Part shown: piece by piece, positions 1-64,000 of the stretch | Layout: each line of letters begins with the position of its first letter | Numbering within the stretch: the first letter of the stretch is position 1 | Assembly (NCBI RefSeq): GCF_006715785.1 | Contig: NZ_VFNX01000001.1 | Location: 372,001-436,000, forward strand | From: Streptomyces puniciscabiei | GTDB taxonomy: Bacteria; Actinomycetota; Actinomycetes; Streptomycetales; Streptomycetaceae | Direction of reading: 5' to 3' | DNA length: 64,000 bases | Notes under the pieces: generated by a model | What the model saw: the letters and a program-made list of their open reading frames with translations, nothing else | Told to the model about the DNA's origin: nothing | The model's database searches: none | Program-made: the position numbers and the translations under genes

Positions 1-194
1 CCAAGCGGGACCAGGGCCGCCGTACCCCCGGTCTGGTGGTCGCCGGTCGTGTCCTCTGGCTGGTCGCGGCGCCCGTCATGCCCGCGCTGGCCGCCTGGGT
101 CGTCGGCTGGACCCTCGCCATGCTCACCGTCCGCGAGTACCCCAGCGAGGTCGGCGCCCGCCGCTGGATGCAGGAGCACCCCGCCGGACCATGA
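1..194 (+). CDS. C-terminal end of a small membrane protein (partial)
   Basis: The window opens inside this gene; the reading frame starts at base 3 and ends with TGA at 192-194. About 63 residues remain. They contain one strongly hydrophobic stretch (VLWLVAAPVMPALAAWVV, continuing to about residue 40) followed by a short charged tail ending in EHPAGP, so this looks like the last membrane helix and cytoplasmic tail of an integral membrane protein. The family cannot be told from this piece. The stop overlaps an ATG (ATGA at 191-194) that begins a possible next reading frame. Confidence 0.6.
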   Translation, partial: KRDQGRRTPGLVVAGRVLWLVAAPVMPALAAWVVGWTLAMLTVREYPSEVGARRWMQEHPAGP

Positions 195-427
195 CATCGG
201 CCCTCCCCCGGCCGGAATCCCCTCCCGCCGAAGCCCAGCAGAACCTGGCACCAGAACGGCACACCCCACCGGCTGCCCCGCTCAACCGCGACCCCGTCCT
301 GATCACCACCCCAGTCACACCGACGCCCGCCGCCCCACGCGATCAGCCGGCTGGTCGCCCGGCTCACCGTCCACGCGCACCCCGCCGAGGGCTGGAGGTG
401 CAAAACGGGCAGATGCGTACGTCGTGA
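191..427 (+). CDS. Possible small proline-rich protein, doubtful
   Basis: A 78-codon frame begins at an ATG that overlaps the previous stop codon by 4 bp, the usual sign of translational coupling. The predicted peptide is rich in Pro, Ala and Arg, has no recognisable domain and no signal peptide, and third-position GC bias is weaker than in the certain genes. Without the overlap I would not call it. The rest of the stretch to 560 shows nothing else I can support. Confidence 0.25.
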   Translation: MTSALPRPESPPAEAQQNLAPERHTPPAAPLNRDPVLITTPVTPTPAAPRDQPAGRPAHRPRAPRRGLEVQNGQMRTS

Positions 428-560
428 AGGCTCTGCCGTAACCGCCCGCGCACGCTGCGAGTTTCCGCTTCCGCCCCACAGGGAGTCGTGTGACACTGGC
501 GTCCCACGTCCACCCCTGCGGATCCCTTCCCTGCCTCCTCCCCCACATGAGAAGTGCGCC

Positions 561-1253
561 GTGCGTTCTCTTCCTCTGCCGCTCGCCCTCACCGCGCGGA
601 TCTCGCCGGTCGCGGTCCTCGCCTGTGCCGGCTGGGCGCTGACGTCCGGCCCCGCCGCGCCGCAGGCGGCCGCCGGGCACCAGACCGCCCAGCAGACGTC
701 CACCCAGTCGTCGGCGTCGTCGTCCTCCGACCCGTCGTCCACCGCGGCGGCGAAGGCGTACAGCGCCGCGCCCTCCCCCTGCACCAGCGTGCCCGCCGCG
801 ACCGTCAAGTCCCTGGTGCCGGGAGCGAAGACGAGCGGCAAGGAGATCCCCTCGACCGACGCCAAGCTGCGCCGCACCTGCTCCTGGAACGCCCTGCAGG
901 GCTACGACTACCGCTGGCTCGACGTGTCCTTCGAGATCAGCGGGTCGGACCAGGAGGCGACGCAGGAGTACCAGCAGCGGGTGAAGGAGAAGAGCGGCGG
1001 CGGAGCCGTGCCGGGGCTCGGGAACAGCGCCTACTCGGTCGTCAACCTCACCACGGAGGACAAGCAGCAGACCCGCGAGGGCGTGGTGATGGTCCGGGTG
1101 TCCAACGCCCTGGTGATCGTCACCTACAACGGCAGCAACTTCGACACGAAGAAGGCGCCCGGCACGGACGAGATCAACAAGGGTGCCATCCAGGCGGCGC
1201 GGGCCGCGGTGGGCGCGCTCGGGGGCGGGCAGTCGGGGTCGAACTCCGGCTGA
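561..1253 (+). CDS. Secreted lipoprotein, DUF3558-like
   Basis: A 230-residue protein starting at GTG 561. The N-terminus is a signal peptide with a lipobox-like VLAC (Cys near residue 22), so it is probably a membrane-anchored lipoprotein. A Ser/Thr/Ala-rich linker follows to about residue 70. The folded part begins with a Pro-Cys (SPCTSV) and contains RRTCSW and a conserved GLGNSAY-type segment, the layout of actinobacterial DUF3558 lipoproteins, which share two cysteines. The role of that family is unknown. It points towards the convergent permease gene, whose stop lies only 16 bp away. Confidence 0.7.
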   Translation: MRSLPLPLALTARISPVAVLACAGWALTSGPAAPQAAAGHQTAQQTSTQSSASSSSDPSSTAAAKAYSAAPSPCTSVPAATVKSLVPGAKTSGKEIPSTDAKLRRTCSWNALQGYDYRWLDVSFEISGSDQEATQEYQQRVKEKSGGGAVPGLGNSAYSVVNLTTEDKQQTREGVVMVRVSNALVIVTYNGSNFDTKKAPGTDEINKGAIQAARAAVGALGGGQSGSNSG

Positions 1254-1268
1254 CCGCCCCGGACGCCC

Positions 1269-2795
<1,527 letters not shown>

Positions 2796-2913
2796 GGGCT
2801 GGCCAATCGGGGTGAGGTGGGTCGGGAGAGGCCGTGCGGGCACCAGCCCCCTCCCCGGGGAGGCGGGGAGGGGAGACCAAGAGGGGCGTGGGGGGTGAAC
2901 TCGAAGGGGAGGT

Positions 2914-3933
2914 TCAGGCGTTGACGGCCGGGATCACCTGCGTGCCGTAGGCGTCGATGGTGGCCTCCTGCGCGTCGTGCATGTCGTACACCGCGAACTG
3001 GTCGACGCCCAGGGCGCGGAGCGCGGTCAGCTTCTCGACGTGCTTCTCCGCGGGGCCGATCACACAGAACCGGTCCACGATCTCGTCGGGCACGAACGCC
3101 GTGTCGGGATTGTCGGCACGTCCGTGGTGGGAGTAGTCGTACCCTTCGCGGGCCTTGATGTAGTCGGTGAGTTCCTCGGGGACCTGCGCGGAGTGCGCGC
3201 CGTACTTGGCGACCAGGTCGGCGACGTGGTTGCCGACCATGCCGCCGAACCAGCGGCACTGCTCACGGGCGTGCGCGAGGGCCTCGGGCGAGTCGTCGGC
3301 GGTGACGTAGGCGGGGGCCGCCACGCAGATGGTGACCTCGGAGGGGTCCCGTCCGGCGGCCGCCGCCGCGTCCTTCACGGCCTTCACCATGTACTCGGCC
3401 AGATACAGGTCGGACAGCTGGAGGATGAACCCGTCGGCCTCCTCCCCGGTCATCCTCAGCGCCTTCGGGCCGTACGCGGCCATCCACACGGGGAGCCGCG
3501 CGCCTTCCTTGATCCACGGGAAGCGGATCTTCGTGCCGCCGAGGTCGGCCTCCTCGCCGCTGCCCAGCGCCCGGATGACCTTCATCGCCTCGCTGATGCG
3601 GGCCAGGGTGTTGGGCTTGCGGCCCGCGACCCGCATCGCGGAGTCGCCGCGGCCGATGCCGCAGACGGTGCGGTTGCCGAACATGTCGTTGAGGGTGGCG
3701 AAGGTGGAGGCGGTGACCTCCCAGGTGCGGGTGCCCGGGTTGGTGACCATCGGGCCGACCTTCAGCTTCGTGGTGTTGGCCAGGATCTGGCTGTAGATCA
3801 CGAACGGCTCCTGCCAGAGCACGGCGGAGTCGAAGGTCCAGCCGTACGTGAACCCGTTGCGCTCGGCCCGTTTCATCAGGCTGATGACACGGGAGGCCGG
3901 CGGGTCGGTCTGCAGGACGAGTCCGAAGTCCAT
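2914..3933 (-). CDS. LLM-class flavin-dependent oxidoreductase of a hydantoinase cluster
   Basis: A 339-residue TIM-barrel enzyme of the luciferase-like monooxygenase superfamily, which uses reduced FMN or F420. Family signatures are the N-terminal MDFGLVLQTDPPAS, the VTNPGTRTWEVTASTFATLND segment, and GIGRGDSAMR in the flavin-phosphate region. It resembles the TIGR03842 subgroup (predicted F420-dependent), which I know to sit beside dihydropyrimidinase genes. ATG 3933 is chosen because the sequence from MDFGLV onward matches the family start. The stop of hydA is 12 bp upstream, so both are in one operon. Its reaction is unknown; by analogy with RutA it might oxidise or open a pyrimidine ring, which would fit the lack of a dihydropyrimidine dehydrogenase gene nearby. 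Confidence 0.85.
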   Translation of the reverse strand: MDFGLVLQTDPPASRVISLMKRAERNGFTYGWTFDSAVLWQEPFVIYSQILANTTKLKVGPMVTNPGTRTWEVTASTFATLNDMFGNRTVCGIGRGDSAMRVAGRKPNTLARISEAMKVIRALGSGEEADLGGTKIRFPWIKEGARLPVWMAAYGPKALRMTGEEADGFILQLSDLYLAEYMVKAVKDAAAAAGRDPSEVTICVAAPAYVTADDSPEALAHAREQCRWFGGMVGNHVADLVAKYGAHSAQVPEELTDYIKAREGYDYSHHGRADNPDTAFVPDEIVDRFCVIGPAEKHVEKLTALRALGVDQFAVYDMHDAQEATIDAYGTQVIPAVNA

Positions 3934-3944
3934 GGGCGCTGCTC

Positions 3945-5348
3945 CTAGTTGAGGTACTGACAGGTGGAGCGCGGGGTGAAGGCGCCGTGCCCGGCGTGCC
4001 CGGTGTACTCCCGCTCGCTGATGACGACTTCGCCGCGGGAGAGCACGGTCTCGACCCGGCCGGTGGTGCGCCTGCCCTCGTAGGCCGAGTAGTCGACGTT
4101 CATGTGGTGGGTCTCGGCGGACATGACCTGCTCGGCGTGCGGGTCGTAGATCACGATGTCGGCGTCCGAGCCCGGGGCGATGGTGCCCTTCTTCGGGTAC
4201 AGGCCGAACATGCGGGCCGGGGTGGCGCAGGCGATCTCGATCCAGCGGCGGCGGGAGATGTGCCCGTCGACGACCGCCTGGTGGAGCAGGTCCATGCGGT
4301 TCTCCACGCCCGGCAGGCCGTTGGGGATCTTGGAGAAGTCGCCGCGGCCCAGCTCCTTCTGGCCGGTGAAGCAGAACGGGCAGTGGTCGGTGGAGACGAC
4401 CTGGAGGTCGTTGGTGCGCAGTCCCCTCCAGAGCGCCGCCTGGTGCTCCTTCGGCCTCAGCGGGGTGCTGCACACGTACTTCGCGCCCTCGAAGTCCGGC
4501 TCCGCGAGGTTGTCGGTGGACAGGAACAGGTACTGCGGGCAGGTCTCGCCGAACACGTTCAGGCCCTCGTCCCGGGCCCGTGCCAGCTCGGCGACCGCCT
4601 CCATGGCCGAGACGTGGACGACGTACAGCGGGGCGCCCGCGACCTGGGCGAGCCGGATGGCGCGGTGGGTGGCCTCGGCCTCCAGCAGGGCCTTGCGGAC
4701 CTCTCCGTGGTAGCGCGGGTCGGTCTCGCCCCGGGCGAGGGCCTGCTCGACCAGGACGTCGATGGCGATGCCGTTCTCGGCGTGCATCATGATCAGCCCG
4801 CCGTTCTCGGCGGAGCGCTGCATGGCGCGCAGGATCTGCCCGTCGTCGCTGTAGAAGACACCGGGGTAGGCCATGAACTGCTTGAAGGAGGTGACGCCTT
4901 GCTCGATCAGCAGGTCCATCTCCTTGAGCGTCTCCTGGTTCACATCGGAGACGATCATGTGGAAGGCGTAGTCGATCGCGCAGTTGCCCTCGGCCTTGGC
5001 GTGCCAGGTGTCCAGGCCCTCGCGCAGGGTGTGGCCGACGCTCTGTACCGCGAAGTCGACGATCGTCGTCGTACCGCCCCAGGCGGCGGCCCGGGTGCCG
5101 GTCTCGAAGGTGTCGGAGGCGAAGGTGCCGCCGAACGGCAGCTCCATGTGGGTGTGCGCGTCGACTCCGCCCGGGATGACGTACTTGCCGGTCGCGTCGA
5201 TGACCCGGTCGGCGGTGAAGGTCTCGGCGGCGGGGGTGCCGGACGCCGCGAGGGCGGCGACGCGGCCGTCCTCGACGAGGACGTCGGCGTGGATCTCGTC
5301 CGAGGCGGTGATGACCAGGCCACCGCGGATCACTGTACGGCTGCTCAT
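3945..5348 (-). CDS. hydA: D-hydantoinase / dihydropyrimidinase
   Basis: A 467-residue cytosolic amidohydrolase that hydrolyses dihydropyrimidines or 5-substituted hydantoins to N-carbamoyl amino acids. Zinc ligands of the family are visible: DAHTH (His65, His67), the lysine to be carbamylated in FKQFMAYPG (Lys156), MMHAENG (His189), VVHVSAM and STDHCPF. The length equals that of typical bacterial D-hydantoinases. ATG 5348 is preferred over an in-frame ATG 24 nt upstream because a strong AGGAGG lies just before it. It lies 28 bp downstream of a beta-ureidopropionase gene that acts on its product. Confidence 0.93.
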   Translation of the reverse strand: MSSRTVIRGGLVITASDEIHADVLVEDGRVAALAASGTPAAETFTADRVIDATGKYVIPGGVDAHTHMELPFGGTFASDTFETGTRAAAWGGTTTIVDFAVQSVGHTLREGLDTWHAKAEGNCAIDYAFHMIVSDVNQETLKEMDLLIEQGVTSFKQFMAYPGVFYSDDGQILRAMQRSAENGGLIMMHAENGIAIDVLVEQALARGETDPRYHGEVRKALLEAEATHRAIRLAQVAGAPLYVVHVSAMEAVAELARARDEGLNVFGETCPQYLFLSTDNLAEPDFEGAKYVCSTPLRPKEHQAALWRGLRTNDLQVVSTDHCPFCFTGQKELGRGDFSKIPNGLPGVENRMDLLHQAVVDGHISRRRWIEIACATPARMFGLYPKKGTIAPGSDADIVIYDPHAEQVMSAETHHMNVDYSAYEGRRTTGRVETVLSRGEVVISEREYTGHAGHGAFTPRSTCQYLN

Positions 5349-5376
5349 GCTGCCTCCTGTGTCGAACGGCATGCGG

Positions 5377-6219
5377 TCACGGCGCGGTCAGCGGTGTGTA
5401 CGCCTGCGGCGCCCGGTCCCGGTAGAACTGCCAGCGGTCGCGGACCTCGCGGAGTTTCGCCAGGTCCAGGTCGCGTACGACGAGTTCGGTCTCCTTGTCG
5501 CTCGCGACCTCGCCGACGAACTGGGCCTCGGGGTCCACGAAGTAGGTCGTGCCGTAGAAGTCGTTGTCGCCGAGGTCCTCCACGCCGACCCGGTTGATCG
5601 CGCCGACGAAGTACTCGTTGGCGACGGCCGCCGCCGGCTGTTCCAGCTGCCAGAGGTAGCGGGACAGGCCGCGGGAGGTGGCCGAGGGGTTGAAGACGAT
5701 CTCGGCACCCGCGAGGCCCAACGCCCGCCAGCCCTCCGGAAAGTGGCGGTCGTAGCAGATGTAGACCCCGATCCGGCCGGCGGCGGTGTCGAAGACGGGC
5801 CAGCCGCTGTTGCCCGGGCGGAAGTAGAACTTCTCCCAGAATCCCTGCACCTGGGGGATGTGGGTCTTGCGGTACTTGCCGAGGTAGGAGCCGTCCGCGT
5901 CGATCACGGCAGCGGTGTTGTACAGCACGCCCGGCTGTTCCTCCTCGTACATCGGCAGGACGAGGACGATGCCCAGCTCGCGGGCGAGGGACTGGAAGCG
6001 CCGGACGGTCGGGCCCTCGGGGATCCGTTCGGCGTACTCGTAGAAGGCCTTGTCCTGGACCTGGCAGAAGTAGGGGCCGTAGAACAGCTCCTGGAAGCAG
6101 AGGACTTGGGCGCCCTGCGCGGCCGCGTCGCGGGCCGCCTGCTCGTGGACCTGGATCATGGATTCCTTGTCGCCGGTCCACGCGGTCTGGAACAGGGCGG
6201 CACGGATCACTCGGCTCAT
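5377..6219 (-). CDS. Beta-ureidopropionase / N-carbamoyl amidohydrolase (nitrilase superfamily), copy 1
   Basis: A 280-residue nitrilase-superfamily amidase that releases CO2 and ammonia from N-carbamoyl-beta-alanine or related carbamoyl amino acids. The catalytic triad is intact: Glu44 (CFQELFYGPYF), Lys118 (GKYRKTHIP) and Cys155 (YICYDRHFPEG). It is the first gene of a unit that continues with hydA, the LLM enzyme and the permease. A second copy of identical length and very high similarity lies at 9238-10080. Keeping both suggests different substrate ranges or independent control, which is inference. ATG 6219 matches the paralog start and is preceded by GGAGGT on the coding strand. Confidence 0.92.
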   Translation of the reverse strand: MSRVIRAALFQTAWTGDKESMIQVHEQAARDAAAQGAQVLCFQELFYGPYFCQVQDKAFYEYAERIPEGPTVRRFQSLARELGIVLVLPMYEEEQPGVLYNTAAVIDADGSYLGKYRKTHIPQVQGFWEKFYFRPGNSGWPVFDTAAGRIGVYICYDRHFPEGWRALGLAGAEIVFNPSATSRGLSRYLWQLEQPAAAVANEYFVGAINRVGVEDLGDNDFYGTTYFVDPEAQFVGEVASDKETELVVRDLDLAKLREVRDRWQFYRDRAPQAYTPLTAP

Positions 6220-6250
6220 CGGGACCTCCGGTAGCTCGGTGTGCCGTGAG

Positions 6251-6257
6251 CGTAGAG
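6251..6257. promoter_or_regulatory. Candidate regulator half-site CGTAGAG upstream of the hydA operon
   Basis: The 7-mer CGTAGAG lies 32 nt upstream of the start of the first ureidopropionase gene of the hydA unit. The same 7-mer forms both arms of a palindrome 31 nt upstream of the paralogous ureidopropionase at 10080. The equal spacing suggests binding by a shared regulator, possibly the PucR protein encoded between them. No clear second arm is visible here. The rest of the 155-bp gap (6220-6374) shows nothing else certain. Confidence 0.4.
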
Positions 6258-6374
6258 AGCCCGCGAAGGCGGTTCGACGGGCAGCGTGTCACGTCTGCGG
6301 GCCGTGCGCGTGCCACCGTGTCACGCATGCCAAGTCCCATGTTTCACCGCCGTTTTCCCAGGTCGTCGCATGTT

Positions 6375-7940
6375 TCACCCCTGTTGCGCGTCGTGCGCGA
6401 GGAGCGCGATGTGCACGGAGGCCGCCTGTTCGAAGTCGTCCAGGTCGACGCCGAGGCGGGTCTGTATGGCCTCCAGGCGGCGGTAGAGGGCGGGCCGGGA
6501 GACATGGTGGAGCTGGGCGGTGCGGGACTTGTTGCGGCCGGTCGCGAGATACGTCCGCAGGACGTTCAGCAGCTCCGGTTCGGACTCGCACAGCAGCCCG
6601 TCCAGTTCCCGCTCGGCGAAGGACTGCACCTGCGGGTCGTCGCGCAGCAGGCGGATCAGCCCGCGCAGATGGACGTCCTTCAGACGGACCACGGCCGGCA
6701 GGTCGAGGGCGGTCGAGGAGTCGGCGACGGCGTCGGCGACATGCCGGGCCTCGCGCAGTCCGGCGGGCACGTCGTCCCAGCCGGTACGGGGATCGCTGGC
6801 CGCGACCACGGCCCCTGGCCCGGCGCGCAGCCGGGCCGCGAAGTGGGCGGTGAGGGCCTCGGCGTCCTGGTCGCGGGCGAGGCTGAGCAGGACGGCGGCC
6901 CGGCCGTCGGCGAGCTCGGCGACCAGCCCGGACAGCCCCAACAGCCGCAGCACGCGGTCGAGTTCGTCCGGGGCGCGGCCGAGGACGACGAGCGGGACGA
7001 AGGTGCGGCGGTTGACCGGCAGCCCGGCCGCGCGCGCCCGGGGCAGCAGCCGGCCGGCCGGTACGACACCGGAGAGCAGGTCGGTGAGCAGGCTCTGCGC
7101 GGACTCCTCCTCCCAGGAGTGGGCGGAGCCGCCGCCGAGCATGCGGTGCAGGACCAGCGCCTCGGCGGCCCGGTCGGCGAGCAGCCGCCCGGTGGCCGTG
7201 TCGCCCCGGTAGCCGCACAGCAGCAGCCGGCCCCAGCGCTCCCCGCGGCCGCCGAGTTCGGCGCTGATCCAGCCGCCGTCCGGGCGGGCCGAGGCCTGCC
7301 GGGCGATCCGCTCCCAGTCGCGCAGCACGTCGTCCACCGCGGACCGCTCCCCCGCCGTGGCGAGGACGCGGTGGGCGAGGTTGGTGACCACGACCGGGCA
7401 GCCGCTGTGCCGGGCGACGTCGTCGAGCAGCCGCTGCAGGGGCGCACCGGCGGTGATCAGGGCGGTGAGTTCGGTCCGTACGGTCTCCGAGAGGCTGACG
7501 GCGGCGAACTTCCGCCGCACCAGCCTGGACTGCACCTCTTCGGTGAGCTCGGCGAACGGGAAGGGCCGGTGCAGGACGACCATCGGCAGCCCGCACCGCT
7601 CGGCGGCCCGGCGCATCACCTCGGGCGGCGTCGGGAAGGCCCGCCCGAGGCCGAGCACGACGGCGGCGGCCTCCGCCCGGTGCAGCGACTGGACGTACTC
7701 GGCCTGCTTGGCCTCGTCACCGGCCAGGAGGACGCCGGTGGTGAGGACCATCTCGCCGCCGCTGAGCATCACCCCGACGTCGGCGGCCTCGGCGACATGC
7801 ACCCAGCGCACCGGCCGGTCGAGCTGTGCGGCGCCGGCGACCACCTCGGGTTCCCCGGCGAGCACCCGCTCCAGGGTGAGCACCTGGCGCACGGAGAGGG
7901 CGGGTTCCCAGGCGTACCGGGTCTGCGAGGTGGTGGTCAT
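6375..7940 (-). CDS. PucR family transcriptional regulator
   Basis: A 521-residue regulator. The N-terminal PucR sensor domain begins SVRQVLTLERVLAGEPEVVAG and includes LSGGEMVLTTGVLL; a GGDEF-like CdaR middle follows; the C-terminal PucR helix-turn-helix is clear (LRTYLATGRNKSRTAQLHHVSRPALYRRLEAIQTRLG; quoted here as one motif beginning LRTYL and ending RLG). Such proteins control purine, allantoin and pyrimidine catabolism. ATG 7940 is 17 bp downstream of the aminotransferase stop, so it is probably co-transcribed with it and may autoregulate the cluster. The CTCTACG/CGTAGAG sites upstream of 6219 and 10080 are its most plausible targets, though this is inference. Confidence 0.9.
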   Translation of the reverse strand: MTTTSQTRYAWEPALSVRQVLTLERVLAGEPEVVAGAAQLDRPVRWVHVAEAADVGVMLSGGEMVLTTGVLLAGDEAKQAEYVQSLHRAEAAAVVLGLGRAFPTPPEVMRRAAERCGLPMVVLHRPFPFAELTEEVQSRLVRRKFAAVSLSETVRTELTALITAGAPLQRLLDDVARHSGCPVVVTNLAHRVLATAGERSAVDDVLRDWERIARQASARPDGGWISAELGGRGERWGRLLLCGYRGDTATGRLLADRAAEALVLHRMLGGGSAHSWEEESAQSLLTDLLSGVVPAGRLLPRARAAGLPVNRRTFVPLVVLGRAPDELDRVLRLLGLSGLVAELADGRAAVLLSLARDQDAEALTAHFAARLRAGPGAVVAASDPRTGWDDVPAGLREARHVADAVADSSTALDLPAVVRLKDVHLRGLIRLLRDDPQVQSFAERELDGLLCESEPELLNVLRTYLATGRNKSRTAQLHHVSRPALYRRLEAIQTRLGVDLDDFEQAASVHIALLAHDAQQG

Positions 7941-7957
7941 GGCCGTACCGCCGTTCT

Positions 7958-9241
7958 CTAGTACGTACTCCTGAGCGCCCGCTCCAGGATCGCCGCGCCC
8001 TCCTCGGCCTCGGCGACGGTGAGGGACAGCGGCGGGGCGATGCGCAGGGCGCTGGTGTTGTGGCCGCCGCCCTTGCCGATGAGCAGCCCGCCCTCTCGGG
8101 CCGCCTCCAGTACGGCCGCGGCCGCCTGCGGGTCGGCCTCGTCGGTGCCCGGCCTGACCAGCTCGACGCCGATCATCAGCCCGCGGCCCCGCACTTCGCG
8201 GACTCCCGGCAGCTGGGCGGCGACGGCCCGCAGCCGCTCGATGAGCAGGCCGCCGACCCGGCGGGCGTTGCCCTGGAGGTCGTGTTCGAGGAGGTAGGTG
8301 AGGTTGGCGAGACCGGCGGCCATGGTGAGCTGGGTGCCGCCGAAGGTCGAAATGCTGTTGGCGTCCAGGCAGTTCATGATCTCGGCGCGGGCGATCACCC
8401 CGCCGATCGAGGTGCCGTTGCCGATGCCCTTGGCGAAGGTGACGAGGTCCGGCGGGCCGCTCTGGGCATGCGCCTGCCAGCCCCAGAAGTGGTCGCCGGT
8501 GCGGCCCCAGCCGGTCTGCACCTCGTCGGCGATCCACAGGATGCCGTGCTCCTTCAGGACCTCCCGGAAGGCTGCGTAGAGCCCGTCGGGCGGGGAGGTG
8601 AAGCCCCCGACGCCCTGGATCGGCTCGGCGATCAGCGCGGCGGGCGGGCGGGTGTGCCCGAGGATGTCCTTGAGGTCGGCGACGCAGGCGTCGATGAACG
8701 CGCGGTCGTCCAGCTCGGCGAAGGGACCCCGGGTGCGCACACCGCCGTGCACGTACAGGGTCTGCAGCGGGGACAGCGAGGTCGGCGACCAGCCGCGGTT
8801 GCCGGTGATGCCTACGGTGCTGAAGGAGCGGCCGTGGTAGCTGTTGCGCATGGCCAGGATCGTGTTGCTGCGCCGGTAGGCCGTGGCGAGCAGCAGGGCC
8901 GTGTCGTTGGCCTCGGTGCCGGAGGTGGTGAAGAAGACCCGGGCGTCCGGGATTCCGCTCACCTGGGCGATGCGCTCGGCGAGTTCGACCATCGGCCGGT
9001 TGAGGTAGAGGGTCGAGGAGTGGATGATCCGCCCGGCCTGCTCGCCGACCGCCTTGGTCACCTCGGGCAGCGCGTGCGCGGTCATCGTCGTCAGGATGCC
9101 GCCGAAGAAGTCCAGGTACTTGTTGCCGGCGGAGTCCCAGACATGGCGGCCCTCTCCGTGGGTGATCTCGAGCGGCTCGTCGTAGTAGAGGGCGAGCCAG
9201 TCGGGCATGACCTGGCGGTGGCGGGAGTAGAGGTCGTTCAC
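7958..9241 (-). CDS. Class III (omega) aminotransferase, beta-amino acid type
   Basis: A 427-residue PLP-dependent fold type I transaminase. Visible family features are TTSGTEANDTALLLA, NSYHGRSF, the Asp of IADEVQTGWGRTG and the PLP lysine in LVTFAKGIGNG. In this setting it should transfer the amino group of beta-alanine or 3-aminoisobutyrate (the ureidopropionase product) to pyruvate or 2-oxoglutarate. GTG 9241 is chosen because it overlaps the stop of the upstream ureidopropionase (GTGA, 4 bp), giving translational coupling; a longer frame reading into that gene is an artefact. The precise amino donor is inferred from neighbours. Confidence 0.9.
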   Translation of the reverse strand: MNDLYSRHRQVMPDWLALYYDEPLEITHGEGRHVWDSAGNKYLDFFGGILTTMTAHALPEVTKAVGEQAGRIIHSSTLYLNRPMVELAERIAQVSGIPDARVFFTTSGTEANDTALLLATAYRRSNTILAMRNSYHGRSFSTVGITGNRGWSPTSLSPLQTLYVHGGVRTRGPFAELDDRAFIDACVADLKDILGHTRPPAALIAEPIQGVGGFTSPPDGLYAAFREVLKEHGILWIADEVQTGWGRTGDHFWGWQAHAQSGPPDLVTFAKGIGNGTSIGGVIARAEIMNCLDANSISTFGGTQLTMAAGLANLTYLLEHDLQGNARRVGGLLIERLRAVAAQLPGVREVRGRGLMIGVELVRPGTDEADPQAAAAVLEAAREGGLLIGKGGGHNTSALRIAPPLSLTVAEAEEGAAILERALRSTY

Positions 9242-10080
9242 GGCTGCACCAGTCCTTCGTAGGCGTCGGGGCGGCGGTCGCGGTAGAAGGCCCACTGCTG
9301 CCGCACTTCCTCGATCAGATCGAAGTCGAGGTCACGGACGAGGAGTTCCTCGGACTTGTCGCTCGCGACCTCGCCGACGAACTGCCCGCGGGGGTCGACG
9401 AAGTAACTGGTCCCGTAGAAGTCGTTGTCGCCGTACTCCTCCTGGCCCACGCGGTTGATGGCGGCGACGAAGTACTCGTTGGCGACGGCCGCGGCGGGCT
9501 GCTCCAGCTGCCACAGGTAGGAGGACAGCCCGCGGTGCGTGGCCGACGGGTTGTAGACCAACTGGGCGCCGTTGAGGCCGAGTTGACGCCAGCCCTCCGG
9601 GAAGTGCCGGTCGTAGCAGATGTAGACGCCGATCTTCCCCACGGCGGTGTCGAAGACGGGCCAGCCCAGATTGCCGGGCTTGAAGTAGTACTTCTCCCAG
9701 AACCCCTTGACCTGCGGGATGTGGTGCTTGCGGTACTTGCCGAGGTAGGTCCCGTCGGCGTCGATCACGGCGGCGGTGTTGTAGTAGAACCCGGACTGCT
9801 CGACCTCGAAGACGGGGACCACGACGACCATCCCGGTCTCGCGCGCGAGGTCCTGCATCCGCCGCACGGTCGGCCCGTCGGGCACCGGCTCGGCCCAGCG
9901 GTAGTGCTCCGGCTCCTGGACCTGGCAGAAGTAGGGCGAGTTGAAGACCTCCTGGAACCCGATGACCCCGGCGCCCCGCCGGGCCGCCTCGCGGGCGTGC
10001 TCCTCGTGTTTCGCCACCATGGACTCGGTGTCGCCGGTCCAGGTGGCCTGGACCAGGGCGGCTCGTACGACGTTGGCCAT
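9238..10080 (-). CDS. Beta-ureidopropionase / N-carbamoyl amidohydrolase (nitrilase superfamily), copy 2
   Basis: A 280-residue paralog of the enzyme at 5377-6219 with the same triad: Glu44 (GFQEVFNSPYF), Lys118 (GKYRKHHIP) and Cys155 (YICYDRHFPEG). Differences cluster around the active site entrance (FNSPYF against FYGPYF, KHHIPQVK against KTHIPQVQ), so substrate preference may differ. It leads a unit with the aminotransferase and PucR regulator. ATG 10080 follows a good AAGGAGC ribosome site. A CGTAGAG palindrome lies 31 nt upstream. Confidence 0.92.
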   Translation of the reverse strand: MANVVRAALVQATWTGDTESMVAKHEEHAREAARRGAGVIGFQEVFNSPYFCQVQEPEHYRWAEPVPDGPTVRRMQDLARETGMVVVVPVFEVEQSGFYYNTAAVIDADGTYLGKYRKHHIPQVKGFWEKYYFKPGNLGWPVFDTAVGKIGVYICYDRHFPEGWRQLGLNGAQLVYNPSATHRGLSSYLWQLEQPAAAVANEYFVAAINRVGQEEYGDNDFYGTSYFVDPRGQFVGEVASDKSEELLVRDLDFDLIEEVRQQWAFYRDRRPDAYEGLVQP

Positions 10081-10110
10081 GAGCTGCTCCTTCGACGGGA
10101 CCGTCAGAGC

Positions 10111-10138
10111 CTCTACGCCCGTAGAGCAGGCCGTAGAG
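10111..10138. promoter_or_regulatory. Candidate operator: CTCTACG-CC-CGTAGAG palindrome plus third half-site
   Basis: Bases 10111-10126 form a perfect palindrome with 7-bp arms (CTCTACG and CGTAGAG) and a 2-bp centre; a third CGTAGAG occurs at 10132-10138. The block lies 31-58 nt upstream of the ureidopropionase start at 10080, where an operator or promoter element would be expected. The same 7-mer recurs upstream of the hydA unit (6251-6257). Confidence 0.5.
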
Positions 10139-10286
10139 GGACGAAAGTAAGCCTCCGGGAGGCCCTTGCCAAGACCATCGTCGTCAACCCGCGGAGTCGA
10201 TCACGTTTCTTACTCCTGTGGGTGAGCCAGGGGGACGCTCGAAGGGGTGAAACGGAGCATACCCGGACGATGTGACGGGCCGCCGG

Positions 10287-12755
10287 TCACGTCGTGTGCC
10301 CGGCCACCCGCAGTGCGTGCACGAGGTCCCAGTGCCGCTCCTCGGAGACGGCCCGCGCGGCGTGCAGCAGCAGGGGCACGAGCCGGCGCGGATCCGGTAC
10401 GACGCTCCGGGCGGCCTCCTCCGCGGTGCGCCCCCGCACACACGCGTCCAGCAGCGCCGCCGCCTCCCGCCGGCGCCCCTCCTCCTCCAGGCTCAGCACG
10501 GCCGCGCCGATCTGCTCCGCCGGGCGGGCCACCCCCTGCCGCAGCAACTGGAGCCCGTCGGCCTCCCGTCCGGCTGCGGTGAGCGCGTCGGCGGCGGCGA
10601 CCAGCCGCTCCGCGGGCAGCGAGGCGGTCTCCCACAGCAGCGTCGCCCAGTCGGCGCCGAGACCGGCGCGGTGCAGCGCGTCGGCGAGCGCCGGGAACCA
10701 ACCGGGAGGCCACTGCACGACCTCGACGAGCAGCCCATGCGCCTCCCCACTGCGCCCCTCGGCCCTGAGCCGCCCCAGCCGCTCCACGACCCCCGCCACG
10801 GCCACCTCCGCCTCGGCGTCCACCACCTCGGCGGGCGCCGCCGCAACGGGCTCGGCCGCCTGCCCGGCCCCGGCGAACCGCGCCCCGCGCGGCGTACGAC
10901 GCGCGGGCGCCTCCGGCAGCACCGCAGGGGCCGTCGCCGGCACCACGCCAGCGGCCACCGCACCCTCCTCCACCATCCCGGCGAACCGCGCACTGCCCCG
11001 CCGGCGCTTACGGGACTTGGCGGTCGCCGAGGAGGAGTGCGGGGTGGCGGCACGGGAGTCGACCGGAACGGTACGAGGAGCCGGTACGGGGGGCGCTGGG
11101 GCGTCGGCGGGAAGGGGGGACGCCGGGGTCTGCTGCGCGCCCTGACGCGCGCCGGGAGAGGGAGGGGCGGCCTGAGGAGGGAGCGAGGCGGCTTGGGCGA
11201 CCTGACCGGCGCGGGGAGAGGGTGGGGCTGCCTGGGCAGGGGGCGAGGTGGCTTGCGCGGCCTGACCAGCGCGGGGAGAGGGCGCGGCGGCAGGGGCAGG
11301 CGTGACCGGGTGCGGGGCCGGAGCGGGCGCTGCCGTGTACGGAGCCCGAGTCGAACCGTCGGCATGCGGCACCGGACCGGGCGCTATGTCACGCCGGGCG
11401 CGAGTCGAGCCGTCAGAGTTCGGGACCGAAGCGGGGGCGACGGTGTGCGGAGCCCACACGGAACCCTCGGCATCCGAACCCCGAGGCGACGCGACCCCAC
11501 CCGGCACCCGACCGGACGCCTCGCCGTGCGGAGCCAGAGCCGGGCCCACCGTGCGCGCAGCCCACACGGAACCCTCGGCATCCGAACCCTGAGGCGACGC
11601 GACCCCACCCGGCATCCGACCGGACGCCTCGCCGTGCGGAGCCAGTGCCGGGCCCACCGTGCGCGCAGCCCACACGGAACCCTCGGCATCCGAGCCCCGA
11701 GGCGGCGCGACCGCACCCGGGATCCGACCGGGCGGGGCGGTGTGCGGGGCCCGAGGGGGGCCGTCCGTCAGCGAGGGCGGGTTCGTGGTGTCGGCGGAAG
11801 TGGAGCTGTCGTCGGGCAGGGGTGCTCGGCCTGGTGCGAGGTGGCTCGTGGCGTGGTCGGTCGGCCCGAAAGGGCGGCTGTCGGCGCGACGCGCCTCGCC
11901 TGGGACAGGGCCCGGAGCCCAGGGCTCCGGTCCGGCCGCCGAGCGGTACGCGGGCTCGGCCTCGCGCCGGGCGTGATCACGGCCGGTGTCCCGCAGGGGC
12001 GGCGAGGCCTTCGCCGCCGCGCCGCTCCCCCGTACCTCCAGGTCCTCGCCCTCGTCCCGCGGCGGCCCGGACTCGTCCCCGAGCCGCACCCCACCCGAAC
12101 GCCCGGCCCGCCACCGCTCCCCCTCCACCGCCCGGCCATCGCGCCCGGCCTCGCGAAAGCTGGGCGGCGCCTCCGCGCCCCCGCCGCCCGCGGCCCACGA
12201 CGGCCCGGTCTCGCCCCCCTGCCGCACCCCGCGCGACCGCACCGCCGCGCGCCGGTCCAACTCCGCCAAACGGGAGCGGAGTTCGGCGCACCGCGCGGTG
12301 GCACGGTCGTGGTCGTCCTGGGCCCAGGCGAGGTCGAGGCGGAGGGAGTCGGCGTCTTCGGGGGCGGACGCGGCGGACAGCAGGCGGGTCAGTTCGGAAT
12401 GCCGTTCGGCGGCGTAGCGCTGTTCGCGGAGCATCACGTCGAGGCGGTCGAGCAGAGTGTCCCGCGCGCCGGGGCGGGCGTCGTACGCCGTGAGGGCGGC
12501 CCGGTACAGGGCGCGGGCCCTTTCCCGTTCGGCTGCTGCGGCGGCGGAGCCGTACGCCGCGGCGAGGTCCTCCAGCAGCGCCTCCACCACGTCCCACGGC
12601 GGCACCTCGCGCCCGTCCAGGCAGGCCCGCATGCCGTCGGGATCCCGCTGCCAGAAGACCCCGCTCCACCCGCCGCCCTGGTCCAGGCGCGCCAGCAGGC
12701 CGTCCAGATAGCTCGCGAACTCCCGTACTCCCCCGGGGAGTCGATCCACGACCAT
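10287..12755 (-). CDS. Long hypothetical protein with alpha-helical ends and a repeat-rich Pro/Ser centre
   Basis: An 822-residue protein in three parts. Residues 1 to about 170 are alpha-helical and charged (begins MVVDRLPGGVREFASYLDGL, with a likely coiled coil around CAELRSRLAELDRR). Residues about 190-560 are low complexity, Pro/Ala/Ser-rich, with three 36-residue repeats encoded by 108-bp direct repeats. The last 200 residues are Ala/Leu-rich helical repeats resembling TPR/SEL1-like repeats (RLGRLRAEGRSGEAHGLLVE and similar). Streptomyces genomes carry related proteins, sometimes annotated loosely as large tegument-like proteins; I know no function. It shows no signal peptide. ATG 12755 has GGGAG upstream. 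Confidence 0.75.
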   Translation of the reverse strand: MVVDRLPGGVREFASYLDGLLARLDQGGGWSGVFWQRDPDGMRACLDGREVPPWDVVEALLEDLAAAYGSAAAAAERERARALYRAALTAYDARPGARDTLLDRLDVMLREQRYAAERHSELTRLLSAASAPEDADSLRLDLAWAQDDHDRATARCAELRSRLAELDRRAAVRSRGVRQGGETGPSWAAGGGGAEAPPSFREAGRDGRAVEGERWRAGRSGGVRLGDESGPPRDEGEDLEVRGSGAAAKASPPLRDTGRDHARREAEPAYRSAAGPEPWAPGPVPGEARRADSRPFGPTDHATSHLAPGRAPLPDDSSTSADTTNPPSLTDGPPRAPHTAPPGRIPGAVAPPRGSDAEGSVWAARTVGPALAPHGEASGRMPGGVASPQGSDAEGSVWAARTVGPALAPHGEASGRVPGGVASPRGSDAEGSVWAPHTVAPASVPNSDGSTRARRDIAPGPVPHADGSTRAPYTAAPAPAPHPVTPAPAAAPSPRAGQAAQATSPPAQAAPPSPRAGQVAQAASLPPQAAPPSPGARQGAQQTPASPLPADAPAPPVPAPRTVPVDSRAATPHSSSATAKSRKRRRGSARFAGMVEEGAVAAGVVPATAPAVLPEAPARRTPRGARFAGAGQAAEPVAAAPAEVVDAEAEVAVAGVVERLGRLRAEGRSGEAHGLLVEVVQWPPGWFPALADALHRAGLGADWATLLWETASLPAERLVAAADALTAAGREADGLQLLRQGVARPAEQIGAAVLSLEEEGRRREAAALLDACVRGRTAEEAARSVVPDPRRLVPLLLHAARAVSEERHWDLVHALRVAGHTT
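11453..11776. repeat. Three in-frame 108-bp direct repeats
   Basis: The segment starting CCCACACGGAACCCTCGGCA occurs at 11453, 11561 and 11669, an exact period of 108 bp (36 codons). The copies differ by only a few bases, showing recent expansion; the last copy diverges in its second half. They encode the low-complexity centre of the protein on the minus strand and are likely to vary in number between strains. Confidence 0.85.
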
Positions 12756-12892
12756 CGCTCAGCTCCCGCCCGACCGCCGGCACTTCCGGTGGTCAGGCAA
12801 CACGAGTCGTGTTACGGCGCTGCTACACAGAGTTTTCCGGCAGAGTGCGGGCGCCTCATCACGGACTCACCCTCACTGCGCGGACCGGCCCC

Positions 12893-13144
12893 TCATGCGG
12901 GCGCGAGGGCACACCGCGCCACCAGCTCGTCCATCGACAGCCCGAGAGCCCCGGCCAGCGCGGCCACAGTGAAGAACGCCGGTGTCGGCGCCCGGCCCGT
13001 CTCGATCTTGCGCAGCGTCTCGGCGGAGATGCCCGCCTGCGCGGCGACCTCGGGCATGCTCCGCCCGCCGCGCGCCTCGCGCAGCAACTGTCCGAGCCGC
13101 TCGCCGCGTTCGCGCTCTTCGGGAGTGAGGGGGGTGCGCACCAT
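12893..13144 (-). CDS. Small XRE-family helix-turn-helix regulator
   Basis: An 83-residue protein made almost only of an XRE/Cro helix-turn-helix: RLGQLLREARGGRSMPEVAAQ, then AGISAETLRKIETGRAPTPAF and the ALAGALGLSMDELV tail. It is transcribed divergently from a methionine aminopeptidase gene, 62 bp away. Both start codons lie about 6-8 nt after -10-like hexamers, so the mRNA is probably leaderless. It likely represses itself and the aminopeptidase through two ATACCGGT sites between them. Confidence 0.85.
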   Translation of the reverse strand: MVRTPLTPEERERGERLGQLLREARGGRSMPEVAAQAGISAETLRKIETGRAPTPAFFTVAALAGALGLSMDELVARCALAPA

Positions 13145-13206
13145 GCGCCCATTCTAATACCGGTCCCGACCGCGGCCCCCATTAAAATACCGGTATAGTA
13201 ATTGGC
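13145..13206. promoter_or_regulatory. Divergent, probably leaderless promoters with paired ATACCGGT operators
   Basis: The 62-bp gap is nearly mirror-symmetric. ATACCGGT occurs at 13157-13164 and 13187-13194, 30 bp apart; the second is a perfect 10-bp palindrome ATACCGGTAT (13187-13196). On the plus strand TATAGT (13194-13199) ends 7 nt before the aminopeptidase ATG; on the minus strand TAGAAT (13156-13151) ends 6 nt before the regulator ATG. No Shine-Dalgarno sequence precedes either start. Each operator therefore overlaps a -10 box, a layout expected for repression by the XRE protein. Confidence 0.6.
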
Positions 13207-13983
13207 ATGGTGGAACTGAAGACGGACACTTCGATCGACGCGATGCACGCGGCCGGCCAGGTCGTCGCGCGGGCCCTGACCGCCGTACGACACGCCGCGG
13301 ACGTCGGCGTCTCCCCGCTGGAGCTGGACGAGGTGGCACGGGAGGTGCTGCGCGAGGCCGGGGCCTCGTCGCCGTTCCTGGGCTACCGCCCGTCCTTCGC
13401 CCCGACCCCCTTTCCCGCCGTGATCTGCGCCTCCGTGAACGACGCGATCGTGCACGGCATCCCGACCGGCCACCGCCTCCGCGACGGCGACCTGGTCTCG
13501 ATCGACTGCGGCGCCACCCTGGACGGCTGGGCGGGCGACTCGGCGATCAGCTTCACGGTGGGCCGCCCGCGCCCGGCGGACCTGCGCCTGATCGAGACGG
13601 CCGAGCGGGCGCTGGCGGCCGGCATCGAGGCCGCCGTCCCCGGCAACCGCATCGGCGACATCGCCCACGCCGTCGGCCGGATCTGCCGCAGCGCCGGCTA
13701 CGGCATCCCCGACGGCTTCGGCGGCCACGGCATCGGCCGCCGTATGCACGAGGACCCCGACGTCCCCAACGAGGGCCGCCCGGGGCGTGGGCTCCCGCTG
13801 CGCCCCGGTATGGTCCTCGCCATCGAGCCCATGCTCATCGCGAGCGGCAAGGACAGCTACTACGCGGCCGGCGACGGCTGGACCCTGAGGACGAGCGACG
13901 GCTCCCGCGCGGCCCACGTCGAGCACACAGTGGCCATCACAGACTCGGGTCCCCGGATCCTCACGGCGCGGGAAGCGCCCTGA
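13207..13983 (+). CDS. map: Type I methionine aminopeptidase
   Basis: A 258-residue metallopeptidase that removes the initiator methionine from nascent proteins. Ligands of the family are present: Asp in SIDCGATLDGWAGDSAI (two Asp), His in GHGIGRRMHEDP, Glu in LAIEPM and Glu in VEHTVAIT. Streptomyces usually has several map genes; this copy lacks the N-terminal SH3-binding extension of some actinobacterial forms. It is controlled divergently from the XRE regulator and probably translated from a leaderless mRNA, since no ribosome site precedes ATG 13207. Confidence 0.92.
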   Translation: MVELKTDTSIDAMHAAGQVVARALTAVRHAADVGVSPLELDEVAREVLREAGASSPFLGYRPSFAPTPFPAVICASVNDAIVHGIPTGHRLRDGDLVSIDCGATLDGWAGDSAISFTVGRPRPADLRLIETAERALAAGIEAAVPGNRIGDIAHAVGRICRSAGYGIPDGFGGHGIGRRMHEDPDVPNEGRPGRGLPLRPGMVLAIEPMLIASGKDSYYAAGDGWTLRTSDGSRAAHVEHTVAITDSGPRILTAREAP

Positions 13984-14030
13984 AGGGGCGCGGGGAACTG
14001 CGCGAGCAACCACAGACATCCCGCAGCCGC
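13984..14030. repeat. Streptomyces-type intergenic repeat after a stop codon
   Basis: Directly after the map stop is AGGGGCGCGGGGAACTGCGC, continuing with GAGCAACCACAGAC. From memory this sequence type is scattered in hundreds of copies between Streptomyces genes, usually just downstream of stop codons. I see one copy here. Its role is unknown; a search of a whole Streptomyces genome would show the copy number. Confidence 0.5.
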
Positions 14031-14159
14031 CAGACGGACAGCGAGCCCCTCCCCAGTAGGCGAACATGCCCGCCCCACCGGTTCGTGTCATCGTGGGCAT
14101 GAACAGCCCCCACCCGGTTACCCGGCGGAGCCAGTCGTCAGCGAAGGAAGCGCATCGCC

Positions 14160-16700
<2,541 letters not shown>

Positions 16701-16721
16701 GCCGCGCGGGCCTGCGACACG

Positions 16722-18524
16722 CTACGGCGCCGGGTCCACCACCATCGCCGAGCCGCCGCCGCGCCGTACCTTCTCGGCGGCGGCCAGCCACTTGCCGCCC
16801 GGCAGCCGTTGCACACCGGTCGCCGCACCGATCTCGGGGTTGAGCGAGAAGGAATGACCGATGGCCTCGAGCTGCTTGCGCAGATCACTGTTGTACAGGG
16901 CCGGTTCGAGTTCCGTCTTCGCCGCGTTGCGCTGGCTGGCACGCGGTGCGGCGATGGCGTCGACCAGCGGCAGATGACGGTCGAGGAACTCGGTGAGGGT
17001 CTGCAGCACGGTGGTGATGATGGTCGCGCCACCGGGCGAACCGAGCGCCACCACCGGCCGGTTGCTCCGGTCCAGCACGATCGTCGGGGAGATCGACGAG
17101 CGCGGCCGCTTGCCCGGGCCGGGCAGGTTCGGGTCGTGCACGGCCGGGTTGGCGGGGGCGAAGGAGAAGTCGGTCAGCTCGTTGTTGAGCAGGAAGCCAC
17201 GGCCGGGCACGGTGATGCCGCTGCCGCCGGTCTGCTCGATGGTGAGCGTGTAGGAGACGACGTTGCCCCACTTGTCGGCCACGGTCAGGTGGGTGGTGTT
17301 CTGGCCCTCGTACGTCGTCGGGGCCGCCGTACCACCCTTGCCGCAGGCCGCCGGGTGGCGCGGGTCGCCGGGGGCGAGCGGGCTGGTGAGGACCGCGTCG
17401 TCCTTGATCAGGCAGGCCCGCGAGTCGGCGTACCGCTGCGACAGCAGTTCCGTCGTCGGTACGTCCTCGAAGGCGGGGTCGCCGACCCAGCGCCCGCGGT
17501 CGGCGAAGGCGATCCGGCTCGCCTCGATGAAGTGGTGCAGGTACTGCGCCTCGCTCGCCTTCGACAGGTCGGTGTTCTCCAGGATGTTGAGGGCCTCGCC
17601 GACCGTGGTGCCGCCCGAGGAGGAGGGCGCGATGGAGTACACGTTCAGACCGCGGTACGACGTCCTGGTGGGCGCCTGGAACTTGGCCCGGTAGACGGCG
17701 AGGTCCTTCTCGGCCAGCTTGCCGGGGCGGGCGTTCCAGCCGGAGGCGGGGTCCACGGGCGGGTGTTCGACCGTCTTGACGATGTCGTCGCCGATGTCCC
17801 CGCGGTAGACGGCGTCGATGCCCCGGCGGCCCAGCTCCTCGTAGGTGCGGGCGAGTTCGGGGTTCTTGAAGGTGGAGCCGACGACGGGCAGCTGTCCGTT
17901 GGGCAGGAACAGCTTCGCGGTGTCCGGGAAGTAGCGGAACCGGGTCTCGTTGGAGGCGGTCTGCGAGCGGAAGGTGTCGTCCACCGTGAAGCCGTCACGG
18001 GCTATCCGCTCGGCCGGCCGCAGGACCGTGCCGAGCCGCTTGCTGCCCCACTCGTCCAGCGCGGTCTGCCAGGTCGCGGGCGTGCCGGGGGTGCCGACGC
18101 TCAGGCCGCTGCTGACGGCGTCCGCGAAGGCGAGCGGCTTGCCGTGTTCCAGGAACAGGTCGGAGTCGGCGCTGAGCGGCGCCGTCTCCCGGCCGTCGAT
18201 GGTGTGCACCGTGCGCGACTTGGCGTCGTAGTAGACGAAGTAGCCGCCACCGCCGATGCCCGCGGAGTACGGCTCGGTGACGCCGAGCGCGGCGGCGGTG
18301 GCGACGGCCGCGTCGACCGCGTTGCCGCCGTGTCTGAGTACCTCGATGCCGGCGGCGGAGGCGTCCGCGTCGACGCTGGCGACCGCGCCGCCGTAGCCCA
18401 CCGCCACGGGAACCTTGGTGGGCGTGCCGGTCGTTGTCGCGGCGGGCGGCGCCGCCGCCCCCACCGACACCAGCGCGGCCGAGACCGCCAGAACCGCCAT
18501 TCTCCGCGTGCCAGGACGACCCAT
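16722..18524 (-). CDS. ggt: Secreted gamma-glutamyltransferase
   Basis: A 600-residue Ntn-hydrolase precursor that cleaves gamma-glutamyl bonds of glutathione and related compounds outside the membrane. A signal peptide (MGRPGTRRMAVLAVSAALVS) is followed by the large subunit with GGNAVDAAVA and GIGGGGYFVYYD. The self-processing threonine lies in NTTHLTVADKWGN, and the glutamate-binding GSGI and LNNELTDFSF segments follow. GTG/ATG options upstream were rejected because ATG 18524 is preceded by GGGAGGT and starts the signal peptide. It converges with the clp gene; stops are 21 bp apart. Confidence 0.92.
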   Translation of the reverse strand: MGRPGTRRMAVLAVSAALVSVGAAAPPAATTTGTPTKVPVAVGYGGAVASVDADASAAGIEVLRHGGNAVDAAVATAAALGVTEPYSAGIGGGGYFVYYDAKSRTVHTIDGRETAPLSADSDLFLEHGKPLAFADAVSSGLSVGTPGTPATWQTALDEWGSKRLGTVLRPAERIARDGFTVDDTFRSQTASNETRFRYFPDTAKLFLPNGQLPVVGSTFKNPELARTYEELGRRGIDAVYRGDIGDDIVKTVEHPPVDPASGWNARPGKLAEKDLAVYRAKFQAPTRTSYRGLNVYSIAPSSSGGTTVGEALNILENTDLSKASEAQYLHHFIEASRIAFADRGRWVGDPAFEDVPTTELLSQRYADSRACLIKDDAVLTSPLAPGDPRHPAACGKGGTAAPTTYEGQNTTHLTVADKWGNVVSYTLTIEQTGGSGITVPGRGFLLNNELTDFSFAPANPAVHDPNLPGPGKRPRSSISPTIVLDRSNRPVVALGSPGGATIITTVLQTLTEFLDRHLPLVDAIAAPRASQRNAAKTELEPALYNSDLRKQLEAIGHSFSLNPEIGAATGVQRLPGGKWLAAAEKVRRGGGSAMVVDPAP

Positions 18525-18666
18525 CCGTACCTCCCGTCGGGACAGTCCGCGCAGCGTAACCAGATTGCCGTAGTACCGACAGTACGCCTGGGTGTCCTGC
18601 CACACGACCGTCACGTGTCGAACACGGGTACGTAGCGTTGGCCCGGGACCGCTACCATGCGCGGCC

Positions 18667-19416
18667 ATGAACGACGACGTGCGCAACATCGTCCTGGGCC
18701 TGGTGGCGACCGGGATATCGGCCTCGCTGGGCTGGCTCGCCCGTACGTATCTGTGGCGGCGCAAACTGCGGCGCAAGCAGGAGTTCTTCGGGCTGCCGGA
18801 CAACTCCGAGTCACTGCTCGTCGTTCCTCGCGCGTCGGGTGGACCGGAGCTGTCGGTGAAGCGCTACGACATGTACGCCCTGCTGGAACTCTCCGCCCTG
18901 ATCAAGGACTGCCATGCGCGTGCCCAGGTGGTGGGACATGACGGGGCCCAGCAAGGGTTCGGCGAGCGCACCGAGTTCTGTGTCGGCGGGCCCTACTCGA
19001 ACCGCCGGATGGCGGCCCACCTCTCCTCGCTGCTGCCGGGCGTGTGGGTCAACACGGAGACCGAACCGGTCGCGGAGCGGGGCATGTTCCGGATCGGCGG
19101 GGAGCGGTACCGCATGGAGCGCGGCCGGAGCGAGTACGTCCTGCTCGCCCGGCTCACCGCGAGCGGGCAGACGGACGCCCGCCCGGTCTTCCTCTTCTGC
19201 GGCCAGCGAGCCATCACCAACCAGGCCGCCACCCGCTATCTCGCCCGCCACCACGAGCGGCTGCGCCGCAAGCACGGCACCGGGTCCTTCGTGCTGCTGC
19301 TGAAGGTGGTCAACTCGCAGGCGTACGGCCCGGACGTGGTCGAGCTGGTGGCGGACGTGACGCGGGCGGCGCGCACTCCCCTGCCCGAGGCGGCCTCGGC
19401 CGACACGGCCGCATAG
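18667..19416 (+). CDS. Conserved Streptomyces hypothetical protein with one N-terminal membrane helix
   Basis: A 249-residue protein: a single membrane helix at residues 6-25 (IVLGLVATGISASLGWLART), an Arg/Lys-rich stop-transfer (WRRKLRRKQ), then a cytoplasmic domain of about 220 residues with GGPYSNRRMAAHL, FLFCGQRAITNQAATRYLARH and a C-terminal VVELVADVTRAA. I do not recognise a catalytic motif or named domain. ATG 18667 is chosen because the upstream in-frame part would overlap the promoter region. It is divergent from ggt with 142 bp between, containing a small CGTGT-CGA-ACACG palindrome at 18614-18626. Confidence 0.75.
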   Translation: MNDDVRNIVLGLVATGISASLGWLARTYLWRRKLRRKQEFFGLPDNSESLLVVPRASGGPELSVKRYDMYALLELSALIKDCHARAQVVGHDGAQQGFGERTEFCVGGPYSNRRMAAHLSSLLPGVWVNTETEPVAERGMFRIGGERYRMERGRSEYVLLARLTASGQTDARPVFLFCGQRAITNQAATRYLARHHERLRRKHGTGSFVLLLKVVNSQAYGPDVVELVADVTRAARTPLPEAASADTAA

Positions 19417-19444
19417 TCGTTCAACAAACTTTACTGGTACGTAA

Positions 19445-19470
19445 CTTACCGACGGGTTACTTACGGTAAG
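19445..19470. promoter_or_regulatory. Inverted repeat CTTACCG-N12-CGGTAAG upstream of a secreted peptidase
   Basis: Arms CTTACCG (19445-19451) and CGGTAAG (19464-19470) lie 54-80 nt upstream of the start at 19525. A related TTACCG(A/T)CGGGT is repeated directly at 19447 and 19480. The stretch is more AT-rich than its surroundings and has several TTAC elements, as in a regulated promoter. No regulator can be named. Confidence 0.45.
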
Positions 19471-19524
19471 GGCGTCCGGTTACCGTCGGGTCACTTTGCA
19501 CTGCGACAGTTGAAGGAGTGACCC

Positions 19525-21093
19525 ATGGGACACGGTCGCACCACTTTGCGCACCGCCGCCGCAGGAGCCGTCTCGGCGGCGCTCATCGCCGGAAGTGTCG
19601 TCGGCCTGGCGCCCGCCGCCCAGGCCGCCGGCCCGGACGTCCGGTTCGTCGACATCACCGGCGACGGCGGCACCGTGCTGAAGGCGAACGTCGTCACGCC
19701 CGCGGGCGCCGACGGCTCGCACAGCTACCCGCTCATCGTGCTGCCCACGAGCTGGAGCCTGCCCCAGGTGGAGTACCTCGCCCAGGCGCAGAAGCTCGCC
19801 GACGCCGGCTATGTGGTGCTCACCTACAACGTGCGCGGTTTCTGGCAGTCCGGCGGACAGATAGAAGTGGCCGGTCCGCCGGACATAGCGGACGCCTCCA
19901 AGGTCATCGACTGGGCCCTCGCCAACACCCCGGCCGACCCGCGGCACGTGGGCATGGCCGGGGTGTCGTACGGCGCCGGGATCAGCCTGCTCGCCGCCGC
20001 GCACGACAGGCGCATCAAGGCCGTGGCCGCGCTCAGCGGCTGGGCGGACCTGATCGACTCGATCTACTCGGGCCGCACCCAGCACGTCCAGGCGGCCGCC
20101 GTACTGGACGGCACGGCCACCCTGACCGGCCGGGAGAGCCCCGAACTGCGCGAGATCTTCGACAACTTGTACTCCTCGAACCTGTCCAAGGAACAGGAGA
20201 TGATCGACTGGGGGCGGAAACGTTCCGCCGCGACCTATGTCGATCAGCTCAACAAGAACGGCGCGGCCGTCATGCTCGCCAACGCCTGGGGCGACACCGT
20301 CTTCCCGGCGAACCAGGAGGCCGACTTCTACCGGAAGCTGACCGTCCCCAAGCGCCTGGAGCTGCGCCCCGGCGACCACGCGACCGCCGAACTGACGGGC
20401 CTGTTCGGGCTGCCCAACGACGTCTGGACGGACACCGAGCGCTGGCTCGACCACTATCTGAAGGGCGCCGACAACGGCATCGACCGTGAGCAGCCGGTCC
20501 AGCTGAAGTCCCGTAGCGCGGGGGGATACGAGGGCTACCCGGACTGGAAGTCGGTCGAGGCGACGCGCAGGAAGTTCGCGCTCCCGGGCTCCACCACCAT
20601 CCACGCCAACGTCGACTCCGGCGCGGACGGCGGGGTCGTCTTCCTGTCCAGCATCCTCGACCAGGTCGCGCAGCTGCCGCCCATGGCCGCCATCCCGTTG
20701 CTGCCGCGCCGCTGGGCGGCCGTCTGGCAGTCGGAGCGGTACGCCGGCACCCAGAAGGTGCGCGGCACGGCCACCCTGCACACCACGCTCACTCCCACCG
20801 CGGAGAGCGGCACCCTCGTGGCCTACCTGTACGACGTCGGGCCGCTCGGTGTCGGCAAGCTGGTCACCAACGCGCCGTACACCTGGCACGGGCGGACACC
20901 CGGCGAACCGTTCGACGTGGACCTGGACCTGTTCTCCACGGCCTACGACGTTCCCGCCGGGCACCGCCTCGCGCTGGTGGTCGACACGGTCGACCCGCTG
21001 TACATCGAGCACAACCCGTCCGGCGCGCAGCTGACCTTCTCCTCGCCCCCGGACGACCCGTCGTACGTGTCCGTCCCGCTCGGCGAGCAGTGA
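19525..21093 (+). CDS. Secreted S15-type peptidase / alpha-beta hydrolase (CocE/X-prolyl dipeptidyl peptidase-like)
   Basis: A 522-residue secreted hydrolase. A signal peptide ends at AQAA (about residue 36). The alpha/beta-hydrolase core carries the nucleophile serine in AGVSYGAG, an Asp in NAWGDTVFPANQE and a His in RPGDHAT, giving a full triad. The C-terminal third is a jelly-roll of the X-Pro peptidase C-terminal type (ends PDDPSYVSVPLGEQ). Family members release X-Pro dipeptides or hydrolyse esters; the substrate is not determinable here. ATG 19525 has GAAGGAG 8 nt upstream. The 200 bp after the gene hold no recognisable feature. Confidence 0.88.
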   Translation: MGHGRTTLRTAAAGAVSAALIAGSVVGLAPAAQAAGPDVRFVDITGDGGTVLKANVVTPAGADGSHSYPLIVLPTSWSLPQVEYLAQAQKLADAGYVVLTYNVRGFWQSGGQIEVAGPPDIADASKVIDWALANTPADPRHVGMAGVSYGAGISLLAAAHDRRIKAVAALSGWADLIDSIYSGRTQHVQAAAVLDGTATLTGRESPELREIFDNLYSSNLSKEQEMIDWGRKRSAATYVDQLNKNGAAVMLANAWGDTVFPANQEADFYRKLTVPKRLELRPGDHATAELTGLFGLPNDVWTDTERWLDHYLKGADNGIDREQPVQLKSRSAGGYEGYPDWKSVEATRRKFALPGSTTIHANVDSGADGGVVFLSSILDQVAQLPPMAAIPLLPRRWAAVWQSERYAGTQKVRGTATLHTTLTPTAESGTLVAYLYDVGPLGVGKLVTNAPYTWHGRTPGEPFDVDLDLFSTAYDVPAGHRLALVVDTVDPLYIEHNPSGAQLTFSSPPDDPSYVSVPLGEQ

Positions 21094-21296
21094 TCTCCGG
21101 CTGCCGCCGGACGAGCCTGGCCCGTGTGAACTGCCGCCCCCTGGGGTCTCGCAGCATGCAGAACGGCACATCTTAGTCGAGGTCGGCTGCGATGAGCCGC
21201 CCCACCGTGGAGGAACTCCGCCCCACGCAACGGGGCATCCCCGCGCTGTGTGCCAACCGGCCCCTGCCGCAGCGGAGATGAGGAACGGACGCAGGC

Positions 21297-21716
21297 TCAG
21301 GTCTCGGCGATCTCCGCGTACAGCTGGGACAGCTCGGGGACGCCGCTCGCGGCCCAGTCCTGCCCGGCGCCGGCGACCTCGACCTCACGGCCGGAGGCCA
21401 GCCGTACCACGGGCTCGCCGTCGGGGCGGATCAGCCAGGTGGCGCCGGGCACGGTGCGCACCACGACCGTGCCCAGATACAGTCCCGCGTCGTTGCCCAG
21501 CCGGGGCAGGATCTCGGCGTCGTCGCGCCAGCGCGGGACGAGCTGGTCCAGGGCCTCCAGGGAGGCCGGCGTGTCGTCGAGGCGGACGCCCGCCCGGGCC
21601 GCCTGCGAGCGGAGCAGCTCGCACTCGGAGAGCAGCGCGGCGATCCCCTCGGGGTCGGAGGGGATCGCCGCGTGTCCGCTCTTGTCGTGCCGGTGGCCCA
21701 GGAACGGAAGGTTCAT
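21297..21716 (-). CDS. DUF6278 family protein
   Basis: A 139-residue soluble protein beginning MNLPFLGHRHDKSGHAAIP, with IAALLSECELLRSQAARAGV and GLYLGTVVVRTVPGATWLI. I know this as a short, strongly conserved Streptomyces protein now named DUF6278. No catalytic residues stand out and the role is unknown. It lies 15 bp downstream of exonuclease III on the same strand and is probably co-transcribed with it. Confidence 0.75.
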   Translation of the reverse strand: MNLPFLGHRHDKSGHAAIPSDPEGIAALLSECELLRSQAARAGVRLDDTPASLEALDQLVPRWRDDAEILPRLGNDAGLYLGTVVVRTVPGATWLIRPDGEPVVRLASGREVEVAGAGQDWAASGVPELSQLYAEIAET

Positions 21717-21731
21717 GGAACCAGCGTGGCA

Positions 21732-22511
21732 TCAGACCTCGAGGTCGACCACCACCGGAGCGTGATCGGAGGCACCCTTGCCCTTGCGCTCCTCGCGGTC
21801 GACGTAGGCGTCCTTGACGGCCTTGGCGAAGGGCGCGTTGCCGTACACCAGGTCGATGCGCATGCCGCGGTTCTTGGGGAAGCAGAGCTGGCGGTAGTCC
21901 CAGTACGTGAACGGGTGGTCGTACTTCAGCGGGCGGGGCACCACGTCGTTCAGTCCGGCCTCGCGCAGGGACGCGAGGGCGGCGCGCTCGGCGGGGGTGA
22001 CATGGGTGGAGCCCTCGAAGACGGCCGGGTCGTAGACGTCGTCGTCCGTCGGCGCCACGTTGTAGTCCCCCATGACGGCGAACGGGCGGCTGCCGCCCGC
22101 GTCCCCGGCGACGGCCGCCCTCAGGGCCTCGAACCACTGGAGCTTGTAGGCGTAGTGCGGGTGCTCCACCTCGCGGCCGTTGGGGACGTACACCGACCAG
22201 ACGCGGACCGGGCCGCAGGTCGCCGAGATGGCGCGCGGCTCGGTGACGCCGTCGAAGCCGGGGTCACCGGGCAGGCCCTTGACGACGTCCTCGATGCCGA
22301 CCCGGGAGAGCACCGCCACGCCGTTCCACCGGCCGGTGGCGTGGACCGCCGACTCGTACCCCAGCTCGCGCAGCTGGTCGACCGGGAACTGCTCCTCGGC
22401 GACCTTGGCCTCCTGCAGGCACAGCACGTCGGTGCCGCTGCTCTCCAGCCAGGCCAGCAGCCTCGGCAGGCGGGCGGTGATCGAGTTCACGTTCCAGGTA
22501 GCGATGCGCAT
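21732..22511 (-). CDS. xth: Exodeoxyribonuclease III
   Basis: A 259-residue AP endonuclease/3'-exonuclease of the EEP fold used in base-excision repair. Metal and catalytic residues are visible: TWNVNS (Asn7), LQEAKV (Glu), VYVPNG, MGDYNVAPTDDDVYD (Asp and Asn), and the C-terminal SDHAPVVVD. Full length compared with E. coli XthA-type proteins. ATG 22511 starts directly at the conserved MRIATWNVNSI. Confidence 0.95.
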   Translation of the reverse strand: MRIATWNVNSITARLPRLLAWLESSGTDVLCLQEAKVAEEQFPVDQLRELGYESAVHATGRWNGVAVLSRVGIEDVVKGLPGDPGFDGVTEPRAISATCGPVRVWSVYVPNGREVEHPHYAYKLQWFEALRAAVAGDAGGSRPFAVMGDYNVAPTDDDVYDPAVFEGSTHVTPAERAALASLREAGLNDVVPRPLKYDHPFTYWDYRQLCFPKNRGMRIDLVYGNAPFAKAVKDAYVDREERKGKGASDHAPVVVDLEV

Positions 22512-22546
22512 GCCTCACAACCTACCCGGAGCCTCTGACAACGGGC

Positions 22547-23182
22547 TCAGACCTCCGCCGACGCCCCCGGGGTCAGCCGCTGGTGGTCCGTGCCGCCCAG
22601 GGCGCCGATCTGGCGGTCGTAGATCGGACGGGCCAGGTCGGTCAGCAGGGCGTCGTGGACGTCGTAGGCGCGCTGCGGCCGCACCTCGCGGACGTAGTCG
22701 ATGACCTCGGAGATCTTGTTCCACGGGGCCATCACCGGGAGCATCAGCGTCTGAACCGGATGGGCGGGCACGGTGAGGGCGTCGCCGGGGTGGAAGACCT
22801 TGCCGCCGTCGATCAGATAGCCGACGTTGGTGATCCGCGGGATGTCCGGGTGGATCACCGCGTGCAGTTCGCCGTGGACCTGCACCTCGAAGCCGGCCGC
22901 GGTGAAGGTGTCGCCGTGGCCGACGGTGTGCACCCGGCCCGGGAAGGCCGAGGTGATCCGCTCGGCGACGGACTTCAGCGTCCAGATCCGGGCCGCGGGG
23001 TTGTTCTCCATGGCGGCCCGGAGCCGGAACTCGTCGAAGTGGTCCGGGTGCTCGTGCGTGATCAGGATGGCATCCGCGCCGAGCGCGGCGTCCTCCTCGC
23101 TGAACCCGCCGGGATCGATGACGAGCGTCTGACCGTCCTTGTCGAGGCGGACACAGGCGTGGGACTTCTTCGTGAGCTTCAT
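22547..23182 (-). CDS. MBL-fold metallo-hydrolase
   Basis: A 211-residue metallo-beta-lactamase-fold hydrolase of the UlaG-like group. The signature THEHPDHFDEF gives the HxHxDH zinc motif; further ligands are His in HAVIHPD and Asp/His in VFHPGDAL and YDVHDALL. No signal peptide, so cytosolic. ATG 23182 (MKLTKKSHACVRL) is chosen over an in-frame start 45 nt upstream because the family starts at this KK(S/T)H segment. Substrate unknown. It follows the PcaD-PcaC gene by 56 bp. Confidence 0.88.
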   Translation of the reverse strand: MKLTKKSHACVRLDKDGQTLVIDPGGFSEEDAALGADAILITHEHPDHFDEFRLRAAMENNPAARIWTLKSVAERITSAFPGRVHTVGHGDTFTAAGFEVQVHGELHAVIHPDIPRITNVGYLIDGGKVFHPGDALTVPAHPVQTLMLPVMAPWNKISEVIDYVREVRPQRAYDVHDALLTDLARPIYDRQIGALGGTDHQRLTPGASAEV

Positions 23183-23238
23183 GTCACACCATCCTGCCGT
23201 GTACGGCGGCGCGGGGCTCACTCGCACTCACCGGGCGT

Positions 23239-24534
23239 TCACTCGGCGGGCGTGGTCTCCTCCTGGACGACCTGCCGCGCCACCCGGAACGCACTGTTCG
23301 CGGCCGGCAGCCCGCAGTACACGGCCGCCTGCAGCAGCACCTCCTCGATCTCGTCCGGGGTGAGGCCGTTGCGCAGGGCGGCCCTGGTGTGCACGGCCAG
23401 CTCCTCCAGATAGCCGCCCGCGACCAGCGCGGTCAGCGTGATGCAGCTGCGGGTACGGCGGTCCAGGCCCGGCCGGTCCCAGATCTCGCCCCAGGCGTAG
23501 CGGGTGACGAACTCCTGGAACTCCTCGGAGAACCCTTCGGCCTCGGCCAGCGCCCGGTCCACGTGCGCGTCGCCGAGCACCTCCCGGCGGATCTTCAGCC
23601 CGGTCCCGTACCGGTCGGACTGCCCGTCCGGCTGTGCCGGTACGGCGGCCGGGGCTATCTCGGCGACCGGCGTGGCCTGCGGCGGCACGGCCGGGAGCGG
23701 GACGGCCGCGGCCGCGGCCGCCGGCAGCAGCGTCTGGCCGGTGTCGTAGGGCTGCTGCCAGGCGGTGGAGAAGTGGTGCGCCAGCAGGTCGGTGACGGCC
23801 GCCGGCTGTTCGACCGGGACCAGGTGGGACGCGCCGGGGACGACCGCGAGCCGGGCGTCCGGTATGCCGGCGACCAGAGTGCGGGCCTCGGCGGGCCCGG
23901 TGACCTGGTCGTCGGAGCCGACGAGCACGAGCGTCGGCACGCCGACCCGGCCGAGCTCGGCCCTGACGTCGAAGGAGGCGAGCGCCTCGCAGGCGGCGAT
24001 GTAGCAGCCCGGGTCGGTGGTGCGGACCATCTGCACCGCCCACTCGGTGATCGCCGGCTGGGCCGCGGCGAAGGATCCGGTGAACCAGCGGTCGGGCGAC
24101 GTACGGGCGATCGGGTCGAGCCCGTTGGTACGGACGATCACCCCGCGCTGCCGGAACTCGTCGGCGGTCCCGAACCGGGGCGAGGCCGCGACCAGCGCCA
24201 GCGAGGCGAGCCGCTCGGGACGGCGCAGGGCCAGCTCGATGCCGACGGCACCGCCGAGCGCACAGCCCGCGTAGCCGAACCGCTGCACACCGAGCGAGTC
24301 CAGCGTCGCCAGCAGCCGCGTGGCCAGCTCGGCGACGGACCCCGCCGGGTGCGCGGGGGCCCCGCCGTGACCGGGCAGGTCGAACCGCAGGACCCGCCAC
24401 TGCTTGGTCAGCTCCGGCACCTGGCGGTCCCACATGTGCCATGTGGTACCCAGTGAGGGACCCAAGATCAGGACCGGAGCGTCTTCTGGCCCGTCAAAGC
24501 GGTATTGCAGGGTGTTCGGGGGTGTCTCACTCAC
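23239..24534 (-). CDS. pcaL: 3-oxoadipate enol-lactonase / 4-carboxymuconolactone decarboxylase fusion
   Basis: A 431-residue fusion of an alpha/beta hydrolase (PcaD-like, about 1-265), an Ala/Pro linker (about 275-325) and a carboxymuconolactone decarboxylase domain (PcaC, about 330-425; RTRSCITLTALVAGGYLEEL and LLQAAVYCGLPAANSAF). Both steps belong to protocatechuate breakdown. The nucleophile elbow reads AGCALGG where PcaD has GLSMGG: the catalytic serine position is Ala92, preceded by Cys91. Asp (VGSDDQV) and His (PGASHLVPVEQP) are kept. GTG 24534 (VSETPPN) fits the family start. The left end of an IS110 lies 26 bp upstream, so the native promoter has been displaced, and the usual pca neighbours are absent. 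Confidence 0.85.
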   Translation of the reverse strand: MSETPPNTLQYRFDGPEDAPVLILGPSLGTTWHMWDRQVPELTKQWRVLRFDLPGHGGAPAHPAGSVAELATRLLATLDSLGVQRFGYAGCALGGAVGIELALRRPERLASLALVAASPRFGTADEFRQRGVIVRTNGLDPIARTSPDRWFTGSFAAAQPAITEWAVQMVRTTDPGCYIAACEALASFDVRAELGRVGVPTLVLVGSDDQVTGPAEARTLVAGIPDARLAVVPGASHLVPVEQPAAVTDLLAHHFSTAWQQPYDTGQTLLPAAAAAAVPLPAVPPQATPVAEIAPAAVPAQPDGQSDRYGTGLKIRREVLGDAHVDRALAEAEGFSEEFQEFVTRYAWGEIWDRPGLDRRTRSCITLTALVAGGYLEELAVHTRAALRNGLTPDEIEEVLLQAAVYCGLPAANSAFRVARQVVQEETTPAE

Positions 24535-24566
24535 GCCCCAGACCCTCTCACGTCTCACGGACGCCC

Positions 24567-25664
24567 CTATAACGGGGGAACGCTGGATACCGTTCTGACC
24601 AGGTTGAAGACCTCGCGGGCGGCATATCGCTTGAGGCATCGGATGATCTCACGCCGGGTCTTGCCTTCCTGGGTGCGGCGTTCGTAGTACGCCTGGGTTC
24701 GGGGGTCGTGGCGCAGGCGGGTGAACACGATGCGGTGCAGGGCGGCGTTGGCCTGCCGGTCGCCGCCGTGGTTGAGCCGTCGCGTGATGCGCCGCCCGGA
24801 GGAGTACTCGATGGGGCTGACTCCGCAAAGGGCAGCAAAGGACGCCTCGGTGTTCAGCCGCTCGGGATTGTCCCCCATGGTGATCAGGAGAGTGACGGCG
24901 CTGTCCGGGCCGATGCCCATCGGTACGAGCAGTTGCGGCGCGTGGCGTTCGACGAGTCGGGTCAGGCGTTGGTTCAGCTCGTTGATCTGCCCGGTGAGCT
25001 GTTCGATGCGTTCGGCGAGCATGCGTAATGTCATGTGGGTGGCCTGGACCACCGCGTCCTCGTCTCCCCCACCATCGGGTGGGCTGACGGTCGCGCAGGT
25101 GCGGAACAGCTCGGCATTGCCCAAGCTCGACAACCGTTCCCGCAGGGCGGGGTCGGCGATCACTAGGACGGCCTTGACCTGGTTGATCGCCTGTGTGCGG
25201 GCCTTGACCGCGGAGTCCTTGGCGAGTTTGTAGATCCGGGCGCCTTGCACGGGTCCGTCGCCGGACTTGGCCTGGGCCCGGGTGCGACCGCTGAGCACGG
25301 CGCGCGCTGCGGCCTGCGCATCGAGCGGGTCCGACTTGCCGAGCAGACGGCGGGCTGTGCGGTCGGGCCGGTTCACTTCGAACACCTGGACATGCTGGGC
25401 CAGCAGGTAGCGGGACAGGCCCGCGCCGAAGGTACCGGTGCCCTCCACACCGGCACGGCGCACCGTCCCCCGCCTGCGGGCCCACACGAGCAGCCGACGG
25501 TAGCCAGCCACCGTCGCCGGAAAGGACTCGGTGCCAAGGACCTTCCCCAGCGGGGACACCACGGCGGCGACGTGAACCTCACCGTGCGTGTCCACGCCGA
25601 GCACGACTTCTCTCCGCACGGGAGGATCCGTACTGGAGGAGGTGCTGCGCTGTCTGGTCGTCAT
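24567..25664 (-). CDS. IS110 family transposase (DEDD recombinase), intact
   Basis: A 365-residue IS110 recombinase. The RuvC-like DEDD domain is N-terminal: VLGVDTHGEVH (Asp), GVEGTGTFGAGL (Glu), GKSDPLDAQAAARA (Asp, Asp). A coiled coil follows (RMLAERIEQLTGQINELNQRL) and the C-terminal Transposase_20 domain carries the catalytic serine region ALCGVSPIEYSSGRR and NHGGDRQANAALHRI. ATG 25664 has GGGAGG upstream. The stop lies 7 bp from the element end. Unlike copies B and C it has no frameshift, so it may be active and supply recombinase for them. Confidence 0.93.
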   Translation of the reverse strand: MTTRQRSTSSSTDPPVRREVVLGVDTHGEVHVAAVVSPLGKVLGTESFPATVAGYRRLLVWARRRGTVRRAGVEGTGTFGAGLSRYLLAQHVQVFEVNRPDRTARRLLGKSDPLDAQAAARAVLSGRTRAQAKSGDGPVQGARIYKLAKDSAVKARTQAINQVKAVLVIADPALRERLSSLGNAELFRTCATVSPPDGGGDEDAVVQATHMTLRMLAERIEQLTGQINELNQRLTRLVERHAPQLLVPMGIGPDSAVTLLITMGDNPERLNTEASFAALCGVSPIEYSSGRRITRRLNHGGDRQANAALHRIVFTRLRHDPRTQAYYERRTQEGKTRREIIRCLKRYAAREVFNLVRTVSSVPPL

Positions 25665-25970
25665 GGTGGTTCGCCTCCCGCAGGGTGACACGCTGAGTGG
25701 ATGGCACCGGCCCGCTCGGGCGGTCTGAACCGTGATGGCGCCTGGAACTCGGCAAGGCCCCTATGGGGACACGCCCTGTGGCTCGGTGACAGCAGAAGCC
25801 AGCCCGCAACGACGGTCGACAAGCCTGTGACTGGACACTTCGGTCAAAGATCTCAAGAGTCAGACCCCCGTCCGGGACGGCATCGCGCAACCGTCGCATC
25901 GATCCCGGCGTATCGGCATCTACCGACCACAGCCGGATGGCTTCGCCCGAACCAATGCCCAACCTGGCCG
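25665..25970 (-). ncRNA. Candidate IS110 bridge (seeker) RNA region, copy A
   Basis: About 300 bp upstream of the transposase are non-coding yet strongly conserved against copy C, including AACTCGGCAAGGCCCCTATG, a GTGACTGGACACTTCGGTCA block, and a CCGTC-CGG-GACGG hairpin. IS110-group elements are known to encode a structured bridge RNA in this position, 5' of the recombinase gene. The ends and loops of the RNA were not determined; the assignment rests on position and conservation. Confidence 0.5.
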
Positions 25971-26248
25971 GAGCAGGCTGAGAATGAGCTGACTCCCCGC
26001 CCACTCGCGACCGGCAATGACAGACAGCCGTCTGGGCCGCCTTACGGTCGCCCTCCATCGGCCATCGCACGAACGGCTTCGAGCCCTCATTCTGGTGCAC
26101 GGTTGTCCGCAAGTCATGGCGCGGGCTGCCAAAGAGGCTGCCTAGCAACTCGGCAAAGGCACCGGCGAGTGCTTGGGAACTCGGTCTACTCGAGTAACGG
26201 GGAACAGCAGCACCGCACGAAGGGGCGCCCGCGTGGAAGGCATGGCGC

Positions 26249-26343
26249 ATGTGGGCGCTGCCGGACCCGATGCTCGCGGCCCCCCGTCTCCGACCCGGCG
26301 CCGCCCGATGGGTGGGCCGCCGAGGAGAAGTGGGACGGTTCTC
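26249..26343 (+). pseudogene. ATP-dependent DNA ligase, N-terminal fragment
   Basis: From ATG 26249 the frame reads MWALPDPMLAAP; after an extra C in a run at about 26279 the next frame continues VSDPAPPDGWAAEEKWDG, which is the start of an actinobacterial ATP-dependent DNA ligase up to the catalytic lysine motif (here EKWDG). The sequence then stops matching; the following part of the same protein appears at 27792. The gene is thus both frameshifted and split. Confidence 0.6.
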
Positions 26344-27797
26344 CAGACACCTCGTGATGTCTCATTCGCGTTGGCACCGTTCACCCAGGTCACGACTGGT
26401 CCTTCGTGCGTGCGGCTGAGGCTTGCCCGGTGTCTGCGCCGGCGCTGACGTGCCGCTGGGTCTCCTGGGGGCCGTGCCAGTCCAGGCAGACGGCGGTGGC
26501 ATCGTCTTCGAGCCGGCCGTCGGCGGCGTCCCGGACCGCGGACGTCAGCGCCAGCGCGGTCTCCCTCGGGTGCAGATTCCGGGTGCGCGCCAGCAGGGCG
26601 GGCAGATCGACCTTCTCTCCGTGACGTTCGAGCATGCCGTCGGTGAACATGAGCAGACGGTCACCGGGCCGCAGGTCGAGGTCCTGCACACGGTACGGGT
26701 GGGGAGTCAGCTCAGACAGCCCGAAGGGATGGTCCACCTCGCAGGCAATCGTCTCCACAGCCCCGTCGCGCATGCGCAGCGGCCAGGGATGACCGGCGTT
26801 GACGAACTGGGCCCGCCCGGTATGGAGATTGATGCGCAGGAGCTGCCCGGTGGCATGACCGTGGCCGTGTTCGATCAGTGCCTGGTCTGCCCGGTGGGCC
26901 TGTTCGCCCAGGCCGGTGCCCGCCCGGCGGGCACCGCGCAGGGCGCCCACCAGGACCGTGGCGGCCAGGGCGGAATCCATGTCGTGGCCCATGGGATCGG
27001 TCACCGACACGTGCAAGGTGTCGCGGTCCACGGTGTAGTCGAAGGTGTCGCCGCTGAGGTCCTCGGAGGGCTCCAGGTTCCCGCACAGGGTGAACTGTGC
27101 GGCCTCGCACGACAGCGACAGGGGCAGCAGCTGGTACTGGATTTCAGCCGCCAGGGTGGCCGGCTTGGACCGTTTGCCCCAGGTGTAGAGATCGGTGAAG
27201 CGGCCGTTGGCGATCACGATGTAGGCCAGGATGTGGGCGGCTTCCCCGACTGCGTCGAGCACGTCCTCGCCAGGGCCGGTCGGCAGGAGCAGTTCCAGCA
27301 GCCCGATCGCATCCCCGCGGTTGGTGACGGGCACGATCACCCGCTGCCCCTCGCCGGTCGCGTCCTGATACAGGCGCTGGGTACGGATCACCTCCTCGTA
27401 GACACTGCCGAGCAGGGGAACCCGCTCGGCCTGCCGCCCACCCTGAGTGGGAGCGGTGGACAGCCGAGCCACCGCCTTCCCTGTCAGGTCCACGATGAGG
27501 AAAGAGACCTTGGTGGCCTCGAAACGCCGCCGCAGGTCCTCCGCGATCACGTCGACGGCGTCCGCCGGCGCCGCTCTCTCCGCTGCTGTCAGCAATCGGG
27601 TGAGCCCACTTTGTCCACCGCTCACGACCGCAGTCCCTTCCGCACCCCCCCACCAGCTTGGTAATAGCCGCAGTGAGCGTCAATCCGTGAACAGTCACGC
27701 TCCGGCGTTCGCCCGCGGACGGGGCCGCCACGGCTGCTCTGTACAAAAGCGGCTCGACGGGCCCATGTCTTAGGAGACACGCCAGAGTCTGGATAAC
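26339..27797. other. Possible insertion carrying a phosphatase gene, with imperfect inverted ends
   Basis: This 1.46-kb stretch separates the two halves of the DNA ligase pseudogene. Its ends resemble each other in inverted orientation: TTCTCCAGAC then GTCTC at 26339-26363, and the complement TTATCCAGAC then GTCTC at 27796-27774. The only gene inside is the SpoIIE-type phosphatase. No transposase is present, so if mobile it would depend on another element. Chance similarity is not excluded. Confidence 0.35.
26390..27625 (-). CDS. SpoIIE-type PP2C phosphatase with N-terminal GAF-like sensor
   Basis: A 411-residue cytosolic serine phosphatase of the RsbU/SpoIIE group, which dephosphorylates anti-sigma-factor antagonists. 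Residues 15-165 look like a GAF sensor ([28 protein letters not shown]); the PP2C part follows with [38 protein letters not shown] and [11 protein letters not shown]. The metal-site motif DPMGHD is an atypical version of DGMGHG. It is a paralog of the gene at 34073 with the same domain order. GTG 27625 is the start; the rest of the insertion up to 27790 holds no other gene. Confidence 0.85.
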
Positions 27798-28230
27798 GAT
27801 GGCTGGAGAGCGCTGCTCTCTCTGGATGCCGGGCGTTTGGTGTTGCGCTCGCGCAGGGACAGGAACCTCGCACCCTCCTTCCCCGAGGTTCGTTCCGGGC
27901 ACGGTCCAGCTGCCGACGCGACGGCCCTGGACGGCGAGCTGGTCGTACGGGAAATCCAGCAGGCTCGCCTTCGAGCGACTCCAGGGTCGCCTCCAGCGGC
28001 GCGGTGCCGGCGCTGCCCGGCTCGCCGAGCAGTGGCCCGCCCACTTCGTCGCCTTCGACTTGTTGCGCCTGGCGGGCACCGACACGACCAGATGGCCGTA
28101 CGCGGGCGCCAGGGCGGCTGCTCCGGAACGCCTTTTTGCCGAACAGAACCTCACCGCGCCGTGGGCGCTGTGCCCGTCGTTCCCCCCGCTGGCCTGGGGA
28201 TTCACGAAACTGCGGACAGGGCCCTGAAAG
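27792..28230 (+). pseudogene. ATP-dependent DNA ligase, continuation fragment
   Basis: From 27792 the frame reads DNDGWRALLSLDAGRLVLRSRR, then TALDGELVV, both adenylation-domain motifs of LigD/LigB-type ligases. A frameshift at about 27965 moves the match to the next frame: RLAFERLQGRLQRRGAGAAR, WPAHFVAFDLLRLAGTDTT, LFAEQNLTAPWALCP. Joined to 26249-26343 it reads EKWDG...WRALLSLDAGR without missing residues, so one ancestral gene was interrupted at this point. The C-terminal half is lost. Confidence 0.7.
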
Positions 28231-28231
28231 C

Positions 28232-28566
28232 GGCCAGGGCTACTTGTCGCCCGAGCCGGACGGGAGCCGACCCGCAGGTCCACCGCGGCCCGGTCCGTGA
28301 GGCGGGGAGCAAGGCTGCGGCTCAACCGGGCGAGGGCCTCGTCCACCTCCAGAGTCTGACCGAGCACGTCACGTCGGGACCAGCCGTCCGTCACCACGCA
28401 GGCACCTGTCGTCGTCCCCGCGTGCCGCACGCCTCTCGGCCAGCGCCCACAACAGCGGGCAGCGCTCCCGCGGGATGAGGGCACCTCCCGGGTCACGATG
28501 GCACAGATCGTGCGTGGAACTCCCCGTCGCCACCCGCCACACCAACGGCGGGGCCATGGGCGCCAT
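28232..28566 (-). pseudogene. Degraded sensor-type coding remnant
   Basis: On the minus strand two frames give plausible protein pieces, one around VWRVATGSSTHDLC and one reading VLGQTLEVDEALARLSRSLA then PRLTDRAAVDLRVGS. The latter resembles the first helix of GAF domains in Streptomyces phosphatases. Frames are broken and no start or stop is convincing. It is listed as a remnant only. Confidence 0.3.
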
Positions 28567-28592
28567 CGCGGGGCGCCGTCACTGCGGTCACG

Positions 28593-29096
28593 TCAGCGGC
28601 TCCCCCGGCTCGTTGGCTGAACCGGAGGAGCCTGAGTCGAGCCGGCCCCATGGATGCGCTGCTGAACGCGGCCCACCTCCGGGTCCCCCTCCCGAGTCCC
28701 CCGCACCCGAATGCCTGCCGCGATGTGCTGCAACGGATCGGACGCCTCCTGCGCGGTCGGCAGCCGCCCGGCCGACAACAGCAGCGGGCCGGCGCCGCAA
28801 AGCACCCGGGACAGCGGGCCCGTCACCGTCTCCGGCACCGGCGGCAACGGTCCCGTCAGGCTGGGCAGAGCGGCATTGGGGTCACGGTGCGAGACCCAGA
28901 CCCGCTCGACGGCGCCGTCCTCGTCCATCAGATCGGCCGCGGACCAGTCCGCCAGTCCCGGCACCAGCACGCGGCACACCCGCCTGAGCCCCTCGACCGC
29001 GTCCAGCGTGCTCGACAGCGCCGCCGCGCTCCGGGTGGCGAACGCCAGCCGGTCGAGCGCCGCTCGCAGCGCCGCGTCCGCCTCATCCTCGTCCAT
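28593..29096 (-). pseudogene. Truncated GAF-domain protein (remnant of a SpoIIE-type phosphatase)
   Basis: Starting at ATG 29096 (MDEDEADAALRAALDRLAF) the first 125 residues match the GAF sensor of large Streptomyces SpoIIE phosphatases (LRRVCRVLVPGLADWSAADL, GPLPPVPETVTGPLSRVL, GAGPLLL). After about DPLQHIAAG the sequence turns into unrelated Arg/Gly-rich residues to the stop at 28593, and the catalytic domain is absent. It is probably the left-over 5' end of a phosphatase gene. Confidence 0.55.
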
Positions 29097-29193
29097 GGCG
29101 ACCACCTGCCCGCCTGGGGCCCCGCGGCCGCTTCCGCCCTGGGAAGCCAGCTTGCCGAACGACGGTTCGCGGGGCCTGTGCCCGCGCCGCCGC

Positions 29194-29562
29194 TCATGCC
29201 GCGTCGCGCCAGGCGGCGATACCGGTCACCGTGACCGCGACGGTGACCGGCTCCGCGGCACCGTGGGTGGCGAGGTGGGTGACGAGGGCGGCTGTCACCC
29301 GGTCGTGGACGTTTCGGGCGATGTCCAGCGCCCGCCGACCCTCCGTCAGGACGCAGCGCACCTCGATGTGCCATCCCGAACCGTCCGGCGCCCGGTCGGC
29401 GCGTACGCCGGCCTCAGGTGGCGTGGTGTCCGCCCGGGTGGGCGCGGCGGCTGCCGCGAGGCGCCGCGCGAGGCGGGGTTGCAGGGCGGCCACGCCAGGA
29501 ACCGCGAGGGCTGCCTCGGCCGCGACGCCGAGGAGCGCGGTGGTGCCGGTGGCGGTCATCAT
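29194..29562 (-). CDS. Asp23/Gls24-like small protein
   Basis: A 122-residue protein with the alternating beta pattern of Asp23/Gls24: AAEAALAVPGVAALQPRLARR at the N-terminus, WHIEVRCVLTEG in the middle and EPVTVAVTVTGIAAW at the end. Asp23 proteins are membrane-associated envelope-stress factors held by AmaP. ATG 29562 overlaps the stop of the upstream anti-sigma fusion (ATGA). It ends the minus-strand arm of the divergent stress cluster. Confidence 0.7.
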   Translation of the reverse strand: MMTATGTTALLGVAAEAALAVPGVAALQPRLARRLAAAAAPTRADTTPPEAGVRADRAPDGSGWHIEVRCVLTEGRRALDIARNVHDRVTAALVTHLATHGAAEPVTVAVTVTGIAAWRDAA

Positions 29563-30230
29563 GCGCCACCGCCCGTCGGGAGGCGGGGACCGAGGGTCGG
29601 TCCCGGTTCCAGTACGTCGGCCACGGTGATGTCGACGGCTGTCACCGTGAGCCCCAGGTCCTGTCCGGCCGAGTGGAGGACCGATCGGCGTACCTGGTGG
29701 ACCCGGTCGGGCAGCGGGCGGTCGAGGGCGGCGGCCAGGGTCATGGTCACCCGCACGTCGGTGCCGTTGCCCTCGGGTACGAGCCGGCAGGTCGCGGCCC
29801 TGGCACCGGGGACCGTGTCCGCGGCCCGCCTCAGCACCTTCGCCGCGGCGCTCTCGGCGATCCGCAGGTCCCGGTCGGGGTCGGCCAGGGGCAGCAGCCG
29901 CCCGAATCGGACCTCTGCCCTGACGACGTCCATGACCCGGTCGGCGAGTGCGTGCAGGCCCGGAGGGTCCTCGTCGCGCAGCGCCCGGGCGGCCGCGTTC
30001 ACCGTGGCCAGTCCCTCGACCGCCTCTCGGCAGTATGGACAGGACACCGGGTGCGGGTCCGCGGCCGGCGGTGCGTCCCGTGCCTGTTCCCAGACCCGGC
30101 TGAGCAGGCGGCCGCAGGGCAGTACCTCATCGCCTGCGATCGGGGGCACGTCGGCGGCGGCCCAGCCGTTGCGGGGCCCGCCGGCTCCGGGCGGTTCGGG
30201 AGGCCGCGTGTGCGGGTCGTCTAGCGCCAT
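29559..30230 (-). CDS. Zinc-binding anti-sigma factor fused to an Asp23-like domain
   Basis: A 223-residue protein. Residues 55-70 hold PHPVSCPYC, an HxxxCxxC zinc motif of ZAS anti-sigma factors, set in a helical region. The C-terminal 110 residues form an Asp23-like domain (RVTMTLAAALDRPLPDRVHQ, then VTAVDITVADV). It lacks a membrane helix. The gene overlaps the ECF sigma gene by 10 bp, the usual partner arrangement, so it most likely binds and silences that sigma factor. Joining an anti-sigma module to the structural domain of the target operon suggests that it senses Asp23 assembly, which is inference. ATG 30230. Confidence 0.75.
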   Translation of the reverse strand: MALDDPHTRPPEPPGAGGPRNGWAAADVPPIAGDEVLPCGRLLSRVWEQARDAPPAADPHPVSCPYCREAVEGLATVNAAARALRDEDPPGLHALADRVMDVVRAEVRFGRLLPLADPDRDLRIAESAAAKVLRRAADTVPGARAATCRLVPEGNGTDVRVTMTLAAALDRPLPDRVHQVRRSVLHSAGQDLGLTVTAVDITVADVLEPGPTLGPRLPTGGGA

Positions 30231-30796
30231 GGGCCCATCGCCTCCTGCAGGGATCGGCGTGCCCTGAACAGTCTGCCGCGTACCGTCTGCTCGCCGGTAC
30301 GCGTCACGTGCGCGATCTCCTTGTAGGGCAGGCCCTGCACCTCCCTCAGGATCCAGCAGACCCGCTGTCCGGCGTCCAGCTCGGCGAGTGCGCGGAACAG
30401 GGCGGCCGTGGCCGCGTCCTGCTCGGCGGTCCGGGCGGGCTGGCTCCACGCGTCGCCCGCCGCGGGTTCGGCGACGGCGTCCAGGGGGAGGGGCGGCGGC
30501 CGGCGGCGGCACATGGTCTGGCAGCGGTTGACGGTGATCCGGTACATCCAGGTGCGGAACTCCGCCCTGTGGCGGTATTCCGGCAGGTGGCGCCAGGCGC
30601 TGATGAAGGCGTCCTGAACGGCCTCCTCGGCGTCCTGGGGGTTGCCCAGCATGCAGCGGGCCAGGGTCAGGAGGGAGCGGCTGTGCCGCTGGACGAGAAC
30701 GGCGAAGGAGTCCTCGTCCCCCTCGGCCGCCCGTACCGCCAGCAGGCGGTCGGGCAGGTCGCACCCCAGTCGTGGGGAAGCAGTGCGTTCGATCAT
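30221..30796 (-). CDS. ECF-type RNA polymerase sigma factor
   Basis: A 191-residue extracytoplasmic-function sigma factor. Region 2: DSFAVLVQRHSRSLLTLARC, GNPQDAEEAVQDAFISAWRH and FRTWMYRITVNRCQ. Region 4: LAELDAGQRVCWILREVQGL, then YKEIAHVTRTGEQTVRGRLFRARRSL. ATG 30796 gives the family length. It probably reads the divergent Asp23 operon or its own promoter. Upstream is a sigma-B-like promoter (GCGT-N15-GGGTAC), indicating control by the general stress sigma factor. Confidence 0.92.
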   Translation of the reverse strand: MIERTASPRLGCDLPDRLLAVRAAEGDEDSFAVLVQRHSRSLLTLARCMLGNPQDAEEAVQDAFISAWRHLPEYRHRAEFRTWMYRITVNRCQTMCRRRPPPLPLDAVAEPAAGDAWSQPARTAEQDAATAALFRALAELDAGQRVCWILREVQGLPYKEIAHVTRTGEQTVRGRLFRARRSLQEAMGPWR

Positions 30797-30826
30797 GACG
30801 CTCCCACGCAGGCTCGGAACGAGCGT

Positions 30827-30851
30827 GTACCCCTGATACGAGTTGTGACGC
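30827..30851 (-). promoter_or_regulatory. Sigma-B-type promoter for the ECF sigma gene
   Basis: On the minus strand GCGT (30851-30848) is followed after 15 nt by GGGTAC (30832-30827), fitting the S. coelicolor sigma-B consensus GNNT-N14-16-GGGTAY that I recall. It ends 31 nt upstream of the ECF start codon. On the plus strand, GGAAC at 30816-30820 could be an ECF -35 element for the opposite operon, but its -10 partner is unclear. Confidence 0.5.
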
Positions 30852-30859
30852 ACATCACA
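30844..30859. promoter_or_regulatory. Crp-type palindrome TGTGA-N6-TCACA
   Basis: TGTGACGCACATCACA is a perfect match to the CRP-family consensus TGTGA-N6-TCACA. It lies midway in the 153-bp divergent region of the Asp23 cluster and overlaps the -35 element of the sigma-B-type promoter, so a bound Crp/Fnr-type protein could affect both operons. Confidence 0.5.
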
Positions 30860-30949
30860 TGCCAGACGCGTGAGGATTGTGCCGCCCGGTATGTCCAACG
30901 TTCGACGGGCGCCATTCCGGTGTCCGGCCGACCGATCGAGGCGACCGCC

Positions 30950-31447
30950 ATGACGGACAACATCACCAGCGTCGGCGGGGGCAGCCGGCCCGAAGCGGGC
31001 GTGAGCGCGCTCAAGGGCCGCACCGGGGCCGGGGCTCCGGCCGAGACACGGGGCAGGACCACCATCGCGGACGGTGTGGTGGCCAAGATCGCGGGCATGG
31101 CCGCCCGCGAGGTACCGGGCATCTACAACCTGGGCGCCGGCATGGCCCGCGCCTTCGGAGCCATGCGGGAACGCGTCCCCGGCGCAGGCGGAGGCGGAGG
31201 CGGAGCGGTCACCCGCGGCGTCAAGGTCGAGGTCGGGGAACGCCAGGCCGCGGTGGACCTGGACGTCGTCGTCGAGTACGGCGTCTCCATCGTCGACGTC
31301 GCGGGCGGCGTACGCACCAACGTCATCAGCGCCGTGGAGCGGATGACGGGCCTGGAGGTCGTCGAGGTGAACATCGCCGTCGACGACGTCCACCTGCCCG
31401 ACGACGAGGAGGAACAGACCGGACCGGACGAGGGCCGCGTGAGATGA
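30950..31447 (+). CDS. Asp23/Gls24 family envelope stress protein
   Basis: A 165-residue cytoplasmic, membrane-associated protein. The Asp23 core is clear: GRTTIADGVVAKIAGMAARE, then VPGIYNLG, VTRGVKVEVGERQAAVDLDV, VVEYGVSIVDVAGGVRTNVI and MTGLEVVEVNIAVDDVHLPD. The N-terminal 40 residues are disordered and Gly-rich. ATG 30950 is the first start consistent with the family. It leads a six-gene plus-strand operon; the next gene begins 84 bp on. Confidence 0.92.
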   Translation: MTDNITSVGGGSRPEAGVSALKGRTGAGAPAETRGRTTIADGVVAKIAGMAAREVPGIYNLGAGMARAFGAMRERVPGAGGGGGGAVTRGVKVEVGERQAAVDLDVVVEYGVSIVDVAGGVRTNVISAVERMTGLEVVEVNIAVDDVHLPDDEEEQTGPDEGRVR

Positions 31448-31531
31448 CCGCTGCCGGGAGCACCGCCGTGTCCTCGGGCCCGAGCGGATGATCACGGCGA
31501 GAGAGACGCTCGCGAGACGGGTGAGTGCGAG

Positions 31532-31699
31532 ATGAACACAGCAACGACGGGACTCGCGGCCGGCATGGCCCTCGGCTTCGCCGGCTACTTCGGCGGCTTC
31601 TGGGCGTTTCTGCTGGTGCTGGTCCTGGGTGCGGCGGGGCTGATCGTCGGCCTCGTCGTACAGGGCGACCTCGACCTCCGGACACGGAGGCAGCGGTGA
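31532..31699 (+). CDS. DUF2273-like small membrane protein
   Basis: A 55-residue protein with one or two membrane helices (AGMALGFAGYFGGFWAFLLV, then LVLGAAGLIVGLVVQ) and a short Arg-rich tail. Its size, Gly-rich helices and place between two Asp23 genes match DUF2273 peptides of Asp23/AmaP operons. ATG 31532 lies behind a weak ribosome site; the stop overlaps the next GTG start (GTGA). Confidence 0.7.
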   Translation: MNTATTGLAAGMALGFAGYFGGFWAFLLVLVLGAAGLIVGLVVQGDLDLRTRRQR

Positions 31700-32103
31700 A
31701 GACCCGGCCCGGTTCCCCCGGTGAGGGGTCGGGCCCGCCGGCACCGGCCGCCGGGCTGCCGCCCCCGGCCGAGCGGGGCGCCACCGTCATCCCGGACAGG
31801 GTGGTCGCCCGTATCGCCGCGCAGGCCGCGCGCGCGGCGCAGGCGCGGCGCGCCGCGGTACCGCCCGATCGGGGCGGACCTGCGGCACCCCAAGCCTCCG
31901 CCGCCGTCCGTACCGGATCGGTGCGCCTGCATCTGACCATGGACCTGCCCTACCCCACCGACATCCCCCGTGTCTGCGAGCGGATCCAGCGGGACGTCGC
32001 CGAACGGGTCGCCCAGCTGACCGGGCTGCGGGTGGGAGAGGTCCTTCTCACCGTCCGGCGGCTGGTGACCGCCGCCGATGCGGGCCGGGGGCGGGTCCGG
32101 TGA
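31696..32103 (+). CDS. Second Asp23/Gls24-like protein
   Basis: A 135-residue protein starting at GTG 31696, overlapping the previous stop by 4 bp. A Pro/Ala-rich N-terminus is followed by IPDRVVARIAAQAARAAQ and a C-terminal Asp23 half: GSVRLHLTMDLPYPTDIPRV, CERIQRDVAERVAQLTGLRV, GEVLLTVRRL. The first Asp23 beta-strand pair appears shortened. It may form mixed Asp23 assemblies with the protein at 30950. Confidence 0.75.
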   Translation: MKTRPGSPGEGSGPPAPAAGLPPPAERGATVIPDRVVARIAAQAARAAQARRAAVPPDRGGPAAPQASAAVRTGSVRLHLTMDLPYPTDIPRVCERIQRDVAERVAQLTGLRVGEVLLTVRRLVTAADAGRGRVR

Positions 32104-32155
32104 GCGGCCGGGCGGCCCGGGTCACCGGGCACGCCGTGCAGGAAGGGCGATCGTG

Positions 32156-32842
32156 ATGACATCCGGTCCACATCCCCCGGGCCGCGGCTCCGCGTCGTCC
32201 GGGCACCGTGCCGCAGTGCCGCTGACGAAGGAGCCCGATCCTCCCGAACGCGACGTGTCCCCCTCGGACCTCACAGCCGGTGAGCACGAAGGAGGGCACC
32301 GAACCCGTCGCAAGTGGTCGGCGCGCAGCGTCACGGCGGCGCTGGTCGCCGCGGTGATCCTCGTGGCCGCGGTCGCGACGCTCGTCGACGTCGTCGCCGT
32401 ACGGGCGGGACGTCCGGCCACGGCCTGGCGACGGCACCTGGCCGACGAACTGGCGACCCGCCCGGTGGACGACGTATGGATGCTGACGGGGGCCGCCGTG
32501 GCCGCCGCCGTCGGCGTCTGGCTGATCGTCCTGGCCCTCACCCCCGGTCAGCGACGCTGGCTGCCCCTGCGCTCACCCGCCGGCTGCCCGCGACTGCGGG
32601 CCTTCGTGGACCGCAACAGCGCCGCCGTCCTGTTGCGCGACGCCGCCATGCGGGTCCCCGGAGTCGGCGCGGCGCACGTCCTGGTGGGCCGCCACCGCAT
32701 CAAAGCCCGCGCGGACGTCCGCTTCCGAGACCCCCGACAGGTGAAGGACGACCTCACCGCCGTCCTCGACGAGGAGCGCGACCGGCTTGCCCTCGCCCGT
32801 CCTCCCCGCATCGCCGTACGGACGCGGCGACGCACCCGCTGA
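32156..32842 (+). CDS. DUF6286 family membrane protein
   Basis: A 228-residue protein with a disordered charged N-terminus, two membrane helices (SVTAALVAAVILVAAVATLV and WMLTGAAVAAAVGVWLIVLAL) and a C-terminal soluble domain with LLRDAAMRVPGVGAAHVLVG and KARADVRFRDPRQVKDDL. This is the layout of Streptomyces DUF6286 proteins, which I know to sit in Asp23 operons and which resemble AmaP. ATG 32156 follows GGAAGG. Confidence 0.8.
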   Translation: MTSGPHPPGRGSASSGHRAAVPLTKEPDPPERDVSPSDLTAGEHEGGHRTRRKWSARSVTAALVAAVILVAAVATLVDVVAVRAGRPATAWRRHLADELATRPVDDVWMLTGAAVAAAVGVWLIVLALTPGQRRWLPLRSPAGCPRLRAFVDRNSAAVLLRDAAMRVPGVGAAHVLVGRHRIKARADVRFRDPRQVKDDLTAVLDEERDRLALARPPRIAVRTRRRTR

Positions 32843-32870
32843 CACAAGACCCGCAGCACCGGAGCCCGCC

Positions 32871-33479
32871 ATGACGCCGCGATCCGCTCTCAACCGCACC
32901 CTGCTGGCCCTCGCCGGGCTGGTCCTCCTCGGCGGCGGACTGCTCATCCTCTTCGCCGGGCTCGACCTCTACAGGCGGCACGATCTGGCCCCGCCCGCCG
33001 GCTGGCCCCTGACCACCCCGGCCGACGTCCTGCTCGGCTCCGCCGACCGGGCCCGCTGGAGCAGCCAGGGCTGGTGGTGGTGGCCCGCGGTCATCGCCGC
33101 CCTCGTCCTCACCGCCCTCCTCGCCCTGTGGTGGCTGCTCGCCCAGCTGAGCCGACACCGCCCCGGCTCCCTGCCCGTCGGCGGCATACCCCCGCAGGAA
33201 GGCGTCGAACTGCGCGACCGCGCACTCAGCGAAGCGATCGCGAACGAAGCCGGTGCCCTGCCAGGGGTAGGCCATGCGGCCGTAGTCATCACCGGCCGAC
33301 CGGCCCGCCACCGCACCCGCATCGACCTCACCCTCACCCCCGAGGGCACGCCCGGCGCCACTCTCGGTGCCCTGTGCGAAGGCCCGATCGGCACCGCGCG
33401 TCGGTCCACCGGCCTCACCGACATGCCAACCGAGGTCCGCCTACAGGTCAGCCGCCACGGACCACACCGCGTGGAGTGA
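32871..33479 (+). CDS. AmaP-like membrane anchor of the Asp23 operon
   Basis: A 202-residue protein with two membrane helices (TLLALAGLVLLGGGLLILFAG and WWWWPAVIAALVLTALLALW) and a C-terminal soluble domain containing ALSEAIANEAGALPGVGHAA and RHRTRIDLTLTPEGTPGATL. Its topology matches AmaP, the anchor that holds Asp23 at the membrane. ATG 32871 lies 29 bp after the DUF6286 stop. The last part reads LTDMPTEVRLQVSRHGPHRVE. Confidence 0.8.
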   Translation: MTPRSALNRTLLALAGLVLLGGGLLILFAGLDLYRRHDLAPPAGWPLTTPADVLLGSADRARWSSQGWWWWPAVIAALVLTALLALWWLLAQLSRHRPGSLPVGGIPPQEGVELRDRALSEAIANEAGALPGVGHAAVVITGRPARHRTRIDLTLTPEGTPGATLGALCEGPIGTARRSTGLTDMPTEVRLQVSRHGPHRVE

Positions 33480-33564
33480 GGAGGAGATCGGCCGTTCCCG
33501 CCGACGCCCTTGCGGCCCATAGCAGTTCGCGGGCGCGCCGGCACCACTCCCCGAAGGAGAGATC

Positions 33565-33720
33565 ATGATCATCCTGGGCGTCATTCTGCTCGTCGTCGGC
33601 TTCCTCACCGGCCTGTCCATCCTGTGGACCATCGGGATCATCCTGCTGGTCGTGGGAGCCATCCTGTGGATCCTCGGCGCGATGGGACACGCCGTCGCCG
33701 GTCGACGCCACTACTGGTAG
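33565..33720 (+). CDS. DUF6131 family small membrane protein
   Basis: A 51-residue protein of two closely spaced hydrophobic helices (MIILGVILLVVGFLTGLSIL and WTIGIILLVVGAILWILGA) and a short tail ending GRRHYW. I recognise this as the small DUF6131 family of actinobacteria, function unknown. ATG 33565 has GAAGGAGA at ideal spacing. It closes the Asp23 operon. Confidence 0.85.
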   Translation: MIILGVILLVVGFLTGLSILWTIGIILLVVGAILWILGAMGHAVAGRRHYW

Positions 33721-34072
33721 GCGGGGTCGGTTGCCCTGCAGGGCAGTGATCCATGCTGCGGGCAGGCCGGCAGACGGCGCGGACCCCACCAAGATGTTCG
33801 CGGCGGCGGACGACGACGGCGAAGAGGTCGATCCGGCTGAGGCCGCCGCCGGTGCTGACCAGCCGCCGCGGCTCGGCCGGGGCGCGCCCGGTGGCTGTTG
33901 TGCCGGTCCTCGCCGCACGAGCGCACGGCCGACTCGATGGGGAGTCGGTGGATCGACCCCCACGATCCGGGCGGGAGTTCCCCACCGCGTCGACCGGTGA
34001 GTCTCCGTCGGGAGTTCGTATGCACAGCACCTTCGTGAAGATCCGCCAGAACGTCCCCCCCGGGCCACGGCG
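33721..34072. other. Gene-free stretch between DUF6131 and a phosphatase
   Basis: No frame here has a convincing start, ribosome site or family match, although the minus strand stays open for long runs. It should contain the promoter of the phosphatase at 34073, but no clear -35/-10 pair was seen. Confidence 0.4.
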
Positions 34073-35314
34073 ATGACGGGCGGTGAGGGGCAAGGACCCG
34101 CGGAAGGCTCCACCCGGTCGGAGCGCTTCGGGGAGGAGTTTCTGGGAATCCTGCTGGACCAGGGGCACGAGCTGCCGCCGCACCAGCTCGGTCCGCTCGT
34201 CGCACGGCAGATCGGCAGGCTCGACGGCCGCGAGACCTCGCTCTTCCTGCAGGACTACGGCCAGGTGTGGCTCGTCCCCCTGCCGGGCGACGGGCTGGCA
34301 GCCGGGGAACCGCAGCCGATCGACGGCTCCGATGCCGGTCGTGCCTTCCAGGAGGCGCGTCCCGTCGAGGTGCCGCAGGCCGGCGGTGTACGGGTCTATA
34401 TGCCCCTGCTGGACGGTGGCGACCAGGTGGGCGTCCTGGCCGTCACCCTGGACCGCGTCCACGACGACGAGCGACGGCTGCTGCGCAGGCTCGCCTCGCT
34501 CGTGGCCGACATGCTGGTGACCAAGCACGGTTACACCGATCTGTTCTTCCGGCTGCGCCGCAGAGAACCGATGAGTGTGGCGGCGGAGATCCAGTGGTCG
34601 CTGCTGCCACCGCTGGCGATGTCCACGCCCCGGGTCGAGCTGGCCGGGATGCTGGAACCCGCCTACGACGTGGCCGGCGACAGCTTCGACTACGCCCTCA
34701 ACGGCGATGTCCTGCATGTGGCCATGGTCGACGCGATGGGCCACGGACTGGACGCCGCCACGATGGCCACGGTGGTCATCGGAGCCTACCGGCATGCCCG
34801 GCGCATCAGCGTCGGCCTGTCGGAGATCTATACGTTCATGGACCGGGCCGTCGCCGATCAGTTCGGCCCCGACCACTTCGTGACCGCTCAGATGATGCGG
34901 CTCAACACGGCAACGGGCAGGCTTCAGTGGGTCAACGCCGGACATCCCGCTCCTCTGTTGATCCGTGGACACCGTGTCGTACGACGGCTGCAGGGCCCGA
35001 CGACGCTGCCCGTCGGCTTCGGCGGTCACGAGCCCCGGATCAGTGAAGTGGCTCTCATCCCCGGCGACCGGATCCTGTGCTTCACCGACGGACTGATAGA
35101 GGAGCGCGATGTCGGCGGTGAGGAATTCAGTGAGGAGCAGCTCATCGGGTGGGTGAACCGCCTTGAGCCCACGGCCCAACAGATCCGGACGGTGGCGCGC
35201 TCCCTCTCCCACACGCTGCAACGGGCGCGGGGCGGGATCACGACGGACGATGCGACGCTCCTGCTGATCGAATGGCGCGGGAGCGCCACCGACGACCTCG
35301 CCCTCCCGGAGTGA
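34073..35314 (+). CDS. SpoIIE-type PP2C phosphatase with N-terminal GAF-like sensor
   Basis: A 413-residue RsbU/SpoIIE-type serine phosphatase. The first 160 residues form a GAF-like domain (LFLQDYGQVWLVPLP, RVYMPLLDGGDQVGVLAVTL); the catalytic domain has AGDSFDYALNGDVLHVAMVD, AMGHGLDAATMATV, NAGHPAPLL, ILCFTDGLIEERDVGG and TTDDATLLLIEW, with the metal-site Asp residues intact. It should dephosphorylate a STAS antagonist and release a stress sigma factor. It resembles the phosphatase at 26390 across its whole length. The codon before the start gives only a weak ribosome site (CGGCGATG). Confidence 0.87.
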   Translation: MTGGEGQGPAEGSTRSERFGEEFLGILLDQGHELPPHQLGPLVARQIGRLDGRETSLFLQDYGQVWLVPLPGDGLAAGEPQPIDGSDAGRAFQEARPVEVPQAGGVRVYMPLLDGGDQVGVLAVTLDRVHDDERRLLRRLASLVADMLVTKHGYTDLFFRLRRREPMSVAAEIQWSLLPPLAMSTPRVELAGMLEPAYDVAGDSFDYALNGDVLHVAMVDAMGHGLDAATMATVVIGAYRHARRISVGLSEIYTFMDRAVADQFGPDHFVTAQMMRLNTATGRLQWVNAGHPAPLLIRGHRVVRRLQGPTTLPVGFGGHEPRISEVALIPGDRILCFTDGLIEERDVGGEEFSEEQLIGWVNRLEPTAQQIRTVARSLSHTLQRARGGITTDDATLLLIEWRGSATDDLALPE

Positions 35315-35376
35315 GCCGGCCTCCCACCCCCAGGGAAAGGCCGACGGCACGCAGCCTTTCCCCCACCGCCGATCTC

Positions 35377-35982
35377 TCACACTCCTGCTGCCGCGGTGGG
35401 CACGTGACGGGTGACCGGTCCGTCAGGAGTGCGTGAGGCGGGGTGGGGGGCGTCGTGTCCGCCTTCGGAGTCCCAGACCGCCTCCCGGAGCGAGTCCGAG
35501 TCGGCCGCTGCCTCTGCCGCGGCCCGGAAACGTTCGGCCTCATGGATCAGGCCGGTCGCCGTGAGGCTCCGCGACGGGTCGGTGGCCGTGGCCATGAGCC
35601 GGGCCGCGGTGGCCGGGGCTGTCTCCGGTGGGATCACCAGCAGGTCCCAGCGGCCGAAGGTGTGGGACAGCAGCAACAGCTTGTGGGGGTCCTGCCCGGC
35701 GTTGGACCAGCCGACGCGCACCATGTGGCCGTGCGCGGGCACTTCACCCGGGATGACCGGCCACAACGTGCGGCTCACCGCTATCCGGGTGATCCGCCCC
35801 CACAGCGGGTCGAGACATTCGACGAGCGCCGGGAGCTCCTCCGTCAGGTTGCGCGAACGGGGCCACCAGGCACCGTCGATCAGGGCCGGAGGGGCGCCGG
35901 CCCGCGCCAGCGTGAGTCGGAGCGGTGACGAAGAAGGGGCCCGGTCTCCGACTGCGGGTGTGAACGGAATGGTCGCGGTCAT
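35377..35982 (-). CDS. DUF5994 family protein, paralog 1
   Basis: A 201-residue soluble protein with the DUF5994 signature IDGAWWPRSRNL, LWGRITRIAVSRTLWPVIPG, and a C-terminal HKLLLLSHTFGRWDLLVIPP. The function of the family is unknown; it is common in Streptomyces and often near stress genes. ATG 35982 overlaps the stop of a 35-codon leader frame (ATGA), so translation is probably coupled. It converges with the phosphatase at 34073. Confidence 0.85.
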   Translation of the reverse strand: MTATIPFTPAVGDRAPSSSPLRLTLARAGAPPALIDGAWWPRSRNLTEELPALVECLDPLWGRITRIAVSRTLWPVIPGEVPAHGHMVRVGWSNAGQDPHKLLLLSHTFGRWDLLVIPPETAPATAARLMATATDPSRSLTATGLIHEAERFRAAAEAAADSDSLREAVWDSEGGHDAPHPASRTPDGPVTRHVPTAAAGV

Positions 35983-36086
35983 GACGCGGACCCAACCCCG
36001 GGCCGGTCACGGTCGGCCCGGTTGCCATGAATCGCCGAGAACGACCCGGCGTGGAAGCCGGTGTACGAGATGCTCTCGGTAATCAC
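35979..36086 (-). CDS. Conserved leader peptide upstream of DUF5994 paralog 1
   Basis: A 35-residue frame begins at GTG 36086 with GAGGAG 8 nt upstream and ends in a TGA overlapping the DUF5994 ATG. It reads MITESISYTGFHAGSFSAIH and continues to GVGSAS. Residues TE-IS-TGFHAGS-SA recur in the same position before the oppositely oriented paralog 2. Conservation, ribosome site and start/stop overlap support real translation; the function is unknown. Confidence 0.55.
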   Translation of the reverse strand: MITESISYTGFHAGSFSAIHGNRADRDRPGVGSAS

Positions 36087-36328
36087 CAGGATACTCCTCG
36101 CCGAGGCCCGGCGGACTGGCGGGGAGTGACGGGCTGAACGGAACAACACACGTCACACAGCCAGGGGAGTGCTGGGCCGGGGCATGCGGGCCGCGTCGGG
36201 CGTGAGACCGGTCCGGGAGCCGGCATACGAAGGGCCCCGGCGCCCTCGGCCCACTGCCGCCGGTATCGACAGCCGTTTCACGGAATGCGGCGGCGTCTCC
36301 ACAACCGCCCCGGCGCGTGCGGAGTACC

Positions 36329-36436
36329 GTGGACACCACCGAGGGCATTTCGCACACCGGCTTCCACGCCGGGTCGTCCTCGGCGAGAGACGAAACCCGG
36401 GTCGCCGCCGAGGCGGCCCGGAGACGGGTCCGCATC
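36329..36436 (+). other. Leader-like coding sequence fused in frame to DUF5994 paralog 2
   Basis: From GTG 36329, preceded by CGGAG, the frame reads MDTTEGISHTGFHAGSSSAR and runs without a stop into the DUF5994 protein at 36437. It matches the separate leader at 35979-36086 over TE-IS-TGFHAGS-SA. Here the peptide may be an N-terminal extension rather than a leader. Confidence 0.5.
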
Positions 36437-37021
36437 ATGTCGGCGACCTTGCATCAACCCCTGCCACACCACGAGCCCGTCGCAGCCCCGGCCGCGCGTC
36501 TCGCGCTGAAGACCGACGGCCCGTCGCGCGGCCTCCTGGACGGTGCCTGGTGGCCCCGCTCCCGGGACCTGCTGAGCGAGCTGCCCGCACTGACCGATGT
36601 GCTGGACCCTCTGTGGGGCCGCATCACCCGCATCGCCGTCAACCCGAAGTACTGGCCGGTCATCCCGCACGAGGTCCCCGTGGGCGGTCATGTCGTCAAG
36701 GTCGGATGGTTCACCCCGGAGATCGACCCGCACAAGCTGCTGCTGCTCTCCTACGGCACCGGCCGCTGGGACCTGCTGGTCATCCCGCCCGAGACCGAGA
36801 CGGAGTCGGCGGCCCGCCTGATGGCGGCCGCGTCCGACTACGACGGCCCACCGCTGACCGCAAGCGCTCTCATCGCCGCGGACGAGACCCGGCACGCCGT
36901 CTCCGCCGCCGACCGGCCACTCGAACCGGACGAGGCAGGGAAGCACGAGGAGGACGGCCCCGCCTCAGCGGCCGTTCCGGCACGGACGGATCGCGCCAGT
37001 CGCCTGGTCATCGGCATGTGA
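36437..37021 (+). CDS. DUF5994 family protein, paralog 2
   Basis: A 194-residue soluble protein with LDGAWWPRSRDLLSELPALT, LWGRITRIAVNPKYWPVIPH and HKLLLLSYGTGRWDLLVIPP, the best match to the family pattern in this window. ATG 36437 (MSATLHQPLPHHE) aligns with the start of paralog 1 (MTATIPF), but translation could instead start at GTG 36329 and include the leader. The C-terminal 45 residues are acidic and disordered. It is divergent from paralog 1. Confidence 0.85.
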   Translation: MSATLHQPLPHHEPVAAPAARLALKTDGPSRGLLDGAWWPRSRDLLSELPALTDVLDPLWGRITRIAVNPKYWPVIPHEVPVGGHVVKVGWFTPEIDPHKLLLLSYGTGRWDLLVIPPETETESAARLMAAASDYDGPPLTASALIAADETRHAVSAADRPLEPDEAGKHEEDGPASAAVPARTDRASRLVIGM

Positions 37022-37144
37022 GACGGCCGCCACGACCGGTGCCTTCACGGGTTTCGGACCTGCCTCACGAGCCGGCGCAGGCACATGCAGGGGTTTCGAC
37101 CGGCGAGTCTCCGCCCCACGTGGTCCTCGTTCGAGGAGCAGTAC

Positions 37145-38008
37145 ATGCAAGCCCTGATCGTTCTCATCGTCGTGATCGGCCTTCTGGCCGTCCTGGCCCT
37201 CGCCCTGTCCGTGAAGGTCGTCAAGCAGTACGAGAAGGGAGTGCTGTTCCGCTTCGGCCGACTCGTCGGAACACGCTCCCCGGGGCTGCGGTTCATCATC
37301 CCGTTCGTCGACACCCTGCACCGAGTGTCGCTGCGGGTCGTCACCATGCCGATCCAGTCCCAGGGCATCATCACCCGGGACAACGTGAGCGTGGACGTGT
37401 CGGCGGTCGCCTACTTCCGGGTCGTCGACGCCGTGAAGTCGGTCGTCGCCGTGGAGAACGTCGACGCGGCGATCAACCAGATCGCCCAGACCACCCTGCG
37501 GAAGGTCGTCGGCCGGCACACGCTCGACGAGACGCTGTCGGAGACGGACCGTATCAACCTGGACATCCGCCAGATCCTCGACGTCACCACCGTCGACTGG
37601 GGTGTGCAGGTCACGCTGGTCGAGCTCAAGGACATCCAGCTGCCCGACACCATGAAGCGCGCCATGGCCCGCCAGGCCGAGGCCGAGCGGGAGAAGCGAG
37701 CGAAGATCATCAACGCGGAGGGCGAGTCCCTGGCCGCAGCCGCGCTCGGCGACGCCTCGGACACCATGATGGCCCACCCCCTGGCGCTTCAACTGCGCAA
37801 TCTGCAGAGCCTGGTGGAGATCGGAGTCGACCAGAACACCACCGTCGTCTTCCCGGCCCCCCTCATGAGCACGATCGGCGAGCTCGGCTCCTTCCTCGCC
37901 CGGGAAACCGCTGCCGCCGCACCCGCCGCGGCAGCGCCACCGGACGGCACCGGCCGCACCCACACGTCCCTCAGCCCGGCAGGCAGCGCGCCCGGCACCG
38001 CGGCGTGA
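37145..38008 (+). CDS. SPFH/band-7 (slipin-like) membrane protein
   Basis: A 287-residue stomatin/slipin homolog, a membrane scaffold of lipid microdomains. One N-terminal helix (ALIVLIVVIGLLAVLALALS), then the SPFH domain: VKVVKQYEKGVLFRFGRLVG, PIQSQGIITRDNVSVDVSAV, AYFRVVD, LRKVVGRHTLDETLSE; a coiled coil (MARQAEAEREKRAKIINAEG) and an Ala/Pro-rich tail. ATG 37145 is preceded by GAGGAG. In the context of Asp23 and phosphatase genes it may serve membrane-stress tolerance. Confidence 0.9.
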   Translation: MQALIVLIVVIGLLAVLALALSVKVVKQYEKGVLFRFGRLVGTRSPGLRFIIPFVDTLHRVSLRVVTMPIQSQGIITRDNVSVDVSAVAYFRVVDAVKSVVAVENVDAAINQIAQTTLRKVVGRHTLDETLSETDRINLDIRQILDVTTVDWGVQVTLVELKDIQLPDTMKRAMARQAEAEREKRAKIINAEGESLAAAALGDASDTMMAHPLALQLRNLQSLVEIGVDQNTTVVFPAPLMSTIGELGSFLARETAAAAPAAAAPPDGTGRTHTSLSPAGSAPGTAA

Positions 38009-38122
38009 AGCCGACCACGGCCCGAGCGATGCACCAGGGAGGATCCGTGACCGTCGCCTGTCGCGCGCGTCCTCCGGGCACCGGCTGATGATGGGGGTAC
38101 GGCCGAACACGCGGAGCTGATC

Positions 38123-39391
38123 ATGACGGGTTGGCGGGTCAGGGACTACACCCAGGACGATCTCGAAGCGGTGATCCGTGTCGACATGCAGAGCGGCACG
38201 ACCGAGGAGCCGCCGCTCTTCCCGCTCTCGGACGCCGTGACGGCCCTCCAGACCCGCCACCCGGCCGTGGTGGCCACGGCCGACGACGTGCTGATCGGCG
38301 CCGCGGTGAGCAGGGTGGAGGGCGAACGGGCATGGATCCTGCGCATCTGCATGGCGCCCACCTGGCGGCAGCGCGGGCTGGGCAGTGCCCTGATCACCGC
38401 CCTTGAGCAACGGCTCTTCGCCGCCGGCGTCCGCGCGGTGCACGCCGCCCTGCCCGAGGGCGAGACCGGTGCCACCGCCCTGCGCAACTGCGACTTCGGC
38501 GCCCGCCCCGGGCTGGTCTTCTTCGAGAAACGCGGACCGGTGACCCCGCAGTCGGCCGGCACGCTGTCCTCGCTCGGAGCGGAGCTGCCGCCAGGGGGGC
38601 TCTGGCAGAAGGTCGCGGGCATGCAACGGGAGAAGCAGCTCATCGAGCGGCGCCTGGTCCTGCCGCTGGCCCATCCCGAACTGGCCGCCCAGCACGGAGT
38701 GGAACCGCCACGGGCGGTGATGCTGTTCGGGCCGCCCGGGACCGGCAAGAGCACGTTCGCGCACGCGATCGCCAGCCGCCTGGGATGGCCCTTCCTCGAA
38801 CTGTTCCCCGCCCGTCTGGCCGCCGAGTACGGCCTGGCGACCGGGCTGAACCGGCGCTTCGACGAGATCGCCCGGCTCGACCACGTCCTCGTCTTCATCG
38901 ACGAGGTCGAGGAGGTCGCCGGCGAACGCGGCGGCGCGGACGCGACCGCTGTCGGCGTCGTCAACGAACTGCTCAAGGCGATCGTCCGGTTCCGAAGCCA
39001 GGACGGACGGCTGCTCGTCTGCGCCACGAACAACGTGACCACGCTCGACTCCGCGTTCCTGCGGCACGGCCGCTTCGACTACGTGCTGCCGATCGGCCCT
39101 CCCGACCACACGGCCAGGACCGCACTGTGGGAGAGCTACCTGGCCCGAGCGGGCGCGCGGGCCGACAGCGCGGTACTCGCGTCCGCCAGCGAGGGGTTCA
39201 CCCCCGCCGACATCGCCCATGCGGCGCGTACCGTCTCCCAGGCCCAGTTCGAGCGCACCTTCGACACCGGAACCCGGACCACCCCCACCACCGACGACTA
39301 CCTGGACACGATCCGCGACACCAAGGCCACGGTCAGCTCCGCGATGGCCCAGGAATTCGCCCAGCAAACGGAAAAGTACGCCCGCATCTAG
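38123..39391 (+). CDS. GNAT acetyltransferase-AAA+ ATPase fusion
   Basis: A 422-residue protein joining two domains. Residues 1-140 are a GNAT N-acetyltransferase (ILRICMAPTWRQRGLGSALI is the acetyl-CoA loop; ALRNCDFGARPGLVFFEKRG the last strand). Residues 165-400 are a Cdc48/FtsH-type AAA+ module with Walker A GPPGTGKST (about 203-211), Walker B LVFIDEVEEV, sensor 1 CATNN and the arginine-finger region LRHGRFDYVLPIGPPD. It lacks a protease domain. The pairing might couple acetylation to remodelling of a target protein; this is inference. The C-terminus converges on DUF5994 paralog 3. Confidence 0.88.
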   Translation: MTGWRVRDYTQDDLEAVIRVDMQSGTTEEPPLFPLSDAVTALQTRHPAVVATADDVLIGAAVSRVEGERAWILRICMAPTWRQRGLGSALITALEQRLFAAGVRAVHAALPEGETGATALRNCDFGARPGLVFFEKRGPVTPQSAGTLSSLGAELPPGGLWQKVAGMQREKQLIERRLVLPLAHPELAAQHGVEPPRAVMLFGPPGTGKSTFAHAIASRLGWPFLELFPARLAAEYGLATGLNRRFDEIARLDHVLVFIDEVEEVAGERGGADATAVGVVNELLKAIVRFRSQDGRLLVCATNNVTTLDSAFLRHGRFDYVLPIGPPDHTARTALWESYLARAGARADSAVLASASEGFTPADIAHAARTVSQAQFERTFDTGTRTTPTTDDYLDTIRDTKATVSSAMAQEFAQQTEKYARI

Positions 39392-39430
39392 CGTCCAGGC
39401 CGATAGGGGAGTCGATCTGCGACGGACGTG

Positions 39431-39916
39431 TCAGGCCGGCGCAGGAGGCATGCCGCCGCCCGTATCAATGAGGATCTGTCTGGCCTCGGTGACGTTGTCG
39501 GCCCGTACGGCCCTGGCCATCGCGGCGCGTGCCGCATCGGGCGACGTGTCCGGAGGGACCAGCATCAGGGAGAAATGGTCCTGGTCGCCCCGGGTGATGA
39601 GGACGGTGTCGTCACCGACCGGGAAGGAGTCGATGTGCACGACCCGGTCGTCGACCATCACCCGGGTCGGCAGTTCGTCCCAGGCGCTGCCGTCCAGACC
39701 GACCCGGGTGACAGGCCCGAGATGCTCGGTCAACGCGGAGATCAGCGAGGGAAGCTCGGCACCGATGTCCCGGGACCGCGGCCACCATGCGCCGTCCAGG
39801 ATTCCCTCGCGTGCGTGGGTGGTCTCCAGTCGCAGCAGGGCCGTTCCGGGTTTCACCGACCGGTGCACGGCGTCCGGCAGGAGCCTGGGGAAGTCGGGGG
39901 TGTCTGAGCCTGCCAT
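39431..39916 (-). CDS. DUF5994 family protein, divergent paralog 3
   Basis: A 161-residue protein with the DUF5994 core LDGAWWPRSRDIGAELPSLI, then LGPVTRVGLDGSAWDELPTR and a shorter C-terminal part (FSLMLVPPDTSPDAARAAMA) where other copies have GRWDLLVIPPET. It is the most divergent of the four copies. ATG 39916 (MAGSDTPDFPRLL) is chosen over a much longer upstream frame that is Arg-rich and without a ribosome site. Confidence 0.8.
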   Translation of the reverse strand: MAGSDTPDFPRLLPDAVHRSVKPGTALLRLETTHAREGILDGAWWPRSRDIGAELPSLISALTEHLGPVTRVGLDGSAWDELPTRVMVDDRVVHIDSFPVGDDTVLITRGDQDHFSLMLVPPDTSPDAARAAMARAVRADNVTEARQILIDTGGGMPPAPA

Positions 39917-40199
39917 GGTGTCCGCCCGTCCGCAGAGAGCAGTGCGACCGCACGGCGTGCGACCACGATACGACCCTGCTACCTCACGGTACTCCGCACG
40001 ACGCTCCCGCGAGCGCTTCGCCGCAGGCGCGGTTGCGGAAACAGGCAACGGCTCCGGCGTATACCCGCCGGAGCCGCCCTTCCAGGTCATTGCACGTGAG
40101 CGTGCGCCGACCCGCTTTCCACGTTACGCCAAAGGGATTGATCCGACATGAACAATCCTTGCGGAAGTTCACTTCGGTCCGAGAAACCGACGCGGCTGC

Positions 40200-40727
40200 T
40201 CAGCCACGCCCTTCTTCTTCTGTCTCCATCTGCCGGATCCCCTGATGCGTCAGCGTGATCATCGCGGGCGTGTTGCCCCTCTCCCAGTCCACGACGACCC
40301 AGCCTTCACCTGCCAGGTACATACAGGCAGCGGCCATGTCCTGCTCAGGGATACCCAGGTCGGTGCGGAGCTTCGCCCCATCGACGCCCAGGAGGCGATT
40401 GCCCTCGGCGGCTTGGTACAGAGCCTGCATGATCCTCTCGCGGTACGTCTTCCGGTCTCGCAATATCGCCATGACGCGCCTTCCTCTACTGCCCACGGTC
40501 GGGCCGAAGTCGATGTCATCCGCGGTCGCCGTCGCGGTGGGGCGCGTCGGAACGGTCGCGTCCACCGCCGACCGACGGTGCCTCCGGGGCCGACGCCCGA
40601 TCCCCGGCAGAACATCGCTGTAGTGGAAGGCAGCGATCCGTTCGGCGTGCTGGCCGTTGAGCCGGTGGATCAGAGCGACTCCGACGGCGATCAGAAGGAG
40701 CAGCGCGGCCGCGGCGATGACCGTCAT
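40200..40727 (-). CDS. Membrane-anchored protein with C-terminal winged-helix-like domain
   Basis: A 175-residue protein: an N-terminal membrane helix (MTVIAAAALLLLIAVGVALI), a basic linker (RRPRRHRRS) and a C-terminal domain reading IMQALYQAAEGNRLLGVDGA, LRTDLGIPEQDMAAACMYLA and EGWVVVDWERG, which has the look of a winged helix followed by MITLTHQGIRQME. A membrane-bound regulator is possible. ATG 40727 overlaps the stop of DUF5994 paralog 4 (ATGA), so the two are translated together. Confidence 0.7.
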   Translation of the reverse strand: MTVIAAAALLLLIAVGVALIHRLNGQHAERIAAFHYSDVLPGIGRRPRRHRRSAVDATVPTRPTATATADDIDFGPTVGSRGRRVMAILRDRKTYRERIMQALYQAAEGNRLLGVDGAKLRTDLGIPEQDMAAACMYLAGEGWVVVDWERGNTPAMITLTHQGIRQMETEEEGRG

Positions 40728-41272
40728 GGTTCTCTCATCTCCGTCGAACGGCGGGCGAAGGGCCTGCCGATCCGATATGCCGGGGCAGGCACGACGGCCC
40801 GACCGGCTCCGCCGTCGGTCTCCCACGCTTCTTCCCTGATCCGGGCGTCGATCCTGTCTGCTGCTTCCTCGAGTGCCGGGGCCTCGATGCCGTCGCCCGC
40901 CATGAGCTGCGCGGCTGCCTCCGCACCGGTTTCCGGCGGAATCACCAGGACGTCCCGGCGGCCATTGGCGGAGAAGAAGGTCAGTCTGTGCGGATCCTGC
41001 TCCTCGGTGGACCAGCCCACGTGCACTGTACGCCCGGCGATGGACACCCGACACGGGATGACGGGCCAGTGGGCCGGGTTCACCGCGATACCCGTGATGC
41101 GACCCCAGAGATCGCCCAGGGCGGCTGTCAAGGGTGGCAGCTCACGGGTCAGGGCACGGGAGCGAGGCCACCACGTGCCGTCCAGCCCGCCCGGCGCGGG
41201 TGTCAGGGACAGGCGAGCCGGCAGCGACGGCGCGCGCTTGGCCCATGTCGTACGGTCGATGGTCACGGACAT
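40724..41272 (-). CDS. DUF5994 family protein, paralog 4
   Basis: A 182-residue protein with LDGTWWPRSRALTRELPPLT, LWGRITGIAVNPAHWPVIPC and HRLTFFSANGRRDVLVIPPE, a clear DUF5994 member in which the first signature Ala is Thr. It forms an operon with the membrane-anchored winged-helix-like protein by a 4-bp overlap. The leader found before paralogs 1 and 2 is absent. Confidence 0.85.
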   Translation of the reverse strand: MSVTIDRTTWAKRAPSLPARLSLTPAPGGLDGTWWPRSRALTRELPPLTAALGDLWGRITGIAVNPAHWPVIPCRVSIAGRTVHVGWSTEEQDPHRLTFFSANGRRDVLVIPPETGAEAAAQLMAGDGIEAPALEEAADRIDARIREEAWETDGGAGRAVVPAPAYRIGRPFARRSTEMREP

Positions 41273-41462
41273 GGTGCGAACCTGCCCCCGGGCTCGTGAG
41301 CGGCCCGGCGTTGTCGATCACCGGAAACGGCACCCGCAGCGGAGCCGGTACGCGAAGAACTCCCGGTGCTTTCACACTACTCCGCTCACCGGCCCGAGAA
41401 GCCTGGGGTGACCAGGTATTTCCTGCCTTCGGCCTGGTCACCCGCGCCCGGCACTGGGCCGG

Positions 41463-42440
41463 TCAGAGCCAGTCCTTGCGCTTGAACGTCAGATACAGCA
41501 CTGCGGACAGGACCACGATGACGGCTGCCGATGTGATGAATCCGGACTGCCGGCCGAAACCGGGGTAGGGAAGATTCTGGCCGTAGTATCCGGTGATCGC
41601 GGTGGGTACGGCGATGATCGCGGCCCAGCTCGTCACCTTCTTCATGATCAGGTTCATGCGGTTGGCCTGGACCGAGAGGTTCGTCTCCATGACCGAGGCC
41701 ACCAGGTCCCGCAGTGATTCCGTCCACTCGGTGGCACGCAGCACGTGGTCGTAGACGTCCTGGTAGTACGGGACGAGAGGGTCGCTGATCAGGTGCAGGC
41801 CGGGGCGCATGAGCCCGTTGACCACCTCGCGCATCGGAAGTACGACGCGGCGCAGCCGGACGAGCGACTTACGCAGTGCGAAGACCCGGCGCTGCACGGC
41901 TTCGACCTCACGGCGCCCGGCCGCGAAGAGCAGGCCCTCCAGCTCCTCGATGCTGTCGTCCAGTTGCTGGACCGCGGCGAAGTGTCCGTCCACGAGATGG
42001 TCGAGCAGACCGTGCAGCAGGAATCCGACGCCGTGGCCGGCCAGGTCCGGGCTCTCGTCCCAGCGGGCGACGACGTCCTCGATGTCGAGGCCGTCGTCCT
42101 TGCGGACGGTGATCATGGCCTGACTGGTGAGGAATACGGCGATCTCGCTGTACGTCAGTTCCGCACCGTCCGGGCTGACGGTCACGGCGTAGGCGCTGAG
42201 GAACTCGTGGGTGCGATAGCGGTCGAGTTTCGGCCGCTGTCCACGCTGGGCGGCATCCTCCAGAGCCAGTTCGTGGATGCCGAACTCCTGACCCAGCATG
42301 GTGAGTTCATTGGCTCCGGGCCGGTGCAGGTCCAGCCACAGGACCGACGCCGGATCAGCGAGATGCGCAGGGACGTCACTGACGGGAAAGCCCTCCAGGA
42401 CCAGAGTGCCGTCGTGATACAGCCGGGTGCGCGTCACCAT
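41463..42440 (-). CDS. corA: CorA-family magnesium/cobalt transporter
   Basis: A 325-residue CorA channel subunit. The N-terminal alpha/beta domain (VLWLDLHRPGANELTMLGQE, HELALEDAAQRGQRPKLDRY) is followed by a long helix and two C-terminal membrane helices. The pore-loop GMN motif appears as YGQNLPYPGF; the Met-to-Gln change is shared by many actinobacterial CorA proteins. It ends with the basic FKRKDWL. ATG 42440 is chosen at MVTRTRLY. On the minus strand a GGGTAT lies upstream (about 42467-42472), but no suitable -35 was found. Confidence 0.92.
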   Translation of the reverse strand: MVTRTRLYHDGTLVLEGFPVSDVPAHLADPASVLWLDLHRPGANELTMLGQEFGIHELALEDAAQRGQRPKLDRYRTHEFLSAYAVTVSPDGAELTYSEIAVFLTSQAMITVRKDDGLDIEDVVARWDESPDLAGHGVGFLLHGLLDHLVDGHFAAVQQLDDSIEELEGLLFAAGRREVEAVQRRVFALRKSLVRLRRVVLPMREVVNGLMRPGLHLISDPLVPYYQDVYDHVLRATEWTESLRDLVASVMETNLSVQANRMNLIMKKVTSWAAIIAVPTAITGYYGQNLPYPGFGRQSGFITSAAVIVVLSAVLYLTFKRKDWL

Positions 42441-42688
42441 GGCCCGAGGCTAGTGTCTTATACCCCTGTCATGCCGCTTCGCCCCGATTGCCAGCGCGGC
42501 AGGTTCATCGACAGCAGCCACCCTCCGTGGGGGCCTTACGTCAAAGCCCGCGACATCCGGACCTCCGACCGACGAGCATCGGGTGCCGGTCCGAAGGCAG
42601 GGATGTGGGTACCCGGCCGCCGCATCGCATCCGGCGTACACCGCCCGACCGGATGCCGCCCGTCAGCCGGGAAGGACACTCCGAGACC

Positions 42689-43741
42689 ATGACCACGCAT
42701 ACCCCGCGCCGTCGCCCGCCTCCCCCCGCAGGTGGCAGTGATTTCGCCCGCCTGTCGAAGAAGATCGCCGAGGCCGGCCTGATGAACCGGCGCCCCGGCT
42801 ACTACACCGTCCGGTCCATCGTCGTGGCCGTCGCCTACGCCGGGGGCTGGAGCGCGTTCGTCGTCATCGGCGCCGGGTGGTGGACCCTGGCGCTCGCCGC
42901 GTTCCTCGCCGTGATGTTCGGGCAGGTGGCTCTGCTCGCCCACGACGTCGCGCACCGCCAGGTCTTCCGCCGGCGCCGGCCCAGCGAAACGGCCGGCCGC
43001 ATCGCCGGGGCCGCGATCGGGATGGGCTACGGATGGTGGCAGGACAAACACACCCGCCACCACGCCAACCCCAACCACGAGGGCCTCGACCCCGACATCG
43101 CCCCGGACCTGCTGGTGTGGTCCCAGGACCAGGCCCGCGCCGCGACCGGACTGCCGAGGCTCCTCGGCCGCCGGCAGGCGTTCCTCTTCTTTCCCCTGCT
43201 CCTGCTCGAAGGGGTCAACCTTCATGTCTCCAGCGCGCGAGCACTGGGCAACCGCACCCTGAAGAACCGCGCCCTGGACGGCGCGCTGCTCTACGGGCAC
43301 ACCGCCGCCTACCTGACCGCAGTGTTCCTCGTCCTCCCACCCGGCATGGCGAGCGCGTTCCTGGCCGTCAACCAGGGCCTGTTCGGCCTCTACCTCGGCT
43401 GCCTGTTCGCCCCCAACCACAAGGGCATGCCGACCCTGACCGGCAACGACCGCCCCGACTTCCTGCGCCGGCAGGTCCTCACCGCACGCAACGTACGCGG
43501 CAGCTGGTTCACCGACCTAGCCCTGGGCGGCCTGAACCACCAGATCGAACACCACCTGTTCCCCAGCATGCCCAGCCCGCACCTGCGCAGGGCCCGGCCC
43601 ATCGTCCGCCGCTACTGCCAGGACCTGGGAGTCGACTATCTGGAAACCGGACTGATCGCCTCCTACCGGCAAGCACTCGCCAGTCTCCACCAAGCAGGAG
43701 CCCCACTGCGGCGAGCCCGTATCAGCAGCGCCCGAGCATGA
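42689..43741 (+). CDS. Membrane fatty acid desaturase
   Basis: A 350-residue di-iron acyl-lipid or acyl-CoA desaturase. The three histidine boxes are present: HDVAHRQ, HTRHHANPNHEG and the C-terminal NHQIEHHLFPSMP. About four membrane helices lie between them (VRSIVVAVAYAGGWSAFVVI, LLYGHTAAYLTAVFLVLPPG). The N-terminus has no cytochrome b5 domain. It would raise membrane fluidity, fitting the membrane-stress neighbourhood. ATG 42689 follows GGAAGGAC at a long spacing. Divergent from corA. Confidence 0.9.
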   Translation: MTTHTPRRRPPPPAGGSDFARLSKKIAEAGLMNRRPGYYTVRSIVVAVAYAGGWSAFVVIGAGWWTLALAAFLAVMFGQVALLAHDVAHRQVFRRRRPSETAGRIAGAAIGMGYGWWQDKHTRHHANPNHEGLDPDIAPDLLVWSQDQARAATGLPRLLGRRQAFLFFPLLLLEGVNLHVSSARALGNRTLKNRALDGALLYGHTAAYLTAVFLVLPPGMASAFLAVNQGLFGLYLGCLFAPNHKGMPTLTGNDRPDFLRRQVLTARNVRGSWFTDLALGGLNHQIEHHLFPSMPSPHLRRARPIVRRYCQDLGVDYLETGLIASYRQALASLHQAGAPLRRARISSARA

Positions 43742-44106
43742 CGCACCGGCGCCGGCGGTAGATGATCTCGCCACCCTGTCTGAACCAGGAGGCAATCCCG
43801 TCGAACCGCTTGCATGAGTCGGCAGCTGTAACGCATCCAGATTCCCTTGCCGTACTCCAGCGCCTTTTCCCGGTGCCCGACTGAAGTGATCCGGTGAGAC
43901 CCAGCGGCTGGAACAGCCCCGTCGGCTTCCCGGCGCGGCTGCGTCGTCTTACGGCTCCCCTCCCAGATGGGCGCAATCGCAAATCCAGCGTCCCGCGAGC
44001 ATCGCAGGAGCGCGCACTGTGTGCGGAGCCGAACGCGGTCATGCGCGCAAGCACAGTCGAGATCACGGCGAAGCCCCGCCGGAGCGCTCCGACGCTGTTG
44101 GTAAAT
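43742..44106. other. Gene-free stretch before the IS1182 element
   Basis: No frame with a credible start or family match was found. The last part may be the outer end of the IS1182 element, but terminal inverted repeats were not identified. Confidence 0.4.
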
Positions 44107-44137
44107 CCGCCCCGCTGGATCTCATCCGGCGGGGCGG
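44107..44137 (-). terminator. Hairpin overlapping the IS1182 transposase stop codon
   Basis: CCGCCCCGCTGGAT (44107-44120) pairs with ATCCGGCGGGGCGG (44124-44137), giving a 14-bp stem with one G-T pair and a 3-nt loop. The transposase stop (44122-44124) lies in the loop. It is probably a terminator that also shields the element from read-through; no U-run follows, as is usual in Streptomyces. Confidence 0.6.
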
Positions 44138-45733
44138 AGTGCTGCGAAGGGTGAGACGCGGGTGCGGGCGAGGGGTCTGCCGGTGAGGTAGGCGTCGAGG
44201 CGGGCGAAGTTGATGGCGGCGCCGGTGAAGTGGTGCTGGAGTCGGGTCTTGGCGAGTCCGCGGTAGCGGGATCTGCGCAGGCCGTGTGACTGGACGCCTT
44301 GCGAGATGGTGCCCTCGACGCCAGCGCGGTGTCTGTAGCGTCGTCGCCACTGGCCGGTGTCCTGCTCGGGCCGGGCCTGCTGGAGGATCTCGTGTTCTTC
44401 CCTCGGCCGGAAGGTCAGGGAGCGGCCGTGCCGGGAGTCGGTGCAGCCTGCCCGCAGTGGGCATGGGCCGCAGTCCCGTGGGGAGAAGCGGACGCGGGTG
44501 ACGGGAGTGCCCCGGTGGCTGTGGGTGGCGCTCCAGACCGTGTTGGTCCTGCCGCCCGGACAGGTGACGGTGGACTGGTCCCAGTCGACGGTGAAGCGTG
44601 TGTTGTCGAAGAAGTCTCCTCCCGCCTGCTTCTTGTTGGTCACTTTCCCGACCGGGCCGACGAGATCGATGCCGTGGTCGCGTCGGGCGTGGTGGATCTG
44701 CTCGGCATCGACGTATCCGGCGTCCACCAGGTGTTCGTCCGGCAAGAGGCCGCGCTCGGCCAGGACGGCGTGGATGTCCTCCAGCGCCGCGTCGTCGGTC
44801 ACTGGTGCTGGGGTGGTGTGGATGTGGGTGATCAGGTGCGGGGCGTCGGGCTCGCAGGTCTCGCTGAGGTGGACCTTATAGCCGGACCAGCCCAGATCCC
44901 GCTTCGCCCCGGTCCTCGCGTCGGGCTCGTGCGGGGTGCGTAAGCGGATCAGGCCGGGCGGAGTGTTCTTCGGCTCCCGCCAGCGCACGGCGCCGTCGGC
45001 TTGGTGGAACTGCTGCACCCAGGTCCGGCGCAGGAACTCCACCGCGGGCAGAGCCCGCAGTCCGGGCGGAGCCTGGGGAGACCAGACCGCCTGGAGCAGC
45101 ACCATGCCGTCGGCACCGCACTGGTCACCGTGCTCGACCCGGGCGGCCCACCGGGAGGGGAAGCGGCTGTCCTCCGGCCGGGCCGAGTAGCGGTCGAACC
45201 ACTCCGGCGCCGCCACCGTCGCCAGCCACTCCCCGGCCGCCCCGGCAACCTGGTTCAACGCTGCCCGCAGCGTCTCGACCACGAACTCCAGCCGGCTCAG
45301 GTCCCTGGTCACGGCCAGTACGTGGGTGGCGTCCGTGCGCTGCCGTCCGCCCGCCGTGACCAGTCCCGCCTCGCCTGCCGCCCGCAGCACCGCGTCGAAC
45401 ACCGCCCGGCCCGCGTCCGCCTCGGCCAGCCGGGCCCGGAACTCACTCAGCACGGAGAAATCGAACCCGGTGTCGGCCAGTTCCAGCGACAGGGCGTACT
45501 TCCAGTCCAGACGCGAGCGGACCGCGTGCGCTGCCTGCCGATCGGTCAGCCCCTCCGCGAACTGGAGTACCGAAACCAGCGCCAGCCGGGCCGGCGACAC
45601 CACCGGACGCCCCCGCACCGGGAACAACTCCTCGAAGTCGGCGTCGGCGAAGACCGGCCCGAGCACATCCCGTACCCGCATCACCAGACAGCCCTTCGGG
45701 AACACCGCACGCGCCAGACGCACGGTCTCCTCC
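44122..45733 (-). pseudogene. IS1182 family transposase, 5' end removed by IS110 insertion
   Basis: About 535 codons of an IS1182 DDE transposase: RGRPVVSPARLALVSVLQFA, EGLTDRQAAHAVRSRLDWKY, RTDATHVLAVTRDLSRLEFV, LVDAGYVDAEQIHHARRDHG, CPLRAGCTDSRHGRSLTFRP and the C-terminal YRHRAGVEGTISQGVQSHGL. The normal start is missing: the frame enters from the IS110 copy at 45734 directly at SEETVRLARAVFPKG, a segment close to the usual N-terminus, so roughly the first ten residues are lost. A product might still begin at an internal start such as MRVRDVLG. Confidence 0.85.
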
Positions 45734-46242
45734 GACGCCCCTATAGCGCGGGGGTGCGGGAAACCGGTCTGACCAGGTTGAAGACCTCGCGGGCGGCATA
45801 TCGCTTGAGGCACCGGATGATCTCGCGTCGGGTCTTGCCCTCCTGGGTGCGGCGTTCGTAGTACGCCTGGGTGCGGGCGTCGTGGCGCAGGCGGGTGAAC
45901 ACGATGCGGTGCAGGGCGGCGTTCGCCTGCCGGTCGCCGCCGTGGTTGAGCCGGCGCGTGCTCCGACGGCCGGAGGAGTACTCGATGGGGCTGACTCCGC
46001 AAAGGGCAGCAAAGGACGCCTCGGTGTTCAGCCGGTCGGGGGTTGTCCCCCATGGTGATCAGGAGAGTGACGGCGCTGTCCGGACCGATGCCCACCGGTT
46101 CGAGCAGCTGTGGGGCGTGCCGTTCGATGAGCCGGGTCAGGCGTTGGTTCAGCTCATTGATCTGTCCGGTGAGCTGTTCGATGCGCTCGGCGAGCATGCG
46201 CAACGTCAGGTGGGTGGCCTGGGCCACCGCGTCCTCGTCTCC
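45734..46242 (-). mobile_element. IS110 element, copy B (truncated)
   Basis: The left end (GACGCCCCTATAGCG at 45734) and the C-terminal part of the transposase are nearly identical to copy C, including the same extra base in the G-run at 46038-46042. Sequence similarity stops at about 46242 within the coiled-coil region, where a kdpD fragment begins; the N-terminal RuvC-like domain and upstream RNA region are deleted. It was inserted into the start of the IS1182 transposase. Confidence 0.85.
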
Positions 46243-46421
46243 CCCTCGTCCGACTCCTCCGGACGCCGCGCCGGGGCCGTCGGCACGGCGAGCACCATGG
46301 TGAGTCCGGCGCCGGGCGTGTCCTCGGCGCGCAAGGCGCCGCCGGTGGCCTCGGTGAAGCCGCGGGCGACCGCGAGGCCGAGTCCGACTCCGTTGCCGCG
46401 CGGGGAGTCGCCGTAGCGCTG
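46236..46421 (-). pseudogene. kdpD: Histidine kinase remnant, KdpD C-terminus
   Basis: The minus strand encodes QRYGDSPRGNGVGLGLAVAR, GFTEATGGALRAEDTPGAGL and TMVLAVPTAP. This is the G2 box and end of the ATPase domain of the osmosensor kinase KdpD. The rest of the kinase and the kdp operon are absent. It abuts IS110 copy B, sharing GGGGAGACGAGG at the joint, so it marks a deletion or recombination point. Confidence 0.65.
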
Positions 46422-46429
46422 CGAATCTG

Positions 46430-46753
46430 ACTCAGAAGATGCAGGGCGCCCTGATGAGCCGGCTGATGGCCGCCGCGGCTACCAACGATACGGTCGCGGC
46501 CCAGCTCATCCGGGTCTTGGTCCTCCTTGACCAGATTGATGGGCAGCAGTCGATGCAGGCCCAGGCTTCGGGCCCCAGCCGATATGAGGGCTTGGGCAGG
46601 GCCTCGCTCGTACCGAAGCAGTCACGAAAGACCTGCCGAGATCATCGGCACGAGCGAGACGACTTCGGCGGAGACCTGCAAGCGACCTTCTCGGGCCAGC
46701 CGCAGACAGCCGGAGCAGGAAATAGACGGTGCCGGATCAACGCGTGGCACCGC
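46430..46753. other. Unassigned stretch
   Basis: A plus-strand frame from ATG 46439 (MQGALMSRLMAAAATNDTVA) stays open, but after about 60 residues it becomes Arg/Ser-rich and runs through the csbD terminator, so it is unlikely to be a real full gene. Nothing else was recognised. Confidence 0.3.
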
Positions 46754-46795
46754 CGAACCGGAAAGAGGTCCCACAGGGGGCCTCTTTCCGGTTCG
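46754..46795 (-). terminator. Strong terminator hairpin of csbD
   Basis: CGAACCGGAAAGAGG (46754-46768) and CCTCTTTCCGGTTCG (46781-46795) are perfect 15-bp arms around a 12-nt loop. The structure lies 7 bp beyond the csbD stop and would also stop transcription entering from the left. Confidence 0.8.
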
Positions 46796-46801
46796 CGGAG
46801 G

Positions 46802-46975
46802 TCAGTGCTTGAAGGCGTCCTTGGCCTTTTCCTTGGCTTCGCGGGCGTCCCCGGTGCTCATCTCTGCCTGACCTTCGGCGGCCATACGGTCGTTGCCGAT
46901 GGCGCTTCCCAGAGCCTCCTTGGCCTTGCCCTTGGCCTGCTCGGTCTTCGCCTTCGCCTTCTCGTTGGCAGTCAC
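46802..46975 (-). CDS. csbD: CsbD family stress protein
   Basis: A 57-residue hydrophilic, charged protein: VTANEKAKAKTEQAKGKAKE, ALGSAIGNDRMAAEGQAEMS, TGDAREAKEKAKDAFKH. This is a CsbD-type protein, abundant under sigma-B-type general stress in Gram-positives; its molecular role is unclear. GTG 46975 has GAGGAGG at good spacing. It is divergent from the small hydrophobic protein at 47113 with 137 bp between, which contain a CCTTG-ATAAA-CAAGG hairpin. Confidence 0.88.
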   Translation of the reverse strand: MTANEKAKAKTEQAKGKAKEALGSAIGNDRMAAEGQAEMSTGDAREAKEKAKDAFKH

Positions 46976-47112
46976 AGAACAACGCCTCCTCGTAGCTTCG
47001 GGACCGCTGTCGCGGTAACCGGCTCGTGCCCCTGCTTCCCCTTGATAAACAAGGTGCTGATCTCGAATATCGAAGAAAAGGCAGGGAAGACGGGCGGGCA
47101 GGAGGTCGACGT

Positions 47113-47283
47113 ATGGTTCCCCTGCTTTTGGTCCTGCTTCTCGCGGTCATCCTTTTCGGTGCCGGTTTCGCCGTCAAGATCCTTTGGTGGGTGGCCCTCG
47201 CCGTCCTGGTCGTGTGGCTGCTCGGTTTCGTCATGCGATCCACCAGTGCCGGGGGTGGTCGCGGCCGCTGGTATCGATGGTGA
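47113..47283 (+). CDS. Small hydrophobic membrane protein
   Basis: A 56-residue protein with two adjacent membrane helices (MVPLLLVLLLAVILFGAGFA and WWVALAVLVVWLLGFVM) and a Gly/Arg/Trp tail ending RGRWYRW. Near-identical proteins are common in Streptomyces next to stress genes and usually just called hydrophobic protein. ATG 47113 is chosen because GGAGG precedes it. It pairs divergently with csbD, suggesting shared stress control. Confidence 0.8.
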   Translation: MVPLLLVLLLAVILFGAGFAVKILWWVALAVLVVWLLGFVMRSTSAGGGRGRWYRW

Positions 47284-47297
47284 CCTGACCACCCGTC

Positions 47298-47342
47298 ACG
47301 CCCGCAGGGCCCGTACCGTCCCGGTACGGGCCCTGCGGGCGT
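47298..47342 (+). terminator. Very strong terminator hairpin
   Basis: ACGCCCGCAGGGCCCGTACC (47298-47317) and its exact complement (47323-47342) form a 20-bp perfect stem with a 5-nt loop, 14 bp after the stop of the small hydrophobic protein; a short T-containing CTTGC follows. Confidence 0.85.
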
Positions 47343-47867
47343 CTTGCTATGCCGAATGGCCGCCGGCCGAGGACCGCGCACCATCACGTTCCAACAGGCG
47401 TCTGCGGAGGCCCTTCGCGGAATCGCACACTCCCCCCTCTGGGGCTTGGCGCCCCGTACACGACGTCCGTCGAGGAAGACATCGGCGCCATTCGGCTTCC
47501 TCACTTCGCCGACGAACTGACCGGCCGGATCGACTTCCAGGGCGGACCGCTACACCGAGCACCACATGCCCCTGGTCGACAAGTTGCCAGACACGTGAGG
47601 CAGCAGGCGGGCGGCAGCGATACCGTCGGCGGACGCGCCCTCATGGCAGGGAGGTACACCTTGCAGATGCTTTGCGCAGGTGAAGGCTACGCCCGGTCAA
47701 TCACGAAGGGTCTCCGGCGGCAGCCGCCAAGATGTGTGTCATCACAGCACCGTCGCATCGAGTGCTCAGTCGAGGAGAACCCGAGGGGTACGGTGCCGCG
47801 GCTGGGGCTGCAGCGCACCCACTCCGGATCCCCCGCCGGCCGCTTTTGCAGGGGCTTGAAATCGAAC
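47343..47867. other. Unassigned stretch with a possible EthD-type remnant
   Basis: Bases 47542-47598 encode ADRYTEHHMPLVDKLPDT followed by a stop on the plus strand; the DRYxxHHMPLV pattern is typical of small EthD-domain proteins. Upstream frames do not connect to it, so at best it is a broken fragment. The remainder up to the IS110 end shows no supportable gene. Confidence 0.3.
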
Positions 47868-47874
47868 GACGCCC

Positions 47875-48979
47875 CTATAGCGTGGGGGTGCGGGAAACCT
47901 GTCTGACCAGGTTGAAGACCTCGCGGGCTGCGTATCGCTTGAGGCATCGGACGATCTCGCGTCGGGTCTTGCCCTCCTGGGTGCGGCGTTCGTAGTACGC
48001 CTGGGTGCGCGGGTCGTGGCGCAGGCGGGTGAACACGATGCGGTGCAGGGCGGCGTTCGCCTGCCGGTCGCCGCCGTGGTTGAGCCGGCGCGTGCTCCGA
48101 CGGCCGGAGGAGTACTCGATGGGGCTGACTCCGCAAAGGGCAGCAAAGGACGCCTCGGTGTTCAGCCGGTCGGGGGTTGTCCCCCATGGTGATCAGGAGA
48201 GTGACGGCGCTGTCCGGACCGATGCCCACCGGTTCGAGCAGCTGTGGGGCGTGCCGTTCGATGAGCCGGGTCAGGCGTTGGTTCAGCTCATTGATCTGTC
48301 CGGTGAGCTGTTCGATGCGCTCGGCGAGCATGCGCAACGCCATGTGGGTGGCTTGGGCCACCGCGTCCTCTTCTCTTTCTCTCCCGCCATCGGGTGGGCT
48401 GAGGGTCGCGCAGGTGCGGAACAGCTCGGCGTTGCCCAGGCTCGACAACCGTTCCCGCAGGGCGGGGTCGGCGATGACCAGGACGGCCTTGAGCTGATTG
48501 ATCGCCTGGGTGCGGGCCTTGACCGCGGAGTCCTTGGCCAGCTTGAGGATCCGGGCGCTGTGCACCGGACCGTCGCCGGACTTGGCCCGGGCCCGGGCGC
48601 GACCGCTGAGCACGGCTCGCGCGGCGGCTTGCGCGTCGAGCGGGTCTGACTTCCCAAGTAGCCGGCGGGCCGAGCGATCCGGCCGGTTCACCTCGTATAC
48701 CTCGACCTGCTGCGCCTGCAGGTAGCGGGACAGGCCCGCACCGAAGGTGCCGGTGCCTTCCACACCGGCCCGGCGCACCGTCCCCGCTCTGCGGGCCCAT
48801 ACAAGAAGCTGCCGATAGCCGGCCGCCGTGGCCGGAAACGACTCGTTACCCAGGACCTTCCCCAACGGGGAGATCAGGGCGGCGACATGCACCTCACCGT
48901 GCGTGTCCACTCCCAGGACGACCTCTCTTCGCACGGGAGGGTCCGTGCTCGAGGAGGTGCTGCGCTGTCTGATCGTCAT
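47875..48979 (-). pseudogene. IS110 transposase with a +1 frameshift (copy C)
   Basis: From ATG 48979 (MTIRQRSTSSS) the protein matches copy A, including VLGVDTHGEVH and GKSDPLDAQAAARA, up to LLITMGDNP. There a G-run of five at 48172-48176 (four expected) shifts the frame; the true C-terminus continues in another frame to TAG at 47875. Length is 1105 nt, copy A plus two codons plus one base. The same extra base is present in copy B. Either an inactivating change spread with these copies, or slippage at the run restores the product. Confidence 0.85.
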
Positions 48980-49285
48980 GGTGGTTCGCCTCCCGCGTGG
49001 TGACGTGCTGGGTGGATGGCACCGGCCTGCATGGGCGGTCTGAACCGTGATGGCGCCTGAACTCGGCAAGGCCCCTATGGGGACACGCCCTGTGGCTCGG
49101 TGGCAGGCAGCATCCCGTAACGGCAGTCGACAGGTCGGTGACTGGACACTTCGGTCATAGATCTCACGAGTCAGACCCCCGTCCGGGACGGCACTGGGCA
49201 ACCGTCCCATCGATGCTGGTACAGCGGCGTGACTCGATCACTGCCGGATGACTTCGGCCGAACGGATGCTCAACCTGACTTAGTG
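48980..49285 (-). ncRNA. Candidate IS110 bridge (seeker) RNA region, copy C
   Basis: The conserved non-coding counterpart of 25665-25970, with the same GTGACTGGACACTTCGGTCA block and CCGTC-CGG-GACGG hairpin. Differences from copy A concentrate between the conserved blocks and near the outer end, as expected if target- and donor-binding loops vary. RNA ends not determined. Confidence 0.5.
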
Positions 49286-49672
49286 CGCTGACAACGCGTT
49301 GGCTCTCGTCCATTCCTGACCGGTATCGGCAGGGATACTTCACGCAAGGAGGCGGTGCTCACCGGCTGCGGCAGCTGGGGCTCCCTCCCTGGTGATCAGA
49401 ACCCCGATGGCCAACTCACCAGAAGACTCATGACCCGCATCTCAGAAGCCGTTGTCGTACCGATCACGGTGGACATCGATTCGAGTGCGCCCACGCGGCT
49501 GGGTGATCTTTCGGTGAGGCGCGCATGAAAGCAGGGCCTCCTGATCAGCTCGGGATTGTCGAAGTTCAAACGAACTGGCCAGGAGGCGCCCGCATCTGGC
49601 TGAAGCCCGGCGATCGTCGTCAAGCTCAAGCAGACCGTTGTCCAGGTCGACGAGGAACGCGGAGAACTGCGG
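49286..49672. other. Unassigned stretch with a tiny overlapping ORF pair
   Basis: ATG 49429 opens a 32-codon frame (MTRISEAVVVPITVDIDSSA, ending SVRRA) whose stop overlaps an ATG (ATGA) for a second frame reading MKAGPPDQLGIVEVQTNWPG. The overlap is gene-like, but neither piece is recognised and the second frame runs out into the acyl-CoA dehydrogenase remnant. Possibly remains of a small operon. Confidence 0.3.
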
Positions 49673-51173
<1,501 letters not shown>

Positions 51174-51585
51174 CGGCCGCCGCCGGTCGGCGCTGGCAAC
51201 CCTGCCCGGCCACCCGCTCCGGCTCCGGCGACACAAAGCCCGACGGTCCCGCCCGCAGTCGGTTCTCTCGGCCCACTGCCCGCACGCCACTTCGGCGGCT
51301 TCCAGCCTGGTCACCCGCGTCTCGATCTCGGCCAGTTCCTTGCGCAGCAGTTCTCAGCGCGTTCTGCCAGCTGCACCCGCTGCTCGATCGTCCACGTCAA
51401 CGCATCCGCGATGAAGACCCCTCCCGCCGCGGAACCTACGCAACAGGCCAAGGATCTTGCCCGAGAACCGCAGAGGACACCCGTGACAGACGATCACGCG
51501 CTACCGATCTCCACCCAGAGCAGCGCGAGCACTTCCCCGGGACAGCACACCAGCCCCGCCGATCAGCAGAAATCAGGTTGGCGTG
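51174..51585. other. Unassigned stretch with a minus-strand coiled-coil remnant
   Basis: Around 51270-51400 the minus strand encodes LAEIETRVTRLEAAEVACGQ with preceding EQRVQLAE-like residues, a coiled-coil piece often seen in small Streptomyces proteins near mobile elements. An in-frame break precedes it and no start is evident. Nothing else is supported here. Confidence 0.3.
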
Positions 51586-51635
51586 GGCTCGCTGCGGAAC
51601 ACCCCCGCTCGAGCGGGGGTGTTCCGCAGCGAGCC
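51586..51635. repeat. Perfect 50-bp palindrome
   Basis: The 25 bases GGCTCGCTGCGGAACACCCC plus CGCTC (51586-51610) are followed with no spacer by their exact reverse complement (51611-51635), centred on CTCGAG. As RNA it forms one of the strongest hairpins in the window; as DNA it could form a cruciform. It lies between a plus-strand remnant and a minus-strand gene, where a two-way terminator would fit, but a recombination site or two fused element ends are also possible. Confidence 0.8.
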
Positions 51636-51751
51636 GCCGACAGAGGGTCAGAGGGGTCAGCAGATCCGGCTCTGTCGGGCTTCTCCCAGGGGCGCAGGTC
51701 CGCAGCAGCCAGGCGGGGCCGCGCGCCTGTCGGCCTTCGTTGACCGGGAGG

Positions 51752-52324
51752 TCAGGCGGCCGACCTCGGGTCGATCTTCCAGCGCATGTTGGTGGGCGCG
51801 TTGGTTCCGGTGAAGTGCTTGAGGGTCACGTACACATCAGGGTGGGGGTAGTTCTGCGACTGCGAAGTGATTGCCCACTGCCGGAAGTTCGCTCCGGCCG
51901 GAGTGATGGTGTAGGTCTCGGAGGTGCCGTCCTCGCGGACGATCCAGTCCTGTGCCGGACCGCCGTTGCAGTCGGTCACGGTCAGCGGGCCGTTGTCCTT
52001 CGCGTTGTCCGGCACCGTCAGACAGGCCGGGGTCGGGTTCTTGATCGGTTCGGTCTCGATGACGTAGTGGTCGCCGTACTTCTGCTTGAGTCGCCAGACC
52101 GACCCCGAGCCCTCATTGGCCAGCGGCCAGGGGTACCACACCTGGACGTACTGCGGCCGGTTCTCATTCTGAGTGTCGGTCTGCAGGTAGAAGCCGGTCG
52201 AGGCGTTGCTGATGATCACCGCCTGGTTGCTCGGGGGGTAGCCGGGGCCGTTGGCTGCAGCCGGGGCGGCCGCGGCCACGCTTGCGGAGAGTGCCAAACC
52301 GAGCAGGAGAGCGATCTTGCGCAT
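51752..52324 (-). CDS. Secreted protein with ricin-type beta-trefoil-like domain
   Basis: A 190-residue exported protein. The signal peptide MRKIALLLGLALSASVAAAA is cleaved near PAAANG. The mature part has the repeated VWRLKQKYGDHYVIE, ACLTVPDNAKDNGPLTVTDC and AQDWIVREDGT pattern of a beta-trefoil (QxW-like) lectin fold, though only part of the three repeats is clear. It may bind carbohydrate. ATG 52324 follows AAAGGGA. Confidence 0.7.
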   Translation of the reverse strand: MRKIALLLGLALSASVAAAAPAAANGPGYPPSNQAVIISNASTGFYLQTDTQNENRPQYVQVWYPWPLANEGSGSVWRLKQKYGDHYVIETEPIKNPTPACLTVPDNAKDNGPLTVTDCNGGPAQDWIVREDGTSETYTITPAGANFRQWAITSQSQNYPHPDVYVTLKHFTGTNAPTNMRWKIDPRSAA

Positions 52325-52429
52325 GGACGGTCCCTTTCGTCGAGCGGCATCTGCCGGGGGTATCTGTCGTCGACGTCCCTGCCCCTACGGTCGACTGCAA
52401 AAAGAGCCCGCCCCGGAATGACTCCGAAT

Positions 52430-52560
52430 GAGGGAGGGGTGTTCGGATTGGCGTACGGCTCGACGGCCACTTCTGAATCGCGTTGCGGAACTTGTGCGGG
52501 ATGCGGCCGTCGGGGCCGACGAGCACCGCCCCGGCGGTGACGTGGCCGGGCCAAGGGTTT
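52430..52560 (-). pseudogene. NUDIX hydrolase, N-terminal remnant
   Basis: The minus strand encodes, in two frames joined near 52530, WPGHVTAGAVLVGPDGRIPH and KFRNAIQKW, the first strand pair of NUDIX hydrolases. The NUDIX box is missing and the sequence turns to unrelated residues. The rest of the gap (52325-52794) contains no gene that I can support. Confidence 0.45.
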
Positions 52561-52794
52561 GCGGCTGGTGAGGTCGTCGTCGTCCAGAAGGCCGAGGAAC
52601 CGCACCGACATCCACCAGATCGCAGTCATCGGCACGGTCGTGCGCCCCTGATCACGCCCCCGGTGCGCATCTTCGTCACTCCTTCGTGGCATTTCGGTCT
52701 CGGACTGCAATGGGGAAGATCAACTGTGTGGCGCGCCGGGGGGGTCGGTCCGGTCAGCGCCGCAGCCCTGTGGGTGCGTCGAGAGGAGTGAGCT

Positions 52795-53961
52795 GTGACC
52801 TTGACGGCTGAGACCGTGGAAGCCGAGATGGAGGCCGCAAACCAGGAGGGAGACCCGGCTGCGGACACGCTGGTGTCCGATCTCATCGACAACAGGGAGG
52901 TCGACGGCGTCAACGGCCTGTTCCGCACCATCGGGACACTCAAGCCCCGCATGCCCATGGACGAGCTGTCCAACCTGCCGGAACGGCTCGCGCAGTTCCT
53001 GCACGATGCCTCCGAACAGCCGCCCGGCTGGAGCGAGGCCGACGTCAAGGCCGCGGAGGGCTTCTTCGCTCACCACCACGGCGTGGCCTCCATGCTGCAG
53101 GGCACTGTCGGCCTGATCGGCACCTACCTCTCCCCGACCGGCGCCTACACCCTGCGCACCACCGGGCGCCTGGGCGGCGTGGACGGTCCCGGCCGGCGGC
53201 TGTCGCAATCCTCGCGCCTGTTCATCGGCATGGGTGACAAGGACCCCCTGCACAACGGCACCCTGGCGGCGACCGTGACCAAGGTCCGCCTGGTCCACGC
53301 CTCCGTCCGCCAGCTGCACAAGAAGAGCGGCCAGTGGGACTACGCCAAGTGGGGCGAGCCCGTCTCGCAGAAGTACACCACCGGCGCCATCGGCGTCTTC
53401 AGCGTTCAGATCCTCCAGGCTATGAAGAACCTCGGCGTCCATGTGGCACACGACGACGCGCAGGGCTTCGTGAACGCCTGGCACTACATCAACCACTACC
53501 TCGGCACCCCTGAGAAGTGGCTGATCCCCAAGGACGTCGACCTGGTCGACCGAATCTGGAGCATCATGCGGGAAAAGGAGTGGCAGCCGGGCGAGGACTG
53601 CAATGTCATGACCGCGCAGGCGCTGAAGTTCTACAAGGAGAAGATGCTCCCGCCAGGCTTCTACGAGCCCTTCATCGCCATGGTCCGCACCGCGTTCACG
53701 GACAAGTACGCCGACATGGCCGGCATCCCCAAGAGCACTGTCGACCTGGCGGCCAAGCCCGCCGCGGCCATGCACAGCCTCTTCAGCAGTGCTGTCGGCG
53801 GCGTGGGCGGCGGCAGCGCGAAGAAGGCAGTCGGGGTCAACCCCCACGACGAGATCCTCGGGGTGGCGTCGAAGGGGTTCAATCAGGTCGAGCGCTACGC
53901 CCTCACTCACGACCAGGACGACCAGCCCCAGATGCACCAGGAGCTCCGCGACAACCGCTGA
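52795..53961 (+). CDS. MpaB/rubber-oxygenase-like protein (DUF2236)
   Basis: A 388-residue protein of the ER-bound oxygenase MpaB / latex-clearing protein (Lcp) superfamily, haem-dependent oxygenases that cleave prenyl chains or polyisoprene. Family features are FFAHHHGVASMLQGTVGLIG (candidate haem-ligand His region), SSRLFIGMGD, TVTKVRLVHASVRQLHKKSG, GVFSVQILQAMKNLGVHVAH and EGFVNAWHYINHYLG-like residues. No signal peptide is present, unlike secreted Lcp. GTG 52795 follows GAGGAG. Its substrate is unknown. It reads away from the decayed NUDIX gene and appears intact. Confidence 0.8.
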   Translation: MTLTAETVEAEMEAANQEGDPAADTLVSDLIDNREVDGVNGLFRTIGTLKPRMPMDELSNLPERLAQFLHDASEQPPGWSEADVKAAEGFFAHHHGVASMLQGTVGLIGTYLSPTGAYTLRTTGRLGGVDGPGRRLSQSSRLFIGMGDKDPLHNGTLAATVTKVRLVHASVRQLHKKSGQWDYAKWGEPVSQKYTTGAIGVFSVQILQAMKNLGVHVAHDDAQGFVNAWHYINHYLGTPEKWLIPKDVDLVDRIWSIMREKEWQPGEDCNVMTAQALKFYKEKMLPPGFYEPFIAMVRTAFTDKYADMAGIPKSTVDLAAKPAAAMHSLFSSAVGGVGGGSAKKAVGVNPHDEILGVASKGFNQVERYALTHDQDDQPQMHQELRDNR

Positions 53962-54261
53962 AGGCTCAGCCGACTCCGCCGATACCGCCCTCGCGTGCGG
54001 GTGGCATGGGCGCCGGCCAGCCGTGGCCGCACTCGGCCTGGACGCCGTGGCCGCCCGCCTCCAGGCCCTCGTCGTCGACCAGACGGGCTTTGTTCACGAG
54101 AACGGTGCAGGCCGCCCGCGCGCGGGGCGCCCCGGCCGCACGACGTTCGTCTCCGGCAGAAACGGTCGCCAAGGGGAGACGTCCGGCCCCTGGGTACGGG
54201 GCAGCGCGACAGCCGCCGCCATCAGCGGCGCCGGCATTCGGAGTGCCCGAACTCGTCGTGA
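53962..54261. other. Gene-free stretch between convergent genes
   Basis: Both strands stay open in some frames because of high GC, but no start site, ribosome site or family match was found. No clear terminator hairpin was seen. Confidence 0.4.
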
Positions 54262-55053
54262 TCACTCTGCGTCGGCTCTCGTCCGGCGGGGCCACGAGGA
54301 GCGGGAAGGGCGGTGGTGGTGGAGGACGAGCAGGGCCAGGGCCCCGGTTGCTGCGGACCAGGCGAGGGAGAGCAGGCCGTGGGACCAGGGAGTCTGGGGG
54401 GTGAGGGCTGAGCTCAGGGCCATCTGGTTCACGCCGTACAGAGGGAGCGCGGACACGCCTGCCACATCCATGAGTGTGTTGAAGACGGGGTTCTGCAGAC
54501 CGGTGTCGACCAGGCTGAGCATGATGATCAGGAAGAAGCCCTCCAGCTCGCCGCGGACCAGAGAGCCGAGGAGAAGCCCGATGCCGCCGTAGGCGAGGCC
54601 GGCGCCCGCGAGGGCCAGCCCCAGGGGGCCTGCGTGGCGTACGGGCAGGGAAGCCCACAGCAGGATCGTGGTGTAAAGGGCCAGCGCGACGGCGGTGAGG
54701 GCGATGGCAGTGAGTTTGGCCAGGAGCATCGGCAGCCGGGGGTAGCCGGCCAGCAGCAGACGGCGGTCCATCTGACGGGACTGGAAGGTCTCCGTGAAAG
54801 TGATGAAGCCGGCGACCATGGTGACGGCGCCCAGCGCGCTGGCCACCTGGCCCAGCTGGCTGGCCGGAGCAGAGACGGGGACGCTGATGGCGTCCAGCCG
54901 GATGCGCACCACTTGGTCGGATGTGCACAGGCGTGCCACGGCGATCCAGACGGGAATGAACGCGACTGCCAGAACCAGGGCCAGCCGGTTGCGCAGGTGG
55001 CCCAGTAGAGTGCAGCGCAGGAGCTCGGTGAAGGCCGTGCAGGTGGGTTTCAA
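54262..55053 (-). CDS. ABC transporter permease
   Basis: A 263-residue membrane protein with six predicted helices (RLALVLAVAFIPVWIAVARL, ALGAVTMVAGFITFTETFQS, AIALTAVALALYTTILLWAS, GLALAGAGLAYGGIGLLLGS, FFLIIMLSLVDTGLQNP, LLSLAWSAATGALALLVLHH). This is the ABC-2 type exporter layout. The start is TTG 55053, overlapping the stop of the ATPase gene by 4 bp (TTGA). It works with the ATPase upstream as an exporter or membrane-remodelling pair; cargo unknown. Confidence 0.82.
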   Translation of the reverse strand: MKPTCTAFTELLRCTLLGHLRNRLALVLAVAFIPVWIAVARLCTSDQVVRIRLDAISVPVSAPASQLGQVASALGAVTMVAGFITFTETFQSRQMDRRLLLAGYPRLPMLLAKLTAIALTAVALALYTTILLWASLPVRHAGPLGLALAGAGLAYGGIGLLLGSLVRGELEGFFLIIMLSLVDTGLQNPVFNTLMDVAGVSALPLYGVNQMALSSALTPQTPWSHGLLSLAWSAATGALALLVLHHHRPSRSSWPRRTRADAE

Positions 55054-55685
55054 GACTCGGTCTCCTGGAAGTGCAGACGGCCCTGGCTCAGATGCGCGAT
55101 CGCGTCGAAGTGGTGTGCGTCGTGCAGCAGGTGAGAGACCACGATGATCGACCGGCCCTGATCGCGCAGGGCGGCGGCCAGGGCCCAGAACCGCTGGTGG
55201 GTGTCCCAGTCGAAGCCCTGGTAGGGCTCGTCCAGGACCAGCAGGTGCGGATCGTGCATCAGAGCGATCAGCAGGTTCAGCTTCTGCCGCGTTCCACCAC
55301 TGAGTTCGCCGACCTGCTGTCGTCGGCAGGCGGTCATCGCCAGCAGCTCCATCAGCTCGCCGGCCCGTTCCAGTGTCGGCAGCCGGTAGGCCCGCTGGAA
55401 CAACCGCAGATGCTGTTCGACAGTGAACGCGTCGTTGAGTACTGCCCGTTGCGGACAGTACCCCACTGCTTCGGTCCGTGTCACCGTGCCGCGGTCGGGT
55501 GCGAGGTGGCCTACGGCGATCTGCAGCAGAGTGCTCTTGCCCGCACCGTTCTCGCCGACGATTCCCACCAGCGTCCCGGCAGACACGTCAAGGTCCACCT
55601 CGCGCAGGACCTGCCGGCCGCCGTACGCCTTGCAGACTCCGCTGATCCGCAGCCGTGGCCGGGGGCGCGTCGTTACTGCTTGCAC
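55050..55685 (-). CDS. ABC transporter ATP-binding protein
   Basis: A 211-residue ABC ATPase with Walker A GENGAGKST, Q-loop GYCPQRAVLND, signature LSGGTRQKLNLLIALMHDP, Walker B LLVLDEPYQGFDWDT and the H-loop VVSHLLHDAHHF. Short CcmA/NatA-like form. GTG 55685 lies inside a tiny upstream ORF (55673-55768), which ends 13 bp into this gene. Partner of the permease at 54262. Confidence 0.92.
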   Translation of the reverse strand: MQAVTTRPRPRLRISGVCKAYGGRQVLREVDLDVSAGTLVGIVGENGAGKSTLLQIAVGHLAPDRGTVTRTEAVGYCPQRAVLNDAFTVEQHLRLFQRAYRLPTLERAGELMELLAMTACRRQQVGELSGGTRQKLNLLIALMHDPHLLVLDEPYQGFDWDTHQRFWALAAALRDQGRSIIVVSHLLHDAHHFDAIAHLSQGRLHFQETES

Positions 55686-55768
55686 ATGAACCCCTCGAAG
55701 GAATCGGACAGGTGGAGCGAGCCGTTCCGGAGGAAGTCCCCGTGGAGGCCGCGGCCGCGCAGGCTCAA
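55673..55768 (-). CDS. Possible 31-residue peptide overlapping the ABC transporter start
   Basis: On the minus strand TTG 55768, 9 nt after GAGGGG, opens a frame reading MSLRGRGLHGDFLRNGSLHL and SDSFEGFMCKQ before TAA at 55673. It overlaps the ATPase start by 13 bp. The C-terminal half has three Ser and one Cys, so a modified-peptide precursor exported by the transporter is conceivable; a leader peptide controlling the transporter is equally possible. No modification enzyme of a known type is adjacent. Coding status is unproven. Confidence 0.3.
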   Translation of the reverse strand: MSLRGRGLHGDFLRNGSLHLSDSFEGFMCKQ

Positions 55769-55974
55769 CGGCTCATGCCCCTCAGGGACCCGCGAGTGAA
55801 GGCGGCGCCGCCCCAGTCCCTTGCGGGCCGGCTCTCGGGACGACCGAACCCTCGCGCAACGTCTGCTGCCCGGTGACCAACGAATCGGCACCGCCTGTGT
55901 AACGGCAGTCACTCCCTGCTGAACATCCGGGAATTGGCCGTGACGTACCCCGTGGTCTGCCGTTGTAGGAGGCG

Positions 55975-57207
55975 ATGCCCCCCACACCACAGCGAGACTT
56001 CAGTGCTCCCACGATCGTGATCGGAGCCGGCCCGCACGGCTTGGCGGCCGCCGCGCTGCTGAACCGCTCCGGCGAGCCGACCGTGATCCTGGAACGGTCG
56101 GACCGCGTGGGAGCGAGCTGGGCGCAGCGCTACGACCACCTGCGTTTGCACACCACTCCCGGCACGTCGCAACTCCCCGGCCTGCCAATTCCGCGTCAGG
56201 CGGGTCCTTGGGTGAGCCGGGACGACTATGTGCGCTACCTGGAGGACTACGTCGCCCATCACCGACTCGACGTCCGGGTGAACACGGAGGTGCAGCGCAT
56301 CGAACGGGCCGAGCCGGGTTCGAGAGCACGATGGCTGGTGCACAGTGCCGACGGTCTGGTACCCGCTGGTGCGGTCGTGGTGGCCACCGGCCGCTGCCGC
56401 ACGCCCGACACTCCGCGCTGGCCAGGGCGTTCGACGTTCACCGGCACCCTGCTGCACTCGGCCCACTACCGCTCTCCGGCCCCCTACCGGGGGCGGGACG
56501 TGCTGGTGGTCGGCGCCGGCAACAGCGGTACCGAGATCGCCAGCGTCCTGGCCGGGGCCGGAGCCGAACGGGTACGGATCTCAGTTCGCACCTCACCCAA
56601 CATCCTGCCCCGCTCCAGCGCACGATGGCATGCGGCCGGCCGGCTGACGGAGGTCCTCCCACTGGCGTGGCGTGACCGCACCTCCCTGCTCACGCAACGT
56701 CTCGCGGTGCCCGACCTGACCTCACGGGGACTGCCCCGGCCCCGCACCGGTCTGTACACCCGCAATGTCCGAGAAGGGGTCAACCCGGTGCTCGACCACG
56801 GCTTCGTGGACGCCGTCCTGTCCGGCCGGGTCGAGCCGGTCGCGGCCGTCCAGGCGTTCGACGGCCCGGACGTGGTACTGGCCGACGGCACCCGGCTGCG
56901 ACCCGACACGGTCATCGCCGCCACGGGGTTCCGGTCCGACCTGCACGACCTGGTGGGGACCCTGGGCGTACTCGACGACGCCGGGCAGCCCCTCGCCGTA
57001 GGCGGGCAGAGCCACCCTACGGCCCCGCGCCTGTACTTCACCGGATACACCAACCCCCTCACGGGTGTCCTTCGCCAAGCGGGCATCGAGGCACGCGCAA
57101 TTGCCCATGCGTTGCGACGGGAGAAGGCGCGGCCAGCCCTTCCCCTCCCCCAGCCCGGCGGTCGCCGCGCGGCCGGCGCACTCGACAACGGGCACGCACC
57201 GGGCTGA
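55975..57207 (+). CDS. FAD/NADPH-dependent flavin-containing monooxygenase
   Basis: A 410-residue two-dinucleotide-fold flavoprotein. FAD motif VIGAGPHGLAAAALLNRSG; NADPH motif VVGAGNSGTEIASVLAGAG; between them the FMO/Baeyer-Villiger fingerprint FTGTLLHSAHY (FxGxxxHxxxY). C-terminal ATGFRSDLHDL and LYFTGYTNPLTGVLRQAGIE follow. Proteins of this group hydroxylate soft nucleophiles (N or S) or act on carbonyls. ATG 55975 is close behind AGGAGG (2 nt), which may limit initiation. It is divergent from the ABC pair. Confidence 0.88.
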   Translation: MPPTPQRDFSAPTIVIGAGPHGLAAAALLNRSGEPTVILERSDRVGASWAQRYDHLRLHTTPGTSQLPGLPIPRQAGPWVSRDDYVRYLEDYVAHHRLDVRVNTEVQRIERAEPGSRARWLVHSADGLVPAGAVVVATGRCRTPDTPRWPGRSTFTGTLLHSAHYRSPAPYRGRDVLVVGAGNSGTEIASVLAGAGAERVRISVRTSPNILPRSSARWHAAGRLTEVLPLAWRDRTSLLTQRLAVPDLTSRGLPRPRTGLYTRNVREGVNPVLDHGFVDAVLSGRVEPVAAVQAFDGPDVVLADGTRLRPDTVIAATGFRSDLHDLVGTLGVLDDAGQPLAVGGQSHPTAPRLYFTGYTNPLTGVLRQAGIEARAIAHALRREKARPALPLPQPGGRRAAGALDNGHAPG

Positions 57208-57514
57208 CGAGGTCGCGGGTAACCGACCGCCCCGGCCGTGCGCGGCCTTGCGGCCACTGACCGAGATCGGAGTGATGCCGGTGTCGGTGAAGGAGGGGTT
57301 GTGGTGGAGCGCTACTCGACCATGGTCAGGCCGAGCTCGGTGAATCGGGCCGCGAGAGTGTCGGCCAGCACTGGTCGGATCCGACCGTCCTGGCGAGAAG
57401 CTTCTCGCCGACGCGGGTGAGCCCCCTCCGCGCGGTAGCGGCCACCGGGCGTCGGTCGCCGGGTCGAGCACGGCACGGACGCAACCGCAGCGGAGGGGTA
57501 CGACTCATGGCGGC
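57208..57514 (-). other. Stretch with a degraded C-terminal coding remnant
   Basis: On the minus strand, frames join to read DARWPLPRGG, LTRVGEKLLARTVGSD and VLADTLAARFTELGLTMVE followed by TAG at about 57313. This looks like the C-terminus of a gene with frameshifts, possibly a methyltransferase-like protein, but the family is not certain. The rest is unassigned. Confidence 0.3.
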
Positions 57515-58432
57515 TCAGGTCAGCTTGGTGTTGGCCAGGACCCGGCGCAGGATGCTCCAGGAGAGGTCGGACTCGGTGGCGAAGGCACGCCGCTTCTTGG
57601 ACTCCTCGTCGATGTAGTTGAAGGCGTCGCGGCTGTAGCTGTTGCCGTCGTCGTCCTCGACGCCGGTCTCCTCCGGGTTGAGGTAGACGTGGAAGCTGGC
57701 GCCGAAGTCGGCGGAGGCGTTCATGTAGCCGGGGCCGGTGGAGCCGCCGCCGCCGTCCATCGGGCAGTACACCCGGTGCACGGCGTAGTGGTCCCTGGAC
57801 AGCCAGGCGCACTGCCCGGGGGTGAGAGTGATCAGGCCGAGTTTGCGGGCGTTCCAGTCGAGGTGCTCGTAGACCATGACGTCGAGCTGGCCGGCGAGGC
57901 AGAAGACGATGCCGGTGGTGTGGCCGTGGGAGTGGATGGGCGAGTAGTGCTGAGCGCGCCAGATCTCCAGGACGACGGGTGAGCCGATGTCGCCCTTGGG
58001 GTGGTCGTCGGGATGGAGGTGGCCGTGCTTTGCTGCCAGGTGGTCGTAGTCGCCCCGGCCGGTGCAGGCGACACGGATGTACGGCGGGTGGGACGGATCG
58101 TGCTTGTACTTCTCCACGAGGATCTGGCGCAGCAGGCCCACCTTTTCGCCGGGTGCGGTGGCGGGGGCGAGGTGTTTGCGCATCGCTTCGGTCTCCCACG
58201 CCGACAGGCGCAGGTCCTCAGCCTTGCGCGCGAGGTCCATGACAGCCGGTGGGATCATCAGCTGGCGGGCGTACTCGTCGAAGGACGTGGCCTGCTCGAT
58301 CACGAGTGACGGGACGGCCTCGGCTCCCAGGAGACGCAACTGCCGTTCTTCTTCCCTGGTGATGTGGAAGGGGTACGTCGCATCGCCGTACTCCGGCTGC
58401 CCGGCGGGCGTCTGGTCGGCGGTCAGGCTCAT
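57515..58432 (-). CDS. Cupin protein, cysteine-dioxygenase-like
   Basis: A 305-residue protein with a helical N-terminal part (about 1-135) and a cupin domain with iron-site histidines in HYSPIHSHGHTTGIVFCLAG, followed by QLDVMVYEHLDWNARKLGLI, CAWLSRDHYAVHRVYC and ASADFGASFHVYLNPEETGV. The HxH pair, later His and size fit thiol (cysteine/PCO-type) dioxygenases. ATG 58432 has AAGGAG upstream. The gene is next to a flavin monooxygenase and an ABC exporter, so oxidation of a sulfur-containing small molecule is a guess. The fold call is firmer than the substrate. Confidence 0.75.
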   Translation of the reverse strand: MSLTADQTPAGQPEYGDATYPFHITREEERQLRLLGAEAVPSLVIEQATSFDEYARQLMIPPAVMDLARKAEDLRLSAWETEAMRKHLAPATAPGEKVGLLRQILVEKYKHDPSHPPYIRVACTGRGDYDHLAAKHGHLHPDDHPKGDIGSPVVLEIWRAQHYSPIHSHGHTTGIVFCLAGQLDVMVYEHLDWNARKLGLITLTPGQCAWLSRDHYAVHRVYCPMDGGGGSTGPGYMNASADFGASFHVYLNPEETGVEDDDGNSYSRDAFNYIDEESKKRRAFATESDLSWSILRRVLANTKLT

Positions 58433-58535
58433 GATGAGACTCCTTCGTGTGCAGGGGTGCCGCGGCTCGGCGCGGGACCCGATGACGCCACGCATGTTCG
58501 GTGCCACGGCTCGAGGCGGGTTCTGTGCGGTGTGA

Positions 58536-59654
58536 TCAGTGGCTGAGCAGGCGTGTGGCCCTGAGGCCGTCGAGGGGGTACTCCTGGGGCAGGTGGGCCG
58601 GGTCGCCCAGCACGGTGATCAGCACGGTGATCGGCCGGGACGTGCCCGCGGCGAGGAACTGGTCGCCCACCGAGCTCAGGTATGCCTTGCCGTCCTGGGC
58701 GATGACGTCGACGCCGGAGGCTTCGGCTTTCGCACCCTTGACCGTGGGCAGGTCGAAGGAGATACGGAACTTCCTGACGTCCTCCGCCGTGCCTCTGTCT
58801 TTGCTGACGGCGGTGAGGGTGAGGTCGAAGCTGTAGACCCGGCCCCGGGGTTCGCCGTTCTCCCATGTCCCCTTGAACTTCTTCGTCACGACGATCTCGT
58901 CGTAACTGGGCGGCACAGGCAGCGGGGTGATACGCCCGGCCCCGTTCACGATCTCCAGGTCGCCGACGGGCACCCTGCCCCGTCCGATGCGCTGCGAGTG
59001 ATCGGGGATCTCCGCCGTGGTCAGATCGAGGTGATTGACGTTGCCCGCGGAGTCGACCGCGTAGAAGTTGCCGTCCTGGTCGAAGAAGGTGGCTGCGTAC
59101 GCCTTGCGCGAGCCTGCCGCGCCGCTGGCTTGAGCCGGCGGGAAGACACCAGCCTTGAGGACGGTCTTCATGGGCTGCCGGCCCGGGTCGATAAGCAGCA
59201 GGTCACCGTTGTCGCCCTCCACCGAGTACAGCCGCCCGTCCTTGGGGTGATAGGCGAAGTCGTCCCACCGTCCGCCTCCCGGTGCGTTGCGGGGTGTGGC
59301 CGTGCCGGCTGCCACGTCGACGGCGTAGCTGGGGGTGTCGGCGTTGCCGGCGACGAAGAGATTCTTGCCGTCGGGGTCCATGTCGCCGTCGAACCAGGGC
59401 CCGTTTGGCAGCCCGTCGATGACCTGCTCCTTCAAGGTGCCGGCCGCCACGTCGACAGTGATGAGCTTGTTGCGGCTCACGGCCAGCAACAACGGCTCCT
59501 TGTCGTCTCCGCGGTACTGCGCTCCCATGGCGGTGTAGCCGCTCTCGTAGGGCGCGACGTTGTCGACGACGCGGGTGTCGCCGTCGATGGGGTCGAAGCG
59601 GTAGATCCGGGTGCTGGTCCGGCCGACGGCGAGATACACCTTGCGGTGAGCCAT
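58536..59654 (-). CDS. Cytosolic beta-propeller protein
   Basis: A 372-residue protein built from repeated four-strand blades: KVYLAVGRTSTRIYRFDPID, PLLLAVSRNKLITVDVAAGT, KNLFVAGNADTPSYAVDVAA, GRLYSVEGDNGDLLLIDPG and GNFYAVDSAGNVNHLDL. The C-terminal 110 residues leave the blade pattern (YDEIVVTKKFKGTWENGEPR, RPITVLITVLGD). No signal peptide is seen. No catalytic motif; a binding or structural role is likely. ATG 59654 follows a weak ribosome site. It precedes the cupin gene by about 100 bp on the same strand. Confidence 0.65.
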   Translation of the reverse strand: MAHRKVYLAVGRTSTRIYRFDPIDGDTRVVDNVAPYESGYTAMGAQYRGDDKEPLLLAVSRNKLITVDVAAGTLKEQVIDGLPNGPWFDGDMDPDGKNLFVAGNADTPSYAVDVAAGTATPRNAPGGGRWDDFAYHPKDGRLYSVEGDNGDLLLIDPGRQPMKTVLKAGVFPPAQASGAAGSRKAYAATFFDQDGNFYAVDSAGNVNHLDLTTAEIPDHSQRIGRGRVPVGDLEIVNGAGRITPLPVPPSYDEIVVTKKFKGTWENGEPRGRVYSFDLTLTAVSKDRGTAEDVRKFRISFDLPTVKGAKAEASGVDVIAQDGKAYLSSVGDQFLAAGTSRPITVLITVLGDPAHLPQEYPLDGLRATRLLSH

Positions 59655-59914
59655 GTAACAAAGCGTCCTTCCACGCGACTGCGGAACGCTTCGACGTCTG
59701 CCCCCAGACCCGCGAAGACAGGCACTCTAAGTATTCGTTCGAACACAATGAGCCACACTCCTCGGGCGCTGTATACCTCCAAGCAGGGGCTTTTCGTGGA
59801 AGGCGTGCAGGGAGTGCCGCGTCGTCGGCGAACGGGGTTGACCCTCCAGCACCAGGCGTTCGCCGTGCTGCGCAGCAACGGGGCATGAAGGAACGCGAGG
59901 CTTGCCTGCGCGTT

Positions 59915-60308
59915 GGCGGCGCACACCGTGGAACTCGCCCGCCACCGCGGCCTGAAGGTCACCGCGCTCGCCTCCGCACACGACGAGCTGTTCCTGTGCT
60001 CCCGGGGCGCCGACCACTTCCTGCCCCGCGACGCGGCCCTCCCCTCGACGGCCTTCGCCGGCATCGTCGATGCCGCCGTACCCGGCCAGGAGTCGGCACC
60101 AAACGCGGAATCCGGGTCGACGCCCTGGACGTATGTGCCGACGGCACCCAGCCCGCCGAACTGTCCTGGCTGGCCGACCAAGGCGCCGTGCCGGCCCGCA
60201 TGGCCGGGCCCTTCCCTCCCCCTGGCGGACTCCGCCGCAGCCCGCTCGCGCCTGGCCGAGGGGGGCCTGCGCGGACGCATCGTAATCATGCTCCGCCTCC
60301 CGGTGTGA
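59915..60308 (+). pseudogene. Zinc-type (quinone) oxidoreductase, C-terminal remnant
   Basis: The plus strand encodes VELARHRGLKVTALASAHDE, LFLCSRGADHFLPRDAAL and FAGIVDAAVPGQESA; a shift then leads to IRVDALDVCADGTQPAELSW and LADQGAVPARM, and back to FPLADSAAARSRLAEGGLRG-like residues ending RIVIMLRLPV. This is the Rossmann and C-terminal part of an MDR-type NADPH:quinone reductase with at least two frame breaks. The N-terminal half is missing. Confidence 0.6.
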
Positions 60309-60935
60309 GGACGCGGCCGCCGCTGTCCCCGTGCCATGCAGTTCCTCGCCCACTGCCGGGTCGCGGCGGCTAAGTGCCTGACGCACGGGGCCGGGAGACA
60401 CAGGATCGCGTGGAGCGCCCCCCCGTCGGCCTCATGGTGCTGTCGTCGACGAGCCCTGCGCCGGTGCGGAGGAAGAGCTGTGCGTTGGCCGACCCGGTGC
60501 GTTCCTCCTTCCCCTCCCCCGCCGGCCCGACGTCGGCGAGAACGCGAACCGGAGGGTGTCCTGGTCGTGCGCGTTTCTTTACAAGCCGACGGCTTATCGC
60601 TCGTCGGCACCTGGCCGTGCGGACGGTCAGGGTCGTGGTGACGCCGTTCCGGCAAGCTCCCGTACCGAGACACGCTCGGTCAGCCCGAGGCCAGCAACGC
60701 ACCGTCACCGGTCAGTGGTCGACACAATGTGATCAGCAGACCGCGGTCGACAATCACAGGAGTCAGATTCCACGGGCAGGACCCGCCTGCCGATACCAAC
60801 CGGCACATCGCACGGAAGGCCGCGGCCGGGTGCCCGGCTGACGACGGCATTGGCGTTCGAGCGTGTGGGCGATTTAGGCTGCGTCGGTTCGTGCCGTTCA
60901 CGGCGGCAGCCCATCGACGGAGAGGCAAGCCGATC
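60309..60935. other. Unassigned stretch upstream of a phosphatase gene
   Basis: No gene could be supported on either strand. The open frame that continues upstream of the phosphatase start (from 60729) is Arg/His-rich and lacks family similarity, so the true start is placed at 60936. The promoter of the phosphatase should lie near 60850-60920, but no clear motif was found. Confidence 0.35.
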
Positions 60936-62417
60936 ATGCAGCAGGCATCGGCCACCGACCCGGCTCCCGGGCGCCGCCCCGAGCTGGTCCCTGACCCGGA
61001 TGTGGAGGCGGCTCGGATTGCGGCGGTGCGCCGCTACGACATCCTCGACACCCCGCCCGACGGGGCGTTCGACCGGGTGGCGGCGATGGCCGCCCGCCTC
61101 TTCGACGTGCCGGTGGCAACGGTCACGATCGTGGACACCGACCGCATCTGGTTCAAGGCGGCCCACGGCCTGGAGGGCGTCGCGCAGATCGGCCGTGATC
61201 CGGGATTGTGCGGCTCGGCGATCCTGCGCGATGACACGATGGTCATCCCCGACACCCTCCAGGACCCCGTCGCGGCGGACAATCCGCTGGTCGCCGGGGA
61301 GATGGGGGTGCGCTTCTACGCCGCCGCACCGATCATCACCCCAGAGGGGCACCGGCTGGGCACGGTCAACGTCCTCGACACCCGGCCGCGCTCGATCACC
61401 GAGGAGGACACTGCCACTCTTGCCGATCTCGCCGCGATCGTGCTGGACGAGATGGAGCTGCGACTGTCGGCGCTGCGCGCCCTGCGCGACGAGCAGGCCC
61501 GCCGGGAGGCGGAGAGGCGGCACGCCGAGGCGGAACGGGCGCGGGCCGAGGCGGAACGGGCGGCGCGGGAGAAGGCGGAGCAGGACAAGGCCGCCATCGC
61601 CGCGTTCGCCTCCACCCTTCAGCGCACCCTGCTGCCCCCGGCCCTTCCCGTGGTGCCGGGCCTGGAACTGGCCTGCCACTACCGCACCGCCTCCGCCCAC
61701 GACGTGGGCGGCGACTTTTACGACGTCTTCCCACTCGACGGCGGCCGGTGGGCGTTCGTCCTCGGTGACGTGTGCGGCAAAGGCCCCGAGGCGGCGACCG
61801 TCACCGCCCTGGCCCGCCACACCCTGCGCGCCACGGCCCAGATCGACGCCGACCCCGTCACCGTGCTGAGCGCGCTCAACACCATGCTGCTCACCGACGT
61901 CACCGCCGGCCGCCGCTTCTGCACCGTCGTCTTCGGCCTCCTGGAGCCCCGGGAGGACGGCGGCTTCACCGTCACCGTCGCCACCGGCGGCCACCCGCCG
62001 GCCTACCACGTGCGCCCCGACGACAGCGGCGCCGTCTGGGTGCGGGCCGTACGCCCCCAGGGCGGGATGCTCGTCGGCGCCTTTCCCCAGGCGCCCTTCG
62101 CCCAGACCACGTTCCCCCTGACGGCCGGGGAAAGCCTGTTCCTCTACACCGACGGGCTGATCGAAGCCCGCACCACCGAGGGCGCCATGCTCGGTGACGA
62201 CGGCCTGACCGGCTTCCTCCACCAGCGCACCGGGCCCGTCACCGCCACCACCCTGGTCGAGGACAGCATCACCCTGCTGGCCTCGCTGCCCGACGGAGCC
62301 GGCGACGACGTGGCCCTGCTGGCCCTGTCCGTCCCCCACCCTCACACCATGCCCGACGGCAGTGTCGCAGCCACCGCCCACACCGCCGCCGCGCCCGAAC
62401 ACTTCGGCCAGGAGTGA
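60936..62417 (+). CDS. GAF-SpoIIE phosphatase (RsbU-like)
   Basis: A 493-residue stress-signalling phosphatase. Residues 20-185 are a GAF domain (RRYDILDTPPDGAFDRVAAM, GLEGVAQIGRDPGLCGSAIL, FYAAAPIITPEGHRLGTVNV), then a highly charged coiled coil (EARRHAEAERARAEAERAA-type) and a PP2C/SpoIIE domain: HDVGGDFYDVFPLDGGRWAF, VLGDVCGKGPEAATVTALAR, ATGGHPPAYHV, LFLYTDGLIEAR, GDDVALLAL. ATG 60936 is preceded by GGAGAGG. It is coupled to the STAS gene by overlap and would remove phosphate from that protein. Confidence 0.9.
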   Translation: MQQASATDPAPGRRPELVPDPDVEAARIAAVRRYDILDTPPDGAFDRVAAMAARLFDVPVATVTIVDTDRIWFKAAHGLEGVAQIGRDPGLCGSAILRDDTMVIPDTLQDPVAADNPLVAGEMGVRFYAAAPIITPEGHRLGTVNVLDTRPRSITEEDTATLADLAAIVLDEMELRLSALRALRDEQARREAERRHAEAERARAEAERAAREKAEQDKAAIAAFASTLQRTLLPPALPVVPGLELACHYRTASAHDVGGDFYDVFPLDGGRWAFVLGDVCGKGPEAATVTALARHTLRATAQIDADPVTVLSALNTMLLTDVTAGRRFCTVVFGLLEPREDGGFTVTVATGGHPPAYHVRPDDSGAVWVRAVRPQGGMLVGAFPQAPFAQTTFPLTAGESLFLYTDGLIEARTTEGAMLGDDGLTGFLHQRTGPVTATTLVEDSITLLASLPDGAGDDVALLALSVPHPHTMPDGSVAATAHTAAAPEHFGQE

Positions 62418-62821
62418 TGACCGACGTGACCGACACGCTGTACCTGACCGTCCAGCACCCCCGCCCCGGCCTCGCGATCGCCACGGTCGCCGGGGACGTG
62501 GACATGCGCACCGCGGAAACCCTGCGCCGCGACGCCTCGATGATCATCGAGCGAGGGCGCCCGCACCTGGTTCTGGACCTGTCACAGGTCGGTTTTTGCG
62601 ACTCCGCCGGTCTGAGCGCGCTCATCGGTCTCTGGCACGCCGCCCAGGCGGTGGGCGGTGCGCTCGGGCTCGCCAACGTCCCCGACCGCCTGATGCGGAT
62701 GCTCGTCCTCACCGGTGTCGACACGATCCTGCCGGTTCATGCCACCACGAGCGAAGCAGTCACCACCATGATCGCCGATGAGCCCACCAGCGCAGGGCCG
62801 CAGGGCTCCGCGACCGTGTGA
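62414..62821 (+). CDS. STAS-domain anti-sigma-factor antagonist
   Basis: A 135-residue RsbV/SpoIIAA-type protein: LYLTVQHPRPGLAIATVAGD, VDMRTAETLRRDASMIIERG, RPHLVLDLSQVGFCDSAGLS and ALIGLWHAAQAVGGALGLAN. The phosphorylatable serine lies in VGFCDSAGL. Start is GTG 62414 overlapping the phosphatase stop, or ATG 62417. It should bind an anti-sigma kinase when dephosphorylated, freeing a sigma-B/F-family factor such as that at 63879. No kinase gene is in the window. Confidence 0.9.
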   Translation: MMTDVTDTLYLTVQHPRPGLAIATVAGDVDMRTAETLRRDASMIIERGRPHLVLDLSQVGFCDSAGLSALIGLWHAAQAVGGALGLANVPDRLMRMLVLTGVDTILPVHATTSEAVTTMIADEPTSAGPQGSATV

Positions 62822-63878
62822 GCACCGCCGGCGGGGCTGGTGCGCCGGCCGAAGGGAACCACACGGCCTGCGACAGCGCTCGTAACCCGTCCGCGAACCT
62901 GAGCTGAACGCGCGGACGCGCCACGACGGGGCGTCTGTACCAGCGATCGAGCCTGGCGCTCCTACAGCAGTACTCCCTCGCTGGCTGTCCCGTTTCCCGT
63001 GTGCCGCGGCGGCCCGAGAGCGATAGGCAGCATCGGCGCCTTGGAGACGCAACCGGCGTTCACCCCGCGTACCGAGGTGGCTCAGCTGATCGGCGTAACG
63101 GTCTCCCTCGGACAACGCCGATGCGAAGATCGTGGGATTCGTGGCGACCCCGACGACGTGCTCGGCGCGGAGGCCGCGCGCACCGCTCAGCCCAGGGCCA
63201 GGTGCATGCGCACGATGAGATCCGCCCGCACCTCCGCCAAGCCGCTGGCGCATGAGAACGTGCTACCCGCTCACGCATACGGGCCGAACACTCGCACGCC
63301 CGCGCCCTACGTGGCGCCATCCGGGCCATGCGCACCGAGTCCGCACCGCGCGACGGTGCCGTGGTGGCGATGCTTCAGGACGCGACCATCGTCGCGGTCA
63401 TCGCGGCCCGGCGGTGGCACCAGTTCCGCCAGCACGATCAGCAGGTCATCGCCGGCCGGCGAGCCATCGTCCACCTATAGTCCGCCTGCGACCATGCAGC
63501 CGTAGTACCGCTGGCCCTCCCTCTCACGGCAAGCCCCGCCACCCACGGTCCAACGGATTCAGCGCCTTGGTGTGTGCAGCCGTACCCACGTACGCCCGGC
63601 AGATCCTCGGCGGCCCTGCCTGGGCGGCCCGGGCCGCCACCCTTGCCGACGCGGAAGCGGCCGGCCATCAACCAGCCACGCTGCCGAGCTGGGCCGCTCA
63701 GCAGCGGACGCTGGACGATTGTCGGCGCGCACCCTGACTTGGCGCGTCCAACGACTCAGCCAGCGCCCCGGACTCGGCTGAGGGAGCAGGCATGGGTGCA
63801 GGATGGCGGGGTAGGCGCGCGTCGTCGGGCCGTTTCGGCAGGCAGCAGCGGTGAGATCGATCGTGGGAGGGTATCAGC
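62822..63878. other. Degenerate stretch without an intact gene
   Basis: Apart from the transaldolase fragment listed separately, a plus-strand piece around 63285-63479 reads ALRGAIRAMRTESAPRDGAV and VIAARRWHQFRQHDQQVIAG before TAG; it looks protein-like but no start or family is known. The rest shows nothing that I can support. Confidence 0.35.
63062..63160 (-). pseudogene. tal: Transaldolase N-terminal fragment
   Basis: The minus strand encodes HVVGVATNPTIFASALSEGD followed by RYADQLSHLGTRG. The VVGV-x-NPTIF-x-A segment is the hallmark first strand of actinobacterial transaldolases. Neither the normal N-terminus nor the Schiff-base lysine region is nearby, so only a short fragment remains. 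Confidence 0.5.
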
Positions 63879-64000
63879 ATGGCGCCCAGCACGCTGGCTA
63901 CGCAGACGCGGACGGCGGAGTTGCCGGAGGTCGTCGATGCTTCCCAAGTGGCGCCCAAGGACGCTCGTGAGCTGTCCAAGCTGTTCTTCCAGCAGTTGGC
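63879..64000 (+). CDS. Sigma-B/F-family RNA polymerase sigma factor (5' part)
   Basis: The window ends about 40 codons into this gene. The start MAPSTLATQTRTAELPEVVD then ASQVAPKDARELSKLFFQQL matches the N-terminus of Streptomyces SigB/SigF/SigG-type factors, whose DARELS..FF segment precedes region 2. ATG 63879 has GGGAGG at good spacing. It would be the target of the phosphatase/STAS pair about 1.1 kb upstream. The assignment rests on a short sequence. Confidence 0.6.
   Translation, partial: MAPSTLATQTRTAELPEVVDASQVAPKDARELSKLFFQQL

Follow-up and report, generated by a model that had tools for sequence, protein, structure and literature searches.

A predicted ECF sigma/anti-sigma pair with an Asp23-like domain beside an Asp23-AmaP-type envelope module in Streptomyces puniciscabiei

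Asp23 proteins have a link to envelope stress, and we know of no account of how their amounts are set in actinobacteria. In Streptomyces venezuelae an Asp23 gene is downregulated after ethanol shock (PMC9769785). The locus at positions 29194-33720 of the window (the whole stretch of 64,000 nucleotides that was analysed) places an ECF sigma gene divergently from an Asp23 operon, and directly behind the sigma gene lies the gene of a 223-residue protein carrying both an HxxxCxxC motif and an Asp23-like domain. What this protein does, and whether the sigma factor controls the operon, are the questions addressed here.

Layout of the locus

The original prediction counted nine genes around one promoter region of 153 bp. 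All nine reading frames were open, and the gap between the sigma gene and the first Asp23 gene spans 30797-30949, that is, 153 bases. The description of the genes as packed with overlaps held only in part: three of the seven same-strand junctions overlap (by 10, 4 and 4 bases), but the other four are separated by gaps of 28-85 bases. Domains were called by comparing Pfam and NCBIfam bit scores with the family cut-offs. On the minus strand, the 191-residue ECF sigma factor (30221-30796) contains regions 2 and 4 (Pfam Sigma70_r2, 66.5 bits; r4_2, 43.6 bits, both above cut-off). It is followed by the 223-residue protein (29559-30230, minus strand), a putative soluble anti-sigma factor according to its AF2 model, fold and profile matches and conservation, and by a 122-residue Asp23-like protein (29194-29562, minus strand), whose gene overlaps the preceding one by 4 bases and which is a candidate partner of the anti-sigma factor. 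The latter scores 21.7 bits against Asp23, below the cut-off of 28, and matches Asp23A with an hhalign probability of 85 (E 5.7e-6).

Across the gap, the plus-strand operon has the order Asp23-DUF2273-Asp23-DUF6286-AmaP-like. It starts with Asp23A (30950-31447), a canonical Asp23 protein (PF03780, 98.7 bits, cut-off 28; AF2 model), and continues with a DUF2273-like small membrane protein (31532-31699; PF10031, 15.4 bits, below the cut-off of 25.4), whose like is found in the corresponding place in many sister loci, and with Asp23B, the second Asp23 protein (31696-32103; PF03780, 34.2 bits). The DUF6286 protein that comes next (32153-32842; PF19803, 96 bits, cut-off 35) has hydrophobic stretches before the domain, as read from its sequence. 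The protein at 32871-33479 scores 37.6 bits against NF033218, under the NCBIfam AmaP cut-off of 55, and is therefore named AmaP-like. A DUF6131 small membrane protein (33565-33720, plus strand; PF19626, 42.5 bits, cut-off 25) had also been assigned to the module; the family match stands, but its membership is doubtful, with no match in 80 sister loci (tblastn, E ≤ 1e-3, using a weak query of 51 residues, and with the available sequence of some loci ending before the far end of the operon).

The two halves of the 223-residue protein

The HPVSCPYC motif of the 223-residue protein is present and conserved, and belongs to the pattern C-x20-H-x3-C-x2-C of a zinc anti-sigma (ZAS) type half at about residues 31-93. 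Of the 8000 candidates scored, 401 are relatives of the protein at E ≤ 0.001, and 129 of 134 fusions, that of the window among them, have C39, H60, C64 and C67 together. When a profile of 45 ZAS halves was compared with solved structures, the best match was 3hug_B (E 7.4e-5), presumably the chain of RslA in an anti-sigma/sigma complex; the second was a zinc finger without relation to it (2m0d, E 0.0034) and the third the anti-sigma factor DdvA (8rlz, E 0.033). With a whole-protein profile, the top match was a zinc finger (E 0.0096), followed by 3hug_B (E 0.061), and Pfam returned no zinc anti-sigma family for the 45 ZAS halves at E ≤ 0.1. The fold of this half is read from the helices in the whole-protein model together with the sequence, since a fold search with the whole 223-residue model had only the C-terminal half among its matches.

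The second half, at about residues 118-207, has the secondary structure order alpha-beta-beta-alpha-beta of the Asp23/DUF6286 type and includes a conserved cysteine, C148. It matched the Asp23A profile with an hhalign probability of 92 (E 6.1e-7), and a profile of 18 fusions found Asp23 proteins; in three fusion loci these included the product of the divergent Asp23A gene (E 1.1e-8, 1.4e-7 and 1.3e-6). The protein falls under both Pfam cut-offs (DUF6286, PF19803, 16.6 of 35 bits; Asp23, PF03780, 14.4 of 28 bits), and for this reason we call it Asp23/DUF6286-like and not a family member. By profile the domain is nearer to DUF6286 than to Asp23, with 82 versus 42 of 111 relatives matching at E ≤ 0.01. 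The presence of an Asp23 fold in this half had been set beforehand as the test for structure prediction, and an Asp23-like fold was indeed predicted: in the AF2 models, each compared with the PDB (VIA-align), the C-terminal half and Asp23A have the same strand and helix order and their best matches in common. These matches are cation-efflux C-terminal domains (MamM), with the ring-building domains of EscJ ranking lower; our reading is that they reflect a common fold, and not a metal function. A Foldseek search with the Asp23A model gave no match at E ≤ 0.001. The Asp23-like domains of the 223- and 122-residue proteins show a weak mutual likeness by profile (probability 12). Judged by sequence comparison, the ZAS motif and the Asp23-like domain exceed what chance would give; the predicted union of an HxxxCxxC anti-sigma motif with an Asp23-like domain is supported, as a ZAS-type half followed by an Asp23 fold, on the evidence of the AF2 model, the fold matches, hhalign and the ZAS profile.

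Linkage to the sigma gene and the sigma-less loci

An ECF gene lies upstream in every examined locus with a ZAS half whose upstream side is within the available sequence. This was the case in 30/30 loci of the first set (window included), in both loci of the second (L037, L038) and in 79 of 80 sister loci, the exception (L101) beginning 156 bases from a contig end. The same was seen in 24 of 27 class-level loci and in 38 of 40 loci of a further set, and in the five loci of those two sets that have no ECF gene (L186-L188, L231, L244) the match is confined to the C-terminal half; the sets share some genomes. Taking the start nearest to the sigma stop, the two genes overlap by 4 or 10 bases in 30/30 loci. 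Among the loci examined, the linkage to an ECF sigma gene is constant, and no ZAS-type fusion was shown to be without an ECF neighbour, although a widespread occurrence of this kind had been named as evidence against the idea. Co-variation between sigma and anti-sigma was evaluated with 156 paired sequences from at most 173 loci, after dropping identical and gappy rows, and gave no excess in the ZAS half: 29 of the top 100 pairs fell there, versus 30 expected and 35.6 (sd 4.6) in 20 shuffles with random pairing, at an Neff of 91.5.

Another 28 loci have no sigma gene, and the ZAS half is missing from all of them (28/28). One of these (L034) belongs to the same genome as the window and shares its divergent layout and its Asp23-DUF2273-Asp23-DUF6286-AmaP order; it differs in having no ECF gene, ZAS half or promoter motif, a residue other than Cys at position 148, and both minus-strand Asp23-like domains fused. 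In the sigma-less loci the Asp23-like domain (hhalign E 6.9e-23) is joined to a domain related to the 122-residue neighbour (E 2.5e-11). In a rapidly built tree from 99 Asp23A proteins, the 28 sigma-less loci formed one group beside the window's clade and within the sigma-linked loci. An AU test did not uphold this nesting: a single clade of the 62 sigma-linked rows (L061 left out) was not rejected and had even the higher likelihood (p 0.596), and a tree with the 44 rows of types 1 and 2 on one side was not rejected either (p 0.15). A late capture or late loss was accordingly discarded, and we make no claim on the order of gain and loss.

These observations bear on another explanation, in which the HxxxCxxC protein is no anti-sigma factor but has a structural or helper role in the Asp23 assembly and only happens to accompany the ECF gene. 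The want of a Pfam zinc anti-sigma family for the 45 ZAS halves and the second rank of an unrelated zinc finger would suit such a role, but the ZAS half is absent from all 28 loci without a sigma gene, the gene overlap holds in all 30 loci, and the first and third matches of the ZAS profile are the presumed RslA chain and DdvA, so that we consider this explanation very improbable. The 223-residue protein is predicted, with high confidence, to be the anti-sigma factor of the adjoining ECF sigma factor.

Of the 134 sigma-linked proteins, 129 have Cys148, against 0/28 sigma-less ones, which all have Leu or Val there. This conserved cysteine agrees with a thiol or metal switch as well as, or better than, with assembly sensing. 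Under such a switch, oxidation or metal loss at C39/H60/C64/C67 would open the ZAS half and free the sigma factor, with Cys148 as an extra reactive or ligand residue and the Asp23-like domain mainly as a scaffold. The joint conservation of the five residues (127/134 fusions), the occurrence of exactly four cysteines in 109 of 134 fusions and the Leu or Val of the sigma-less proteins speak for it. So do the oxidation-responsive ZAS anti-sigma factors described in a 2022 review (PMC8999054). Two fusions (L178, L182), however, keep the four ZAS ligands and have Val at 148, and the target operon is an envelope module and not a thiol-repair set. In some ZAS domains, moreover, zinc presumably has a purely structural role. 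We regard the thiol or zinc switch as fairly unlikely.

Promoter motifs and the proposed switch

A PWM (threshold 7.9) was trained only on the 66 sigma-gene promoter sites of sister loci; its presence before the sigma gene in 66/80 sister loci is thus by construction. Upstream of the Asp23 operon it matched in 68 of the 77 sister loci, in 12 of the 20 window-type ones and in 0/28 sigma-less paralogous loci. In the window, the best match (13.4) is an ECF-type promoter motif, GTGAG ... TGTCCAA, at 30867-30898 on the plus strand. All 20 best matches of the window-type loci lie 81-88 bases before the start, eight of them below threshold, and the PWM fails to carry over to most other families. The strict window pattern had one match in its own genome versus none for the reversed control, and a looser one seven versus none; the strict sister-type pattern, in 12 further genomes, gave nine matches in seven genomes, six of them at the sigma locus, and one control match. 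The control of the divergent operon by the ECF sigma factor, as originally proposed, is well supported by this comparison, through a motif common to sister and window-type loci, and we consider it very likely. Autoregulation of the sigma gene was rejected for the window's clade (motif in 0/20 upstream regions) and retained for the sister loci.

The gap also contains a CRP-like palindrome, TGTGA-N6-TCACA (30844-30859), which recurs in window-type loci (GTGA-N6-TCAC at nearly the same place in 10/20), is presumably linked to Crp and may be the site of a second regulator. It would agree with a control by amount only, where under-expression or degradation of the anti-sigma factor frees the sigma factor, another regulator sets the timing, and the Asp23-like domain is a dimerisation relic. 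The sigma gene without a sigma motif in the window's clade points the same way. Against this, the Asp23-like domain holds positions conserved in at least 90% of the 134 fusions, and the overlap of the sigma and anti-sigma genes couples their amounts, which leaves this alternative quite improbable.

The reading that we favour, with modest confidence, is that the locus encodes a local switch, a cytoplasmic ECF sigma/anti-sigma pair dedicated to the Asp23-AmaP-type envelope module, with sensing of that module's assembly state. Judging by domain, gene order and gene coupling, the ZAS half would hold the sigma factor, and the released sigma factor would start the divergent operon from the motif at 30867-30898. 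The Asp23/DUF6286-like half would be the sensor, its most likely partners being the 122-residue protein and subunits of the Asp23/AmaP assembly; the pairing of both minus-strand domains is supported by their fusion in the sigma-less paralogues. The ability of the ZAS half to hold the sigma factor would then depend on the assembly state at the membrane. As no motif precedes the sigma gene in the window's clade, it would be the proteins encoded by the Asp23 operon that close the loop, and not self-activation. The conserved Cys148, the weak likeness of the two minus-strand Asp23-like domains, the eight window-type promoters below threshold and the poor transfer of the PWM to most other families count against this reading. 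Sensing by contact with the assembly is plausible, if somewhat short of probable. A stronger version, somewhat unlikely in our view, is that the anti-sigma factor belongs to the membrane-bound Asp23/AmaP polymer as one of its subunits, that its Asp23/DUF6286-like domain, together with the 122-residue partner, switches the ZAS half by docking into that polymer or leaving it, and that Cys148 couples both halves. The kinship of the anti-sigma factor with the scaffold proteins of the neighbouring operon suggests that the state of the scaffold may feed back on its own production. The locus offers a concrete circuit, with a dedicated sigma factor, its predicted holder and a single clear target promoter, for which the sigma-less copy of the same genome serves as a natural control; should the sensor domain dock into the assembly, the circuit would act as a homeostat reading polymer assembly, with the state of an envelope scaffold read directly as transcription.

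Comparison with known systems

Casas-Pastor et al. (2021) is reportedly the source for the Asp23-family neighbours of ECF286 and ECF292, and may describe a ZAS-Asp23 fusion; none was described in the accessible parts of PMC8999054, PMC9769785 and PMC6954212. The 2022 review lists ECF286 (Streptomyces) and ECF292 (Mycolicibacterium) beside soluble Asp23-family proteins as predicted anti-sigma factors, apart from the ZAS-regulated groups ECF270 and ECF271, giving the mechanism as unknown and no promoter or target (PMC8999054). The pairing of an ECF factor with an Asp23-family protein is therefore not new. In having an ECF gene next to such a protein, both groups resemble the locus, and the ECF286-type trait, a soluble-looking Asp23-like neighbour, is present in the window and its sister loci.

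In Staphylococcus aureus the Asp23-AmaP system is under SigB control, and we know of no ECF pair linked to it. Asp23 forms filaments there and is tethered by AmaP (PMC6954212). As in the window, Asp23 and a membrane anchor are encoded in one operon. RslA, the best solved match of the ZAS profile (3hug, presumably RslA/SigL of Mycobacterium tuberculosis; E 7.4e-5), differs in being deposited as a probable membrane protein and, to our knowledge, has no Asp23-like domain. Closer in architecture is ChrR, a ZAS domain with a C-terminal cupin-like domain that acts with RpoE in Rhodobacter sphaeroides (PMC8999054). Both ChrR and the 223-residue protein appear to be soluble two-domain proteins with an N-terminal ZAS and a C-terminal sensor domain; in the window, unlike in ChrR, the putative sensor is Asp23/DUF6286-like, and the predicted target operon makes proteins of that fold.

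Organization of the locus and its link to an ECF gene

The putative anti-sigma factor of 223 residues is encoded on the minus strand (29559-30230) of this 9.15 Mb genome, and its gene overlaps the ECF sigma gene (30221-30796, minus) by 10 bases and the gene of a 122-residue Asp23-like protein (29194-29562, minus) by 4 bases. A gap of 153 bases separates them from the divergent plus-strand genes, which encode, in order, Asp23A, a DUF2273-like protein, Asp23B, a DUF6286 protein, an AmaP-like protein and DUF6131. Between the divergent genes lies a perfect CRP-like palindrome, TGTGA-N6-TCACA (30844-30859), found at nearly the same position in 10 of 20 window-type loci (those of the window's clade). 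SpoIIE-type phosphatase genes stand on both sides of the module (26390-27625, minus, 129 bits; 34073-35314, plus, 146.5 bits); the second also encodes a GAF domain and adjoins a DUF5994 gene (35377-35982, minus, 124.4 bits).

The genome is taken to be a Streptomyces, the genus of those close relatives of the 223-residue protein that carry a name. At the genus level, 121 of 199 genomes matched it at E <= 1e-5, many through the C-terminal half only. The original prediction had tied the fusion of a ZAS half with an Asp23-like domain to an ECF sigma gene, and its genomic neighbourhood bore this out: an ECF gene was upstream in 79 of 80 loci from named genomes, the 80th beginning at a contig end, and Asp23A was found within the available flank in 76. 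The ECF gene was likewise upstream in all 30 best loci of the window's genus (window included), at L037 and L038, and in 38 of 40 further places fetched, the two exceptions (L231, L244) matching only from residue 97 onward. Among the 27 class-level loci listed, 24 had it upstream, including L172, whose match covered residue 77 onward only, and three (L186-L188), all from Streptomyces, are sigma-less. In several sister loci (L067, L069, L071, L074 and others), about 2.7-3 kb of other DNA separates the sigma gene from Asp23A. Translations of L061 (G459:C88), from a distant actinobacterium in another part of the phylum, revealed a ZAS half fused to a canonical Asp23 domain; an ECF gene lies ahead of it and DUF2273 and Asp23 genes after. 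As read from these translations, L061 realizes the principle of the 223-residue fusion in another architecture.

The ZAS half, Cys148 and the sigma-less modules

When a profile built from 45 ZAS halves was run against PDB sequences, the top match was 3hug_B (E 7.4e-5; 3hug is RslA with part of SigL). Next came 2m0d, an unrelated zinc finger (E 0.0034), and then DdvA, which is an anti-sigma factor (E 0.033). The whole-protein profile instead put a zinc finger at the top (E 0.0096), with 3hug_B next (E 0.061). The four ZAS ligands were present in 129 of the 134 fusions, and C39, H60, C64, C67 and C148 together in 127. Five fusions lack C148; L176, L184 and L185 also lack H60, whereas L178 and L182 retain the ZAS ligands. 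In family f8 (L176, L184, L185, L045), Asp, Arg or Ser replaces the ZAS histidine, and three of these four proteins also lack Cys148.

The same genome carries a second, sigma-less module (L034, G000:C1 near 5,542,000) with the divergent layout of the window, in which a single 244-residue protein combines relatives of the C-terminal part of the anti-sigma factor and of the 122-residue protein. The sigma-less family aligned with them at E 6.9e-23 and E 2.5e-11, respectively (hhalign). Since both domains are fused in these paralogues, the two minus-strand Asp23-like domains may pair in the window as well; their profiles match each other weakly. In the 28 sigma-less loci, we found no hit to an ECF gene and no HxxxCxxC motif. 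A cysteine occupies position 148 in 129 of 134 sigma-linked proteins versus none of the 28 sigma-less ones, where the residue is Leu (Val in one). In the loci compared, the ZAS half, the sigma factor, the promoter motif described below and Cys148 thus occur together or are missing together, apart from the exceptions listed. In the proposed mechanism, the ZAS half would hold the sigma factor and the Asp23/DUF6286-like half would read the Asp23/AmaP assembly; the leading alternative is a thiol or zinc switch that would use Cys148.

The candidate target promoter

The sigma gene of type 2 (sister) loci is preceded by a motif with the consensus CGCGTAACG, a spacer of 14 or 15, and GTGTCCAA. A PWM trained on 66 such sites, all from regions upstream of sigma genes, was applied to other regions, with shuffles setting a 99% threshold. 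Upstream of Asp23A in type 2 loci, 68 of 77 regions exceeded it on the coding strand; so did 34 of 77 on the opposite strand, which can hold the divergent sigma promoter. For window-type loci, the values were 12/20 and 0/20, and the best matches of all 20 fell 81-88 bases ahead of the start; the match in the window is at 30867-30898. No region exceeded the threshold upstream of the window-type sigma genes (0/20) or of Asp23A in the sigma-less loci (0/28). By PWM, two loci of another family (L039 and L040) have the motif ahead of both genes, and most other families lack it. The strict pattern occurs once genome-wide, which suggests a narrow and local target set; a looser pattern occurs at six other places in the same genome.

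Proposed regulation and known systems

Comparison of the loci supports the view that the sigma factor, the ZAS protein and the Asp23 operon form one unit, and that the operon's promoter bears the motif of the sigma factor. If incorporation of the Asp23 domain into the envelope-bound assembly frees the sigma factor, as originally predicted, reading of the assembly would produce positive feedback; in the reverse direction, loss of the assembly would make the protein release the sigma factor, giving a repair loop. According to PMC6954212, the Asp23/AmaP assembly of S. aureus is filament-forming and membrane-tethered. In a 2022 review (PMC8999054), which cites a 2021 classification, the genes of ECF286 (Streptomyces rimosus) and of ECF292 (Mycolicibacterium cosmeticum) are listed beside those of soluble Asp23-family proteins, described as predicted anti-sigma factors of unknown mechanism; the pairing of an ECF factor with such a protein is therefore already predicted. 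As far as the literature searched shows, what is new is the ZAS half within the same protein, the target promoter and the sigma-less counterpart, as well as the probable pairing of this protein with the 122-residue one and Cys148 as a diagnostic residue.
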